A DNA stretch of 50,799 nucleotides from Candidatus Tabaqchalia intestinavium (lineage in GTDB: Bacteria > Bacillota > Clostridia > Oscillospirales > CAJFTT01). The stretch lies in assembly GCA_904420005.1 (NCBI GenBank), contig CAJFTT010000044.1:105766-156564 (forward strand). Reading direction: 5' to 3'. The translations under genes and the position numbers were made by a program. Below, in pieces: positions 1 through 50,799 of the stretch. Positions within the stretch are counted from its first letter, which is position 1. Each line of letters opens with the position of its first letter. Under the pieces are notes generated by a model. That model did no database searches. It saw only the letters and a program-made list of their open reading frames with translations, and had not been told where the DNA came from.

Positions 1-1310
1 TTGGAGAACGAGGTGCTGGTGAGCAGGGTCGATTCCAAAAACGCCGTCGAGCCGCTGACCAGCACGCTCGAGCGCTGCGACTGATTGTTGATGGTGCGCT
101 CCTTCGTGCCGATGACCATCACGTCGAACGGGCCGGACTCGTCGTCCTCGCTGGTCGTGCCGGCGGCGGATTCCATCAGCTTGGCCGTCGAATAAGTCGA
201 GAGCACCGCGCTGGCCGAGACGCCGTTGCGGATCTCCTCCGCGGCGTAAATCGGGCGCGCCATCGGCGAGGCGAGATTGAGGCTGCTCGAGGACAGCTCC
301 GTGGAGAAAATGTCGGAATTATTATAGCCCACGCGCGGATACAGGATGTTGGAATTATAATAGTTGCCCGCGTCGGTCTCATAGACGATGCCGTCGCCCA
401 CCGTGATGCCCCACTCCTCCAGGAACATCTCGAGGTTGGGCAGGTCGGGGGTGTTGGGCGTGAGGAACACCATCAGGCCGCGGCCGAGCTGCTCGCCGTT
501 CTCGAGGAATTCGTCGAGCCTCTTCAGCTCCTCCTGGGTGAAGTCCGTCTTGGGATTGACGATCATGAGCACCGTCACATCCTCGTCGATCTCCTCGTCG
601 GTGCCGAGGTTGATGCCCTGGACGACGGAATAGACATTGCTGCGGATGAGGCTCTTGACCGTCGAGTCGTCCGCTGTCTGCAGGAAGCCTTCGTTATGTC
701 CGGTGACCAGGCCGATGGCCATCTGGTTGCCGGTATTGAGGTAGAGGATGGCCGAGGAAATGACCTGCTCGACCTTGCTGATGTCGTAAGTATATTCGCT
801 GTAGGTCGTCTGGGAGAAGAAATCATTGATGCTCACATGGCGGAAGTTCGTCACCTTCCCCTCCTCGGGCTGCTCTTTGGTCTGGATGATGACGTCGCCC
901 AGCGCAAACTCCTCCAGCTCGTACTGGGAGGTGAAGTTGACGTCGTCGAGAAGGCTCTGGTTGAAGGTCAGCGAAACCTTCCCGTTGCTCTTCTGCTCGA
1001 ATTCGCGCATGACATAGAGCGCCTGGCGGGCCTGATAGGATTCCTGCACGCCGGAGCTGGCTGTGAAATACACTTCGTCCATCAGCACGATGATCTCGAT
1101 CTCCTGCGGCATATTCTGCAGGTATTCGACGGTGTTGTTCTCCAAATGGAACAGGTTCTCCTCCGTCAGGTCAATGCGCAGCGGGTATCGATCGACCAGG
1201 ATGACGGCGATGGCGTTGATGAAGATGACCACCGCGATGAAGATGGCGGTCAGCGCCGTCGCGATGGAGCCGTATTTGAGCGCCTGTTTGTTCAGCTGCG
1301 GTTTTTTCAT
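1..1310 (-). CDS. GldG-like auxiliary protein of an ABC exporter (partial)
   Basis: The frame is open from an ATG at 1310 to the left edge, so the C-terminus lies outside the window. The N-terminus (MKKPQLNKQALKYGS) is basic and followed by a hydrophobic helix at about residues 15-38. A long extracytoplasmic region follows, with a motif like those of the GldG/ABC_transp_aux family (VILVDRYPLRIDLTEE, then a VTGHNEGF segment). Members sit beside an ABC-2 permease and ATPase and are thought to form an exporter or a surface-assembly complex; the substrate is unknown. It is the third gene of a minus-strand operon, 52 nt after the permease. The family call is by recognition; the function in this organism is inference. 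Confidence 0.75.
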   Translation of the reverse strand, partial: MKKPQLNKQALKYGSIATALTAIFIAVVIFINAIAVILVDRYPLRIDLTEENLFHLENNTVEYLQNMPQEIEIIVLMDEVYFTASSGVQESYQARQALYVMREFEQKSNGKVSLTFNQSLLDDVNFTSQYELEEFALGDVIIQTKEQPEEGKVTNFRHVSINDFFSQTTYSEYTYDISKVEQVISSAILYLNTGNQMAIGLVTGHNEGFLQTADDSTVKSLIRSNVYSVVQGINLGTDEEIDEDVTVLMIVNPKTDFTQEELKRLDEFLENGEQLGRGLMVFLTPNTPDLPNLEMFLEEWGITVGDGIVYETDAGNYYNSNILYPRVGYNNSDIFSTELSSSSLNLASPMARPIYAAEEIRNGVSASAVLSTYSTAKLMESAAGTTSEDDESGPFDVMVIGTKERTINNQSQRSSVLVSGSTAFLESTLLTSTSFS

Positions 1311-1362
1311 TGGTGTGACCATTCCTTTCGCAGTTACTCCGTGCGGATGCGGCCGGGCGCTC

Positions 1363-2070
1363 TCAGGCCCAGCGGCGCTTTTCCAGCGCGCGCACCGTCA
1401 GGAAGATGAAGACCGTCGCCACGCTGAGGTAATAGATCACGTCGGCGTAGCTGAAGATGCCGACGGAGAAGTCCTGGTACCGCGAAAAGAGGGAAGCCGC
1501 CAGGATGATCTGGGACACGATCTCCGGCAGGCCCGACAGCGTGGAAAACGACTGCAGGAGCAGCAGCATCAGCGCCACGCCGAAGGTGACGACAGCGGCG
1601 ATGATCTGGCTCTCGGTGAGGTTGGAGATGAACATGCCGATGGCGATCATGGCCGCGCCGACGAGGATCATGCCGAAGACGTTGCCGATGATGACCAGCG
1701 TGTCCACGCTGGCGAAGCTCGCGAGCGTGAGCGCATAGACGACTGTGATGGAGATGGCCACGAGATAGACCGTCATCGCGGCGAAGAATTTGCCCAACGT
1801 GATGGACAGCAGGCCGACCGGCGCGGTCAGCAGCGCCTGATCGGTTTTGTTGCGTTTCTCATCGGCCCAGATCTTCATGGTCAGCAGCGGGATGATGAAC
1901 ACCACGATCTGCTGAAACATGCTGAAAAACGAGCTCATCTCGGCCGAATAGGCCGTGATATTGGTCATGAAGAAGAACACGCCCGACAGAAACAGCACCA
2001 CCGCGATGAAGGTATACCCCGTCGCGGAATGAAAATACGACTTGAGCTCTTTCCTGTAAACCGCGCCCAT
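1363..2070 (-). CDS. ABC-2 type transporter permease (GldF-like)
   Basis: A 235-residue integral membrane protein starting MGAVYRKELKSYFHSATGY, the usual N-terminus of ABC-2 permeases in gliding-type or Nos-like exporters. About six hydrophobic segments are visible (near residues 18-40, 60-80, 95-120, 135-160, 165-185 and 205-228). The ATG at 2070 is chosen because it overlaps the TAA of the upstream ATPase gene by one base (TAATG), which suggests translational coupling. An upstream in-frame extension lies entirely inside the ATPase gene and is not credible. It presumably forms the membrane channel for the ATPase encoded just upstream. The transported substrate cannot be told from the sequence. 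Confidence 0.85.
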   Translation of the reverse strand: MGAVYRKELKSYFHSATGYTFIAVVLFLSGVFFFMTNITAYSAEMSSFFSMFQQIVVFIIPLLTMKIWADEKRNKTDQALLTAPVGLLSITLGKFFAAMTVYLVAISITVVYALTLASFASVDTLVIIGNVFGMILVGAAMIAIGMFISNLTESQIIAAVVTFGVALMLLLLQSFSTLSGLPEIVSQIILAASLFSRYQDFSVGIFSYADVIYYLSVATVFIFLTVRALEKRRWA

Positions 2071-3083
2071 TACTGCGCCGCCCCCTTCCGTTTGCCGCCC
2101 TTTTGCCGGGCGCCTTTGCCCGCCGGCCCCTTGCCGGCGTCGGGCTGCTCGCCCTCCTTGGCCGTCAGGCGCAGGAAGATGTCCTCCAGGTTGAGCTCGC
2201 TGTTGCGCAGGCCCATGAGCGGCCATTGGTTCTCGGCGAGCATGTCGAACATTGCGCGGCGCACGTCGAGCTTCTCGTCGGTCTCGACGAGGAAGTCCAC
2301 CGTGCCGCGCTCCTTGATCCCCTGCAGCTCGACCTTCTTGACGCCGTCGAGCTCGCGCAGGCGGCGCAGCACCTGGTCGGACGGGCCGGCGACGCGCACG
2401 GCCAGGCGGCTGCCGCCCATGAGCTTGGCGGACAGGTCGTCCGGCGTGTCGTCCGCGACGAGGCGGCCCTCATTGATGACGAGGATCCGGTCGCACACCG
2501 CCTGCACCTCCGAGAGGATATGCGTGGAGAAGATGACGGTATGCTGCTTGCCGAGGCTCTTGATGAGGTTACGGATCTCGATGATCTGCTTGGGGTCGAG
2601 GCCGACCGTCGGCTCGTCTAGGATGAGCACCTCGGGGTTGCCGATGAGCGCCTGCGCCAGGCCGACGCGCTGCTGGTAGCCCTTGGACAGGTGCTTGATG
2701 ATCCGCCCCGCCACGTCGCTGATCCGCACCAGGTCGCAGATCTCCTGCAAATGCGGCCCGCGGCGCAGCGAAACCTTTTTCAGGTCATAAATGAAATACA
2801 GGTAATCCCGCACCGTCATGTCGGGATACAGCGGCGGATGCTCCGGCAGGTAGCCGATCCTGGCCTTGGCCCTGTTCGGCTCGGTGAGGATGTCGCAGCC
2901 GCCGATGCTGACGGTGCCGGACGTCATGGAAAGATAGCCCGACAGGATGTTCATGGTGGTGGTTTTCCCCGCGCCGTTCGGGCCGAGGAAGCCGAGGATT
3001 TCCCCATCCTCGACGCGGAAGCTGATGTCGTCGACGGCCGTTTTGCTTCCGTACCGTTTGACCAGGTGGTTGACTTCGATCAT
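2070..3083 (-). CDS. ABC transporter ATP-binding protein (GldA-like)
   Basis: A 337-residue ATPase. Walker A is GPNGAGKT at residues 34-41, the ABC signature LSKGYQQR at 132-139 and Walker B/D-loop LDEPTVGLDP from 155. The C-terminal about 120 residues carry the accessory domain typical of ABC-2 exporters (GldA, NosF, CcmA-like) and end in a low-complexity basic/Gly-Ala tail. The ATG at 3083 has GGAG 7 nt upstream and gives the standard family N-terminus MIEVNHLVKRYG; a longer frame to 3119 adds no conserved residues. It is the first gene of the operon with the permease and GldG-like protein. It energises export of an unknown substrate. Confidence 0.9.
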   Translation of the reverse strand: MIEVNHLVKRYGSKTAVDDISFRVEDGEILGFLGPNGAGKTTTMNILSGYLSMTSGTVSIGGCDILTEPNRAKARIGYLPEHPPLYPDMTVRDYLYFIYDLKKVSLRRGPHLQEICDLVRISDVAGRIIKHLSKGYQQRVGLAQALIGNPEVLILDEPTVGLDPKQIIEIRNLIKSLGKQHTVIFSTHILSEVQAVCDRILVINEGRLVADDTPDDLSAKLMGGSRLAVRVAGPSDQVLRRLRELDGVKKVELQGIKERGTVDFLVETDEKLDVRRAMFDMLAENQWPLMGLRNSELNLEDIFLRLTAKEGEQPDAGKGPAGKGARQKGGKRKGAAQ

Positions 3084-3546
3084 AGCTTGACTCCATGCCT
3101 TTCCGGATTTTTTCGGCAAAAGGGCGAAGATTCCTTCTTGCCGGGAACAGAAATTGCGCAGTTTGCTACAATACCCATATCATAGCAGATATGGCGGTTC
3201 TGTATGTGAACAATGCATGAATTTGCAGAAACGAGGCAGAAAATCCTGTCCATTGTGCTGCATGCGGGCGGGGGAGCTCGCCATGACCGGCAGGGCCGCG
3301 CACGGCCGAGAACGGGAATCCGGCGGAGCGCAAGGGAACGCGGGGATATATTGACAATAAATCAATTTTCTGGTAAAATTTTTGTAAAAATAACGTCGCT
3401 TTGAAAAATCAAAAGCAGGCGCAATGCCTATTTCCTAACCATCCTGCATCCTCCGCCGCTGAAGCAACGCCCTGCGGAACGGCGTGTCAGCCTCGGAGCG
3501 AAAGCGGCAAAAACAGATTTCGTAATGATTTCTGGGGGGATTGCCT
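3084..3546. other. Divergent intergenic region
   Basis: This gap separates the minus-strand ABC operon from the plus-strand membrane protein gene and should hold both promoters. A strong plus-strand promoter is visible at 3351-3379. On the minus strand a TATGAT hexamer near 3181-3186 could be the -10 of the ABC operon, but I see no well-spaced -35. The region from about 3350 to 3440 is clearly AT-rich compared with its surroundings. No gene or repeat array is seen. Confidence 0.5.
3351..3379 (+). promoter_or_regulatory. Sigma-A type promoter
   Basis: A perfect TTGACA at 3351-3356 and TAAAAT at 3374-3379 are separated by 17 nt in an AT-rich stretch. The promoter points toward the membrane protein gene at 3547 and leaves a leader of roughly 160 nt. 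Confidence 0.75.
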
Positions 3547-4161
3547 ATGAAAAAATGGCAGAAGACCGCGCTGTGGACGGCCAACCTGGTGCTGGGGGTC
3601 GTGGTGCTGGCCGGGGTTTTGTTCTGGCTGTATCTGCTTTACATCGGCGGGCAGGAGGAGCGGCCGCAGGGCAACCCGGCGGATTTCTCCCGCAGCGGCC
3701 GGCAGGCCATCGCCGAGGCGCTGGGGGAGCGCTTCCTCGCCGCGCCGGAGACCGCCCCCTTCGAGGCGCTCGGCCCGGTGACGGCGGCGGCCGGGGCGGC
3801 GGAATATCTCGTGGAGCGCGACGCGCGCCTGCTGCGCTGCGAGGCGACGGTCGAGTACACGCCCGATTCGCTGCGCTTCGTGCAGCTTACGCTTGAATAC
3901 GGCTTCCTGCGCGATCCCGACGTGAAGCAGCCGGGCGTCGCCTGTCTCACACTGCCGGCGGGGGAGGAGTGGCAGCTGACGGTGGAGTTTGCCGAGCGCG
4001 GCTGCGCCGACAGCTTCCTGCGGACGAATCCGATGGAGGGGGCGGCCGTCGTGCCCGCCCCGCCGGACAACGCCGCGGTGCGTAGCCTGCTGCCGCCGGG
4101 CGCGGGCACGGCGGTGGTCCGCTTCGACGGGACGGAGGCAACCGTCGTCCCCGCCGCATGA
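3547..4161 (+). CDS. Hypothetical single-pass membrane protein
   Basis: A 204-residue protein starting MKKWQKTALWTANLV. One hydrophobic segment (about residues 8-32, including VVVLAGVLFWLYLLY) follows a basic N-terminus, so the rest (about 170 residues) is probably outside the membrane. That part is acidic and Ala/Pro-rich, with no motif I recognise. The ATG at 3547 is chosen because GGGGGGA ends 6 nt upstream; an in-frame TTG at 3541 is too close to that site. It is the only gene behind the promoter at 3351-3379, and a hairpin at 4340-4373 follows. I do not recognise the family and offer no function. Confidence 0.7.
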   Translation: MKKWQKTALWTANLVLGVVVLAGVLFWLYLLYIGGQEERPQGNPADFSRSGRQAIAEALGERFLAAPETAPFEALGPVTAAAGAAEYLVERDARLLRCEATVEYTPDSLRFVQLTLEYGFLRDPDVKQPGVACLTLPAGEEWQLTVEFAERGCADSFLRTNPMEGAAVVPAPPDNAAVRSLLPPGAGTAVVRFDGTEATVVPAA

Positions 4162-4339
4162 CGGCGGAGGGCGGGCGGCCTTCTCCCGCCGGTCTGCGCG
4201 CCGCGCGCCTGCCGCCGGTTTTCGAGGAGAATCCCGGCGACAGGCTCCCGCCGCAGGCCCATGCGTCCCGTCGTCTGAGCCGCCTGCTGCGCACACCCTT
4301 CTCACCCGCTCCCGGGGCTTTTCGCCCCGGCGGCAGAAA

Positions 4340-4373
4340 GGAGCGCCGCAAAGCCTGTGCTTTGCGGCGCTCC
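4340..4373. terminator. Bidirectional terminator-like hairpin
   Basis: A perfect 15-bp stem (left arm 4340-4354, right arm 4359-4373) with a 4-nt loop CTGT lies between two convergent genes. It is followed by CTTTCT on the minus strand and only weakly T-rich sequence on the plus strand. It sits 17 nt after the stop of the isomerase-like gene. Confidence 0.7.
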
Positions 4374-4389
4374 TTGGCAACTGCGCCTT

Positions 4390-5883
4390 TTACAGGACGA
4401 CGGTTTCGATCCCCAGGAACCTGCCGGTCTTTTCAAACAGGCCGGCGTTATGCCCCACGGACAGCGCGCAATGATGCGTCGGATATTCCGCAAACCATCT
4501 GTCCATATAGGTATCCGGGTCATACTTGAATCTCGCGGGGGTCTGGGTATTGCCGATGGCCATGATCGGGCCGTCGGTGGCCTCCGCTTCGCTGATGATG
4601 AGCTTTAGGCGGCCGTCTATCGTCTGGGTGACGTTCAGCGTGGTGATCGGCCCCGCTTTAACCTTTGCCTCCACGGAAACCCCGGTTCCCTTTTTGCCGT
4701 GGTAAACGCCCATCCCCCGCAGGATCGGCTTCCCGTCCGAAATGGACACGTGGAACGGTCCGTCGTGACCGATCAAAATCGTCCCGTCCACATAGTCCGT
4801 CACGACGATCTCGCAAAAGCTCCCGCCCGTTTCCAAAATATCGCAGATCTTCATGGCCAGCGCCGTCTTGATGTCGGCCTCGCCCGCGCAGGGGATCCCT
4901 CTGGCCGTCAGCAGCGAATGCCCCACGATAAAGCCGCTTTGCAGCTTTTCATAGTCGTTGCCGGCCGAGCCGTGGTAATAATAGGCCAGGGCGTCCAAAT
5001 CATAGGCCCGGACCATCCGCTCCTGCGCTGCCGCCACGGTAGCCGACCACCGCAGCTGCTCGTCCGTCGGCCTTTTGACAAGGGGATCGGACGGGGAATC
5101 CCCGGAGATCTCAAACATGTCGTGGATTTCTTCCAGCTTTTGTGCAATCTCCGCCGGCGTGACCTGCCTGACCATGCGGTCCAGGTCGCACATCTCCAAA
5201 ATCTCCACATGGATCTGGCTCTGCGCCTGCAGCATCGTGAAGTCGCTGTACATGTCCAGCATGCCGCTATAATTTCCGCCCAGGAAGCCAAAGCGCGCTT
5301 TTTTCAGGGTGGCCGCCACTTTCGCCGCCAGGATCCACTGGGAAATCTCCCTCCATGCCCGGACGGCCTCCGGCCGGGCGGCGGTGTTTTCATCGGTCAG
5401 GGAGATTGCCGGGGTTTTCTCCAGGCCCAGCAGGCCGTTCACGACGGTGTATTCGATCCCCGCCCGGTGAAACGCGTTGGCGATTTCCGGCGCGACGCAC
5501 GCGCCGCAATGGGCCAGCCATTCGCCCGTCGTGGTTTTTTCGTAGTTGATCCGCGCGGCCGGCTGCAAATTCAGCACGATCACCGGCGCCCGGCAGCGCT
5601 GATGCACCGGCAGAATCGAGCTGGAAGTGGCGTACGTGCCGCAATGGCAAAAGAGGATGTCCACATTCTGGGCGTTAAACCATTCGCCGGCCGCTCTGGC
5701 TGCGGTTTCGTCGTCCACCAGCCCGAAATTTTTCACCTCTCCCCAGGCGCGCATCTTCTGGGCGATCGCTTCTCCATAGGAGAGCAGGCGTTCCTTCAGC
5801 CCGGGGAACTGCGTCCAATAGGATTTCAATCCGCAGGTGTATAAGCCAATGCGGGGCGTGACTGCGTCTTTTATCTTTTCCAC
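4390..5883 (-). CDS. L-arabinose/L-fucose isomerase family protein
   Basis: A 497-residue protein, the usual length of L-arabinose isomerase. Family features are visible: AGEADIKTA (Glu335), the segment GGSFCEIVVTDYVDG (Glu358), IGHDGPFH (His373) and a C-terminal HH pair (about 470-471). These correspond in order to the metal-binding Glu/Glu/His/His of AraA. A GTG at 5883 is the start, with AGGAGG 6 nt upstream. No araB, araD, sugar transporter or sugar regulator is adjacent, and the sequence is divergent, so the substrate may not be arabinose. If catalytic, it would interconvert an aldose and ketose in the cytosol using a divalent metal. Family call good, substrate uncertain. Confidence 0.75.
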   Translation of the reverse strand: MEKIKDAVTPRIGLYTCGLKSYWTQFPGLKERLLSYGEAIAQKMRAWGEVKNFGLVDDETAARAAGEWFNAQNVDILFCHCGTYATSSSILPVHQRCRAPVIVLNLQPAARINYEKTTTGEWLAHCGACVAPEIANAFHRAGIEYTVVNGLLGLEKTPAISLTDENTAARPEAVRAWREISQWILAAKVAATLKKARFGFLGGNYSGMLDMYSDFTMLQAQSQIHVEILEMCDLDRMVRQVTPAEIAQKLEEIHDMFEISGDSPSDPLVKRPTDEQLRWSATVAAAQERMVRAYDLDALAYYYHGSAGNDYEKLQSGFIVGHSLLTARGIPCAGEADIKTALAMKICDILETGGSFCEIVVTDYVDGTILIGHDGPFHVSISDGKPILRGMGVYHGKKGTGVSVEAKVKAGPITTLNVTQTIDGRLKLIISEAEATDGPIMAIGNTQTPARFKYDPDTYMDRWFAEYPTHHCALSVGHNAGLFEKTGRFLGIETVVL

Positions 5884-5929
5884 AGCTGTCCTCCTTTTAC
5901 GCTCGCCCGGGGCGACCGCCTCCGGCCGG

Positions 5930-6077
5930 TTTCGTGCCCGCGGCGGGCAACGGGAAACACGGTTGTTCGGGGCCAGGCACGCACCCGGCTGCGCTTTCCC
6001 CGCTCACGGGCGCGCGCCTTCGTGGTTTAAGCTGATTTTCCGCGCCTCATGGCGTTCCCCCTGCCCCGGGTACGCCT
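5930..6077 (+). repeat. CRISPR-like 61-bp array A
   Basis: Three degenerate repeats begin near 5930, 5991 and 6052, exactly 61 bp apart. The clearest core is TTTCCCCGCTCACGGGC (from 5995). The repeat is about 28 nt, and the intervening segments of about 33 nt share nothing with each other. The segment between the second and third repeats (6019-6051) recurs in array A' at 6477-6509. Confidence 0.55.
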
Positions 6078-6595
6078 GGCTGCCCCCCGCGGGTCTGTAT
6101 CGGCTTTGCGCCCGCGAAAATGCCGGCCCCGGCGGCGGGCGGAAATCGCAGGGGGCCGGGGCGCCGCGAACCGGCGGACAGTCGCGCGCCGGCGGATGAC
6201 CGCGCGCCGCGTGCAGGGGAAGCGTCGCCCGTGTCCGTTCCGGCCGCCGCGCGCGGGGCCTTGCCCCCGAGGGCAGGCTGGTTGCTTTCTTCTATTAACC
6301 AGATTATAACAAGGGGATCTCGCGAAGTCAACGCCCGGGGTGGGCAGGGGAAACGGCAGTTTTGTTTACAAAGCACGCCGGTCCGCCGCGCTTTCCCCAG
6401 CCTCGGGCGCGCCTGCAAAGCACAATTCCCTGCGGCGCAGGCGGGCGAGTGTTTTCCCCGCTCGCGGGCGCGTGCCTTCGTGGTTTAAGCTGATTTTCCG
6501 CGCCTCATGGCGCTTTCCCTGTCCCCGGATACGCCTGGCTGCCCCATCCGCGGGTCTGTATCGGCTTTGCGCCCGCGAAAACGCCGCGGCCCCGG
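5990..6595. repeat. Direct duplication of a ~140-bp intergenic segment
   Basis: Positions about 5991-6130 and 6449-6595 are near-identical (shared landmarks CCTTCGTGGTTTAAGC, GGGTCTGTATCGGC and CTTTGCGCCCGCGAAAA), with offset 458-461 bp and a few substitutions and one small indel. Each copy holds two repeats of the 61-bp array and the same spacer-like segment. The second copy runs straight into the duplicated mnmE fragment. Confidence 0.85.
6388..6537 (+). repeat. CRISPR-like 61-bp array A'
   Basis: Three repeats begin at 6388, 6449 and 6510, exactly 61 bp apart. Cores are CTTTCCCCAGCCTCGGGC, TTTTCCCCGCTCGCGGGC and CTTTCCCTGTCCCCGGA. The TTTTCCCCGC...GCGGG pattern is the one seen in type I-E CRISPR repeats. 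No leader or cas gene is nearby. Confidence 0.6.
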
Positions 6596-6885
6596 CGGCG
6601 CGCTGGCGCAGGCCGGAGAGCAGCCCCGCGTCAGGATCGGCCTGCCCCACGCCCGTCAGCTCGCGCACCGCCGCCAGGCCGGGGATCTCCCCGCCCTGCC
6701 GCGCGCTGGCAAATACAACATGTTGAAATTTCCCCTGAATATACGCTGCGTCAATTCTCTGCGGCAGATCGGTCTTGTTGATGACGGCGATGGCCGCCTT
6801 GCCCCGCAGCGCGCGCACGAGAGCGAAGTCCTCCTCCTCCAGCGGCTGCCCGCCGTCGAACACCGCCAGCGCCAGCGCCGCGACC
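6596..6885 (-). pseudogene. Duplicated internal fragment of mnmE
   Basis: About 285 bp nearly identical to mnmE positions about 7068-7360 in the same orientation. It covers roughly MnmE residues 297-394 (end of the G domain and start of the C-terminal helical region; FDGGQPLEEEDFALVRALRG is readable). It carries several substitutions and a 3-nt deletion in a GCC run. It abuts the stop codon of intact mnmE and has no start, G1 motif or C-terminus, so it is a non-functional partial duplication. On the other side it joins the duplicated intergenic segment. A mis-assembly is a possible alternative. Confidence 0.8.
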
Positions 6886-8256
6886 TCACTTGCCGACGCA
6901 GAAGGTGGAAAAAACCGTGTCGAGGATGCTGTCCGTCGCGCGCTCGCCCGTGATCTCGTCGAGCTGCAAAATGGCGTCCTGGACGCAGACGGCCACCGCG
7001 TCGAGCGTCACGCCCGCCCGCGCCGCGCCCAGCGCCTCCTCCACCGCCTCCAGCGCCCGGCGCGCGGCGTCGCGCTGGCGCAGGCCGGAGAGCAGCCCCG
7101 CGTCGGGATCGGCCTGCCCCACGCCCGTCAGCTCGCGCACCGCCGCCGCCAGGCCGGGGATCTCCCCGCCCTGCCGCGCGCTGGCAAATACAACATGTTG
7201 AAAATTCTCCTGAATATACGCTGCGTCAATTCTCTGCGGCAGATCGGTCTTGTTGACGACGGCGATGGCCGCCTTGCCCCGCAGCGCGCGCACGAGCGCG
7301 AAGTCCTCCTCCTCCAGCGGCTGCCCGCCGTCGAACACCGCCAGCACCAGCGCCGCCGCCTCGACCCGGCGCCGGGCGTAGGCCACGCCGATCTTCTCCA
7401 CCGCGCCGCGCGCGTCGCGCAGGCCGGCCGTATCCGCCAGCCGCAGCACGACGCCGCCGACCGTCACCGTCTCCTCCACGACGTCGCGCGTCGTCCCCGC
7501 GATGTCGGTCACGATGCTGCGCTCATAACCGGCGAGCAGGTTCATCAGCGTGGATTTGCCCGCGTTGGGCCGTCCGCACAGCACCGTATCCACCCCGTCG
7601 CGCAGCGCCATCCCGGCCTTGGAGGTGTCCAGCAGCGCCCGCAGCGCCGCGGCGGCCTCTTCCAGCGCGGCCTCCAGCGCCTGCGGGGAGAGCGCCTCGA
7701 CATCCTCCTCCGGGAAATCGCTCCACGCCGCGGCATGCGCCGCCAGCGCGACGAGCCCCGTGCGGATCCCCGTGATCCGGCGGTACAGCGCGCCGTCGCG
7801 CGCGGCGTTGGCCGCCCGCAGCGCGAGCTCCCCCTGCGCGCCGATCGTGGCCATGACGGCCTCCGCCTGCGTCAGATCCATTTTCCCGTGCAGGAACGCG
7901 CGGCGCGTGAACTCTCCCGGGCCCGCCGGCGCGGCCCCTGCGGCGTACAGCGCCTCGAGCAGCCGCTCCATGATGAACAGCCCGCCATGGCAGGACAGCT
8001 CCACCACGTCCTCGCCCGTATAGGAATGCGGCGCGCGGAACACCAGCGCCACGCATTCGTCCAGCTTCTCGCCCGCCGCCGTGCGCGCGTCGCCCAGCGC
8101 CGCCGTGTAGCCCGGCATCGCGGCGAGCGTCTTGGCGGGATTGCGCGGGAAAAACACCTTCCCCGCGACGGCGAAGGCGTCCCGCCCCGAGATGCGCAGC
8201 ACGCCGATGCCGCCGGCGCGGCAGCCCGAGGCGATGGCCGCGATGGTTCTCTCCAT
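6886..8256 (-). CDS. mnmE: tRNA uridine-5-carboxymethylaminomethyl GTPase MnmE
   Basis: A 456-residue protein of standard MnmE length. The order is an N-terminal folate-binding domain (about 1-118), a helical domain with an inserted Ras-like G domain (P-loop GRPNAGKST at 228-236, later the NKTD motif), and the C-terminal catalytic CVGK at 453-456. With MnmG it modifies the wobble U34 of certain tRNAs. The ATG at 8256 has AAGGAG 8 nt upstream. The usual Firmicutes neighbours (jag/rnpA/mnmG) are not in this window. A fragment of the gene is duplicated immediately downstream, and a periodic repeat array lies immediately upstream. Confidence 0.97.
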   Translation of the reverse strand: MERTIAAIASGCRAGGIGVLRISGRDAFAVAGKVFFPRNPAKTLAAMPGYTAALGDARTAAGEKLDECVALVFRAPHSYTGEDVVELSCHGGLFIMERLLEALYAAGAAPAGPGEFTRRAFLHGKMDLTQAEAVMATIGAQGELALRAANAARDGALYRRITGIRTGLVALAAHAAAWSDFPEEDVEALSPQALEAALEEAAAALRALLDTSKAGMALRDGVDTVLCGRPNAGKSTLMNLLAGYERSIVTDIAGTTRDVVEETVTVGGVVLRLADTAGLRDARGAVEKIGVAYARRRVEAAALVLAVFDGGQPLEEEDFALVRALRGKAAIAVVNKTDLPQRIDAAYIQENFQHVVFASARQGGEIPGLAAAVRELTGVGQADPDAGLLSGLRQRDAARRALEAVEEALGAARAGVTLDAVAVCVQDAILQLDEITGERATDSILDTVFSTFCVGK

Positions 8257-8288
8257 GTGGGATTCTCTCCTTTTCCTGCAGGATATAG

Positions 8289-8505
8289 GCGCCTGCGTCA
8301 GGCGCGCGGGGGTATTTTCCGTCCGGTTCTGCGATCCCTCCACGGCGGCGGCCTGCACCAGGCGCGTGGTGGGGATATTTCCGCCGCCAGCGCCGCAGCT
8401 GCCGGCAGACAGGCCCCTGCGCCAGGCGCGTGGGGACGTTTCTATCGCCCCAGTCGTGGTACGTATATTTGCGATCCCTGCGTCAGGCGCGCGTGGCCGT
8501 TTCCC
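8289..8505 (-). repeat. CRISPR-like ~61-bp array B
   Basis: Four repeats start at 8292, 8352, 8416 and 8477 (spacings 60, 64, 61). Each begins CCTGC, has the core CAGGCGCG (8300-8307 in the first) and ends with a G-rich part and TTTCC. On the complementary strand the order is GGAAA...CCCC...CGCGCCTG, similar to the other arrays. The array begins 33 nt upstream of mnmE. Between it and metY (8506-8817) I see only GC-rich sequence with no gene. Confidence 0.6.
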
Positions 8506-8817
8506 CAGCGCGCCGCCGCGCAACCAACGGTCAGAACCATCCGGCAGGCCGCGCGTTCCCTTCGGGGCGAGCGCCTTGCCGGCACGGCCGGGGGCGCGCC
8601 GGCCGCCGCGCGGCGTTTCGCGGGCCTTCGCGCGCGGGGCGCGCTCCATGCATGCCCGCCTCCGGGCGCGGGGGCGTTTCTGCGCCGGCCCCACGCAGGG
8701 GCGAGGCGACGACACGCCGGGTCTCCGGACGTCTCCGGGAACCGGCGTGTCTGCTTTGGGTCGGCGGCTGCGGCCGGGATCCGGCCCGCCGTTTCCTGCG
8801 CGCCGGCGCGGCCGGCG

Positions 8818-10104
8818 TCAGACCTTGTCCAGCGCCTGGCGCACGTCCGCCAGGATGTCCTCGATATTCTCCAGCCCGACCGAGAAGCGGATCATGCCCG
8901 CGTTGATGCCCGCGGCGGCGAGCTGCTCGTCGGTGAGCTGCCGGTGCGTCGCGGAGGCGGGATGCAGCACGCAGGTGCGGATGTCCGCGACGTGCACGAC
9001 GTTGGAGGCCAGCGTCAGGCTGTCCATAAAGCGCACGGCCGCCTCGCGCCCGCCTTTGATGACGAAGGAGAGCACGCCGCTCGTGCCCTGGGGCAGGTAT
9101 TTCTGCGCCAGCGCGTGATAAGGGCTGCTCTCCAGCCCGGGATAGTTGACCGACTCGACCTTCTCCTCGCCCTCGAGCATGCGGGCGACGACGGCCGCGT
9201 TCTCGCAATACTGCTTCATGCGCACCGGCAGCGTCTCCAGGCCGAGATTGAGCAGGAAAGCCGAATGCGCCGACGGGTAGCAGCCCAGGTCGCGCATCAG
9301 CTGCATGCGCGCCTTGATGATGAAGGCCAGGGGACCGAAGTCGCGCGTATACACGACGCCGTGATAGCTCTCATCCGGCTGGGTGAAATCGGGGAAGCGG
9401 CCGCTCGCCGCCCAGTCGAATTTGCCGCTGTCGACGATGACGCCGCCGACCTGCAGCGCGTGGCCGTCCATGTATTTGGTCGTGGAATGGACCACGATAT
9501 CCGCGCCGAACTCGATGGGGCGGCAGAGGATGGGCGTGGCGAAGGTATTGTCCACGATGAGCGGCAGGCCGTTGCGGTGCGCGACGCGCGCGAATTTCTC
9601 GATGTCGAACACCGTCAGCGCCGGGTTGGCCAGCGTCTCGCCGAACACCGCCTTGGTGTTGGGCTGGATGGCGGCCTCGATCTCCTCCTCGGTCGCGTCG
9701 GCGTCCACCCAGATGCAATGGATGCCGAATTTCTCCAGCGTCACGGAGAACAGGTTGACCGTCCCGCCGTAGATCGTCGGCACGGCGAGGAAGCTGTCGC
9801 CCGCGCGGCAGAGGTTGAGGATGGTCAGCAGGTTGGCCGCCTGGCCGCTGCTGGTCAGCATCGCGCCCGCGCCGCCCTCGAGCGCGGCGATCTTCTTCTC
9901 CACCGCGTCGCAGGTCGGGTTGGCGAAGCGGGAATACATATATTCCGTCGGCATATCAAACAGCGCGGCGATATGCTCCGTCGAATCAAAGCAATAGGTC
10001 GTGCTCTGCACGATGGGGACGACGCGCGGCTCGCCGTTCTTCGGCGTGTAGCCCGCGTGCAGGCACTTGGTCTCGATTTTCGCGTCCTTTTTGAGTTCCT
10101 TCAT
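8818..10104 (-). CDS. metY: O-acetylhomoserine aminocarboxypropyltransferase (sulfhydrylase)
   Basis: A 428-residue PLP enzyme of the Cys/Met metabolism family. The PLP-binding lysine is Lys210 in VVHSTTKYMDGH; SSGQAAN (85-91) and IVDNTFATP (183-191) are the other cofactor-region motifs. Length and the 75-100-residue C-terminal part fit MetY rather than the shorter MetB/MetC. It makes homocysteine from O-acetylhomoserine and sulfide in the cytosol. The ATG at 10104 has a GGAG-type site upstream. A promoter with TTGACA lies about 60 nt upstream, so the gene is probably transcribed alone. No SAM riboswitch motif was seen in the leader. Confidence 0.93.
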   Translation of the reverse strand: MKELKKDAKIETKCLHAGYTPKNGEPRVVPIVQSTTYCFDSTEHIAALFDMPTEYMYSRFANPTCDAVEKKIAALEGGAGAMLTSSGQAANLLTILNLCRAGDSFLAVPTIYGGTVNLFSVTLEKFGIHCIWVDADATEEEIEAAIQPNTKAVFGETLANPALTVFDIEKFARVAHRNGLPLIVDNTFATPILCRPIEFGADIVVHSTTKYMDGHALQVGGVIVDSGKFDWAASGRFPDFTQPDESYHGVVYTRDFGPLAFIIKARMQLMRDLGCYPSAHSAFLLNLGLETLPVRMKQYCENAAVVARMLEGEEKVESVNYPGLESSPYHALAQKYLPQGTSGVLSFVIKGGREAAVRFMDSLTLASNVVHVADIRTCVLHPASATHRQLTDEQLAAAGINAGMIRFSVGLENIEDILADVRQALDKV

Positions 10105-10161
10105 GGGCGGTCTCTCCTTTTTCCCTGATTGCGCGGCCCGGCCGCGCGGGGGTGTGGTTAC

Positions 10162-10191
10162 ACTTTACTATATTGCGCGCACGTCTGTCAA
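10162..10191 (-). promoter_or_regulatory. Promoter of metY
   Basis: On the minus strand TTGACA (10191-10186) is followed after 18 nt by TAAAGT (10167-10162). It leaves a leader of about 50 nt before the metY ATG. The -10 is imperfect, so the exact start point is uncertain. Confidence 0.55.
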
Positions 10192-10315
10192 CGCCTATTC
10201 CCTGAATTTTTCCGCCGCCGCGGCGCGAAAGTCCGCCTGCGCCGCCGCGGCTGGCAGGCTTTTTCCAGCCCGCGCTGCGAATGTGAAAATTTTTTTATTT
10301 TTGTGCGGAGAATGC

Positions 10316-10344
10316 TTTACTAATGTGTGAAAGTGTACTAAAAT
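10316..10344 (+). promoter_or_regulatory. Promoter of the MinD-like gene
   Basis: TTTACT (10316-10321) and TAAAAT (10339-10344) are separated by 17 nt in a locally AT-rich stretch. The promoter lies about 30 nt upstream of the GTG start of the MinD-like ATPase. Confidence 0.6.
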
Positions 10345-10375
10345 AAAATGGAATGGAATTTCGGAGGTGAAGCAG

Positions 10376-11110
10376 GTGGGCGAAACGGTGCTGTTCGCGT
10401 CGGGCAAAGGCGGCGTGGGGAAATCCACGGCCTGCGCCGCGACGGCGCGCGCGCTGGCCGCGCAGGGCAGGCGCGTGCTCGTGGTGGACGGCGACGCCGG
10501 CCTGCGCAGCCTCGACCTGCTGCTCGGGCTGGAGGATCAGGTCGTCTACGACTGGCTGGACGTGCTGCACGGCGCGGTATCCACCAATTCCGTCCTGCTG
10601 CGCTGCGAGGACGAAGGCGAGCTGTATTTCCTGCCCGCGCCCATCACGGACAATGACGCGGATCCCGCGCTGTTTGGCAAGCTCATCGGCCTGCTGGCGG
10701 AGAAATTCGATTTCGTCCTGCTCGACGCGCCGGCCGGCGTGGGGGAGATGGTGCGCCTGCTCAGCGCCCCCGCGACCAATGCCGTCGTCGTCGCGACGCC
10801 GGACGCGGCCAGCGTGCGCAGCGCCTACCTCACGGGGGAGCGGCTGCTCTCCAGCGGGATCGCCGCGCCGCGCCTGCTGATCAATAAGGTGCGCCCCGAG
10901 CGCATCCGCCGCGGCGAGCAGGCCAATCTCGACGAGCTGATCGACCGCACCGAGCTGCGCCTGATCGGCGTGGTGCCGCTGTGCGACGCCATCGCCGACT
11001 CCGCCGTGCAGGGACGGCTGTCTTTCCCGCCCGACTGCGCCGCCGCCGAGGCGTTCCGGCGCATCGCCCGGCGCATGCAGGGGGAGTCCGTGCCGCTCAC
11101 GCCCATGTGA
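10376..11110 (+). CDS. MinD/ParA-family ATPase
   Basis: A 244-residue P-loop ATPase with the deviant Walker A GKGGVGKST near residues 10-18 and LVVDGDAGLRSLDLLLGLE around residues 34-52, which closely follows the MinD signature. The C-terminus (AFRRIARRMQGE) could be a short amphipathic membrane-targeting helix, as in MinD, but this is not certain. MinC and MinE/DivIVA genes are not adjacent. The GTG at 10376 is preferred because GGAGGTGA ends 5 nt upstream; a GTG at 10367 overlaps that site. Likely role is cell-division site placement or a related positioning function. MinD itself versus a paralogue cannot be decided here. Confidence 0.75.
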   Translation: MGETVLFASGKGGVGKSTACAATARALAAQGRRVLVVDGDAGLRSLDLLLGLEDQVVYDWLDVLHGAVSTNSVLLRCEDEGELYFLPAPITDNDADPALFGKLIGLLAEKFDFVLLDAPAGVGEMVRLLSAPATNAVVVATPDAASVRSAYLTGERLLSSGIAAPRLLINKVRPERIRRGEQANLDELIDRTELRLIGVVPLCDAIADSAVQGRLSFPPDCAAAEAFRRIARRMQGESVPLTPM

Positions 11111-11163
11111 GGGCGCTTTCCCGCCGCGGCGCGCGCCGGCCGCCAGGGAAGCAGCGCCCGCCA

Positions 11164-11254
11164 GGGGCCTTCCCGCCCGGCGCGGGGCTTCTCTTGGTCA
11201 AAGAATCCGCGAGCTGGAAGCGGCGGGGCCTTCCCGCCCGGCGAAGGGCTGCCC
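11164..11254 (+). repeat. CRISPR-like repeat pair (61 bp)
   Basis: Two copies of a repeat start at 11164 and 11225, exactly 61 bp apart. They share GGGGCCTTCCCGCCCGGCG (19 nt) and then GGGCT. A weaker TTTCCCGCC copy at 11117 is offset by only 52 bp. The rest of the 379-nt gap between the MinD-like gene and the MgsA-family gene holds a promoter at 11363-11391. Confidence 0.5.
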
Positions 11255-11362
11255 CCCCAGCGCAGGCATACGCTCCCATCCGGGAACGCGCGGCCGCCGC
11301 GAACCGCGCCCGGGGCGGACAAGCCCGCGGCACACGGTCCGCGGCAGGAGAGGGATAAAACG

Positions 11363-11391
11363 TTTTCTCCACCGTTACGGTGTAATATAAA
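11363..11391 (+). promoter_or_regulatory. Promoter with a palindromic operator candidate
   Basis: TATAAA (11386-11391) has a weak -35 TTTTCT (11363-11368) 17 nt upstream. The spacer contains a perfect palindrome CACCGTTACGGTG (11370-11382), a plausible repressor site. Transcription would start about 90 nt before the MgsA-family gene. Confidence 0.45.
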
Positions 11392-11489
11392 ATCCAAATT
11401 TTCGTCATCCCGGCGGCGGGACGCCGCCTTCGTCCTGTTTCTGACGGGGAGGGAGGTCCCCGAGACCCAAGTGAAAGGAGAAAAAGAAC

Positions 11490-11897
11490 ATGAACATCGC
11501 ACTCATCGCCCACGACGCCAAGAAAGAGCTTATGACGCAATTCTGCATTGCTTACTGCGGGATCCTCAGCCGGCACAACCTGTGCGCGACCGAGACGACG
11601 GGCAAGATCGTCGCCGACGCGACCGGGCTGGAGATCACCCGTTTCCTCAGCGGCAGCCACGGCGGCGCCGAGCAGATCGCCTCGCGCATCCAGTGCAACG
11701 AGATCGACGTGCTGCTGTTTTTCCGCGACCCGCTCAATCCCAAGCCGCATGAACCCAACGACATGACTATCCTGCGCCTGTGCGACGTGCATCAGGTGCC
11801 TTACGCGACCAACGCCGCGACGGCGGAGGTCATCATCATGGCGCTCGACCGGGGCGATCTCGACTGGCGCAATTACGCGCGCGGCGGCAACGCCTGA
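11490..11897 (+). CDS. Methylglyoxal synthase family protein with altered active site
   Basis: A 135-residue MGS-fold protein with overall similarity to MgsA along its whole length (ALIAHDAKKELM, ETTGKI, LSGSHGG, DVLLFFRDPLNPKPHEP, YATNAATAE). MgsA converts dihydroxyacetone phosphate to methylglyoxal. In E. coli MgsA, Asp71, Asp91 and Asp101 are the catalytic-site aspartates. Here the Asp71 position (GGD in the family) is Ala60 in GGAEQ and the Asp101 position is Asn90; only the Asp91 equivalent (Asp80) remains. So activity is doubtful or changed. GAAAGGAG lies 12 nt before the ATG. A palindromic site lies in the upstream promoter. Confidence 0.8.
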   Translation: MNIALIAHDAKKELMTQFCIAYCGILSRHNLCATETTGKIVADATGLEITRFLSGSHGGAEQIASRIQCNEIDVLLFFRDPLNPKPHEPNDMTILRLCDVHQVPYATNAATAEVIIMALDRGDLDWRNYARGGNA

Positions 11898-12015
11898 GCC
11901 GCGTGCGGCGGCGCTGCGCCGCGCTTCGTTTTCCCCGCCCGCGGACGCGGGCTTTTGCGCGCCCGGCGGCCCCTGCGGCGCGCCAATCCCTTTTTGCAGG
12001 AAGGAAGAGAGTAAG

Positions 12016-13287
12016 ATGGCATTATTGACGAGCCTGCCGCGCGGCACGGCCGATCTGCTGCCGGCGGAGAGCTGGAAATGGCAGCGCGTGGAGCAGACGC
12101 TGCGCCGCCTGTCGGCGCTGGCGGGCGTGGAGGAGATCCGCACGCCGACGTTTGAGCATACCGAGCTGTTCCATCGTTCGGTCGGGGACACGACCGACGT
12201 GGTGCAGAAGGAAATGTACACGTTCGAGGACAAGGGCGGCCGCAGCGTCACGCTGCGGCCGGAGGGCACGGCGGGCGCGGTGCGCGCTTTCGTGCAAAAC
12301 GGGCTGGCCGGCGCCGCCGCTTCGCCCGTGCGGCTGTATTATTTCACCAGCTGCTTCCGTTACGAGAAGCCGCAGGCCGGCCGCCTGCGCGAGTTTCATC
12401 AGTATGGCGTGGAGATGTTCGGCAGCGCGGACGCCGCGGCGGACGCCGAGCTGATCGCCTTCGCGCAGGGGATCTTCGACGCGCTCGACCTGGCGGCCCA
12501 GGTGCGTCTGGAGATCAATTCCATCGGCTGCGCGCATTGCCGCGCCGACTATCACCGCGCGCTGCGGGAGTATTTCTCCGCGCGGCGGGACGAGCTGTGC
12601 GAGACCTGCCAGGATCGGCTGGAGCGCAACCCGATGCGGATCCTCGACTGCAAGTCGCCGGTCTGCGCGGCCATCGCCGCCGGCGCGCCCAAGATCCTCG
12701 ACTTCCTGTGCGAGGACTGCCAGGCGCATTTCGACGCGCTGCGCGCGCGGCTGGACGCGCTGGGGGTGGCCTATACCGTCAATCCTTCCATCGTGCGCGG
12801 GCTGGATTACTACAACCGCACGGTGTTCGAATTCGTCACCGACCGCATCGGCGCGCAGGCGACGGTGCTCGGCGGCGGGCGTTATGACACGCTGGTCGAG
12901 ACGCTCGGCGGCCCCAGCGTGCCGGCGCTGGGCTTCGCGATGGGGCTGGAGCGGCTGCAGCTGCTGCTGGAGAACGTCGGCTTCTGGCAGGCCGCCGCGC
13001 CGCCCGAGGGCTGCCGGATCTATCTCGCCTCGCTCTCGCCCGCGGCGTCGGACGCCGCGATGAAGCTGGCGCACGAGCTGCGCCGGGCGGGGATCGCCGC
13101 GCAGAGCGACCTGTGCGGCCGCAGCCTGCGCGCGCAGATGAAATATGCCGGCAAGCTGGGCGCGCCCTACTGCGTGGTGCTGGGGGACGACGAGCTGGCC
13201 AGCGGCGTCTGCCGCCTGAAGGATATGCGCACGGGCGAGGAGAAGGAAACGGCCCTCGCGGCGCTGGCGGAGGCGGTGCGCGGCTGA
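12016..13287 (+). CDS. hisS: Histidyl-tRNA synthetase
   Basis: A 423-residue class II aminoacyl-tRNA synthetase of normal HisRS length. Motif 2 region (YYFTSCFRYEKPQAGRLREF), the HisRS-specific GLDYYNRTVFEF segment and motif 3 (GGGRYDTL ... GFAMGLERL) are all present; the C-terminal anticodon-binding domain follows from about residue 325. It charges tRNA-His in the cytosol. The ATG at 12016 has GGAAGAG upstream. No T-box leader was seen in the 118-nt gap from the MgsA-family gene, which instead holds one isolated repeat-like hairpin (TTTTCCCCGCCCGCGG from 11931). aspS is 2.6 kb downstream with prmA between, instead of the more common direct hisS-aspS order. Confidence 0.97.
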   Translation: MALLTSLPRGTADLLPAESWKWQRVEQTLRRLSALAGVEEIRTPTFEHTELFHRSVGDTTDVVQKEMYTFEDKGGRSVTLRPEGTAGAVRAFVQNGLAGAAASPVRLYYFTSCFRYEKPQAGRLREFHQYGVEMFGSADAAADAELIAFAQGIFDALDLAAQVRLEINSIGCAHCRADYHRALREYFSARRDELCETCQDRLERNPMRILDCKSPVCAAIAAGAPKILDFLCEDCQAHFDALRARLDALGVAYTVNPSIVRGLDYYNRTVFEFVTDRIGAQATVLGGGRYDTLVETLGGPSVPALGFAMGLERLQLLLENVGFWQAAAPPEGCRIYLASLSPAASDAAMKLAHELRRAGIAAQSDLCGRSLRAQMKYAGKLGAPYCVVLGDDELASGVCRLKDMRTGEEKETALAALAEAVRG

Positions 13288-13487
13288 GCGGGCCCGCCGC
13301 CCGCCGGAGGAGCGCCCGGGCAGCCGGCCGTGAAGAGGGCGGCGCCGTGTCGCCTGGCGCGGCGCTTCGCCTTGCCCAGACAGCCGGCAAAAACCGATAC
13401 CTCGCATCGCCGCGGCGTCTTTCGCCGGCGCGCGGCCCCGCCAGGCATCCTCGCGGCGGCAGCGCACGGCCCATCGGACGCTGTGCC

Positions 13488-13690
13488 CTTCTATGCAGCA
13501 GCGGGGAAGGGCGCCGGACCGCGCGGGCGACCCATATGCCGCGCCCCGGCCCCGCGCGAACGGGGGCACACAAGCCCGATCGGATCACCGCCAGCGGGCA
13601 AGCCCGGCCGCGCGCAAACGGGGGAGTCCCAGCGGCTTTGTCAACCGGGGCGGCAGCGGCGCGCAGCCTCTGCCCAACCGGGGGAAAACA
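13488..13690 (-). repeat. CRISPR-like ~59-bp array C
   Basis: Four repeats start at about 13488, 13547, 13605 and 13663. Their G-tracts begin at 13502, 13561, 13619 and 13679 (spacings 59, 58, 60). The last, read on the minus strand, gives GTGTTTTCCCCCGGTTGGG, very like a type I-E CRISPR repeat; the second and third share CGCGC(G/A)AACGGGGG. The rest of the 876-nt hisS-prmA gap is GC-rich with no gene, ending in an AT-rich stretch (about 14030-14130) that may hold the prmA promoter. Confidence 0.6.
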
Positions 13691-14163
13691 CCGGACAGCA
13701 TTGCACACAGCGGCCCGGGCCGCCGGCGCAAAGTGGGCGACGCGCGCTTTTCCGCTGCGCCCCGCCAGGGGCAGGGCGCTTCCATACCGCCGGGAGCGCG
13801 GCCTGCGCCTGCAGCCTGTCCGTCTGGCAGCCAGCCCCGACTCGCGAGGCGGCGCGCGAGTCGGGCGGGCGGCGCAGGGCGGGGCATTGTCCGCGTGACG
13901 CGGACGGGCCGGCTGGTAGATCGGCTCGGATTATGTCAACCGTTCGACGGATTGCCGCAAAATTCCTTCCCGTTTGACCGGCGGAGATGTTTTCCGCCGC
14001 CCTGTGGAAAAGCGCGTCCGAAAGCCATTTTTCATGTTGAAAACCCTGTGGAAACTGTTGAGAGCAGTTTCCTTTCTTCTCCGGAACGTAAATTTTATGT
14101 AAACCGGCTCCCTATTTTCTGGCAAAAAATTTGTCTGGTACAGCCAGACAGAAGGAGGCGCGT

Positions 14164-15087
14164 ATGGCGCAGTGGTATGAATTGCAGCTGTCGGTTCCCG
14201 CCGCGCAGGTGGAGGCGGCCGAGGCCGTCGCCTCGATGGCGGCCAGGGGCGGCATCTATACCGAGGACTATTCCGACCTGGAGGCGGGGGTGCGCGCCAT
14301 CGCGCGCGTCGACCTGATCGACGAGGCGCTGCTCGCCGCCCCGCGCGAGCGCGCGGTCATCCATCTGTACGTCTCCCCGGAGGACGATCCGGAGCAGACG
14401 GTGCTCTTCCTCGAGGAACGCCTCGCGGCGGCGGGCATCGCACATACGCTCACGCGCGGGACGGTCGAAGAGGAAGACTGGGCCAACAACTGGAAGCAAT
14501 ATTACAAGCCCTTCCCCATCGGGCGGCGGCTGTATATCCGGCCGCAGTGGGAGGCGGCGGACGAGCGGGCCGCCGGGCGGCGCGTGGTGACGCTCGACCC
14601 CGGCATGGCGTTCGGCACCGGCACGCACGAGACGACGCGTCTGTGCCTGACGCTGCTCGAGCCGCTGGTGACCGACGCGACCGAGCTGCTCGACGTCGGC
14701 TGCGGCAGCGGCATTCTCGCCATCGCGGCGGCGGTGCTGGGCGCGCGGCGGGCCGACGCGGTGGATATCGACCCGCTGGCCGTCAAGATCGCGCGGGAAA
14801 ACGCCGCGCTCTCCGGCGTCGAGGGGAAGATCCGCTTCTCCTGCGGCGACCTCGCGGAGCACGCCGCGGGGCCCTATACGCTGCTGACGGCCAACATCGT
14901 GGCCGACGTGATCCTCCGGCTGCTGCCCGACGTGCCGCGCCTGCTCGCGCCGGGCGGGGATTTCCTCGCTTCGGGCGTCATCGACAGCCGCGAGGCCGAC
15001 GTCGCGGACGGCATTCGCCGCGCGGGCCTGACGCTGGTCGAGACGCTGCGCGACGGCGGCTGGGTCGCGTTCCGCGCGCGGCGCTGA
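14164..15087 (+). CDS. prmA: Ribosomal protein L11 methyltransferase
   Basis: A 307-residue class I SAM methyltransferase. The N-terminal about 120 residues form the substrate-recognition domain with the conserved WANNWKQYYKPF (106-117). GTGTHET (151-157) is diagnostic for PrmA, and the SAM motif I is DVGCGSG (177-183). It trimethylates ribosomal protein L11. The ATG at 14164 is chosen because AAGGAGG ends 6 nt upstream; the longer frame from 14131 is not supported. It lies between hisS and aspS on the same strand but is separated from both by more than 800 nt of repeat-bearing sequence. Confidence 0.95.
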   Translation: MAQWYELQLSVPAAQVEAAEAVASMAARGGIYTEDYSDLEAGVRAIARVDLIDEALLAAPRERAVIHLYVSPEDDPEQTVLFLEERLAAAGIAHTLTRGTVEEEDWANNWKQYYKPFPIGRRLYIRPQWEAADERAAGRRVVTLDPGMAFGTGTHETTRLCLTLLEPLVTDATELLDVGCGSGILAIAAAVLGARRADAVDIDPLAVKIARENAALSGVEGKIRFSCGDLAEHAAGPYTLLTANIVADVILRLLPDVPRLLAPGGDFLASGVIDSREADVADGIRRAGLTLVETLRDGGWVAFRARR

Positions 15088-15391
15088 ACGCGGCCGGGGA
15101 CGCCCGCTGTGCGGCGGCCTCGTGCCAACGGCCGGCGGACGCCCGCCCGCGAAGGGGCAGGGGAGACCGCCGCTGTTCCATGCACCCTCCTCTGCCGATC
15201 AACGCCCACCCACGGGATCGGGGGAGTCCGTGCAGTTTTCCTTCGCCGGCGGCAGGCAGTCCCGCAGTCGGCGCGGCCTCTTTCTTCGCCTTGGCCGGCC
15301 TCCGGACAGCGCGGCCCCACAGCTGCGGGCAGCGCGTTGCCATTTTTTAAGGGGTGCGCGGCAGGCGGGCGCACACTCCCGCGGTCGGGCA

Positions 15392-15690
15392 GCCTTCTCT
15401 TACGTAAGCGGGATGGCCTAAGGCCGTAGACGGGCAAGCCGCAGAAAAGAAGGCCTTCTCCCGCGCAAGCGGGACGGCCATTGCGTGCTTCCCCCATATC
15501 GCTGTGAATGGGGCTTCTCTCGCAGCGGGACGGCGACCCGGGCGGCGAGAGGGGGCGGACATCGGCGGCATCCCCAGCTCCGGGCGGAAGCGCGGGCGCG
15601 GCAAGCCCCTCTCCTGCGAAGGCGCCCACCTCCGTCCGGCTGATCGTGACGCCACAGCTGCAGCACCCTTCTCCCGCGAAGGGAGCCCTT
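15392..15690 (+). repeat. CRISPR-like ~60-bp array D
   Basis: Repeats begin at 15392, 15453 and 15512 (spacings 61, 59) and again at about 15605 and 15665 (spacing 60), with a possible decayed unit near 15567. Cores are CTTCTCTTACGTAAGCGGG, CTTCTCCCGCGCAAGCGGG and CTTCTCTCGCAGCGGG, then CTCTCCTGCGAAGG and CTTCTCCCGCGAAGGG. Each is a small palindrome, as in type I-E repeats. The 15088-15391 part of the gap holds no gene. Confidence 0.65.
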
Positions 15691-15930
15691 TGTTTCCTTA
15701 GTGTGTAGGCCCACGCGCTATAGTCCTTCCCATCGGGATCCTCCTGCAAGGACCGGATCCCGGGCATGGCGGCGCCACGCCGGCTGCGGCCGGATCGAGC
15801 TTTCCCGCTGCCCCGCTTACCGGCAGGGGCGCGGCCCCGCCGTCCTCCAGCTCTCTCCGCGTTCCCGCCGCCGGCGCGGGCGGGCGCGCGTTTTCACCTT
15901 CCACCGCCGGAGAAAAGGAGCGAATCGATC

Positions 15931-17727
<1,797 letters not shown>

Positions 17728-17858
17728 CGCGCCGGGCACGCCCCTATGAAAGCTGTCCTTATGACAATATTTTTTGTCTATTTTATCTATTTTTTGTCTA
17801 TTATTTAATCAAAATTTTAGATCATTACCCTATATATTTTTTGGAAGTAATTGGATAT

Positions 17859-17890
17859 AATAAAGGTACAATCATGATTGTACCTTTATT
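17859..17890. promoter_or_regulatory. Perfect 32-bp palindrome overlapping a -10 element
   Basis: Left arm 17859-17874 (AATAAAGGTACAATCA) is exactly complementary to the right arm 17875-17890, with no loop. A TATAAT at 17856-17861 overlaps its left end, and the lectin gene starts 30 nt after it. It could be an operator for a dimeric repressor or a hairpin at the 5' end of the transcript. Without a long U-run it is a less convincing terminator for aspS. Confidence 0.7.
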
Positions 17891-17920
17891 TTGTCAGCTT
17901 TAATTGAATAGGGGTGAAAA

Positions 17921-19033
17921 ATGAAGAAAACAAAAAGAAAAATGTTTAGTTTTTTACTATCCTGTTGCATGATGTTTGGTTCGTTTTCATTTTGCCTGCC
18001 CATTGTGCAGGTATCTGCTGCTTCCAATATACCCAATGGATATTATTTTATTAGGAATAAAGGGTCGGGTAAATATCTAGATGTACAAAACAGCAGTTTG
18101 GACTGGTTTACCCACGTAATACATTTTGAGTTTAATGGTGGACAAAATCAGCTTTGGGAAGTCGAGGATGGGGCGTCCGGCTATAAGCGGATTCGCAGCG
18201 CTTTGCATGAACATCTCTATATGGATATTCTCAATGGCTGGACGGATCCCGGGACACAGGTGCAGGTTTTCGGTAACTACGGCCCTGATTTGGCGAGTGA
18301 AAATTTTGAAATTGTTTCAAATGGAGATGGAACCTTCTGCATCAAAACAAAAAATTCTTCCAACGCGGTGGTATCCGCCGCGGCAAATTCGCAAGCCTGG
18401 CTTGCAACATATGATCCGGATAATGACTATCAAAAATGGTATTTTGAAGAAACCAAAACATATACATGGAGTTATAGTGACTATGATTCTGTCGGAACAT
18501 TTGGTGCAAGGGAAGGGCAATTTCATGTAAAGGAACATAATACGGAAAATGGTGAGCTAGAAACCGTAGCAAGCTTTCAGCTGGATGATGAAAACCTAGA
18601 ACAGCTTGCTCTATATGCTGCGGGGGAACACGAAGGGGCTCCAGGAAAACAATGTTATTTTACTTGCGACGTAACACATATCCCGCATAGTGAAATCGGT
18701 GTAGATCAATTATCCGCTACCATACTTGTTTCCAATCTTCCAAATCCGAAATTTGATTTTGAAAGCGACGGCGACTTGATTGATGATGGTTTTTATGAAG
18801 AAAGCGAAGTCGTCGCGCTGGGTACATTAGAGGCTGATACGAGATATTATATGATAACGGTTTGGGATGATTTCCGGGATGGGACGCTGATTGCGCAAGA
18901 ACATCAGTATGGTAGCATTGAGTGTTGCTTTGGCGTGAGTGCAAAATTTCCATTTATTGATGAATATAGTACAATTCATTATGGTACTGCCGTGGCAACG
19001 CATTATTTGGGCGGCGAAAACGGCCGGCCATAA
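17921..19033 (+). CDS. Secreted protein with ricin-type beta-trefoil lectin domain
   Basis: A 370-residue protein. The N-terminus is a signal peptide (basic MKKTKRKM, hydrophobic 9-32, cleavage near VSAAS at about 34). Residues about 38-178 form a ricin B-like beta-trefoil with GYYFIRNKGSGKYLD and the QxW-type motifs NQLWEVE and YQKWYFE. The C-terminal 190 residues have no motif I recognise. The role is probably binding of a carbohydrate outside the cell. The ATG at 17921 has AGGGGTG upstream. Codon use is AT-rich, quite unlike the flanking genes, which points to horizontal acquisition with the next two genes. Confidence 0.75.
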   Translation: MKKTKRKMFSFLLSCCMMFGSFSFCLPIVQVSAASNIPNGYYFIRNKGSGKYLDVQNSSLDWFTHVIHFEFNGGQNQLWEVEDGASGYKRIRSALHEHLYMDILNGWTDPGTQVQVFGNYGPDLASENFEIVSNGDGTFCIKTKNSSNAVVSAAANSQAWLATYDPDNDYQKWYFEETKTYTWSYSDYDSVGTFGAREGQFHVKEHNTENGELETVASFQLDDENLEQLALYAAGEHEGAPGKQCYFTCDVTHIPHSEIGVDQLSATILVSNLPNPKFDFESDGDLIDDGFYEESEVVALGTLEADTRYYMITVWDDFRDGTLIAQEHQYGSIECCFGVSAKFPFIDEYSTIHYGTAVATHYLGGENGRP

Positions 19034-19058
19034 AATTCGAAGCAAAGGAGGTCATTTC

Positions 19059-19634
19059 ATGAAAAAGATAATTATTGCGACTGCAGTAATTGCCGTACTC
19101 ACAGCAGCTTCCGTGACGGCACTGGCGGTTGGTCTTCAAGCAGACCCTCTTGACGGATTTGATAATGAAACGAAAACGTATATACTGCAAATGCGAGAAA
19201 AAAACGAGCAGCTTTCCGACCAAACGTGCCTTGAGGATATTCCCGCAACCATCACACTGCAGCAGCCTCTTTCTGCCGCGCAGCTTCAGCAATACCTGAT
19301 GCAGCATTCGATTGAGGCAAAATACGTCACAGCACGTATTGAAAGGCCGGACGGTGAGCGACTTACCTCGGCCGCAGCGCTGTCCAGCCATTCCCTTCAG
19401 GAATTGGAAAGCAGGTTGCAGCAGTTGGCTGGTGACGGTACATTCAAAGGATTTCTCAGTGTGCAGTGCTTTGTCGATGCTGTAGAAATTGAAGGCATAC
19501 AAAATGCAGAAGAAACGTTCCTGCTAGACACGGGCACGACTGGGGCCGCGGTTGCCTATTCGGCAGAGGAATCCTCCGGTTTCCCAACCGATCTCGCCTG
19601 GGAACTAGAAGATGCGCTTGCCAAGGAGGACTAA
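19059..19634 (+). CDS. Hypothetical secreted or membrane-anchored protein
   Basis: A 191-residue protein with an N-terminal signal peptide or anchor (MKKIIIATAVIAVLTAASVTALAV). The mature part is polar, Gln/Glu-rich and probably helical around residues 65-130. I do not recognise the family. The ATG at 19059 has a strong AAGGAGGT 8 nt upstream, 25 nt after the lectin stop codon, so it is the second gene of the island operon. The third gene starts 2 nt after its stop. Confidence 0.65.
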   Translation: MKKIIIATAVIAVLTAASVTALAVGLQADPLDGFDNETKTYILQMREKNEQLSDQTCLEDIPATITLQQPLSAAQLQQYLMQHSIEAKYVTARIERPDGERLTSAAALSSHSLQELESRLQQLAGDGTFKGFLSVQCFVDAVEIEGIQNAEETFLLDTGTTGAAVAYSAEESSGFPTDLAWELEDALAKED

Positions 19635-19636
19635 AT

Positions 19637-20032
19637 GTGCATTGGTTTTTGATCTTCAATACAGTATTCTTGATTCTTGTGTTCACAATTTTGACGGGGC
19701 TGGCGCTGCGGTTTCCCGTGTGTACTCAGCTGCGTAGCTGGCTGATGATCGTGAGCACATTGGCCTTTTTTGTGCTGACGGCGGTGTATATCCACGATGT
19801 TTATTTCATCCCCGTTGAGCCCGGAATTGGCAGGTCCGTCACAACCGTTATGGCTCTGCTTGCTAACACGGATGGTCATTTCGAAGCTACAAACGTGCAG
19901 ATGCGGGGAATTTGGTCTGGAGGGTGGCTGATTGTGTTTTCTGCAGCGTTGTTTGTGGTATCACTTGTTCTTAATCATCAGAAACGCAAAAAGATATCCT
20001 CTTCCGACATTCCCAGTACAGCTCAGAGATAA
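19637..20032 (+). CDS. Small membrane protein, three transmembrane segments
   Basis: A 131-residue protein with hydrophobic segments at about residues 4-25, 33-53 and 95-115, ending in a basic, Ser-rich tail (NHQKRKKISSSD). The start is the GTG at 19637, 6 nt after AAGGAGGA; an ATG at 19635 in another frame stops at once. The gene begins 2 nt after the preceding stop codon, so the two are probably translationally coupled. No family recognised. It may serve in export or anchoring of the two secreted products, but that is inference from position only. Confidence 0.6.
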   Translation: MHWFLIFNTVFLILVFTILTGLALRFPVCTQLRSWLMIVSTLAFFVLTAVYIHDVYFIPVEPGIGRSVTTVMALLANTDGHFEATNVQMRGIWSGGWLIVFSAALFVVSLVLNHQKRKKISSSDIPSTAQR

Positions 20033-20196
20033 GGGTCAAGGTGCGGACGTATTTCTTGCTTTTTCGATTTCCCTTTAACATTTTGCCGCACCCCAAAAAA
20101 CAGATTGGTAAAGCCCAGATCCTGTTTATCGCCCCACAAGCAGCCTGCCGGAAGCCGATCCTCTCTGGACGCCGCTGCCTGCAGGGACATCGAGAC

Positions 20197-20347
20197 GGGC
20201 GGACCGCACGCGCAGGGGATGAACTTCATCGGAGTTGGGGGCATGATGCTAGCGCTAGGGCGGGCCGCACGCGCGGGGGATGAACCGGCACACGGCTTGA
20301 CCGCCCGATGCGCCGGCGGGGCAGTCCGCCGGCGCGGGCATGCATGG
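20197..20347 (+). repeat. CRISPR-like array K with near-canonical type I-E repeat
   Basis: Two repeats starting at 20197 and 20258 (61 bp apart) share GGGCGG(A/G)CCGCACGCGC and then (A/G)GGGGATGAAC. A third, more decayed, starts at about 20318 (GCCGGCGCGGGCATG). The second, CCGCACGCGCGGGGGATGAA (from 20264), differs little from common type I-E CRISPR repeats (CCCCGC...GCGGGGATGAACC). It lies in the 529-nt gap between the island and the ThiE fusion gene, which otherwise holds only the terminator at 20429-20472. Confidence 0.65.
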
Positions 20348-20428
20348 ATTTGCGGCGTATAACCGCCCGTGGAAAAGGACCACAGCTGCGCCGAACGGCC
20401 TGCAAAAACCAAACCGAACGGCCGCAAA

Positions 20429-20472
20429 AACCGCGTCTGGGGAGAGCGATCCACTCTCTCCAGACGCGGTTG
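20429..20472 (-). terminator. Terminator of the thiE-HAD operon
   Basis: An 18-bp stem with a single mismatch (arms 20429-20446 and 20455-20472) and an 8-nt loop. On the minus strand it is followed by TTTTTGC. It lies about 90 nt after the stop of the ThiE-HAD gene. Confidence 0.8.
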
Positions 20473-20561
20473 CTTTTATACCCCGGCCCGTTGTGTCGTC
20501 CGGCCCGTCCTATACCCAGTTTGTTGTGCTCCCGGCCCGCTTCTATATTCCGCCGGGGGAT

Positions 20562-21869
20562 TCACGCCCATTGCGCAAACGAGCGCAGATACCGGTCGCA
20601 CAGGGCGCGCAGCGCGTCCTGCTGTCCGGCGGCGTGGGCGTCATACACCCCCACCACAGGAAACCCCGCCGCCTTGGCGGTCTGCACGGCGTGCAGCGCG
20701 TCCTCGAAAACAAGGGTCTCCGCCTTGCGCGTGCCCAGCAGCTGCAGCCCCGCCTCATAAATGGCCGGCGTGTCTTTGCCCGCGCCGACCTCCGAGCAGG
20801 TCAGCAGCCCGCAGAAAAACTCCCACACCCCGCAGCGGCGCAGGGCGCACTCGGCCAGCGGCCGGTCGGTCGCCGTCGCGACGCACATGCGCACGCCGGC
20901 GGCGCGCATCGCCTCCAGCGCCGCGCGCACCCCTTCCTTGAGCGGCGCCGTCTCGCGGTAAAAATCCGCCACCATGGCGTTGACGCCCGCGGCAATCTCC
21001 TCCTCGCTCTCGGGCAGGCCGTAGGTCCGCCGGCAATAGGCCGCCGCCTGGCGCAGGCTCATGGGACGCAGCGTCTCCCGCAGCCCCGGGGCAGGCGTGC
21101 GGCCGCGCGCCCGCAGGTAATCCTCGCCCACCGTCTCCCAGATGCCCATGGAGTCGAGCAGCGTGCCGTCCATATCAAAAATCGCACCGCGCACTGTCCC
21201 GCATTTTTCTCCGGTCCCGCCGGCCGCCGCGCCGCCGAAGGCCGCCTCCGACAGGCCCCGCAGCGTGCGGGCCGCCGCCTCGATGTCCGCCGCGGCGAAC
21301 AGCGCCGACACCACGGCCACCCCGTCGATGCCGGTCCCGCGCAGCTGCGCGAGGTTCGCTTCCCCGATGCCGCCGATGGCCACGACGGGGATGGTCACCG
21401 CCTCGCAGATGGCGCGCAGCGTCGCGCGCGAGACGAAATCGGCGTCGGGCTTGGTCGAGGTGGGGAAGACGGTCCCCACGCCGAGATAATCCGCGCCCGC
21501 GGCCTGCGCCTGCCGCGCCTGCTCCACCGTCTGCACCGACACGCCGAGCAGCTTGTCCGCCCCGAGGCGGGCGCGCGCCTGCGCCGCCGCGAGGTCGCTC
21601 TGCCCGACATGCACGCCGTCCGCGCCGCTGCGGATCGCGGCCTCGACGTCGTCGTCAATGACGAAGGGCACGCCGTATTGCCGGCACAGTGGCAGCAGCT
21701 CCCGCGCCTGCCGCACCAGCGCGTCGGTCGTCGCCCCCTTCTCGCGCAGCTGCACGAACGTCGCCCCGCCGCGCAGGCAGTCCTCCACCTGCTCGCGCAG
21801 CGTCCGTTCGCCCAGCCAGGCATTGTCCGTCACGGCGTAAAGCCGCATCGATTCTCTGGCGCAGCGCAT
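20562..21869 (-). CDS. thiE: ThiE-HAD fusion: thiamine-phosphate synthase plus HAD phosphatase
   Basis: A 435-residue fusion. Residues about 8-205 are a ThiE TIM barrel (RLYAVTDNAW, FVQLREK, the Asp-rich VIDDDVEAA, GADGVHVGQ, GVGTVFPTSTK, AIGGI). After a Gly/Ala-rich linker, residues about 226-435 are a HAD-superfamily hydrolase of the beta-phosphoglucomutase type (DMDGTLLDS at 232-240, ATATDRP, VFEDALHAV). ThiE joins hydroxymethylpyrimidine-PP and thiazole-P to thiamine phosphate. The fused HAD could dephosphorylate thiamine phosphate, but that is inference. The ATG at 21869 has AAGGAGG 8 nt upstream. thiM is directly upstream (34-nt gap). Confidence 0.88.
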   Translation of the reverse strand: MRCARESMRLYAVTDNAWLGERTLREQVEDCLRGGATFVQLREKGATTDALVRQARELLPLCRQYGVPFVIDDDVEAAIRSGADGVHVGQSDLAAAQARARLGADKLLGVSVQTVEQARQAQAAGADYLGVGTVFPTSTKPDADFVSRATLRAICEAVTIPVVAIGGIGEANLAQLRGTGIDGVAVVSALFAAADIEAAARTLRGLSEAAFGGAAAGGTGEKCGTVRGAIFDMDGTLLDSMGIWETVGEDYLRARGRTPAPGLRETLRPMSLRQAAAYCRRTYGLPESEEEIAAGVNAMVADFYRETAPLKEGVRAALEAMRAAGVRMCVATATDRPLAECALRRCGVWEFFCGLLTCSEVGAGKDTPAIYEAGLQLLGTRKAETLVFEDALHAVQTAKAAGFPVVGVYDAHAAGQQDALRALCDRYLRSFAQWA

Positions 21870-21903
21870 ATCGCCGCCCTCCTTTTCCCGAGCCTTGATC
21901 TTT

Positions 21904-22743
21904 TCAGCAGCCATATTCCGTCACCTTCGCTCCCGCGGCGAGCGCCTCGCCCGTGAGCAGGGACACCTCGTCGATCAGATGGTTGCGGAAGGAGGCGTTG
22001 CCCTCGCCCGCGGCCTCGGTCTTTTCCGCCGCGCGCTCGCCGCACAGCCCCATCGCCGCGATGCTGGCCACCACCGCGCCCAGCGGGTCGGCGGGATTGG
22101 CCACAAGGTAGGCCGCGGTCATGGCCGTGAGCATGCAGCCGCTGCCCGTGATGCCGGCCATGCGGGGATGGCCGTTGCGGATGAGATAGGCCCGGTCGGC
22201 GTCGGCGACGAGGTCGGTCGCGCCGGTGATGGCGACGACCGCGCCCGTCTCGGCGGCAAAACGGCGGGCAAACGCCACCACCGAGCCGAGCGTCTCTTCG
22301 GTCACGGCGTCGGCGACGTCCGCGTCCACGCCGCGCGTCGCGCCGCTGCCGACCGCCAGGGTCTTGATCTCGGAAATATTGCCGCGGATGCAGGCGAACC
22401 GAATCTCCGCGAGCAGCTTCTTGGCCGTGGCGGTGCGCAGATCGGACGCGCCCGCGCCAACGGGGTCGAGGATCACGGGATGGCCCAGCGCGTTGGCGCG
22501 CCGGCCCGCGAGGAACATGGAGGGAATGGTGTTGCGGTTGAGCGTGCCGAGGTTGATATTCAGTCCGCCGCAGATGGAGGTGATATCCTCCACCTCGTCG
22601 GCGTCGTCAGCCATGATGGGCGAACCGCCGCAGGCCAGCAGGATATTGGCGCAGTCGTTGACGGTGACGTAATTGGTGATGTTGTGCACAAGCGGGGTTT
22701 TGGCGCGCACGGCGTCGAGATACGAGGCAAGTTGCAGAGACAT
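21904..22743 (-). CDS. thiM: Hydroxyethylthiazole kinase
   Basis: A 279-residue ThiM of normal length. Recognisable segments are PLVHNITNYVTVNDCAN at about 18-34, SPIMADD, GTLN, LDPVGAGAS, RGNISEI and the active-site TGSGCMLTAM. It phosphorylates the thiazole moiety for thiamine salvage and supplies the substrate of the ThiE domain encoded next. The ATG at 22743 has GGAAGGAAG upstream; the longer frame to 22944 has no support. I looked for a TPP riboswitch in the 68-nt gap upstream and did not find one. It is probably co-transcribed with the DUF4203 gene and thiE-HAD. Confidence 0.95.
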   Translation of the reverse strand: MSLQLASYLDAVRAKTPLVHNITNYVTVNDCANILLACGGSPIMADDADEVEDITSICGGLNINLGTLNRNTIPSMFLAGRRANALGHPVILDPVGAGASDLRTATAKKLLAEIRFACIRGNISEIKTLAVGSGATRGVDADVADAVTEETLGSVVAFARRFAAETGAVVAITGATDLVADADRAYLIRNGHPRMAGITGSGCMLTAMTAAYLVANPADPLGAVVASIAAMGLCGERAAEKTEAAGEGNASFRNHLIDEVSLLTGEALAAGAKVTEYGC

Positions 22744-22811
22744 GACAGATTCTTCCTTCCTTTTTCGTTTTGCATTCCGGATTCTCTCCATCGGCAAGCG
22801 CGCGGCGGCAT

Positions 22812-23441
22812 TCACCCGGCGCGGCGGGTCGTTCGCAGCTGCACGAGCACGCCCGTCGCGACGAACACGACGCTCAGCACCGCCAGCAGCACGCCGGTCT
22901 GCTCCAGCCAGCCGGCCGCCGACTCGAGCGACGCGGGCATCCAATCGCCGCCCCCCAGGAGCAGGCCCGACAGCGAGGTCGCCAGCGCGACGCCGCCGTT
23001 GAAGGCCGTGGTGACGATGAGGATCTGCCGCAGGAAGAAGCCCGTGAGCACGCCGGCCACAAGGCCCAGCACCGCGCCGCCCGCCAGGCCGACCTGCCAG
23101 CTCTGCGTCGCCAGCAGCAGCACGAACGCCAGGACGAGCGCCGTCACCACGCCGGTCTGCAGGCAGACGCAGAATTTATAAAACCGGAAGGCCAGAAAAC
23201 CGCCGAGCACGCCGAGCGCGACCGCGCCCGCCAGCAGCCCCACCCAGCCGGGCCAGCCCAGGCTCTCTCCCAGCGCGCCGCCCAGCCAGACGCCCAGCCC
23301 CGCCCCGGCCAGCAGGCCGAACAGGGCCGTCAGCAGGCGGTAGAGTTTATAGCCGGCGTAGCAGCTCAGCGCGCTATAGGCCAGCGGGGCGGCCAGCGAC
23401 AGCGCGCCCGCCAGTGTGATGGCAAGGGTCGACATATGCAT
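22812..23441 (-). CDS. DUF4203/TMEM198-like multi-pass membrane protein
   Basis: A 209-residue, strongly hydrophobic protein with about seven transmembrane helices and Gly-rich pairs ([37 protein letters not shown]). The repeated [15 protein letters not shown] arrangement is typical of DUF4203/TMEM198-like proteins; function is unknown. The ATG at 23441 has AAGGAG 8 nt upstream; a second ATG lies at 23435. It precedes thiM by 68 nt on the same strand, so a role in thiamine-precursor uptake is conceivable but not supported by family knowledge. Confidence 0.65.
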
Positions 23442-24107
23442 GAAACATTCTCCTTTGCCGAAAGGTTTGCTGCTTGGGGCGCAGGGCGGCCGACGCCAGA
23501 TCCGATTTACCGCGCCGCGCAGGGCCGACGCCGCCGGATCTGGTTTACTGCGCCGCGCAGGGGCCGCGGCGGGCAGCCCGCCGGCAGGACGGCCGCCTGC
23601 CGCCTCCCGACACAGCGAGAGGCGCTTTTTCGTCCGCGCCGCCAAAGCCAGAACGCCAGCGACCATCCCGTTGCACCGGGAAACGCGGCGACCGAAGTCC
23701 ACGGCCGGGGCGTTTTGGTTCACGTCAACGCTGGGCCTGCGCCGCGCTGGCGTGACAGGCGCCGGCGGCGTTTTTCAGGTTCGCGCGCGGACCCGCTCCC
23801 GCATGGCCCGGCATTCTATACAGCGCGGCCCGGCTCCTGTACAGCGTGACCCGCCCGGCAAGAAAGGCGTTCACCCACGCGCGTTCCGCCCTGCAACCGG
23901 TGTATGCCTTCTTTTTGCGCCTGTATCTGATGCACACGCTTTTTCGCGCGCGGCCCGACCAGAGCGCCGCGGGCGAAGAAGCGCGCGTTTGCTTTTATCA
24001 TACCAGAAAGGCCCGCTGGATGCAACCGCCGCGCGACTGGCGCATATGTCCGCCAAGCTCCTATGTCGCTGCCGCACAGCGGCCCAAGCCGCGGGCAGGC
24101 GGCATCG
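23442..24107. other. Gene-free GC-rich region with a 41-bp tandem repeat
   Basis: No gene is seen. Positions 23479-23557 contain two imperfect copies of a 41-bp unit (shared GACGCC, GATC, TTTAC and GCGCCGCGCAGG) that also form an inverted repeat CCAGATCC/GGATCTGG. GCGTTTT-containing segments at about 23710 and 23768 (58 bp apart) may be a decayed pair of the 61-bp repeats; this is weak. Confidence 0.4.
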
Positions 24108-24770
24108 ATATCGCAAGCCGACCGCCCCGGGGAAACGGCGCGGCGCAACCATGTCTCGCCGCAGGCGCTGCGCCTTTACGGCAAAATGGGGCCGCTCTCG
24201 CCGTGTAATACGGGGGCGGCAACCGTTACCGCTACTATGGCCCGCGCTCGACCTGATCCGGTATATGAAATCGCCCGGCGTGCCGCTGCGCGAGATCGGC
24301 CGGCAGCGGGGCGAGAGGGCGCTGGACGCCATCGAGGCGACGTTGCGGCGCCGCACGGCGCAGATCGACGAGGAGATCCGCGCGCTGCAGGGCCAGCGCC
24401 GCGCCATCGCCCGCGCGATCGAGCGCTTCTCGCGTTACCGGTGCGCGCCGCCGGGCGGCGCGATCCAGATGGAATATATTCCCGCGCGGCGGATGCACGT
24501 GGTCGATGCGGGTGTGAATTTTTACGACCATAATCTGGCACCCTATGAACAGATGCTGCGGGAGCGGCAGGACAGCCTGCTGCGCCACCGCCTGCCGCGG
24601 CATTATTTCCGCAACGCGGGCACGGTGCCGCGCCGGGAGAATTTCCGCGCGGGCCGGTTCTGGTCGACGGCGGCGTTCGTTTTCCCCGTCGGGGACGCCG
24701 CGCAGGACGGCCCGACCGAAGCGCCGCCGATCGGCAACATAGCGCCGCCCGGCGCGGCAGGGCTGTCCTG
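24108..24770 (+). pseudogene. Decayed MerR-family transcriptional regulator
   Basis: Translated similarity to a MerR regulator is split over three frames. Frame one gives [20 protein letters not shown] (about 24134-24192, the helix-turn-helix). A second frame gives NRYRYYG (about 24219-24239). A third frame gives [20 protein letters not shown] and a coiled-coil helix (about 24241-24430), then an effector-domain-like part ([18 protein letters not shown]). So there are two frameshifts inside the DNA-binding domain. The last frame runs on without a stop into the downstream dehydrogenase gene. Either the regulator is dead or the sequence has indel errors. Confidence 0.65.
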
Positions 24771-24912
24771 TTGGCAAGAAATTTTTCCCAATTGTTCCTT
24801 GCTCTTGCAGCAGATGGAAGCTGTATACGAAACGCGAACGGGAGGCCGCCCGCAGGCGGGGCGCGCCGCCGTGGATTCCCAAATGCAAACGAAGAAAGGC
24901 AGGAAGAGAATC

Positions 24913-25968
24913 ATGATCAACCGTAACAAAATCCGGGTGGTGCAATATGGCTGCGGCAAAATGGCCAAATACACGCTGCGGTACCTGTTCGAGAAGGGCG
25001 CGGAGATCGTCGGCGCCATCGACGTCAACCCTGAGATCGTCGGCATGGACGTCGGCGACTACGCCGGGCTGGGCGTCAAGCTGGGCGTTCCCATCCGCAA
25101 CGACGCTGACGCGGTGCTTGACGAGTGCGACGCGGACATTGCGGTCGTCACGCTCTTCAGCTTCATGAACGATATGGAGGAGCATCTGGTCAAGTGCCTC
25201 GCGCGCGGCATCAACGTCGTGACCACCTGCGAGGAAGCCATCTATCCCTGGACGACCAGCGCAGCCGTCACCAACCGGCTCGACCTGCTGGCCAAGGAGA
25301 ACGGCTGCACCATCGCCGGCACCGGCATGCAGGACGTGTTCTGGGTCAACTGGATCGGCCTGGTGGGCGGCGCGGTGCACCGCATCGACCGCATCGAGGG
25401 CGCTGTGAGCTACAACGTCGAGGACTACGGCCTCGCGCTGGCCAGGGCGCACGGCGTCGGCCTGACGCCGGCGGAGTTCGAGGAGAAGATCGCGCACCCG
25501 ACCACGCTGGAGCCGGCCTATGTCTGGAACTCCAACGAGGCGCTGTGCAGCAAGCTCGGCCTGACCATCAAATCCATCAGCCAGAAATGCGTACCGTATT
25601 TTTACCACGAGGATCTGTGGTGCGGCACGACGGGCGAGACCATCCCCAAAGGCAACTGCATCGGCATGAGCGCCGTCGTCACGACGGAAACCTTCCAGGG
25701 CCCGGTCATCGAGACGCAGTGCATCGGCAAGGTCTACGGCCCGGACGACGGCGATATGTGCGACTGGAAGATCTTCGGCGAGCCGGACACGGTCTTCCAT
25801 CTCGACAAGCCCGACACGCCGGCGCACACCTGCGCCTCGGTCGTCAACCGCATCCCGACGATCCTCAACGCCGCGCCTGGCTATGTCACCGCCGAGAAGC
25901 TCGACGAGCTGGAATACCTGGCGTGGCCGATGCAGATGTACGTCGACAACGGACACGTCTGCTTCTGA
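24913..25968 (+). CDS. DapB-like NAD(P)-dependent dehydrogenase, putative 2,4-diaminopentanoate dehydrogenase
   Basis: A 351-residue oxidoreductase. The N-terminal Rossmann fold has [17 protein letters not shown] at about residues 9-25 (GxGxxA-like) and [14 protein letters not shown]; the middle and C-terminal parts ([31 protein letters not shown]) match the DapB-like family that includes 2,4-diaminopentanoate dehydrogenase of ornithine fermentation. The other ornithine-degradation genes (oraS/E, ortA/B) are not in the window, so the substrate is uncertain. The ATG at 24913 has GGAAGAGA upstream and starts the conserved region; the open frame continues far upstream through the MerR remnant. 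A decayed regulator precedes it. Confidence 0.6.
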
Positions 25969-26240
25969 TCGTCCCTGCGGCAGCGGGACGCGCGGCGTCA
26001 AAGCGCCCGGCGGGGCCGATCCCGCGGCGGTGCCGGGCGGCAATGCGAACGAGGGATGGCGTCTCCGCTGAAACCGCCTCGGTGGCGCAGCGCGCGGGCG
26101 CGAACGCTGTGGGAGCGCAGATGACGGCTCGAACTAGGCGTCGGCCGGGGGCGCGCAGATAGGCAAAAGCGCCGCTGCGCGGCCGCTTGACGCGCCCGGC
26201 GGGGTGTCCCCGCCGTCCTGCTGTGCCCCCGCCCGCGTTC

Positions 26241-26395
26241 ATTCCCTCCCGCCGGATCTAGGCCTCGGGCGCATCCTAATGTATAAACAAACTGGGGGTA
26301 ACGCCCATCTCTTCCCACCGATAGATCTAAACGTTGGGCGCATCCCCACGTATAAATAAACTGGGAACAACGATGATTCCCTCCCGCCGCTGGGT
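26241..26395. repeat. Tandem repeat with ~65-70-bp unit
   Basis: Units begin TTCCC(T/A)CC at 26242, 26312 and 26377. The first two full units share GATCTA, GGGCGCATCC (26267 and 26336, 69 bp apart), GTATAAA(C/T)AAACTGGG and AAC. The third is only the first about 12 nt. The unit differs in length and sequence from the 61-bp arrays and is not hairpin-centred. Confidence 0.75.
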
Positions 26396-26612
26396 CGGCG
26401 GCGTTTTTCGGGAGAGAAGCGGGCGGCCCGAGGCGGCCTTGCCGGGCGCGTCCCTGCGGCGGAGGGAAACGCGGCCGCAGGGACGGCTTTGCAAAACCCG
26501 TATCTTCCTCTCCCCGTCGAGGGTAGAGACCTGCCCGACCGAAGCGGGCGGCCGCGCGCCTATTTGGCGGATCCCCTCCGGATTTCCCCGGCGGCGCGCT
26601 GGTAGTATCGCG

Positions 26613-26693
26613 CCCCTGCAATGCGCGGGGAACCGACCGTCGCCATCGGCGCGGTGTGCAACATCATCGTACCCCGGCAACGGGCGGGGAACT
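26613..26693 (-). repeat. CRISPR-like repeat pair (59 bp)
   Basis: CCCCTGCAATGCGCGGGGAAC (from 26613, split here as CCCCTGCAATGC then GCGGGGAAC) and CCCCGGCAACGGGCGGGG (from 26672) have their GGGGAAC at 26627 and 26686, 59 bp apart. Read on the minus strand each begins GTTCCCCGC, the start of a type I-E-like repeat. Only two units, so support is limited. Confidence 0.45.
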
Positions 26694-26739
26694 GCGCCCG
26701 CCGGCATGTCCGCGGCGCATGTCCTCGTTGGATGAAACC

Positions 26740-26780
26740 GCAAAAGCGGGCCCCGGAAAAATTCCGGGGCCCGCTTTTGC
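26740..26780. terminator. Strong symmetric hairpin, orphan terminator
   Basis: Arms 26740-26758 and 26762-26780 form a perfect 19-bp stem with a 3-nt loop; the outer stem is AAAAG/CTTTT, so a short U-run is present on both strands. The nearest minus-strand gene, pgsA, ends 228 nt away; the nearest plus-strand gene ends 770 nt upstream. Confidence 0.65.
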
Positions 26781-27007
26781 TGCCGCCCGCTTTGCTGCGC
26801 CGCGGAGACGCGGGCGGGCACGCCTATCCCCCGGCAAAGCGCGCCGCCTTTCCTCCGCGCGCGTGCCGCGCCGATGTTCAAACTGCCAATCCAATTAAGC
26901 GCACAACCACGCCTTCTCCCGTCCGCGCGCCGACAGGAGCGGGCCGCAGGAACGCCGGCGTCCAATGCAGCCGCCGCGCGGATGGCGCTGACGGAGACGC
27001 AGGCGGC

Positions 27008-27598
27008 TCAGTTGCGGTAATCGATATATCGCTTATAGGTATGCAGATACTGCCAGCCGGACCAGATCGTCAGCACGACGGCGATCCACATCAGCACGTC
27101 GCCCAGCGTCACGCCGAACGCCTGCAGCTCGACGCCGAGCAGCGCGCCGACCGCGTCCTGCAACAAAAACACGGAGATGGCGACCATCTGGAAGATGGTC
27201 TTGAGCTTGCCGGCGGGGGAGGCGGCGATGACCGTGCCGTCGCCGGTATTGGCCACGAGGCGCAGCGAGGTGACGAGGAATTCCCGCGCCAGGATGATGA
27301 CCGTGATCCACACGCCGAAATGCATCATCCCCAGCCCCGTCAGGCCCACCAGCGCCGCCGCGACGAGCAGCTTGTCAGCCAGCGGGTCGAGGAACTTGCC
27401 GAAATTGGTCACGAGGTTATATTTGCGCGCCATGCGCCCGTCGATCATGTCGGTGACAGAGGCGGCGATGAAAATCAGCCCCGCGATGGCGCGCGTGCCG
27501 GTCGCCCAGTCGGGGAAAACCATCTCCAGCAGCAGCACGAACAGGAAAATCGGCACCATCAGGACCCGAATCAGCGTCAGTTTGTTGGGTGTGTTCAT
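27008..27598 (-). CDS. pgsA: CDP-diacylglycerol-glycerol-3-phosphate 3-phosphatidyltransferase
   Basis: A 196-residue integral membrane enzyme. The CDP-alcohol phosphatidyltransferase motif is complete: Asp50, Asp53-Gly54, Ala57-Arg58, Gly67, Asp71 and Asp75. Four to six hydrophobic helices follow. It makes phosphatidylglycerol phosphate, the precursor of phosphatidylglycerol and cardiolipin. The ATG at 27598 gives the family start MNTPNKLTLIRV; a TTG at 27607 is the alternative and no strong ribosome binding site is seen for either. rimO-pgsA-recA neighbourhoods are common in Clostridia; here rimO and pgsA are separated by 930 nt with a repeat array. Confidence 0.93.
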   Translation of the reverse strand: MNTPNKLTLIRVLMVPIFLFVLLLEMVFPDWATGTRAIAGLIFIAASVTDMIDGRMARKYNLVTNFGKFLDPLADKLLVAAALVGLTGLGMMHFGVWITVIILAREFLVTSLRLVANTGDGTVIAASPAGKLKTIFQMVAISVFLLQDAVGALLGVELQAFGVTLGDVLMWIAVVLTIWSGWQYLHTYKRYIDYRN

Positions 27599-27849
27599 AG
27601 GCGGCAAGCCTGCCTTTCCAAAACATGTTTTTTGAAAGAAATCCCGCTCTCCACATTCTTATGCCGAACCTGGCGGAAAATCCACGCTTGCCCCTGCGTC
27701 CCCGGCCGCCGCGAATGGTTTACTTTCCCGTTCCGGCAAAATCGGGCACGAGGGGCAGGACAGCCGCCGCAGTCCGGCCAGGGTGGCAAGCGCGCGTCCC
27801 AGCGCGGCGGGAGCGGACGCGCGGGCGGCGGCAAGCCCCAAGAGAAACG

Positions 27850-27870
27850 CGCCCCATCGGGGCGTTTTTT
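27850..27870 (+). terminator. Intrinsic terminator without an upstream gene
   Basis: A 6-bp GC stem (27850-27855 with 27859-27864), loop ATC, followed by six T (27865-27870). It points to a plus-strand transcript although the only nearby gene, pgsA, is on the minus strand. A second hairpin follows at about 27882-27915 (GGCGAACG ... CGTTCGC with inner AAAAG/CTTTT). Confidence 0.6.
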
Positions 27871-28050
27871 CCTTCCGGGGCGGCGAACGAAAAAGCAATC
27901 TTTTCCGTTCGCGGGCCGGGCTTCCCCCGGCGCGGCCCGGCGACGCACCGTCACGCAACTGCCGCGCAGCCGCGGTATCTGCCCGCCTCGCGCCCTGCGC
28001 AGGCCCGGCAGCTGCTTATCGCGCGCAGCGCAGGGGGAATCCCTCGCCGG

Positions 28051-28387
28051 CCGGCCGCAGGCCTATGAGAGGGGAAGGACCGGCTGGTTTCGCGCCCTGC
28101 ATGCAAAGCCGGCCTCGTCCGCGCGAGAAAGGGGAGGGCCATCCCCGGCAGCCGGCCGAAGCGCTGCGCACGGCCGCACCTGTGCGAGAAAAGCGAGGGC
28201 CAGCGGACACAGCTGTATCATATCTGCGCCGGCCGGCCGCGTCCCCTGCGGGAGGGAGACGGCCCATGCTGGCCCGCAATCCCAACCATCGCGCAGGTCG
28301 CATCCCCTGCGGGAGGGGGAAGGGCTTTTCGGAGAACGCGGGGCACGGCCCTTCCAAGGCCGCGGCGCGGCGAGAGAGCGGGCGGTC
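28051..28387 (+). repeat. CRISPR-like 61-bp array E, six repeats
   Basis: Repeats begin with GGCC or GGTC at 28051, 28111, 28172, 28235, 28296 and 28358 (spacings 60, 61, 63, 61, 62). Each about 30 nt unit ends AGGGCC or similar. The fourth and fifth share TCCCCTGCGGGAGGG (28243 and 28304). The first three have GAGA(A/G) followed by a G-rich tail. Intervening segments of about 31 nt do not match each other. The array occupies the gap between rimO and pgsA. Confidence 0.65.
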
Positions 28388-28529
28388 GGGCAGCGCCTTC
28401 CTTCCGGCGCGATGCCTATCGCGCGCCGCAGCCCTCCGCACGCCGCACCGCCGCGCATGCTGCGCCGCTCGCTTCCCGGCTTCCCCCGGCGCGTCATCCC
28501 GCCGGATCCTTTCTGCGCCGTCGGCCGGC

Positions 28530-29852
28530 TCAGACCTGCTCGCCCGCGAGGTCGTATTCCAGCACGTCGGTGATCTTCACATTGACGAATTCTCCCGGCG
28601 CGATGCGGGCGGGCGCGGTGAAAAACACCTTGCCGTCCACCTCCGGCGCGTCATACGGGCTGCGGCCGAAATGCATCTTGACAAAGCCGTCGTACCCCTC
28701 CACGAGCACCGGCAGCACCCGGCCGACCTGCTCGGCGTTCCGCGCTTCGGCGATGAAGGACTGCTCCTCCATAAGGATCTCGACGCGGCGCGCCTTCTCC
28801 TCTTCCGGCACCTGATCGGGCAGCGCGGCGGCGGGGGTCCCCTCCTCGCGCGAATAGGCGAACGCCCCCATGCGCTCGAAGCGCTGCGTCTTGACAAAGC
28901 GGCAGAGCGTCTCGAACTGCGCCTCGGTCTCGCCGGGGAAGCCGGCGATGAGCGTCGTGCGCAGCGCGATGCCCGGCACCTTCTCCCGGATATGCGCGAG
29001 CAGCGCCGAGAGCGACGCCTCGTCCCCGCGGCGGTGCATGGCGCGCAGGATATCGCCGTCAGCATGCTGCAGCGGCAGGTCGAGATACGGCACGATCTTC
29101 TCCTCCCGCGCCATCACGTCGAGCAGCTCGTCGGTCACGCGGTCGGGATAGGCATACAGCACGCGCACCCAGCGCACGCCCTCGATGCGGCACAGCCGCG
29201 TCAGCAGCGCGGGCAGCAGGCTGTGTCCCGCGAGATCCTCGCCATAGCGCGTGGTGTCCTGCGCGATGACGTTGAGCTCGCGCACGCCGGCCGCCGCGAG
29301 GGTCTCCGCCTCCTCGACGACCTCCTCCATCGGGCGGCTGCGGAAGCGCCCGCGGATGGTCGGGATGAGGCAATAGGCGCAGCGGTTGTCGCAGCCGTCC
29401 GCCACGCGCAGATAAGCAAAATACGGCGCATTGCCGAGAATGCGCGCCCCGCCGAGGGCAAGCGCTTCGGGCGCGGCGGTTTCGCAATACTGCTCGCCGG
29501 CGAGCGCGCGCGCCACCGCTTCCTCGATGCGGTTCGCGCCCGCGAGGCCCACCACCACGTCGGCCTCGGGCATCTCGCGGCGGATCTCCTCCCCGAGCAG
29601 CTGCGCCATGCAGCCCGCCACGACGATGGCCTTGACGGTGCCTTCCGGCTTGAGCGCCGCGACCTCGAGGATGTTCTCGATCGCTTCGCTGCGGGCCGAC
29701 TCGAGGAACCCGCAGGTGTTGATGACGACGCAATCGGCCTTCGACACGTCGCTCACCAGCGTGTAGCCGTGCGCGCGCAGCCGGTGCATCATATGCTCGG
29801 CGTCGACCTGATTCTTGGCGCAGCCGAGGGAAATCACTCCAACCTTTGCCAT
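28530..29852 (-). CDS. rimO: Ribosomal protein S12 methylthiotransferase
   Basis: A 440-residue radical SAM enzyme. N-terminal UPF0004 cysteines Cys11, Cys47 and Cys81 bind the auxiliary cluster; the radical SAM motif is Cys154-x3-Cys158-x2-Cys161 in GCDNRCAYCLIP; a C-terminal TRAM domain (about 375-440) follows. This is RimO rather than MiaB by its start (VGVISLGCAKNQVDAE) and length. It adds a methylthio group to Asp of S12. The ATG at 29852 has GGGGAG upstream; the frame extends further but without conserved sequence. It lies downstream of recX-recA on the same strand. Confidence 0.95.
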   Translation of the reverse strand: MAKVGVISLGCAKNQVDAEHMMHRLRAHGYTLVSDVSKADCVVINTCGFLESARSEAIENILEVAALKPEGTVKAIVVAGCMAQLLGEEIRREMPEADVVVGLAGANRIEEAVARALAGEQYCETAAPEALALGGARILGNAPYFAYLRVADGCDNRCAYCLIPTIRGRFRSRPMEEVVEEAETLAAAGVRELNVIAQDTTRYGEDLAGHSLLPALLTRLCRIEGVRWVRVLYAYPDRVTDELLDVMAREEKIVPYLDLPLQHADGDILRAMHRRGDEASLSALLAHIREKVPGIALRTTLIAGFPGETEAQFETLCRFVKTQRFERMGAFAYSREEGTPAAALPDQVPEEEKARRVEILMEEQSFIAEARNAEQVGRVLPVLVEGYDGFVKMHFGRSPYDAPEVDGKVFFTAPARIAPGEFVNVKITDVLEYDLAGEQV

Positions 29853-30114
29853 GCTTTCGCTCCCCTCTCCGCCGCGTGTCCGGCGGAAAATTCTATCGCT
29901 TCTGCCGGCGGGCAAGCCCCGCCGCGAGCGCTGCGCCGCCTGGCCGGAGCTCCCGGCAGCGGCGGGGAAATCGTTCCCACCCGGGCGGCTGCCAGCGCGC
30001 GCCCAGGCCCGGCATAGCCGCGGCCTGCCGTTTTCCCAAGCGAGCCGCGCCGCCCGCCGCAGCGGGGCGCGGCCCCAGAGGCACGGCCGGGATTTCCCGG
30101 GAAACGGCCGCGCG

Positions 30115-30734
30115 TCAGTCGGCCTCGGGCGCGTCCTCCTGCACCCAGCCGTCGAGCGCGGCGCGGATATCGTCCCAATCATAGCCCAGCGCCGCCAGCC
30201 GGTCGCTGAGCTTCTTGCGCCCTTTCTGGTCGTGCGGGACGCCGCGCAGCTTGCCGGCGAGCAGCGCCTCGATCTGCTCCCGCGGGTCGGGCGGGTCGGC
30301 GACCGCCGCCTCGATGAGCGCTTCCTCCACGCCCCGGCGGCGCAGCTCCTGCCGCACCCGCCGCACGCCGTAATACTTGAGGGAAAACAGATCGGCGGCC
30401 AGGCGGCGGGCATAGGACGCGTCGTCCACCATGCCCAGCTCCTGCATCCGGCGCACCGCCGCGTCGGCCGACGCCTCGTCGTTCTGGCGCAGCAGCTTGT
30501 CCCGCAGCTCCTTGGCCGTGTGATCGCGGTAGCCCAGCAGGCGCATGGCCTTGTCGCGTGCGGCGCGCTCCGCCGAGACGCGCAGCACCTCCTCCAGCGC
30601 CGCTTCCTCCAGCTCCATCCCCGCGCGCAGGTGGTATTCCAGCACCGTCAGCTCGTCGAGCGACGCGCGGTACTCCCCGTCCACCGACAGCGCGAAGCGC
30701 CCGCGCTTGGTCGGCGCGAGGCCGGTGATGCGCA

Positions 30735-30735
<1 letters not shown>
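30115..30735 (-). CDS. recX: Regulatory protein RecX
   Basis: A 206-residue helical protein with the three-helix RecX repeats (RAARDKAMRLLGYRDHTAKELRDKLL, then ELGMVDDASYARRLAADLFSLKYYGVRRVRQELRRRGV). RecX inhibits or modulates RecA filaments. Its ATG at 30735 overlaps the TGA of recA (TGATG), so it is translationally coupled to recA. The 262-nt gap downstream to rimO holds GC-rich sequence with no clear gene. Confidence 0.92.
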
Positions 30736-31898
<1,163 letters not shown>

Positions 31899-31995
31899 AT
31901 GTGCTCCTCCACCTCTGGTCTGTCCCGGGCGGCCGCCGGGGGACAGATCCCTGCTTATCAGGATGAAATTTCGTCATGGGCGGCGCAGCGCCGCC

Positions 31996-32035
31996 TGAAA
32001 GGGAAGCCGCCGCGACTGTGCGGCGGCTTCCCTTT
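31996..32035. terminator. Perfect 17-bp hairpin in the recA leader
   Basis: Arms 31996-32012 and 32019-32035 with a 6-nt loop. It begins within about 10 nt of the predicted recA transcription start and ends about 100 nt before the recA ATG. On the plus strand it is followed by a run of five T (32044-32048), so it would act as a terminator there. On the minus strand there is no U-run, so it may protect or attenuate the recA message. Confidence 0.6.
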
Positions 32036-32048
32036 CGCCGATGTTTTT

Positions 32049-32077
32049 ATTATAACGGAACCCCGCATAAAAAGCAA
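32049..32077 (-). promoter_or_regulatory. Promoter of recA-recX
   Basis: On the minus strand TTGCTT (32077-32072) is followed after exactly 17 nt by a perfect TATAAT (32054-32049). The leader to recA is about 145 nt. Confidence 0.8.
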
Positions 32078-32227
32078 CCTCCCGCGCGGCGGTTTGACCG
32101 GATAGAGACAAAAAACGGACTGTCCCCGCCCGCCGCGGGAAACCACGTCCGGCGGCGGCGACGGGCGCGGCGGTTTTCCCGCGGCCGGCGACGACTGGCG
32201 GCGCGGTCCCGCGGCCCCGGGGCGCCC

Positions 32228-32694
32228 GCCCCGCAGACGGGTAAAAGGGTCTGCGATACAAGGAGTTTTGCATCGCCAACAAGCGGGCGCCCCGCAGGCA
32301 GGGAAAAGGGTGCGGCCGTCCTCAATACGCACACTTCGATCTGGCAGCCTCCCCGCGGGCAGAAAAGAGGGATCCCGCCCGCTGAAGTAAAATCTGCCTT
32401 ATGGGCAAGCACGCCGTGGGCGGGGAAGGGGACCGACACCGGGAGAGCCCGCCGCTTTTTCGGCCGCCTCGGCCACCGGCCCCGCGCGTATCTCGCTTTC
32501 TGCGCGCGGAGGCTGGGGCTCGGGTTCAGGCGGGAATACACCCTGCGCCGTGCCCTTTCTCGCGCACGGGGCGGAGCGGGGATTGGTATTGCCACGACTT
32601 TTCAGAAGGTCCGCGGGCGCGCGGGGCTGGGCTCATTTTCTCGAAATACTTAGGGCGCAAACCGAGAAGGTCCGCGGGCGCGCGGGGCTGGGCC
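32228..32694 (+). repeat. CRISPR-like 61-bp array F, about eight repeats
   Basis: Repeats start at 32228, 32289, 32350 and 32410 (spacings 61, 61, 60), with cores CCCCGCAGACGGGTAAAAGG, CCCCGCAGGCAGGGAAAAGG and CCCCGCGGGCAGAAAAG. Two further units begin near 32491 and 32550 (CTTTCT at 32496 and 32555, 59 bp apart). The last two (32604 and 32665) are an exact 29-nt repeat separated by 32 nt. Beyond 32700 the pattern changes to about 47-48 bp (CCCGC(A/G)CG at 32721, 32768 and 32816). Confidence 0.7.
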
Positions 32695-32956
32695 GTTGCA
32701 GTCCAACCGGCAGGCGTCCGCCCGCACGAAGGCGAAAGCACGTTTCCGGCATCAACCGGAGCGTCTTCCCGCGCGCGAGAGAACAGAAGCCCCGGCAGTG
32801 CATCTCCCCCAACTGCCCGCGCGCGAGAACGGAAACCCCGCGCATGTCGCATCGTCGCGAAGCTTTTGCCGTGCGCATCCCCGCCATAACGCAAACGCGC
32901 GGCCCGCCCGATGGGCGCGCCGCGCAAGGGAAGCAGGACGCCATATTGCGGCCCAC

Positions 32957-34360
32957 TCAGGTGTTATAATAAATGGTAAGGGACGGACGGTTGCTGGTCT
33001 CCGAAGAGAACACGCGGTTGTGATCCTGCACCGTCGAGGAAGTGTAGCGGAACATAAGACCATAATTGGCCACCCCGTTCTGAATGCGCTGGATAGCCTC
33101 CTTCAGGTCGATGACGTACCGCTTATTACCCAGGTCGGGCTGGATATTTGTCCCGATAACATAGCTGCCCGAGGTGATGGTCGCAGGGCGGGTATTCCAG
33201 GTGAGCGCGCCGCTCGTCCAGTTCTGCGCGCAGGGATAGACGTTGATCGGGTGCGCGGTGGACGTCGTCGAGGTGAGGTTGAAGATCATATACGCCTGCG
33301 TGACAGTCGCGCCGGAGGGGAGAACCGGCCAGGTCTTGTTTTTGAAATACACTTCGTGCGATTTGCGCGTGCCGTTGACGCTGCGGTTGCCGAAATACAG
33401 ATAGCTCTCGTTGTTGTGCACCTGCGTGTCGCCGGGATAGGTATAGGTATCCAGAACGTTGGAGGAAGAATTGTCCACCGTGACGGACGGGTCGATGGTC
33501 ACCGGGTAAGCGCGCTGCTCGTCGAGCAGCCAGTCGCGGTCGGGCGTGAGGGTGAGCAGGTAACCGTCGTCCGTCGCGGTGAGCGTCTGTTCGATGGCGG
33601 TGCTGAATTCATCCTCGCTGTCGTACATATACGGCGCGGCGACCGTGAAGACCGTGTCTCCCGCAGCGTCGGCAAAAATGATGGTATCGTCGTCCTGCAG
33701 CGTGGCGGTCAGGCCCTCGCATTCAAACGTGACGGTGTAGGACGCGGGCGCGGCAGTCGACTCGAGCACGATGTCCTCTTTAACCGTACGCGGCAGCACG
33801 GTATATTGCAGGGAGGTGTCCCGCAGCAGCTCATCGAGCACCACCTTCGACATCGACAGGCCCGCCGTGAGCGCGTCGGCCTCCGCAGACAGCGCTTCCT
33901 GGGCGGCCACGACCTGCATAGAACGGTCCTGCGCGGCGGCGGACAAGGTCTGCACGCCCGTGGCGCTGATGCTCCAGGACAGCGTATAGCCCTCCGACTC
34001 CATCGTCACCAGCGCGTCGGCAGGATTCTCCGAAAACGCCACGTCATAAAGACCAGCGCGGTTGGTCAGCGTGGTATAGTCGGCTTCATCCGCCGAAGCG
34101 CGCAGGGTGTTGTTGATCTCCTTCCACACGCCATCCTCCAGGTAGTGAATGGGCTCGGGATACGACACCGCGAGATACGAACCGTCGGAGCACAGATAGT
34201 GCTTTTCGTATTCGCCACGCATGGAGATTTCCTCCCGCACGATCGTGGCCTCGCCAGAGAGAACGTCGCCAGTTTCCTCCGCGCTCGCGACGGGGACCGC
34301 CGCGAGAGAGAGGAACAGAGACAACGCCAGGCAAAGCGAAGCTTTGCATGCTTTTTTCAT
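32957..34360 (-). CDS. Secreted DNRLRE-domain surface protein
   Basis: A 467-residue protein with a signal peptide (MKKACKASLCLALSLFLSLAAVPVASA, cleavage near 27). Residues about 30-320 form an N-terminal region typical of large Firmicutes cell-surface/RHS-type proteins (YLAVSYPEPIHYLEDGVWKEI). The C-terminal about 150 residues are a DNRLRE beta-sandwich (VHNNESYLYFGN, AYMIFNL, WNTRP, VIDLKEAIQ). In many relatives such a unit precedes RHS repeats and a toxin; here the protein simply stops after it. Function unknown; probably exposed at the cell surface. The ATG at 34360 has AAGGAA upstream. Confidence 0.75.
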   Translation of the reverse strand: MKKACKASLCLALSLFLSLAAVPVASAEETGDVLSGEATIVREEISMRGEYEKHYLCSDGSYLAVSYPEPIHYLEDGVWKEINNTLRASADEADYTTLTNRAGLYDVAFSENPADALVTMESEGYTLSWSISATGVQTLSAAAQDRSMQVVAAQEALSAEADALTAGLSMSKVVLDELLRDTSLQYTVLPRTVKEDIVLESTAAPASYTVTFECEGLTATLQDDDTIIFADAAGDTVFTVAAPYMYDSEDEFSTAIEQTLTATDDGYLLTLTPDRDWLLDEQRAYPVTIDPSVTVDNSSSNVLDTYTYPGDTQVHNNESYLYFGNRSVNGTRKSHEVYFKNKTWPVLPSGATVTQAYMIFNLTSTTSTAHPINVYPCAQNWTSGALTWNTRPATITSGSYVIGTNIQPDLGNKRYVIDLKEAIQRIQNGVANYGLMFRYTSSTVQDHNRVFSSETSNRPSLTIYYNT

Positions 34361-34403
34361 GAACCGTTCCTTCTTTCTTTTTGCTTTTTTCGGCAGCCGC
34401 AGC

Positions 34404-34434
34404 AAGAAGGCCGCCCGCGCAGAACGGCCTTCTT
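34404..34434. terminator. Terminator-like hairpin upstream of the DNRLRE gene
   Basis: A 10-bp stem AAGAAGGCCG/CGGCCTTCTT (34404-34413 with 34425-34434) with an 11-nt loop. It lies 44 nt upstream of the DNRLRE start, so on the minus strand it would sit in that gene's leader. T-rich sequence after it is limited. Confidence 0.45.
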
Positions 34435-34680
34435 CCGTGACAGAACCGTTTTTTATCATAAACACGGGACGGCGCAAAAGATGCTGAAGCATGTCGAAAA
34501 AGAAAAAGATTTCCAATTTTGGGAGGAAATACCTCGAATTTTTCTAAACCGGCCGGGCGCGGCAACGTCTCCCGTTTCCTCCAAGAAGGCAAGGCGGCGA
34601 CCGGCGCGCCCGCAGGCTGACGGCGCACCCCCGGCGCGGTCAGGCGGCGCGCAATACGCACGACGGTCCAGCGGGGCGTG

Positions 34681-35478
34681 TCGGGAAGCCAGCATGCGAA
34701 CAGGGACCGCCTCCCGATGCGCCGCGCCCGGCCGGTCAACTGCGCACGCTCGCGGGGGCGGGGCCGCCATTGCCCCGCCCGCGTTGCCGCGCAGGCCGGG
34801 GAGGCACAATCGCGCAGGCGGGGAATGGCCGCGCCGCCGCGCTACGTCGCTCAAACCGGGCCGAAACCATTCTGCAGGCCGGGGACCGCCGTGGACGGCT
34901 TGTTAGGGGCACAGCCACGCGGGCAGGGGAGGCTCCGATCGACGCCGGCGCCAACGCCGCGACCGCGAGGTGCAGCCGCGCCGGTAGGGGATGCTCCCAC
35001 ACCAGCCGGGCGGACGCGCGGCTGGTGTGGGAGCGGCTGCGCGGGTAGGGGATGTCCTCGTTGTCTTTCTAATTCCCGTTCTACCATTTCGGCACAGCCG
35101 CACGGGTGGAAATACCCACAGGGTGGGTATCCCCCTGCGCGCCTCACCCAGGCACGGCCGCCCGGGTGAAGGATGCCTAAGTCACCGATTCGCCGCCGCA
35201 AAACAAGCAGGGGGCGCAGCCGCATGGGCGGGGGATGCCCAAGGGCGAGGTCATGCGCCTCCTGTTCGGGCTGGGCGCGGCCGCATGGGCGGGGGATGCC
35301 CGGCGATTCTGTCATCGTCGGACAAATCCGGGGCGGCACAGCCGCATGGGGGTACCCTACAAACTACAGCAGCCGGAACCAATCGAATACGGCAGCGCCT
35401 CGCGGATGGGGCTGTCTGCTATACCGCGTTTTGCCCCGAGGCGGGCCGCAGGCACGATCGCGCGGGCTGGAGGCCCGG
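34681..35478 (+). repeat. CRISPR-like 61-bp array G, about 13 repeats
   Basis: Units are seen at about 34681, 34742, 34803, 34864, 34908, 34969, 35031, 35092, 35152, 35214, 35275, 35336, 35397 and 35452. Apart from two shortened steps (44 and about 55 bp), successive spacing is 60-62 bp. The repeat consensus is about 28 nt: GCACAGCCGCATGGGCGGGG then GATGCCC; the units at 35214 and 35275 are nearly identical (GCCGCATGGGCGGGGGATG). The intervening 31-33-nt segments are all different and several are much less GC-rich (for example 35060-35090). No cas gene or leader is visible; no gene lies between 34361 and 35844. Confidence 0.75.
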
Positions 35479-35781
35479 GTCGGGAACGAATTTGCGCGCT
35501 TGCGGCGCAGCCGCCCCCTGCAAGCGCAGCGGGCGCGGCAGGGACCCGTTTCCCTTGCGCTGCCGGCACGGGCGCATTTCTCCTTCGCACTCAGCCGCAA
35601 GCCCAGCCCTCGCCCCCGGCTGAACCCGTGCGCCGTGCTGCCGCGCCGCGTCGAGGCGGACGCCTTTTCCCGGCGGGCGCCGCTTTTCTCCTCCCATCCC
35701 CCCGGCCGCGCCGGTTTGGGAGCGGTGGTACGCTCGATCTTGATATACCCTCCTGCGCACGCTGCGGCCGCGCGCCGCAAC

Positions 35782-35826
35782 GCAAAGAAGCCGGGCGCCC
35801 CGCGAGGGAGCGCCCGGCTTCTTTGC
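35782..35826 (-). terminator. Terminator of the small P-loop gene
   Basis: A perfect 17-bp stem (35782-35798 with 35810-35826) and an 11-nt loop, 18 nt after the stop codon at 35845. On the minus strand the stem ends CTTCTTTGC; the U-run is weak. Confidence 0.75.
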
Positions 35827-35844
35827 ACAAACGGTGCGGCCAGC

Positions 35845-36252
35845 TTACAGGAACTTCTTCACGCTGTCCGGCAGCTCGCTGACGTCGGCGGAGATGGTGA
35901 ACACATAGGTGACGTTGTTCTTCGCGCTCAGCGCGTCGATCTTCTCCAGCATCGCGCCCAGCGCGTCGGCGTCCCGGCCGCAGATGCGGAAAATGCCGTC
36001 GACAAAGACCTCCGTCAGGTCGTAGTTCCCCGCGGCGAGACCCGCCACGAAGCCGTAAAACGCGTCAAAGCTCTCGATCCGATATTCGTCCGTGTCGATC
36101 AGACGCGCGGTATATTTGATGTCGTAAGTCAGCTTGGTGCCCTTCTCGATGCACACGACATTGCCCTTGGTGCTTTCCAGCGCCGCGTTGACCATGTCGA
36201 TGAGCTGCTTGGTCTTGCCGGTGCCTTTTCTGCCGGTGATGAGTTTGATCAT
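35845..36252 (-). CDS. Small P-loop ATP-binding protein
   Basis: A 135-residue protein with a Walker A motif GRKGTGKT at residues 7-14 and a hydrophobic strand plus acidic residues (LTEVFVDGIFRI, about 79-90) that could be Walker B. Similar short proteins in Clostridia are often annotated as PilT-like ATPases, but it is far too short for a PilT and lacks its other motifs. Start ATG 36252 has AAGGAGGG 8 nt upstream. pgi lies 63 nt upstream on the same strand, so the two may share a transcript. Function unknown. Confidence 0.7.
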   Translation of the reverse strand: MIKLITGRKGTGKTKQLIDMVNAALESTKGNVVCIEKGTKLTYDIKYTARLIDTDEYRIESFDAFYGFVAGLAAGNYDLTEVFVDGIFRICGRDADALGAMLEKIDALSAKNNVTYVFTISADVSELPDSVKKFL

Positions 36253-36315
36253 GGGTAGATCCCTCCTTTTATTTTCAGCCGCCGTGGTGCGGCTGGTTGC
36301 CGGTTTGCGTGGGCG

Positions 36316-37656
36316 TCACCGCCCGAGCCGCGCCTCGATCGCGGCGCGCTGCGCTTCATAGCCGGGCTTGCCCAGCAGCGCGAACATGTTTTTCTTATAG
36401 CTCTCGACGCCGGGCTGGTCAAACGGGTTGACCCCCAGCAGGTACCCCGACACGGCGCAGGCCTTCTCGAAGAAATACAGCAGCCAGCCCGTCTCGAACG
36501 CGTCGGCCTGCGGCATCTCGAGGAGGAGGTTGGGCACGCCGCCGTCGGTATGCGCCAGAACCGTGCCCTCCAGGGCGCGGCGGTTGACCTCGCTCATCGG
36601 CCGGCCGGTCAGGAAGGACAGGCCGTCGGCGTCCTGCGGGTCGCCGGGAAGGATGAATTCGCTGCGCGGGGTGCGGATGTCGACCACCGTCTCGAACAGG
36701 TCGCGCCGGCCGTCCTGGACATATTGCCCCAGCGAATGCAGGTCGGTGGAGAAGATGGCCGACGCCGGGAAAATCCCGCGCTGGTCCTTGCCCTCGCTCT
36801 CGCCGAAGAGCTGCTTGAACCATTCGCTCATCATCTGGAACGACGGCTCGTAGCTGACAAGCAGCTCGGTCGTCTTTCCCTTGCGGTAAAGGATATTGCG
36901 CAGCGCCGCATAGCGCAGGCAGTCATTTTTCTCCACGTCGGGCTCCGCCAGCGCCTCGCGCGCCGCGGCCGCGCCCGCCATGAGCGCCTCGATGTCCGCG
37001 CCGGACACCGCGATCGGCAGCAGGCCGACCGCCGTGAGCACCGAATACCGCCCGCCCACGTCGTCCGGGATGACGAACGTCTCGTACCCCTCCTCGTCGG
37101 AGAGCGCCTTGAGCGTGCCGCGCGCGGCGTCGGTGGTGGCAAAGATGCGCTCCCGCGCCCCGTCCTTGCCGTATTTTTTCACCAGCAGCTCGCGGAACAC
37201 GCGGAACGCCAGCGCCGGCTCCGTCGTGGTGCCGGACTTGGAGATGACGTTGACGGAGAAATCCTTCCCCTCGCACAGCGTCAACACCTCGTTGAGATAA
37301 GCGGGGCTGATGCTGTTGCCGACAAAGTAGATATTGGGCGTCTTTTTGGGCAGCAGGTTATAAAACTGCGAGCCCAGCAGCTCGATGACGGCGCGCGCGC
37401 CGAGATAGGACCCGCCGATGCCGATGACGACCAGCACCTCGGAATTGTCCTGGATGCGCCGGGCGGCGGCCTGGATGCGCGCGAACTCCGCCTTGTCATA
37501 TTGCGCCGGCAGGTCGACCCAGCCGAGGAAATCCGCGCCCGGGCCGCTGCGCTGCAGCAGCGTCTCGTGCGCCGCCTCGGTCTGCGCGCGCAGATTGCCC
37601 AGCTCCGCGTCTCCGACAAAGCCGGCCAGATACCGTGTGTTAAGCTTTGTGGCCAT
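36316..37656 (-). CDS. pgi: Glucose-6-phosphate isomerase
   Basis: A 446-residue PGI of the Firmicutes length class. Signature segments [13 protein letters not shown] (about 77-89), [16 protein letters not shown] (about 136-151), [16 protein letters not shown] (signature 1 region) and [14 protein letters not shown] are present; the catalytic Glu/His/Lys region lies in the last third. It interconverts glucose 6-phosphate and fructose 6-phosphate in glycolysis. The ATG at 37656 has GAAGGGGG upstream. A promoter with 17-nt spacing is about 135 nt upstream. Confidence 0.96.
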
Positions 37657-38139
37657 GAAACAGTTCCCCCTTCAGGAAGTTTCCACCAATTCCCCGGCCG
37701 TACAGACGGCAGCCGTCCGGCCGCCGCAGGGCGAAAAGCGGATGTCCGGCGTGCCGGGCCCCGTCTGCCGGGGAAACGATTTGTTAAGAATATTTTACCA
37801 GATCAGCGGGCGTTTTACAAGAGGGCGAAAGAAAATTTGCTGTGATTTTCCGGTTTTCTCTCGCCGGAATTCTGCAAATTTTTTGTGTCGGCGGGCCGCA
37901 TTGTGACCGTCCCGGCACAGGGCGGCCCGCTCCGGGCAGGCCGGGCACGCGCAGCGCCGGGGGGAAACAGGCAGGGCCGCGCGCCCAGCGGGACATAAAA
38001 AAAGAACCCGCCTGCGGCGAGTCGCTTGCTTCCTGCTGTCTCTCATCAATCGGGGCGCCCTGCACGGACGGCCCTCTCCTCTGCCGGGGACGGCGGCCCC
38101 CGCCGCGCGGCGCAACTCCCTTCCCGCGCGCCGGCGCGT
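37657..38139. other. Divergence region of pgi and the SpoVT-like gene end
   Basis: It contains the pgi promoter (37792-37820) and an AT-rich stretch to about 37880. From 37880 to 38139 it is GC-rich, with no gene and no convincing periodic repeat. A run of seven A at 37998-38004 followed by GAACCCGCCTGCGGCGAG gives a run of U on the minus strand and may serve as a weak terminator of the SpoVT-like gene. Confidence 0.4.
37792..37820 (-). promoter_or_regulatory. Promoter of pgi
   Basis: On the minus strand TTGTAA (37820-37815) and TAAAAT (37797-37792) are separated by 17 nt, in an AT-rich window. Confidence 0.75.
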
Positions 38140-38442
38140 TCAGTCTTCTTTCTTCTTTTCTGCATATTTGTCGGAAAAGTCACCCACAAATTTCTCCATC
38201 GCCGCAGCCTGCGGATTTTTCCTGCAATGCGAGCAGTAAAACTTTCCATCCACCTCAAAGGTGTCGTCCGCTCTGCCGCATAGGCAGCACGGTTCCGTAT
38301 ACCGTCGGATTACGATTCCGTTATTTTCCAGAGACAGCACGACCCGGGAACTGCCCAGCAGGCCTAGAACGCGGCACAGTTCCTTGGGAATGGTGATCCG
38401 CCCCAGGCGGTCGACAGAGCGAACCATACCAGTGTGTTGCAT
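38140..38442 (-). CDS. SpoVT/AbrB-type transcriptional regulator with zinc ribbon
   Basis: A 100-residue protein. Residues about 6-50 are a swapped-hairpin AbrB/MazE-type DNA-binding domain (GMVRSVDRLGRITIPKELCRVLG). Residues about 53-78 hold two CxxC pairs (CCLCG and CSHC), a probable zinc ribbon. Such proteins act as transition-state or sporulation-stage regulators in Firmicutes. The ATG at 38442 is chosen because AAGGAGG lies 8 nt upstream; a GTG at 38451 overlaps that site. It is divergent from the XRE gene at 38576 and shares its promoter region. Confidence 0.85.
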   Translation of the reverse strand: MQHTGMVRSVDRLGRITIPKELCRVLGLLGSSRVVLSLENNGIVIRRYTEPCCLCGRADDTFEVDGKFYCSHCRKNPQAAAMEKFVGDFSDKYAEKKKED

Positions 38443-38477
38443 CGATTCCACCTCCTTTCCCGATCGAGGATTCGTCT

Positions 38478-38486
38478 ATTATACCA
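38478..38486 (-). promoter_or_regulatory. Extended -10 promoter of the SpoVT-like gene
   Basis: TGGTATAAT on the minus strand (38486-38478) is an extended -10 (TGnTATAAT). No good -35 is present, as expected for this type. The leader is about 30 nt. Confidence 0.6.
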
Positions 38487-38575
38487 TATCCTGGGACTAT
38501 TTTCTCGATTTGCGGCGCAAAGAATCCCTCCCTTATATAATGAAGGCGGGAGAGAGAAAGGAGGCGCGTCCCCCC

Positions 38576-38902
38576 ATGGTCGGATCGCGTTTACGGGACC
38601 TGCGCCGCGAGGCGAACATGACCCAGCAGGCGCTGGCCACCGCGCTTGGTATCAATAAGCATTCCGTTTCCTGCTACGAGCTGGAAAAGAACGAACCCTC
38701 CGACGAAATCAAGATCTGCATCTGCCGTCATTTTGACGTCACCGCCGATTTCCTTCTCGGACTGACGGAGGAACGGCGGCCCCTTTCGGACGAACCGGAA
38801 GTCCGCGTGCTCCGGCTGCCGTCCGACTTCCCGACCGAGCAGATGCCGGAACTGCGGCAATACGCCGATTACCTCTGCTTCCGCAGCCGGCAATCTTCCT
38901 GA
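38576..38902 (+). CDS. XRE-family transcriptional regulator
   Basis: A 108-residue protein with an N-terminal helix-turn-helix (SRLRDLRREANMTQQALATALG, then SVSCYELEKNEPS) over residues about 4-58 and a short C-terminal extension. Such one-domain regulators are typically autoregulated or govern a nearby mobile or toxin locus; the target is unknown. The ATG at 38576 has AAAGGAGG 11 nt upstream and begins the domain; the longer frame to 38261 runs through the divergent promoter. A TATAAT lies at 38535-38540. A terminator follows at 38998-39038. Confidence 0.85.
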   Translation: MVGSRLRDLRREANMTQQALATALGINKHSVSCYELEKNEPSDEIKICICRHFDVTADFLLGLTEERRPLSDEPEVRVLRLPSDFPTEQMPELRQYADYLCFRSRQSS

Positions 38903-38997
38903 CCGGCCCGGAACGCTGCGCGGCTCTCCCGCGCGGCACACCGCTGCATGCCGCCGATCGGTAGCATCGCAGCGACGCATACAGGGAATGAGAGAAA

Positions 38998-39038
38998 GCG
39001 GGACAGCGCCGTAAACCCGGCCTGTTCCGCTGTTTTTT
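38998..39038 (+). terminator. Intrinsic terminator after the XRE gene
   Basis: A 9-bp stem GCGGGACAG/CTGTTCCGC (38998-39006 with 39022-39030, one G-U pair), a 15-nt loop, then TGTTTTTT. It is about 95 nt after the stop codon. Confidence 0.75.
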
Positions 39039-39203
39039 GCCCCGCGGCGGGGGCGGCCCTTCCCGTTGGCCGCCCCGCCGCAGACCCGTTTCTTCCCGAA
39101 ACCCCGCCCCGCGCACCGGCAATTTCCAGTATTTTCAAGAACAAAACGATCTAAATCGCTTTGCGCCGTCCGGCCGCCGTCATAATGAAAACGGTGATCG
39201 ACA

Positions 39204-39416
39204 ATGATGTACAAGCGGATTCGCGATCTGCGGGAGGACCGCGGCTTCACGCAGACGGCCATCGGCAAGGCGATCAACGTCACGCAGCGCACTTACTCCT
39301 ATTACGAGACCGGCCAGCGCATGATCCCGCCCGAGGTCCTCAGCCGCCTGGCAAAATTCCACAACGTGAGCGTCGACTACCTGCTCGGCGACACGGACAA
39401 CCCCCGCCGATACTGA
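39204..39416 (+). CDS. Short XRE-family regulator
   Basis: A 70-residue, single-domain helix-turn-helix protein (RIRDLREDRGFTQTAIGKAI, then QRTYSYYETGQRMIPPEVLSRLAKFHNVSVDYLLG), full length for a Cro/C1-type module. The start is ATG at 39204, with a second ATG at 39207; the ribosome binding site is weak (GGTGAT). An inverted repeat CGAT-CTAA-ATCG lies upstream near 39147-39158. It is closely similar to the next XRE gene, so they are probably paralogues. Confidence 0.8.
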   Translation: MMYKRIRDLREDRGFTQTAIGKAINVTQRTYSYYETGQRMIPPEVLSRLAKFHNVSVDYLLGDTDNPRRY

Positions 39417-39440
39417 CGCGCGGTTTCCTTCGCCAGTATA

Positions 39441-39501
39441 GAACAATCTGTTCCTTCTGTCAATAGAACGCATTGTTCCGGCGCATAATAACAAATATCT
39501 T
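39441..39501 (+). promoter_or_regulatory. Promoter with paired GAAC-N5-GTTC operators
   Basis: Two inverted repeats, GAACAATCTGTTC (39441-39453) and GAACGCATTGTTC (39466-39478), are 25 bp apart and both preceded by TA. The second overlaps the -35 of a promoter TTGTTC (39473-39478), 17-nt spacer, TATCTT (39496-39501), leading to the XRE gene at 39555. This looks like an autoregulatory operator pair. Confidence 0.6.
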
Positions 39502-39554
39502 GCAGGCCCCGCGTCCTCTGCGGCCGGGGCGGCGGCGCGGAAGGAGGACAGGGG

Positions 39555-39773
39555 ATGTGGCGGCGGATCCGGGAGCTGCGGGAAGATCACGACCTGCGGC
39601 AGCAAGACGTGGCGAAAATGCTGCACGTCTGCCAGCGGGCCTATTCCTATTACGAAACCGGCGACCGCATGGTGCCCACCCGCGTCCTCATCGCGCTGGC
39701 GGATTTTTACGGCGTGAGCGTGGATTACCTCCTCGAGCGCACCAACGAGCGCAAGCCCTACCCCAAAAAGTGA
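39555..39773 (+). CDS. Short XRE-family regulator
   Basis: A 72-residue single-domain helix-turn-helix protein (MWRRIRELREDHDLRQQDVAKML, then QRAYSYYETGDRMVPTRVLIALADFYGVSVDYLLE) ending in a basic tail. AAGGAGGA lies 8 nt before the ATG at 39555. It resembles the gene at 39204 along its whole length. Two symmetric GAAC/GTTC sites in its promoter suggest that it or its paralogue represses it. Confidence 0.85.
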   Translation: MWRRIRELREDHDLRQQDVAKMLHVCQRAYSYYETGDRMVPTRVLIALADFYGVSVDYLLERTNERKPYPKK

Positions 39774-40018
39774 CCGGCAAAGCGGGATTTCCGCTAAACG
39801 GCGCGGCGCCTTCCGACAGCGCGACGCGTGCGCTCTTGTCCGGACAAATCTGCCCGCGCAAGGGCAAAATGGGCATTTCAATGACCCAATTATAGCATGG
39901 AAATTTGCTAAAATCAATACAAATTGAGAGATTGCGACGCGCCGCGTCCGGGGAGGGAGTTTGGCTCCGCCCGGCCCTTGCTGCCGGACGGCACATTGTA
40001 ATGGGAGAAAGGGCAACT

Positions 40019-40288
40019 ATGTTCAAACATCAGACGAAGGACGGCCGCCGGAACCTGTGTGGGGAACAGGTTCGCGCGTTGCGCCTGGCGATGCGGCCCA
40101 AGGTTTCGCAGCGCAAGCTGGCGGAAATGATGCAGCTCAAAGGCGTGGATATCGAGAAAACCGCCATCCGCCGCATGGAGAGCGGCGAGCGGTACGTCAC
40201 GGACATCGAGCTGCAGCTGCTGGCGGAGATTTTCGGCGTGAGCGTCGAGGAACTGCTGCATGACGACAAGGCGGAGCGCCGGGAATGA
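40019..40288 (+). CDS. XRE-family regulator
   Basis: An 89-residue protein with a Cro/C1-type helix-turn-helix over most of its length (QVRALRLAMRPKVSQRKLAE, then TAIRRMESGERYVTDIELQLLAEIFGVSVEELL). The ATG at 40019 has GGAGAAAGGG upstream; an in-frame ATG at 40001 is an alternative. It belongs to a different XRE subgroup from the two short regulators upstream. A terminator-like hairpin at 40342-40380 follows. It is the fifth regulator in 2.1 kb. Confidence 0.8.
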   Translation: MFKHQTKDGRRNLCGEQVRALRLAMRPKVSQRKLAEMMQLKGVDIEKTAIRRMESGERYVTDIELQLLAEIFGVSVEELLHDDKAERRE

Positions 40289-40341
40289 CGCGCCGGCCCG
40301 CCTGCGAGGCGGCGGGCGGAAAATACGCACGAACATTAAGC

Positions 40342-40380
40342 CAAAGAAGGCCGGGGGAAACAATCCTCCGGCCTTCTTTG
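40342..40380. terminator. Bidirectional terminator-like hairpin
   Basis: Arms CAAAGAAGGCCGG (40342-40354) and its complement (40368-40380) enclose a partly paired 13-nt loop. It lies between the XRE gene (plus) and prmC (minus), ending CTTCTTTG on both strands. Confidence 0.7.
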
Positions 40381-40417
40381 ACGCGTCTGCCTCGCCACGC
40401 CCGGCCCGAGACGCAAC

Positions 40418-40467
40418 GCCCAGCAGCGCCGGTGAGCAAGCGGCGGCAAGCGCGAGCGCTGCTGGGC
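40418..40467 (-). terminator. Second hairpin downstream of prmC
   Basis: A 12-bp stem GCCCAGCAGCGC/GCGCTGCTGGGC (40418-40429 with 40456-40467) with a 26-nt loop that can pair internally. It lies about 50 nt after the prmC stop codon. No U-run on the minus strand. Confidence 0.5.
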
Positions 40468-40518
40468 TTATAGCGACGCGGTCGGCAGCGACGCGAACGT
40501 CCCCTCGCAGACGCCCGC

Positions 40519-41382
40519 TCACGCCCGCGTGCCAGTGACGACGCGCTCGATGCCGGCGTAATCCTCCTGCGCGGCCACCTCGCGCATCCCCGCCTCGCGC
40601 AGCAGCTGCGCGACGGCCTGCGCCTGGTAGATCCCGACCTCCAGGAACAGCCGGCCGCCGGGGACGAGCAGCGGCGCCCAGTGCTGCAGGATCGCGCGGT
40701 AGAACCGAAGCCCGTCCTCGCCGCCGTCGAGCGCCTCGCGCGGCTCGCGGCGCACCTCGGGCTGCAGCAGGTCCAGCTCGCGCGTCTCGATATACGGCGG
40801 ATTGGACACGATGGCGTCGAACGGACCCAGCCCGGCCGGCGGCGCGGCCAGCGCGTCGGCCTGCACGACCTCGAGCTCCACCTCGTTGCGCCGGGCGTTC
40901 TCCCGCGTGCGGCGCAGCGGCTGCTCATAAAGATCCACCGCCGTCACGCGGGTATGCGGGGTGAGCTTGGCCAGCGCGACGGCGATGCAGCCGCTGCCGC
41001 AGCACAGATCCAGCGCGCGCGGCTGCCGGTCGGCCAGCGGCTCGAGGTAATCGAGCGCCGCGCCCGCGAGCAGCTCCGTCTCCGGCCGGGGAATGAGCAC
41101 GCCCGGCCCCACGCCGATGGGCAGGCCGAGAAACTCCCATTCCCCCAGGATATATTGCAGCGGCTCGCCCGCGATGCGGCGGCGCACCGCCGCTTCCATG
41201 CTCTCCAGCTGTGCTTCGGTGAATTCGTTCTCCAGCCGGATCTCGTAAAACGGCTCCCCCGTCACCGCGGCGATGAGCTGCCTGAGCTCAAAAGACGCCG
41301 ACGGGATGCCCGCCTCCTCCATTTCGTGGCGCATGCGCAGGAAAAAATTCTGCATCTCCACGCCTTCGGAAAAATTCCCCAT
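40519..41382 (-). CDS. prmC: Peptide chain release factor N5-glutamine methyltransferase
   Basis: A 287-residue SAM methyltransferase of normal PrmC length. The N-terminal helical domain includes EPLQYILGEWEFLG (73-86) and VLIPRPETE (95-103); the SAM motif is DLCCGSG (125-131) and the substrate-glutamine motif is NPPY (194-197). It methylates the GGQ glutamine of release factors. The ATG at 41382 is used; an internal ATG at 41355 is nearly as plausible. folC is 44 nt upstream on the same strand. In Clostridia prmC often neighbours prfA and a DUF1385 gene; DUF1385 is here, prfA is not. Confidence 0.94.
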   Translation of the reverse strand: MGNFSEGVEMQNFFLRMRHEMEEAGIPSASFELRQLIAAVTGEPFYEIRLENEFTEAQLESMEAAVRRRIAGEPLQYILGEWEFLGLPIGVGPGVLIPRPETELLAGAALDYLEPLADRQPRALDLCCGSGCIAVALAKLTPHTRVTAVDLYEQPLRRTRENARRNEVELEVVQADALAAPPAGLGPFDAIVSNPPYIETRELDLLQPEVRREPREALDGGEDGLRFYRAILQHWAPLLVPGGRLFLEVGIYQAQAVAQLLREAGMREVAAQEDYAGIERVVTGTRA

Positions 41383-41426
41383 AGTCGTTTTCTATCCTTT
41401 CTTATCTGTCCATCCGTCCCGGCGCG

Positions 41427-42722
41427 TCACGCCGGGGACCCGAGCAGGGCGAGCAGCTTCCCCCGCGCTTCGCCCGCGAGATAGAGCGAGCCCGCGACGA
41501 CGGCGGCCCCGCCCGCCGCGACATGCCGGCCGAGGACGGCCAGCCCTTCGTCGAGCGAAGCGGCGGCGGTCACGTCGGCGCACCAGGGCGCGGCCTGCGC
41601 CCGCAGCGCCTCGGGCGAGGCGGCGCGCGGGTTGGCCACCGGCACCGTGACGACGCGCGAGAACAGCGGCACCAGGCGGCGCAGGCAGGCTTCCGTGTCC
41701 TTGTCGGCCATCATCCCGATGACCAGCAGGCAATTCTCCCGCGGCAGGAACCGCTCCACCGTGCCGGCCAGCGCTTCCACGCCGCCGGGATTGTGCGCCC
41801 CGTCGAGCAGCACGGGCGGCTCGGCGCGCAGCAGCTCCTGCCGCGCGGGCAGGCGGGCGCGCTTCATCCCCTCGAGGAAATCCTCGTTGCGGAAACCGAC
41901 GCCGTAGCGGTTGCGCATCGTGAAGGCGACGGCCAGCGCCGTCATGCCGTTGGAGATCTGCCGCTCGCCGCAGAAGGGGATATCGACCTGGCGGCCGAAA
42001 AACTCCACCGTCGTGCCGGTCAGATCGGCGTGCAGGACATGGGCCTTGTCGGTGTCGGGAATGGAGAAGGGCGCGTGCTTGATTTCGCAGGTGTGGGCGA
42101 TGACGTCCAGCGCCTCGATGGGCTGCGCGTCGGTGCTGATGACGGGGCAGCCCTCCTTGATGATGCCGCATTTCTCCCGGGCGATCTCGGCGATCGTCCC
42201 GCCGAGCACCGCCGTGTGGTCGAAGTCGATGGTCGTGATGACGGAGACCATCGGCTTCTGGATGACGTTGGTCGCGTCGAAGCGGCCGCCGAGGCCCACC
42301 TCGCAGACGAGAAAATCCACCTCCCGCCGCGCGAACCACACAAACGCCATCGCCGTCACCAGCTCGAATTCCGTCAGCACCAGCCCTTCGTCGGCCAGCG
42401 CCCGGTCGAGCGGGGCGATCTCGTCGGCCAGCGCGGCCAGCTCCGCTTCCGGGATCCATTCGCCGTCGATCTGCATGCGCTCGCGGAAGTCCTGCACGAA
42501 GGGCGAGGTGTACAGCCCGGTTTTGTAGCCCGAGGCGGACAGGCCGCTCGCGAGCATGACGCAGGTGCTGCCCTTGCCGTTGGTGCCGGCGATGTGCAGC
42601 ACGGGGATGCGCTCCTGCGGGTCGCCCAGCCGGTGCAGCAGCGCCGTGATGCGCTCGAGCCCCGGATGCATGCCGAAGCGGTCCTTGGAATGAATGTATT
42701 GCAGCGCTTGTTGATATGTCAT
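41427..42722 (-). CDS. folC: Folylpolyglutamate synthase / dihydrofolate synthase family
   Basis: A 431-residue Mur-ligase-fold protein. ATP-binding IAGTNGKGST at about 44-53, the omega loop region LYTSPFVQDFRERMQIDG, VCEVGLGGRFDATN at about 138-151 and DGAHNPGG at about 317-324 are classic FolC motifs. It adds glutamate to folates. The ATG at 42722 has GGAAAGGA upstream; the long open frame to 43187 lies in repeat-rich intergenic sequence. It is co-directional with prmC downstream. Confidence 0.94.
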   Translation of the reverse strand: MTYQQALQYIHSKDRFGMHPGLERITALLHRLGDPQERIPVLHIAGTNGKGSTCVMLASGLSASGYKTGLYTSPFVQDFRERMQIDGEWIPEAELAALADEIAPLDRALADEGLVLTEFELVTAMAFVWFARREVDFLVCEVGLGGRFDATNVIQKPMVSVITTIDFDHTAVLGGTIAEIAREKCGIIKEGCPVISTDAQPIEALDVIAHTCEIKHAPFSIPDTDKAHVLHADLTGTTVEFFGRQVDIPFCGERQISNGMTALAVAFTMRNRYGVGFRNEDFLEGMKRARLPARQELLRAEPPVLLDGAHNPGGVEALAGTVERFLPRENCLLVIGMMADKDTEACLRRLVPLFSRVVTVPVANPRAASPEALRAQAAPWCADVTAAASLDEGLAVLGRHVAAGGAAVVAGSLYLAGEARGKLLALLGSPA

Positions 42723-43463
42723 AATGCAGTGTCCTTTCCTGCCGGGCGGCAGATGAAAATGAAACGCCGCGCGAACGCGGCGCAGGGCCGCCGGAGAACA
42801 GCGGCCGGGCCGGCGGTGAGAAGGGGCGACGCGGGAGAGGCGGCGCGGACAAGCTCGCACTAGGCGACGCGCGCCCGTGTCCGCGCCCACACCCGAGGAA
42901 CGCAGTCCCCGCCGTCCGCCGAGGCGCCCCAAGGCGCGGCGCCAGAAGCGCTTTTGCGAGAGCGCTGCCCTTTGCCCATCGGGGAGGCGGAGATTGGTCG
43001 AACCATTGTCGAAGCGTCTACGCGACCCCTTGTCCACCGGGGGAATCCCCGCCGTGGTTCCGGCGGCGCGGACGCGCAGGCGTGCTCTCGATGCTGGCCC
43101 GAGCGACCAAGACCCCGCGGCCGGCGGTGCCGGCGCGCGGGCGTGCCTGCCGCAGGAGTGCCAGCCGCTGCTGATTTCAAAAAACACAGCACCGGGCTGT
43201 TCCTCGCGCGCGGGAACGCCGGTTTCTCCTCGCAGTGACGCCGGTTAAGCATGATTCGGCAGCCCCGTTTCTCGCGCGAATACCGGAACTTTTCCCTCCC
43301 GCTGTTCGCGCTGCGCTTGCCGCCGTCCGCGCGCTCGCGAACGCCTGCCTATGGCGAAGAAGGCTGCCAGCGCGAGAGGCGGGCCGCCTCCACTCGCCGC
43401 GGGGTCGGCGGCGGGGAAGCGCGGGCCGTCCGGGCCGCGGATACCGCGGCGCAGGGCCGAGGG
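42723..43463. other. 740-nt GC-rich gap, possible decayed 61-bp repeats
   Basis: No gene. CGCTGCCCTTTGCCCATCGG (42963) and CGCGACCCCTTGTCCACCGG (43021) are 58 bp apart and look like a pair of decayed repeats. TTCCTCGCGCG (43200) and TTTCTCGCGCG (43268) are 68 bp apart. Neither is strong enough for a firm array call. Confidence 0.35.
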
Positions 43464-44735
43464 TCAGGGCGCGCCGGGACCCGCTTCCGCCGGGGCGCTG
43501 GCCGGCGTGCCGGCCGCGGCTCCGCCAGAGGGTTGCGCCGGCGCCGCCTGCGGGACGGCAGCCAGCGCGGGCGCCGCCGTGGCGGCGGGTCCCTCTGCGA
43601 TAACCGGTTCCTCTGCGGCGGCTGGTCCCTCTACGGTAACTGGTTCCTCTGCGGCGGCCGGTCCCTCTGCGGCATCCGGTCCCTCTGCGGCATCCGGTTC
43701 GCCTGCGGCGGCCGCGGGGGTTTGCTGCGCCTCGACCGGCTGGCGCGCCGCGTCCTGCAGCTGGCGCGCCGTCTCCTCGGAGGGGTTGCCCAGCAGGTCG
43801 GAGCCGTCGCCGGGCAGCACGTCGCGCAGCGCCGCGATGGCCACCTCAAGCTGGCGCAGCGTCGGCTCCTTGGTCGTCAGCTTCTGCACCCATTTGCCCG
43901 GCGCGGCGATGGCGCGCGTGACGGCGTTGTTATATTTCCCGCACAGGCGGATGGCTTCATAGCCCAGCCCCATCACGACGGGCAGCGTCAGCAGCGACAG
44001 CCCCAGCCGCAGCCACATATTGTCCCACGGCAGCAAAAACCCGACGAGGATGCCGATGAAGATCGTCAGAAACAGGAAGCTCGTGCCGCAGCGGGGATGC
44101 GCGCGCGGGAATTTCGCGGCGTTCTCCGGCGTGAGCGGCTCGCCCGCTTCGTAGCAGCTGATGGTCTTGTGCTCCGCGCCGTGGTACATGAACGTGACGC
44201 GGATCTCCTTCATCAGCGACACGACGGCCAGGTACCCCAGGAAAATCGCCAGCTTGACCACGCCCTCGAGCACCGTGCGCCAGCCGCCGAGCGAAAGGCC
44301 CAGCCATTCCAGCAGCGTCACCAGCGCCATGGGAAGGAATTTGAACAGCACCAGGCTGATCGCCAGCCCCAGCACCAGCGCGACGACGCCGATGATGCTC
44401 ATCAGCTTCTCGCCGAAATGCGCCTCCAGCCATTTCTCGAATTTCGTCTCCGGCTCGGCGTCCAGCCCGCCGGTCTTTTCCGCCGAATACATCAGCGCCC
44501 GGTAGCCGACCATCATGCTGCCGATGAAGGCGATGACGCCGCGCAGCAGCGGGACTTTCTTATACCAGCGGGCGGCCTCGGGCTTTTTGTCCTCGCCCTT
44601 GAGCTCGATGGAGCCGTCGGGCAGGCGCAGCGCGATGCAGTCGCGGCGCGGGCCGCGCATGAGGATGCCTTCCATGAGCGCCTGGCCCCCGATGGAGGTA
44701 TAGGCGCAGGCCTTGGCCTTGCGTTTTTTTGCCAT
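43464..44735 (-). CDS. DUF1385 family membrane protein
   Basis: A 423-residue protein. The start (TSIGGQALMEGILMRGP) and the later YHGAEHKTISCYEAGEPLT, HPRCGTSFLF motifs define DUF1385. Four or more transmembrane helices lie between about residues 60 and 265. The family is found near prmC/prfA in many Firmicutes; the molecular function is not established. The C-terminal about 110 residues are low complexity (Ala/Glu/Pro-rich), encoded partly by a seven-copy 18-bp DNA repeat. The ATG at 44735 has AAGGAG 8 nt upstream. Confidence 0.88.
   Translation of the reverse strand: MAKKRKAKACAYTSIGGQALMEGILMRGPRRDCIALRLPDGSIELKGEDKKPEAARWYKKVPLLRGVIAFIGSMMVGYRALMYSAEKTGGLDAEPETKFEKWLEAHFGEKLMSIIGVVALVLGLAISLVLFKFLPMALVTLLEWLGLSLGGWRTVLEGVVKLAIFLGYLAVVSLMKEIRVTFMYHGAEHKTISCYEAGEPLTPENAAKFPRAHPRCGTSFLFLTIFIGILVGFLLPWDNMWLRLGLSLLTLPVVMGLGYEAIRLCGKYNNAVTRAIAAPGKWVQKLTTKEPTLRQLEVAIAALRDVLPGDGSDLLGNPSEETARQLQDAARQPVEAQQTPAAAAGEPDAAEGPDAAEGPAAAEEPVTVEGPAAAEEPVIAEGPAATAAPALAAVPQAAPAQPSGGAAAGTPASAPAEAGPGAP
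43588..43713. repeat. 18-bp minisatellite, seven copies, inside the DUF1385 gene
   Basis: Seven consecutive 18-bp units of the form GGT(C/T)CCTCT(G/A)CGG..., each encoding a variant of a six-residue Ala/Glu/Gly/Pro repeat. Two adjacent units (43660 and 43678) are identical. Length variation between strains would be expected. Confidence 0.85.
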
Positions 44736-44958
44736 GTGCGATTCTCCTTTTTGTCGTGGTGGTTTGGTATCGGGCGGGCCGCAGCCCCAGGCGGACGGCG
44801 CACGGCCCGCCGGGGATAGAGGCGGGCGCGACCGAACGACGGTTCCCGGCCCGCAAATGGGCCGAAAAAACCTCGCCGCCGAGCCGAAGCCATCCCCGTC
44901 TCCCGCGCCCGCAGGCGGGCGCAGAAGCTCGCTTGCTGCCTGGCGCGTTCTGCGCCGG

Positions 44959-45460
44959 GGCCGGCCGCCAGGCGGTATCCCGCTCTCCGGCTGCGAAGGC
45001 AACCTCCCTCGCCGGGCAGGCGGCCGGCTCGCGGGGGAGGAATCGCGGCGTCTTATCGCCTCCCGCAAAAAAGCAGGCAGCCGGCTCGCGGGCGGGAAAT
45101 AGCTGTCGAGGAAAAGCGCGGGCCGCACGCAATGAAGGCGGCCGACCCGCGGGGGCATAGGGGCAGCCGGGAAAGCCACGGGCCGAAATTTCGCTCGCGC
45201 GCCGCCCCGCGGCCGTTCGCCCGCCCACGGGTGAACGCGTTGCCTTTTCCCTCGCCAGCAAAACGAACCGCGGCGCCGGCAAACGCCGGCGCAGGGAAGC
45301 CCCGCGCCCCCTGCGGCGATGGGTGCCGCTCGCGATTCTCGTTGCGCCTGCGGGGCTGATTACCCGCGCCCCCCGCGGCAATGGGGGCCGCAGCGCCAGC
45401 TGGACTTTGGGCCGCAGAGAAAGCATGTCCTCGCCGCGATGGCCGGCCCGCCGCAGCGGG
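44959..45460 (+). repeat. CRISPR-like ~61-bp array H (two sub-arrays)
   Basis: First set: repeats at 45019, 45076 and 45137 (spacings 57, 61) share GGC(G/A)GCCG(G/A)C(T/C)CGCGGG, with weaker units at about 44959 and 45197. Second set: CCGCGCCCCC(T/C)GCGGC(G/A)ATGGG at 45302 and 45364 (62 bp apart), then a decayed copy with GCGATGG at 45436. Everything else in the 822-nt gap between the histidine kinase and DUF1385 genes is GC-rich with no gene. Confidence 0.6.
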
Positions 45461-45557
45461 ATGGCCCCGCTCGATCGCCGGGCACGGCTTGCCCCCGCGC
45501 ACCGCCGCTCTCCGGCGGGACGCGGGGCATTCCCGCGCGGCGGGCCTTCCCCAGGCC

Positions 45558-47024
45558 TCAGGACGCCGGCGGCGAGGCGGGCGGCGCTTCGTCCGGCCCG
45601 GCGGGCGGCGCGGCGCCCTGCGTCAGCGGTACGGCGATGGTCACGCGGGTGCCGCGCCCTTCCTCGCTCTCCAGGGCGAGAATGCCGTTATGCTGCCGGA
45701 TGACCTCGTCGCAGATCGCCAGCCCGATCCCCGAGCCGCGCCGGGTGAAGTTGCCCTTATAAAACTTCTCCTTGACGCGGCCGAGGTCCGACATGGAGAT
45801 GCCGCAGCCGTCGTCGGTCACGATGACCTGGATATGGTTATTCTCAATGGCGGTACGCACCGAGATGTGCCCGCCCTTGTCGGTGTATTTCACGGCGTTG
45901 TCGATGACGTTGACGAACACCTGCCGCAGGCGGCGCGGGTCGGCCATGACCGTGAAGGCCGTACCCTCGGGCGGCTCCTCGAGCGTGAGGGTTTTGCCTT
46001 CCTGGCGCACGCGCTGCTCATACATCAGCACCGCTTCCTGCAGCTCGGCCAGCAGGTCGGTTTTCTCCATATGCATCGTCAGACGGCCGGACTGCAGGCG
46101 GGAGAAATCGAGCAGCTCCTCGACCATCTGGGAGAGCCGGTCGGTCTCGCCGAGGATGACGTTCATGCCTTTTTGCATCAGTTCCTTGTCGTCCGGGGCG
46201 CTCATCATCGTCTCGCCCCAGCCCTTGATGGCCGTCAGCGGCGTGCGCAGCTCGTGGCTGACGGTGGAGATGAAGTCGTTTTTCATCTGGTCGGCGGCGG
46301 TCAGCTCGCCGGCGAGGTCGTTGATGGTGTCGCACAGGTCGCCGATCTCGTCGTCATAATGCTTGTCGATGCGGATGTTATAGTCCCCGCGGGAAATGCG
46401 GCGCGCCGTCTGGGTGATTTCGTTGACAGGGATGACGATGGTGTTGATGAAATAAGTGCCCGAGACGATGGCGAAAAACAGCATCACCAGCCCCAGCGAC
46501 ACCAGGATCAGCACGAACACGAGGATGCGCGTGTCGACCTTCTCCAGCGAGGTCATCAGGCGCACGCCGCCGACCAGCCGCTGGTTGGTGTCGTAGATCA
46601 CGCTGGTGACCGCCATGACCTTTTCGCCGGTCTGCGGCAGCTTGCCCGTCCAGACGCCGGTCCCGTCCTCCGCCTCGCGCGCGAGCAGGAAATCCGCCGT
46701 CCCGCCTTCCTCGCCGCTTTTGAAGGCGCTGGAGGTCAGATAGGTCTCGCCCTCGGCGTCGATGACCATCAGCTCCATCAGGTGCTTCTCGTCGTATTCC
46801 GCCACGACGCTCTGCGCCCTGGCGTGAAAGCGGTCGGCGTCGCCGGCCTGCACGCCGCTGAAGGAAGCGCAGGCCCCCGTCGCGTGCAGGGTGAGCAGAT
46901 TTTCCACATTATTATAATAATAGTTGCGGATGGAGACCGCGCTGACGACGACGATGAACACGATGAGAAACAGCGTCATGCCGATGTTGTTGCGAATCCA
47001 GCGCAGGGTGATCCCCTTGAGCAT
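45558..47024 (-). CDS. WalK-like sensor histidine kinase
   Basis: A 488-residue membrane kinase. Transmembrane helix 1 at about 16-34, an extracytoplasmic sensor of about 130 residues, transmembrane helix 2 at about 167-196, a HAMP linker (about 197-245), HisKA with phospho-acceptor His257 in STVSHELRTPLTAI, and HATPase_c with N-box NVIDNAVKYTDKGG (372-385) and G-boxes DDGCGIS and GSGIGLA. The tail is Pro/Ala-rich. ATG 47024 has AAAGGAGG upstream. The partner response regulator lies upstream, but 640 nt of array-bearing sequence separates them. Confidence 0.9.
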   Translation of the reverse strand: MLKGITLRWIRNNIGMTLFLIVFIVVVSAVSIRNYYYNNVENLLTLHATGACASFSGVQAGDADRFHARAQSVVAEYDEKHLMELMVIDAEGETYLTSSAFKSGEEGGTADFLLAREAEDGTGVWTGKLPQTGEKVMAVTSVIYDTNQRLVGGVRLMTSLEKVDTRILVFVLILVSLGLVMLFFAIVSGTYFINTIVIPVNEITQTARRISRGDYNIRIDKHYDDEIGDLCDTINDLAGELTAADQMKNDFISTVSHELRTPLTAIKGWGETMMSAPDDKELMQKGMNVILGETDRLSQMVEELLDFSRLQSGRLTMHMEKTDLLAELQEAVLMYEQRVRQEGKTLTLEEPPEGTAFTVMADPRRLRQVFVNVIDNAVKYTDKGGHISVRTAIENNHIQVIVTDDGCGISMSDLGRVKEKFYKGNFTRRGSGIGLAICDEVIRQHNGILALESEEGRGTRVTIAVPLTQGAAPPAGPDEAPPASPPAS

Positions 47025-47235
47025 GGAACGGCCTCCTTTCTGAAATTTCTGCGGGCGCGGGCGCCTGACCGGGCCTGCGGCGGTTTTTGCGCGCGCCGGG
47101 CGGCGGCGTGCAATGCGGCGGGCCCGTGGGCCGCGCGACCGGACCGACGGCAGCGAACCGGACGAGCGGCAGCTTCCCCTGCATGCCAGCCGCCAGCCAA
47201 TGCCGGCGCGCGGGCCTGCGGTGAAGGTTGGTCTC

Positions 47236-47440
47236 GCCCCGGGCCGCCCGGCGGGAACGGGGCAGGGGCCTCGAGCAGCGGCGCGAGCTGAAGGCGCACC
47301 CCTGTATGCCCGAAGCGAACGTATCGCCTTTATCTCCAGCGGCGCATTCGGCACAGCGCCCCGGGCCGCCCGGCGGGAATCCTCCAACGGGGCGCGCCGC
47401 AGCGGGGAGCTGGGTACGCCCGGGCCGGACCGAACCCGCG
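47236..47440 (+). repeat. CRISPR-like ~61-bp array I
   Basis: Units at 47236, 47295, 47358 and 47417 (spacings 59, 63, 59). The first and third share an exact 22-nt core starting CCCCGGGCCGCCCGGCGGGA and are 122 bp apart, twice 61. The second (CCCTGTATGCCCGAAGCGAAC region) and fourth (CGCCCGGGCCGGACCGAACC) are more decayed. A separate exact 17-mer CCGCGCGACCGGACCGA occurs at 47134 and 47493. Confidence 0.55.
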
Positions 47441-47664
47441 CCGCGTGCCCGGGGCGAATCGGGCACAGCCATACGGGGAGAGTTCGCCGCGCCGCGCGAC
47501 CGGACCGATGGCGCGCGGCCAGAGCGGAGAAAAGATGGCGGACGGCCCCGGCGCACCCCAAGGCGCAGCCCACCTTCGCTGCATCGTCAGCCGGGGAGCA
47601 GCTCGCCCTCTGCGCGCCCGGCGGGGCAGCCGGTCGGCCTGCGCAATAACCGGCGGCGCGCCGG

Positions 47665-48405
47665 TCAGCCTTCCCCGCCCTCGGGCGCTTCCACCCGCCG
47701 GACCGTCACGCCGGCGTTCCATTTATAGCCCTGCCCCCACACCGTCTGGATATAAAACGGGTTGGACGGGTCGTCCTCGACCTTCATGCGCAAGCGGCGC
47801 ATGTTGACGTCGACGATCTTGAGGTCGCCGGCGTTGTCCTGGCCCCAGACGTGGTTATAGATCTGCGCGCGGCTCAGCGGCGCGCCCGGGTTCTCCAGGA
47901 AATACAGGAAGATCAGATATTCCACCTGCGTGATGTCCACCGGCACGTCGTTCTTTTTCAGCTGGCGGCTGCGCGAATCGAGCGCGAAAGGCCCGGAGAG
48001 GTAAATCTCGCATTCCTGCACCTCGCGGCCGGACAGCTGCACCCGGCGGTAGAGCGCGTCGACGCGCGCCAGCAGCTCGCCGGGGCTGAAGGGCTTGGTG
48101 ACGTAATCGTCCGCCCCCGTCATCAGCCCGCCGATGCGGTCCATCTCCTGCGTGCGCGCCGTGAGCATCATGATGCCCAGATAGGGGCTGCGGGCGCGCA
48201 GCGTTTTGCAGACCGACAGGCCGTCGATGCCGGGGAGGTTGATGTCCAGCAGCACGATGTCGTACCGCTCGCCCTCTTCGAACCGCCGCAGCGCGTCCTC
48301 GCCCGTCGCGGCCTCCTCCACCTCATAGCCCGCGCGCCGCAGGTTGATGAGCACAAATTCGCGGATGGTGTCCTCGTCCTCCACGACCAGAATTCTTTTT
48401 TTCAT
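47665..48405 (-). CDS. OmpR-family response regulator
   Basis: A 246-residue regulator. Receiver domain with acidic pocket DED (about 10-12), phospho-acceptor Asp54 (LLDINLPG) and Lys104 (TKPFSPGEL); a winged-helix DNA-binding domain occupies about 135-235 (QVEYLIFLYFLENPGAPLSR, then VDVNMRRLRMKVED and TVWGQGYKW). It would control transcription in response to the kinase encoded downstream. ATG 48405 has AGAGGGAG upstream. The lipoprotein gene is 36 nt upstream, so the operon reads lipoprotein, regulator, kinase. Confidence 0.93.
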   Translation of the reverse strand: MKKRILVVEDEDTIREFVLINLRRAGYEVEEAATGEDALRRFEEGERYDIVLLDINLPGIDGLSVCKTLRARSPYLGIMMLTARTQEMDRIGGLMTGADDYVTKPFSPGELLARVDALYRRVQLSGREVQECEIYLSGPFALDSRSRQLKKNDVPVDITQVEYLIFLYFLENPGAPLSRAQIYNHVWGQDNAGDLKIVDVNMRRLRMKVEDDPSNPFYIQTVWGQGYKWNAGVTVRRVEAPEGGEG

Positions 48406-48441
48406 CCCGTTCTCCCTCTTTCCTTCCCGCGCCGCGGCGCG

Positions 48442-49818
48442 TCATTCGGCGTAAAGCCGGAACATGCTCTGCATCTCTTTCTCCGGCAGCAGCTCCGGCT
48501 GCAGCAGCTCGACCGTGAAGGTGACGTTGCCGCTCGTGGCCAGCCGGATCTGCCGGGCGTCCGCCGTCCAGCCGTCGTCCACCCAGGCCCGCACGACAAG
48601 GATGGGGTCCCCGGGGACGTTTGCCTGCTGATCCCAGCTGAGGAACGTCCACACGCGGTCGCCGTCCTCGGTCTGCACGGTGACGCCGTCCCACCAGTCC
48701 TCCGGCAGCACCACCTCATACATCCAGGTGGTGTTGATGACGGTGCGGCACCGCTCCTGCCCGACCGCCGCGGCCGAGAAGCTCATCCAGCGGAAGGAAT
48801 ACATCTTGCTGGCGTTGGCCTGCGTGCTGTAACCCGGCAGCGCGGTCTCCAGCGGCACCTCGATCTGCCCGTCGCCGTTGGCGTCCCGGCAGAGCACCGG
48901 CGTGGTGCGCTGGGGGGGATTGTCAAACAGCAGCCAAAGCGTGTCATCATAAAAATACAGGATCTCCGTGGAATAGACGGAATTGCCCTCCTGCTCGTCA
49001 AGGTAGAGCACCGGGGTGCCGTCGGCCGTGGCGGAGAACTGCACCTGCAGATACTGGCTGGGATTGCCGCGCAGCGGGACAGAGGAGAGCAGGTAGCTCC
49101 CGCTGCCATCCTCCTGGCGCGTCAGGTAACTTTCCGCGTTCGGCGCGACGCCGTATTCCACCAGCGAGGCCGTCGGGCTCTCCTGGCTGCCGCCGCTCTG
49201 CACCACGAACAGCGCCGCCGTCCCGTCGCGCAGCACGTCGCAGGGGAGGAAGGCAGAATAGCGCAACGCGCCCGGCTGGTCGGCTGCGGGCAGCAGCTCG
49301 TGCGCGCCGGCAGCGTCCACGGAATAGACCTGCAGCATGGTGTCTCCGCTGTAGCGCAGCCAGCCGACGGCCAGCTGCTCCTTGCCGGTGCCGGAGAAAC
49401 GCACGAACTCCACGCGGTCGATCCCGCCCAAAGCGGGCGCGATGTCGCAGGCCAGCGTCCAGACGTTGTCCGTATTCTGCGTGAGCACCGCGATGCGCGC
49501 GTCGAGGCTGTCCTGCCCGATTTTATAGAGCACCACGGCCTCGTCCCGCGCGTCGCCGCACACGTCGCGCAGCGTGATGGCCGAGGAGGTGGCGCCGTTG
49601 GGCGGATAGACGTAGACGATCTCCCGCTCGCCCAGCGCGTCGGCCAGCGCCGTCTCGATCTCCTTCTGCTGCTGGGAGAGGCGCGGCGGGGAAAGCAGCG
49701 AGAACAGATCCCCGCCGAACGCGTTGCAGGAGGACAGCAGCAGGCAGGCCGCGCACCCCAGCGCCGCCAGTCCTGTCCGTCTGCTCCGTCCGCCCCGTCT
49801 GCAATGGGGTCGCCGCAT
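48442..49818 (-). CDS. Hypothetical lipoprotein
   Basis: A 458-residue protein. A basic N-terminus (MRRPHCRRGGRSRRTGLAAL) is followed by a hydrophobic stretch and the lipobox LLLSSC, so it should be lipid-anchored outside the membrane. The rest is beta-rich and contains an EF-hand-like acidic loop DANGDGQIEVPLE. I do not recognise a named family. The ATG at 49818 has AAAGGAGG 8 nt upstream. It is the first gene of the two-component operon, so a role as sensor accessory or as reporter of envelope state is possible. The long open frame upstream to 50418 is not coding: it crosses the predicted promoter. Confidence 0.75.
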   Translation of the reverse strand: MRRPHCRRGGRSRRTGLAALGCAACLLLSSCNAFGGDLFSLLSPPRLSQQQKEIETALADALGEREIVYVYPPNGATSSAITLRDVCGDARDEAVVLYKIGQDSLDARIAVLTQNTDNVWTLACDIAPALGGIDRVEFVRFSGTGKEQLAVGWLRYSGDTMLQVYSVDAAGAHELLPAADQPGALRYSAFLPCDVLRDGTAALFVVQSGGSQESPTASLVEYGVAPNAESYLTRQEDGSGSYLLSSVPLRGNPSQYLQVQFSATADGTPVLYLDEQEGNSVYSTEILYFYDDTLWLLFDNPPQRTTPVLCRDANGDGQIEVPLETALPGYSTQANASKMYSFRWMSFSAAAVGQERCRTVINTTWMYEVVLPEDWWDGVTVQTEDGDRVWTFLSWDQQANVPGDPILVVRAWVDDGWTADARQIRLATSGNVTFTVELLQPELLPEKEMQSMFRLYAE

Positions 49819-50416
49819 GGCGCCCGCCTCCTTTCTCCGCGCCGCGCCGCCGCGCACGCGCGCAATCGCGCCGGCAGAACCCGGCTTCTCTGCGTCCTCA
49901 AAATCTCGTTTTTTCCCGATCTCATTTTTCCCGCGCGCCCGGCCGGCAGCGGCGCAGCGAGAAACCGCCTGCCCGGCCGCCCCGGCCGTCTGTGCGCGGC
50001 CGGCGTCCCGATCCGCGGGGCGGCCTATCTTTTCCGCCGGCGCAAAGGGGCTTCGGCATCGACACCGTCGTATAGATAGGGGCCTTTCCCGCTGGCGCGC
50101 AAGAGGCTCCCGCGCGGACGAAACGGCCCGCCAGCACAAGGGGCGCCGCCCCCACACCGGCAGTTCCGACAGAAAGAGGCGCGCCGGCCAGCCCCGCGCG
50201 GTGACTGCGTTTCCCTGTATTTTGCTGTGTTCATTGACGTAGGCGCGTGCGCTCCCAGGCGGGACAACGCCCCCGGCGGAGGAAGCAGGCGGACGCCGGC
50301 GACGAAGGAAACACGTCCGGACGCCCGCTTTGTCCCGAAAAACCGCGCCGCCCTTTGTCCGCTGCGGGCATCTCCCCCGCAGGGAAATCTCCCCCTGCCG
50401 CGCCGCGTTTGCTTTC
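49819..50416 (-). other. ~590-nt untranslated leader or gene-free gap
   Basis: The only good promoter upstream of the lipoprotein operon is at 50417-50445, so the message would carry a leader of about 590 nt. No conserved riboswitch was recognised. Around 50028-50150 there are three poorly aligned repeat-like hairpins (TTTCCGCCGGCGC at 50031, TTTCCCGCTGGCGC at 50085, then CCCGCCAGCAC). Confidence 0.4.
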
Positions 50417-50445
50417 ATCTTATCATATTCACGCGCCTTTTACAA
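50417..50445 (-). promoter_or_regulatory. Promoter of the lipoprotein-regulator-kinase operon
   Basis: On the minus strand TTGTAA (50445-50440) and TAAGAT (50422-50417) are separated by 17 nt in a locally AT-rich stretch. Confidence 0.65.
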
Positions 50446-50487
50446 TAAGTTGCGGCAAACTTTTGCCGCCAGGGCGGGCGGCACGGC

Positions 50488-50645
50488 GGGACAGCCGCGC
50501 AGGCGGCGCGCGGGGAGACAGCCTGGTCCATCACGCACCGCGCGGCCGGGTCAGACGCGCAGACGGCGCGTGGGGAGACGGCTTGCTGTGGAAAGCACAT
50601 TCGGCCGCGTCGGACCACGCGCGCGTCGCTTTCCGGGGAAACGGT
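50488..50645 (-). repeat. CRISPR-like ~61-bp array J
   Basis: Three units begin at about 50488, 50548 and 50612. GGGGAGACAG (50512), GGGGAGACGG (50572) and GGGGAAACGG (50635) mark spacings of 60 and 63. The first two share CGCGCAG(G/A)CGGCGCG(C/T)GGGG. On the minus strand the units read GTCTCCCC(G/A)CGCGCC. The last 150 nt of the window show no gene. Confidence 0.55.
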
Positions 50646-50799
50646 CCACCCGGCGGACAGCGGGCAACCCACCCGGCGGATGGCAAATTTTTCACCCGTC
50701 CGCGCCGCCGCGTGTAGGATTGTCAAACATCTTGTACAGTCAGAGAAAGGAAAAAAGCAGCGAGTTTTTCTTTCGGAGAGAGCCAGCCAAGGGGACGCA

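Follow-up and report, generated by a model that had tools for sequence, protein, structure and literature searches.

A composite copy of mnmE and array sequence beside mnmE, probably placed by local rearrangement at a decayed mini-array of type I-E geometry

The window analysed here is a 50,799-nucleotide stretch of one contig (C44) of the draft genome of Candidatus Tabaqchalia intestinavium. It carries an intact mnmE gene on the minus strand (6886-8256), which keeps its TrmE_N, GTPase (MMR_HSR1), and helical (MnmE_helical) domains according to Pfam and ends with a stop codon at 6886-6888. On the stop-codon side lie an array segment, A (5992-6140), composed of a repeat, a spacer-like segment, a weak second repeat, and a second spacer; a unique intergenic stretch, U1 (6141-6449); a duplicate of A, designated A' (6450-6603); and a degenerate copy, on the minus strand, of an internal mnmE fragment, B' (6593-6887), whose source within the gene, B, occupies 7065-7362 of the same strand. 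On the other side of mnmE there is a degenerate array with a period of about 61 bp (8290-8505; lags of 60, 64, and 61).

The similarity within both pairs of segments is far beyond chance. In a BLAST search within the window, B' matches B with 96.0% identity over 298 columns (E=7e-139) and A' matches A with 91.4% identity over 151 columns (E=6e-55); B and B' are 298 and 295 bp long and 475 bp apart, A and A' about 149 and 154 bp long and offset by 458-461 bp. A 33-nt spacer-like segment is the same at all 33 positions in the two array copies (6020-6052 and 6478-6510). One edge of B' falls at 6887, within the mnmE stop codon, the borders being accurate to a few bases, while at the other edge A' abuts B' directly, so that the two form a single composite block, A'B', situated between mnmE and U1. 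The original prediction of a partial mnmE duplication joined to a duplicated array segment with the same spacer is therefore supported by the BLAST matches, the abutment, and the identical spacer, and it was also right in placing the mnmE repeat immediately past the stop codon and in the offset of the array copy (458-461 bp); the copies of 285 and 140 bp that it described are real, although both sizes were slightly too short.

The longest identical runs are 53 nt in the B/B' pair and 39 nt in the A/A' pair, with substitutions scattered along the copies, which supports the earlier claim that this is not a simple assembly copy. The assembly is a draft of 71 contigs and 81.8% completeness, in which A'B' might have come from a second strain or a related organism and been misjoined during assembly or binning; we consider this quite improbable, as scattered substitutions separate the copies from their sources, B' has changes that are pseudogene-like and unlike those expected in the working mnmE of another strain, and the shared runs are shorter than most of the repeats found at contig ends (about 66-138 columns), so that an assembler could pass through them. 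Contig ends show a pattern of their own: near-identical repeats of about 86 bp are present at 50712-50799 of the window and at the ends of contigs C20, C40, and C47, and other contig ends carry different repeats of such kind, which are probably the borders of mobile elements or of other repeats that broke the assembly.

Substitutions at every codon position distinguish B' from B, and B' has lost one in-frame Ala codon. The position of a V-to-A change (LVLAVFD to LALAVFD) is occupied by V or I in all 11 relatives compared, and the gap left by the Ala codon is found in none of them; an E-to-G change lies in a column that is variable among these relatives, with no G noticed, while the V-to-I and N-to-K changes are uninformative about decay, since relatives also show I and K there. 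By manual reading, four of the six internal substitutions are nonsynonymous, and B' alone gives no Pfam match. Judging from these changes, B' has probably drifted like a pseudogene and is functionless DNA debris. The divergence of A/A' is about twice that of B/B', which is consistent with one shared age, though not proof of it, since the array pair is noncoding on both sides while the mnmE side of the other pair is constrained. A functional small protein encoded by B' together with A' (ORF 6366-6863) was considered and rejected, as B' has no Pfam hit, is drifted, and spans no more than a late portion of the GTPase domain; the ORF is spurious. It was nevertheless taken as coding by our own codon-usage gene caller, and for this reason the locus is absent from the 65 intergenic regions and from the pair counts given below, while its repeats are outside the training set of the repeat matrix (PWM), the ORF having hidden the only passing pair (6392/6453, 16 of 20 bases, lag 61).

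The duplicated sequences were also sought in 58 relatives, none of which is a congener. The B stretch matched mnmE in 42 of them, with one match each at 28-46% identity; a search for sister loci gave a best-segment identity of at most 57% in the best 80 of 148 genome-contig loci, and the array segment, for which up to 10 candidates per genome were scored, gave a single 26-nt match, in G026, a genome of the same order. A foreign origin of the segment was rejected: the phage search returned two records (E 0.08) and the plasmid search 23, the best (E of 0.002) covering 68 bases within the mnmE copy, all of them weak or at chance level, and viral contigs contained no exact 20/21-mers of it.

The array segment begins with R5992 (5992-6019, plus strand, written in TTTCCCCG orientation), which scores 13.9 bits with the PWM and is followed by the spacer-like segment 6020-6052 and, 61 bp past R5992, by a weak second repeat-like stretch (6053-6080, plus strand, 0.0 bits). 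The same layout is found in A', with R6450 (6450-6477, 14.3 bits), the spacer 6478-6510, and a weak second repeat (6511-6538, -1.4 bits), and a further repeat lies in U1 (6389-6416, 7.6 bits). Random 61-mers reach 10.0 bits at the 99th percentile and 12.2 bits at most, so R5992 and R6450, the two top-scoring repeats of the stretch, exceed this background, to which the weak second members belong. The repeats 6389 and 6450, which agree at 16 of 20 bases, lie 61 bp from each other, and the pairs 5992/6053 and 6450/6511 are spaced alike; since 6053-6080 matches R5992 at 12-13 of 20 bases at best, under the pair threshold of 15, its assignment as a repeat follows from spacing only. The stretch 5992-6603 thus has the 61-bp repeat-to-repeat period of type I-E arrays; near-identical repeats of 28-29 nt are absent (scores of 13.9, 14.3, and 7.6 bits and two at background), as are adjoining cas genes, the neighbours being mnmE and an L-fucose-isomerase-like gene (a weak Pfam match, 25.0 bits against a cut-off of 29.3). 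By itself, the locus belongs only weakly to the genome-wide array set described below.

A 146-base query (5985-6130) matched, in its own genome, itself, A', and two repeat-like places of 34 nt, and nothing else. No source beyond chance was found for the spacers of 5992-6603 in the own genome (5985-6130 searched), in phages, or in viral contigs (exact 20/21-mers), the exact 21-mer search of viral contigs being negative for the identical 33-nt spacer as well. Nine of the 13 differences between A and A' fall within the 56 repeat positions, while the shared 33-nt spacer is unchanged (Fisher p=0.018). Such a bias toward the repeats is not predicted by plain duplication and might reflect later exchange between repeats. 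None of the Rfam families attained its gathering score anywhere in the window; an intergenic region at 40340-40460 gave a weak match to ar35 (43.2 bits against a cut-off of 45), accompanied by overlapping matches of the chance type on the two strands.

On the outer side, A and A' are homologous from the edge of R5992 and R6450 onward, and the flanks beyond are unrelated. At the junction of A' with B' a GC-rich, imperfect microhomology around CGGCG is discernible by eye, and CCTC is common to both sides of the junction of B' with the mnmE end; both of these breakpoints lie outside array repeats. Recombination between arrays, suggested originally as the event recorded here, therefore finds support at one of the three breakpoints (the repeat edge 5992/6450) and not at the other two. 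Microhomology at the junctions is weak evidence in a region of 66% GC.

It is probable that the array is a decayed mini-array of I-E geometry and that a local rearrangement put A'B', a copy of mnmE and array sequences, between the mnmE stop codon and the array. The copies, the way they abut, and the sequences at their junctions are directly observed; from these we infer a replication-fork mechanism and a single event. Most likely, a stalled or broken fork would have switched template: running in the direction of mnmE, it would have left its template at the stop codon, returned to 7362 through the CCTC microhomology, copied B' from mnmE to about 7065, and jumped again at the GC-rich microhomology to the end of A; A' would then have been copied and the array rejoined via the alike repeats 5992 and 6450. 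A stepwise origin, which fits almost as well as fork switching, appears somewhat unlikely. It would start with a tandem duplication of a 458-bp A-U1 unit by unequal crossing-over of the repeats 5992 and 6450, followed by duplication of a 475-bp unit (6888-7362) and a deletion joining A' to B'; both offsets would then equal the distance between the unit borders, but three events of similar age are required and there is no trace of the deleted halves.

The 3' ends of mnmE are integration sites of some genomic islands, and a remnant of a site-specific integrative element was considered with this in mind. It is highly improbable and was rejected: the copied fragment comes from within mnmE and does not include the 3' terminus, the duplication of which would be expected of att sites, and no integrase was recognised by eye among the listed reading frames around 4-11 kb, where Pfam was applied to mnmE and the isomerase-like gene only.

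Arrays with a period of 61 bp are not confined to this locus. They were surveyed in 854 kb, i.e., 40% of the genome, comprising 428 intergenic regions of at least 100 bp, with coding and intergenic DNA separated by our own codon-usage gene caller. Pairs at lags 60-62 are present in 65 of the 428 intergenic regions, compared with 8-17 for the control lags (six sets), and in 32 of 643 genes versus 26-44 at control lags. Autocorrelation in the first 237 kb gave 58 per 10,000 intergenic positions at lag 61, against mostly 0.04-2.6 per 10,000 in 5-lag bands away from multiples of 61, with further rises near 122 and 183; coding DNA of the same 237 kb has no comparable 61-bp peak. The PWM, trained on contig C44 alone and tested on the other contigs at a threshold of 9, found the spacing of 61 in intergenic regions 13 times, versus 0.21 per other lag, and in coding DNA not once. 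When the arrays that were inspected are stacked at 61 bp, about 28 conserved and about 33 variable positions can be seen by eye, and the repeats are alike within one array and different between arrays. The best-preserved scattered array (L153 on contig C3, 3400-4130) has about a dozen units with, by eye, about four successive repeat variants. A dispersed intergenic element, mostly about 190-330 bp long and with copies about 74-84% identical, was also noted (L003 1257-1584, L004 1451-1750, contigs C2, C5, C40, and C44 left of the window).

A second duplication involving an array was found on C44 (L124, 14578-14861 and 18986-19274), to the left of the window, at 11.2-10.9 kb and 6.8-6.5 kb from its start. 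It is 289 bp long and 95.8% identical, its copies lie 4.4 kb apart in two intergenic regions, and it comprises a terminator-like sequence, a 61-bp array with its spacer, and the last approximately 50 bp of a gene; this case supports the rearrangement reading at mnmE. Altogether, seven recent duplications (at least 60 bp, 85%; not at contig ends and not wholly coding) are present in the 854 kb, two being the A and B pairs and one the L124 case, with four away from detected arrays, and arrays may be hot spots for such rearrangements.

According to the available part of PMC10011333, type I-E arrays of E. coli have 29-bp repeats and mostly 32-bp spacers, the sum of which accounts for a period of 61. 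The genome encodes cas3, cas8e, cas11e, and a truncated cas7e on contig C18 (L164; PADLOC E values of 4e-206, 5e-106, 3e-50, and 1e-35, respectively); cas7e stops after about 110 residues, 77 bp before the contig end, and was possibly broken by an insertion or by the end of the assembly. Cas1 was found neither with the Pfam model nor with the G026 protein (the search had no positive control) in this 81.8% complete assembly. Among 59 genomes, the own one and the 58 relatives, a Cas7e match is limited to the own genome and G026. The latter carries cas3, 8e, 11e, 7e, 5e, 6e, Cas1, and a Cas2-exonuclease fusion; after these genes comes a canonical array with a period of 61, which is interrupted by the contig end (L190). 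The matrix built on our genome scores the I-E repeat of G026 at 17.4 bits, against a maximum of 15.3 among 2448 tiles of 15 other sampled G026 stretches. The identity of the array repeats to the G026 repeat, however, has a median of 15/29 versus 14 for random sequences, with 7.8% above the random 99th percentile; being hardly closer than random, they argue against simple decay of one ancestral repeat and weaken the I-E link by sequence alone. Seven relatives sampled at 10-181 kb each (N masked in G001, G026, and G033) have no 61-bp peak comparable to that of the own genome: lag 61 is at zero in G001, G009, G033, G023, and G053, at 0.5 per 10 kb in G044, and at 1.6 per 10 kb in G026, where it comes mostly from the true array (21 windows), while in G023 a signal at lag 60 (5.5 per 10 kb) originates from a single place.

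The content of the spacers bears on the same question. When 159 array pairs were compared with the 854 kb (matches of at least 24 nt, E <= 1e-4), 12 spacers matched elsewhere, seven of them in coding DNA, whereas 4453 control intergenic 41-mers gave nine coding hits (p=4.5e-7). A non-local hit of any kind was obtained with 121 of the 4453 controls, 328 of the 337 hits being in noncoding DNA; of the nine coding ones, two represent A/A', five concern contigs C12/C56 (with at least one gene relic), one is a local repeat at a distance of 0.7 kb, and one is a 25-nt match. In a separate listing of intergenic-to-gene matches (E <= 0.01, genes scoring over 40), five of 115 are 32-36 nt long and all five lie inside arrays, the other 110 being at most 27 nt or at least 44 nt. 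The array set of this genome thus appears to contain fixed-length spacers copied from other DNA: two match cas8e (35/35 and 32/33 nt), and the others rpsD (32/32 nt; the spacer lies in the L153 array), a MATE transporter gene (31/33 nt), and a gene for an F5/8-type-C domain protein (88.9% over 36 nt). Neither AAG nor another shared PAM motif was noticed by eye at the seven coding protospacers.

On these sequence features, the scattered arrays look like decayed mini-arrays of I-E type with partly self-derived spacers. That the 61-bp repeats are instead some other periodic intergenic repeat (REP/BIME-like or a structural RNA), recombined at mnmE and not derived from CRISPR, is unlikely. Such an origin would suit the degenerate, locus-specific repeats with their near-random identity to the G026 repeat, the mnmE locus with no cas genes adjoining, the window with no Rfam family at its gathering score, and the self protospacers with no PAM noticed; it does not account for a period equal to the 29 + 32 of type I-E (PMC10011333, as far as the part available goes), the cas3, cas8e, cas11e, and cas7e genes of the genome, the first rank of the G026 I-E repeat among all sampled G026 tiles, and the five out of five gene matches of 32-36 nt that sit in arrays.

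It is possible, though we would put it at rather less than an even chance, that off-target activity of Cas1-Cas2 seeded dozens of intergenic sites, that the arrays took pieces of the cell's own genes, and that the mnmE duplication is one scar of this process. Each mini-array would then have grown from a local repeat and taken up own-gene pieces (cas8e twice, rpsD, and the MATE transporter and F5/8-type-C domain genes); self-immunity would have been tolerated, perhaps through failed interference (cas7e being broken, or truncated in the assembly), and the duplication at mnmE would have resulted from repeat recombination or from integration nicks breaking forks. The accessible portions of several papers make off-target seeding plausible here: E. 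coli Cas1-Cas2 integrates off-array in vitro, with specificity coming from IHF (PMC10011333), off-array integration under Cas1-Cas2 overexpression is cited in PMC11788318, and loss of all but Cas1-Cas2 could allow self-spacers to accumulate (PMC6990116).

The mnmE duplication alone is ordinary genome debris, and it matters as a pointer to mini-arrays of I-E type that are scattered through a natural genome and whose spacers are partly self-derived. To our knowledge, off-target CRISPR adaptation is known from overexpression work and in-vitro integration only, and no printed report of naturally scattered arrays like these was found in a search conducted largely without subscription papers. If confirmed, the mini-arrays would document off-target CRISPR adaptation in nature and would suggest that intergenic DNA and the ends of nearby genes are reshaped by such arrays.

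Template switching by microhomology and pseudogenes formed by tandem duplication are known processes, which the mnmE locus resembles in its composite insert, short junction homologies, and position beside the source; it departs from microhomology-mediated template switching in having one junction in a CRISPR-like repeat. With the type I-E arrays of E. coli and G026 the scattered arrays share the 61-bp period, a GC-rich repeat of about 28-29 nt of the TTCCCCG...CGGGG kind, and spacers of about 32-33 nt, while differing from them in their degenerate, locus-specific repeats, in their spread over dozens of loci of few units each, and, at mnmE, in the absence of adjoining cas genes. Non-canonical spacer integration by Cas1-Cas2 (Nivala et al. 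2018, as represented in the available parts of PMC11788318 and PMC11687729) likewise concerns chromosomal sites outside arrays and could make small arrays, each with its own repeat; it took place under overexpression, whereas the arrays described here are natural, old, decayed, and genome-wide, with Cas1 not found in the assembly. Finally, orphan arrays of E. coli contain anti-cas spacers (Almendros et al. 2016, as cited in the accessible part of PMC8616872), comparable to the two spacers matching cas8e here, but those arrays are of type I-F and belong to lineages that lost cas, while the present ones are scattered and I-E-like, in a genome that still carries cas8e.

What the first reader, a model, noticed from the sequence alone, without database searches (positions are those of the whole stretch)
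32604..32693. Exact 29-nt repeat pair with a 32-nt spacer
Within array F the last two units are identical over 29 nt (32604-32632 and 32665-32693; core GAAGGTCCGCGGGCGCG) and separated by 32 nt, the precise unit lengths of type I-E arrays. Identity suggests that this pair is younger than the rest of the array, so repeat duplication may be recent.
Basis: seen in the sequence. Interest (0 to 1): 0.6.

Follow-up and report, generated by a model that had tools for sequence, protein, structure and literature searches.

The report
Home-made CRISPR-like units scattered genome-wide
The repeat pair is one of dozens of tiny CRISPR-like units scattered between the genes of this uncultured bacterium, apparently made when its CRISPR memory-writing enzyme pasted DNA snippets into ordinary palindromic sites instead of the proper CRISPR locus, something so far seen mainly in engineered E. 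coli.

Summary
It is not the end of a larger array. It is a stand-alone repeat-spacer-repeat unit, one of many.

In 1.40 Mb of this genome, lag-61 matches (>=20/28) number 62 in intergenic DNA (background 1.3 per lag) and 0 in coding DNA, across 37 intergenic regions. The match is a box of 28 nt (83% identity) with random identity outside it: a 28-nt duplication plus 33 nt of unique DNA, the type I-E dimensions. Repeats differ between loci and share no leader, but keep the I-E inverted-repeat phase (z=8.2).

Decisive case: one such unit (L032) lies inside a mobile miniature element (MITE). About 49 other hits to the element read through the same hairpin with the target present once. A second insertion, about 60 bp, sits elsewhere in the same family. 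So these units arose de novo by insertion with target duplication; they are not decayed CRISPR arrays.

The genome carries type I-E cas3-cse1-cse2 and a broken-off cas7; cas1-cas2 are absent from the 82%-complete assembly. Best reading: off-target Cas1-Cas2 integration ("neo-CRISPR") at genome scale. Related I-E genomes sampled show no dispersed units.

The parts
32604..32632 (.). repeat copy 1 of the focal unit (29 nt; forms a hairpin)
   Evidence: exact match to 32665-32693; fold ((.((((((....)))))).))
32633..32664 (.). inserted 32-nt 'spacer', no other copy in the own genome
32665..32693 (.). repeat copy 2 of the focal unit
32222..32371 (.). older, separate array in the same intergenic region, 3 degenerate units at lag 61, different repeat
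34906..35361 (.). degenerate array of about 8 units at lag 61 (consensus near GGGCGCAGCCGCATGGGCGGGGGATGCCC)
20197..20285 (.). one-spacer unit, repeat 26 of 28 identical, ...GGGGATGAAC end as in type I-E repeats
8411..8503 (.). degenerate unit pair at lag 61, possibly part of a longer array from 8289
11164..11250 (.). one-spacer unit, repeat 24 of 26 identical
15392..15479 (.). degenerate one-spacer unit
28110..28323 (.). two degenerate unit pairs at lag 61
43060..43146 (.). degenerate one-spacer unit
47235..47379 (.). exact 23-nt pair at distance 122 (two unit lengths)
5945..6250 (+). diverged MITE copy with extra DNA at the hairpin (candidate old insertion, not proven)
30735..31898 (-). recA, flanking gene
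   Evidence: PF00154 E=2.9e-142
32957..34516 (-). gene with C-terminal CBM96 domain, other flanking gene
   Evidence: PF24517 E=3.1e-08

Best explanation
The pair is a one-spacer 'neo-CRISPR' unit. A type I-E Cas1-Cas2 integrase inserted one 32-33-nt DNA fragment into a palindromic, GC-rich intergenic site outside any CRISPR array and duplicated the 28-29-nt target on both sides. The same has happened at dozens of other intergenic sites of this genome. Some sites took several units, and most have since decayed. Shown here: the architecture, its genome-wide intergenic excess, the shared palindromic phase of unrelated targets, empty sites for two insertions in a MITE family, and type I-E interference genes. 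Inferred: that Cas1-Cas2 is the agent (its genes were not found; they would lie in the missing part of the assembly), that the fragments are foreign, and that the focal site arose by the same route.
For: Lag-61 excess in intergenic DNA, 62 against 1.33 (sd 1.62), and 0 in CDS. Matched box of 28 nt with sharp edges and block lengths peaking at 28-29. Repeats differ between loci but share C6-11/G19-24 symmetry, z=8.2, and no leader. Empty sites: L032 unit inside a MITE, about 49 hits with the target once; both L032 copies share two substitutions absent from the MITE consensus; second insertion of about 60 bp in carriers L064, L096, L087, L061, L254 and absent in L025, L067, L093, L036, L032. Type I-E cas3, cse1, cse2 and partial cas7 present. 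Sampled I-E relatives use 61-nt units in an array near the cas genes.
Against: No cas1, I-E cas2 or cas6e found in the own assembly (82% complete, contig ends inside cas7). No protospacer found for any spacer tried. No empty site for the focal locus itself. Other type I-E genomes sampled do not show dispersed units, so something special to this lineage is needed. IR enrichment by pairing alone is modest (z=2.3).
Confidence: 0.8

Rival explanations
1. Decayed canonical CRISPR arrays: one or more true type I-E arrays were copied or moved to many sites, and their repeats then diverged.
For: All repeats share the I-E palindrome phase. One locus (L026:3758-3905) has near-canonical repeats (21 of 29 identical to the G183 repeat). 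Many units are degenerate.
Against: In L032 the repeat is MITE sequence, present once in about 49 other hits. No shared leader or flank. Most regions hold a single pair (25 of 37, counted). Repeats of different loci are hardly more alike than GC-matched random sequence, yet pairs within a locus can be identical.
Confidence: 0.1
2. An unknown integrase or recombination process, not Cas1-Cas2, inserts fragments of about 33 nt with a 28-nt target duplication.
For: No cas1 or cas2 in the assembly. Spacers have no known source.
Against: Both lengths and the inverted-repeat phase are those of type I-E acquisition, and a type I-E operon is present but cut off by a contig end.
Confidence: 0.07
3. Ordinary tandem duplication, replication slippage or an assembly artefact produced the pair.
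For: Two-copy repeats are common in GC-rich intergenic DNA (one search lists many short ones).
Against: Only 28-29 of 61 positions repeat, with sharp edges. Lag 61 stands alone, and CDS have none. Dozens of loci of varying divergence on many contigs cannot be one assembly error. No lag-61 peak of this kind in 1.19 Mb around recA of 80 other genomes.
Confidence: 0.03

Closest known systems
Neo-CRISPR loci / non-canonical spacer integration by E. coli type I-E Cas1-Cas2 (Nivala, Shipman and Church 2018, Nat Microbiol 3:310; cited in PMC11788318 and PMC9456107; content from memory, paper not held)
   Same: Insertion of a spacer-sized fragment outside the CRISPR array at a repeat-like site, with target duplication; no leader.
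   Different: There it was detected under Cas1-Cas2 overexpression, plus a few putative natural cases. Here dozens of natural units of graded age lie in one genome, with natural empty sites and an insertion amplified by a transposable element.
Canonical type I-E CRISPR array (as in relatives G183, G228)
   Same: 61-nt unit, 28/29-nt repeat, unique 32/33-nt spacer, palindromic repeat.
   Different: Repeats differ from site to site, most sites have one spacer, no leader, not beside cas genes, scattered over the genome.
Casposons (Cas1-solo transposons)
   Same: Cas1-type integration with target duplication (established knowledge).
   Different: Casposons are kilobase elements with terminal inverted repeats that carry cas1; here the insert is about 33 nt and different each time.

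Membership tests
Canonical type I-E CRISPR array | 28/29-nt repeat and 32/33-nt unique spacer (61-nt unit) | tested here: met
Canonical type I-E CRISPR array | one repeat sequence shared by the arrays of the genome | tested here: not met
   pairwise similarity near GC-matched random
Canonical type I-E CRISPR array | common leader next to the first repeat | tested here: not met
   no shared flank among host regions
Canonical type I-E CRISPR array | adjacent cas genes | tested here: not met
   focal neighbours are recA and a CBM96 gene; cas genes are on another contig
Canonical type I-E CRISPR array | spacers matching mobile elements | tested here: inconclusive
   no match in phage records or IMG/VR patterns
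Canonical type I-E CRISPR array | transcription and processing to guide RNAs | not testable with these tools
   needs RNA data
Neo-CRISPR (off-target Cas1-Cas2 integration) | target present once at homologous empty sites | tested here: met
   for L032 and a second MITE site; not testable at the focal site
Neo-CRISPR (off-target Cas1-Cas2 integration) | 28-nt target duplication around a 33-nt insert | tested here: met
   L032 28+33; profile over 46 pairs
Neo-CRISPR (off-target Cas1-Cas2 integration) | targets resemble the CRISPR repeat (inverted-repeat phase) without common descent | tested here: met
   z=8.2 against GC-matched samples
Neo-CRISPR (off-target Cas1-Cas2 integration) | type I-E cas1 and cas2 in the genome | tested here: inconclusive
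   not found, but the assembly is 82% complete and the I-E operon is cut at cas7
Casposon | kilobase element with terminal inverted repeats that encodes Cas1 | tested here: not met
   inserts are about 33 nt and differ between loci; no Cas1 in the assembly
Curated Rfam RNA families (including CRISPR repeat families) | match at gathering score | tested here: not met
   no match in window, L026 or L041

The most novel reading that the evidence does not exclude
This lineage carries a type I-E integrase that has lost, or never had, leader-dependent targeting and treats GC-rich intergenic palindromes, including a MITE hairpin, as CRISPR repeats. CRISPR-like loci would then be continually born and decay across the whole genome, enlarging intergenic regions, and some would be copied further by mobile elements.
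Probability: 0.4. Interest if true: 0.85.

Novelty: new variant of a known kind. Interest (0 to 1): 0.76.

Why it matters
How new CRISPR arrays are born is an open question. Off-target Cas1-Cas2 insertion was proposed as a source, with (from memory) only a handful of putative natural examples. This genome appears to hold dozens, of graded age, with natural before-and-after pairs inside a transposable element, so target choice, array growth and decay can be read directly. It also shows a CRISPR-type insertion that was amplified by transposition, and it suggests that spacer integration can be a mutational force shaping intergenic DNA.

Tried and rejected
Own-genome DNA search with the focal unit found no other copy. 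First gene calls were contaminated by antisense ORFs and were replaced by calls trained on ribosome-binding sites. Spacer origin: concatenated spacers against phage records gave chance-level hits only; eight exact or back-translated patterns in IMG/VR gave none. No synteny partner for the recA-CBM96 intergenic region; the top-ranked RecA in named genomes is 71% identical. Lag-61/62 candidates in G026 (L122) were read and look like a different dispersed intergenic repeat. Cas1 of G001, G002, G013 and G015 was at first thought to be type I-E; their 66-nt units and lack of I-E Cas7 point to other types. Candidate old insertions in L092 and window 5945-6250 have repeat copies too diverged (13-14 of 28) to count as proof. 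The tandem array with conserved spacer at the end of L033 and the paralogous regions in L098 were left out of the repeat set.

Full report
OBSERVATION. The pair is exact and maximal: AGAAGGTCCGCGGGCGCGCGGGGCTGGGC at 32604-32632 and 32665-32693, start-to-start 61, unique 32 nt between. Nothing 61 nt further on either side resembles it, and the unit set at 32222-32371 has another repeat and another register. So the locus is repeat-spacer-repeat, a single unit, in the 1,058-bp region between recA and a CBM96-domain gene.

NOT ALONE. A scan for 28-nt matches at every distance from 30 to 199 in the window gave 13 clusters at 61 nt against a mean of 0.26 per distance. The clusters lie at separate places (8.4, 11.2, 15.4, 20.2, 28.1-28.2, 32.2, 32.6, 34.9-35.2, 43.1 kb; two more at distance 122 near 6.4 and 47.2 kb), with different repeats at different places. 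The window is part of a 2.13-Mb, 71-contig, 81.8%-complete assembly. In 1.40 Mb of it, with genes called by a hexamer model trained on ORFs with ribosome-binding sites, matches of at least 20/28 at distance 61 number 62 in intergenic DNA, against a background of 1.33 (sd 1.62), and 0 in coding DNA. They lie in 37 intergenic regions, 31 of which are among the 185 regions of 500 bp or more. RecA surroundings of 80 other genomes (1.19 Mb) show no such peak; the few hits there are a local tandem repeat and AT-rich DNA. That control has lower GC (43% versus 61%), so the stronger control is internal: other distances and coding DNA of the same genome.

ANATOMY. Over 46 pairs, identity at distance 61 averages 0.83 in a box of about 28 positions and 0.26 outside it, with edges one or two bases wide. 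Block lengths at single loci peak at 28, then 29. The unit is therefore a 28-nt duplication plus about 33 nt of non-repeated DNA, the dimensions of type I-E spacer acquisition (established knowledge; also the 61-nt unit of the ordinary arrays in G183 and G228). Pairs were selected by their match, so the height of the box is partly built in; its width and the random flanks are not. Repeats of different loci are little more alike than GC-matched random intergenic sequence (13.4 versus 12.1 of 29, best of ten alignments) but share an orientation-independent pattern, C at 6-11 mirrored by G at 19-24 (z=8.2 for positions 5-11; none of 400 GC-matched samples reached it), the inverted repeat of type I-E repeats. 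Host regions share no leader. Most hold a single pair (25 of 37, counted).

EMPTY SITES. The unit in L032:8922-9010 lies in a dispersed element about 0.24-0.33 kb long with terminal inverted repeats (TACCCTCGGTGGACAAAGGG...CCCCTTGTTCACCGAGGGTA), present in dozens of copies and found in no other of the 39 genomes searched: a MITE. About 49 nhmmer hits read through the hairpin GCGTTTTCCTCGCCCGCGGGCGAGCGCC with the target once and no insert of this size. In L032 the hairpin stands twice around 33 nt that are not MITE sequence. The two copies agree 27/28, match the MITE consensus 26/28 and 25/28, and share two substitutions absent from the consensus, so the local hairpin was duplicated. Left and right flanks continue the MITE. 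A second event, at another site of the MITE, is an insertion of about 60 bp with a 29-nt duplication best seen in L096 (25/29, counted by eye). It is shared by L064, L096, L087 and, with a deletion, L061 and L254, and is missing in L025, L067, L093, L036 and L032. It was thus most simply inserted once and then copied by transposition. These comparisons show insertion with target duplication directly. They exclude origin by decay of a CRISPR array for these loci and, by class, make it unlikely for the focal one.

AGENT. The genome encodes type I-E Cas3, Cse1 and Cse2 on contig C18 (TIGR01587, TIGR02547, TIGR02548) and the first third of Cas7, after which the match to the family ends 86 bases before the contig end. 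These last bases occur nowhere else in the assembly, so an insertion in cas7 is possible but not shown. Cas1, I-E Cas2 and Cas6e were not found. In the usual I-E order they lie downstream of cas7 (established knowledge), in the missing part. That Cas1-Cas2 made the insertions is therefore inferred, from the two lengths, the palindrome phase and the presence of the I-E operon. Other I-E genomes of the order that were sampled (120-140 kb each of G183, G228 and G109) show arrays near cas genes and no dispersed units. The dispersal is thus, as far as sampled, a feature of this lineage, perhaps loss of leader-dependent targeting (speculation).

FOCAL SITE. The target forms a hairpin and both copies are identical, as in only one other full-length unit (L097:7627) and a 25-nt one (L026:3488), so it is among the youngest. 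The insert has no other copy in the genome. Its origin is unknown: no match in phage records or IMG/VR. Whether any unit is transcribed or used as a guide is untested. Because Cas6e recognises its own repeat, private repeats are probably not processed (inference), and the units are more likely by-products than working memory.

LITERATURE. Non-canonical integration by overexpressed E. coli Cas1-Cas2 is cited in PMC11788318 and PMC9456107 (Nivala et al. 2018 itself is not held; from memory it also lists a few putative natural cases). Searches for neo-CRISPR or de novo array genesis returned no report of a genome-scale natural case in the library held; most subscription papers are not in that library.

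VERDICT. New variant of a known kind.

Noticed in passing
L064:1630-1952, L025:1-261 and dozens of other places; window 26377-26515 (-) and 5945-6250 (+): A MITE family of about 0.24-0.33 kb with terminal inverted repeats (TACCCTCGGTGGACAAAGGG), dozens of copies in this genome, none in 38 relatives searched; autonomous partner not looked for.
   Followed up: partly
L041 (G000:C18) 420-5768: Type I-E cas3-cse1-cse2 followed by a cas7 whose family match ends after about a third, 86 bases before the contig end, in AT-rich DNA not found elsewhere in the assembly. The contig start is a repeat shared with about ten other contig ends.
   Followed up: partly
L026:3482-4120 (G000:C3): Array with two interleaved repeat families: three near-canonical I-E repeats (GCCTTCCCCGCGCCCGCAGGGGTGATTCT) lie between two copies of another repeat 183 nt (3 units) apart, as if a unit inside an array had itself become a target.
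   Followed up: partly
window 5991-6079 and 6449-6537: The same 33-nt spacer-like segment (TTCGTGGTTTAAGCTGATTTTCCGCGCCTCATG) flanked by related repeats occurs twice, about 460 nt apart.
   Followed up: no
L059:3908-4282: A MITE copy with about 120-140 extra bases and a lag-61 pair inside; could be two further units.
   Followed up: partly
window 34995-35034: One spacer-like segment in the large array is itself a near-perfect palindrome (CCCACACCAGCCG...CGGCTGGTGTGGG).
   Followed up: no
window 17500-20000: Low-GC stretch (42-50% against 60-73% around it), perhaps foreign DNA.
   Followed up: no
own genome, 1.40 Mb examined: Called coding density is only about 76% and 185 of 942 intergenic gaps are longer than 500 bp. 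Older, unreadable units may make up part of this excess.
   Followed up: no
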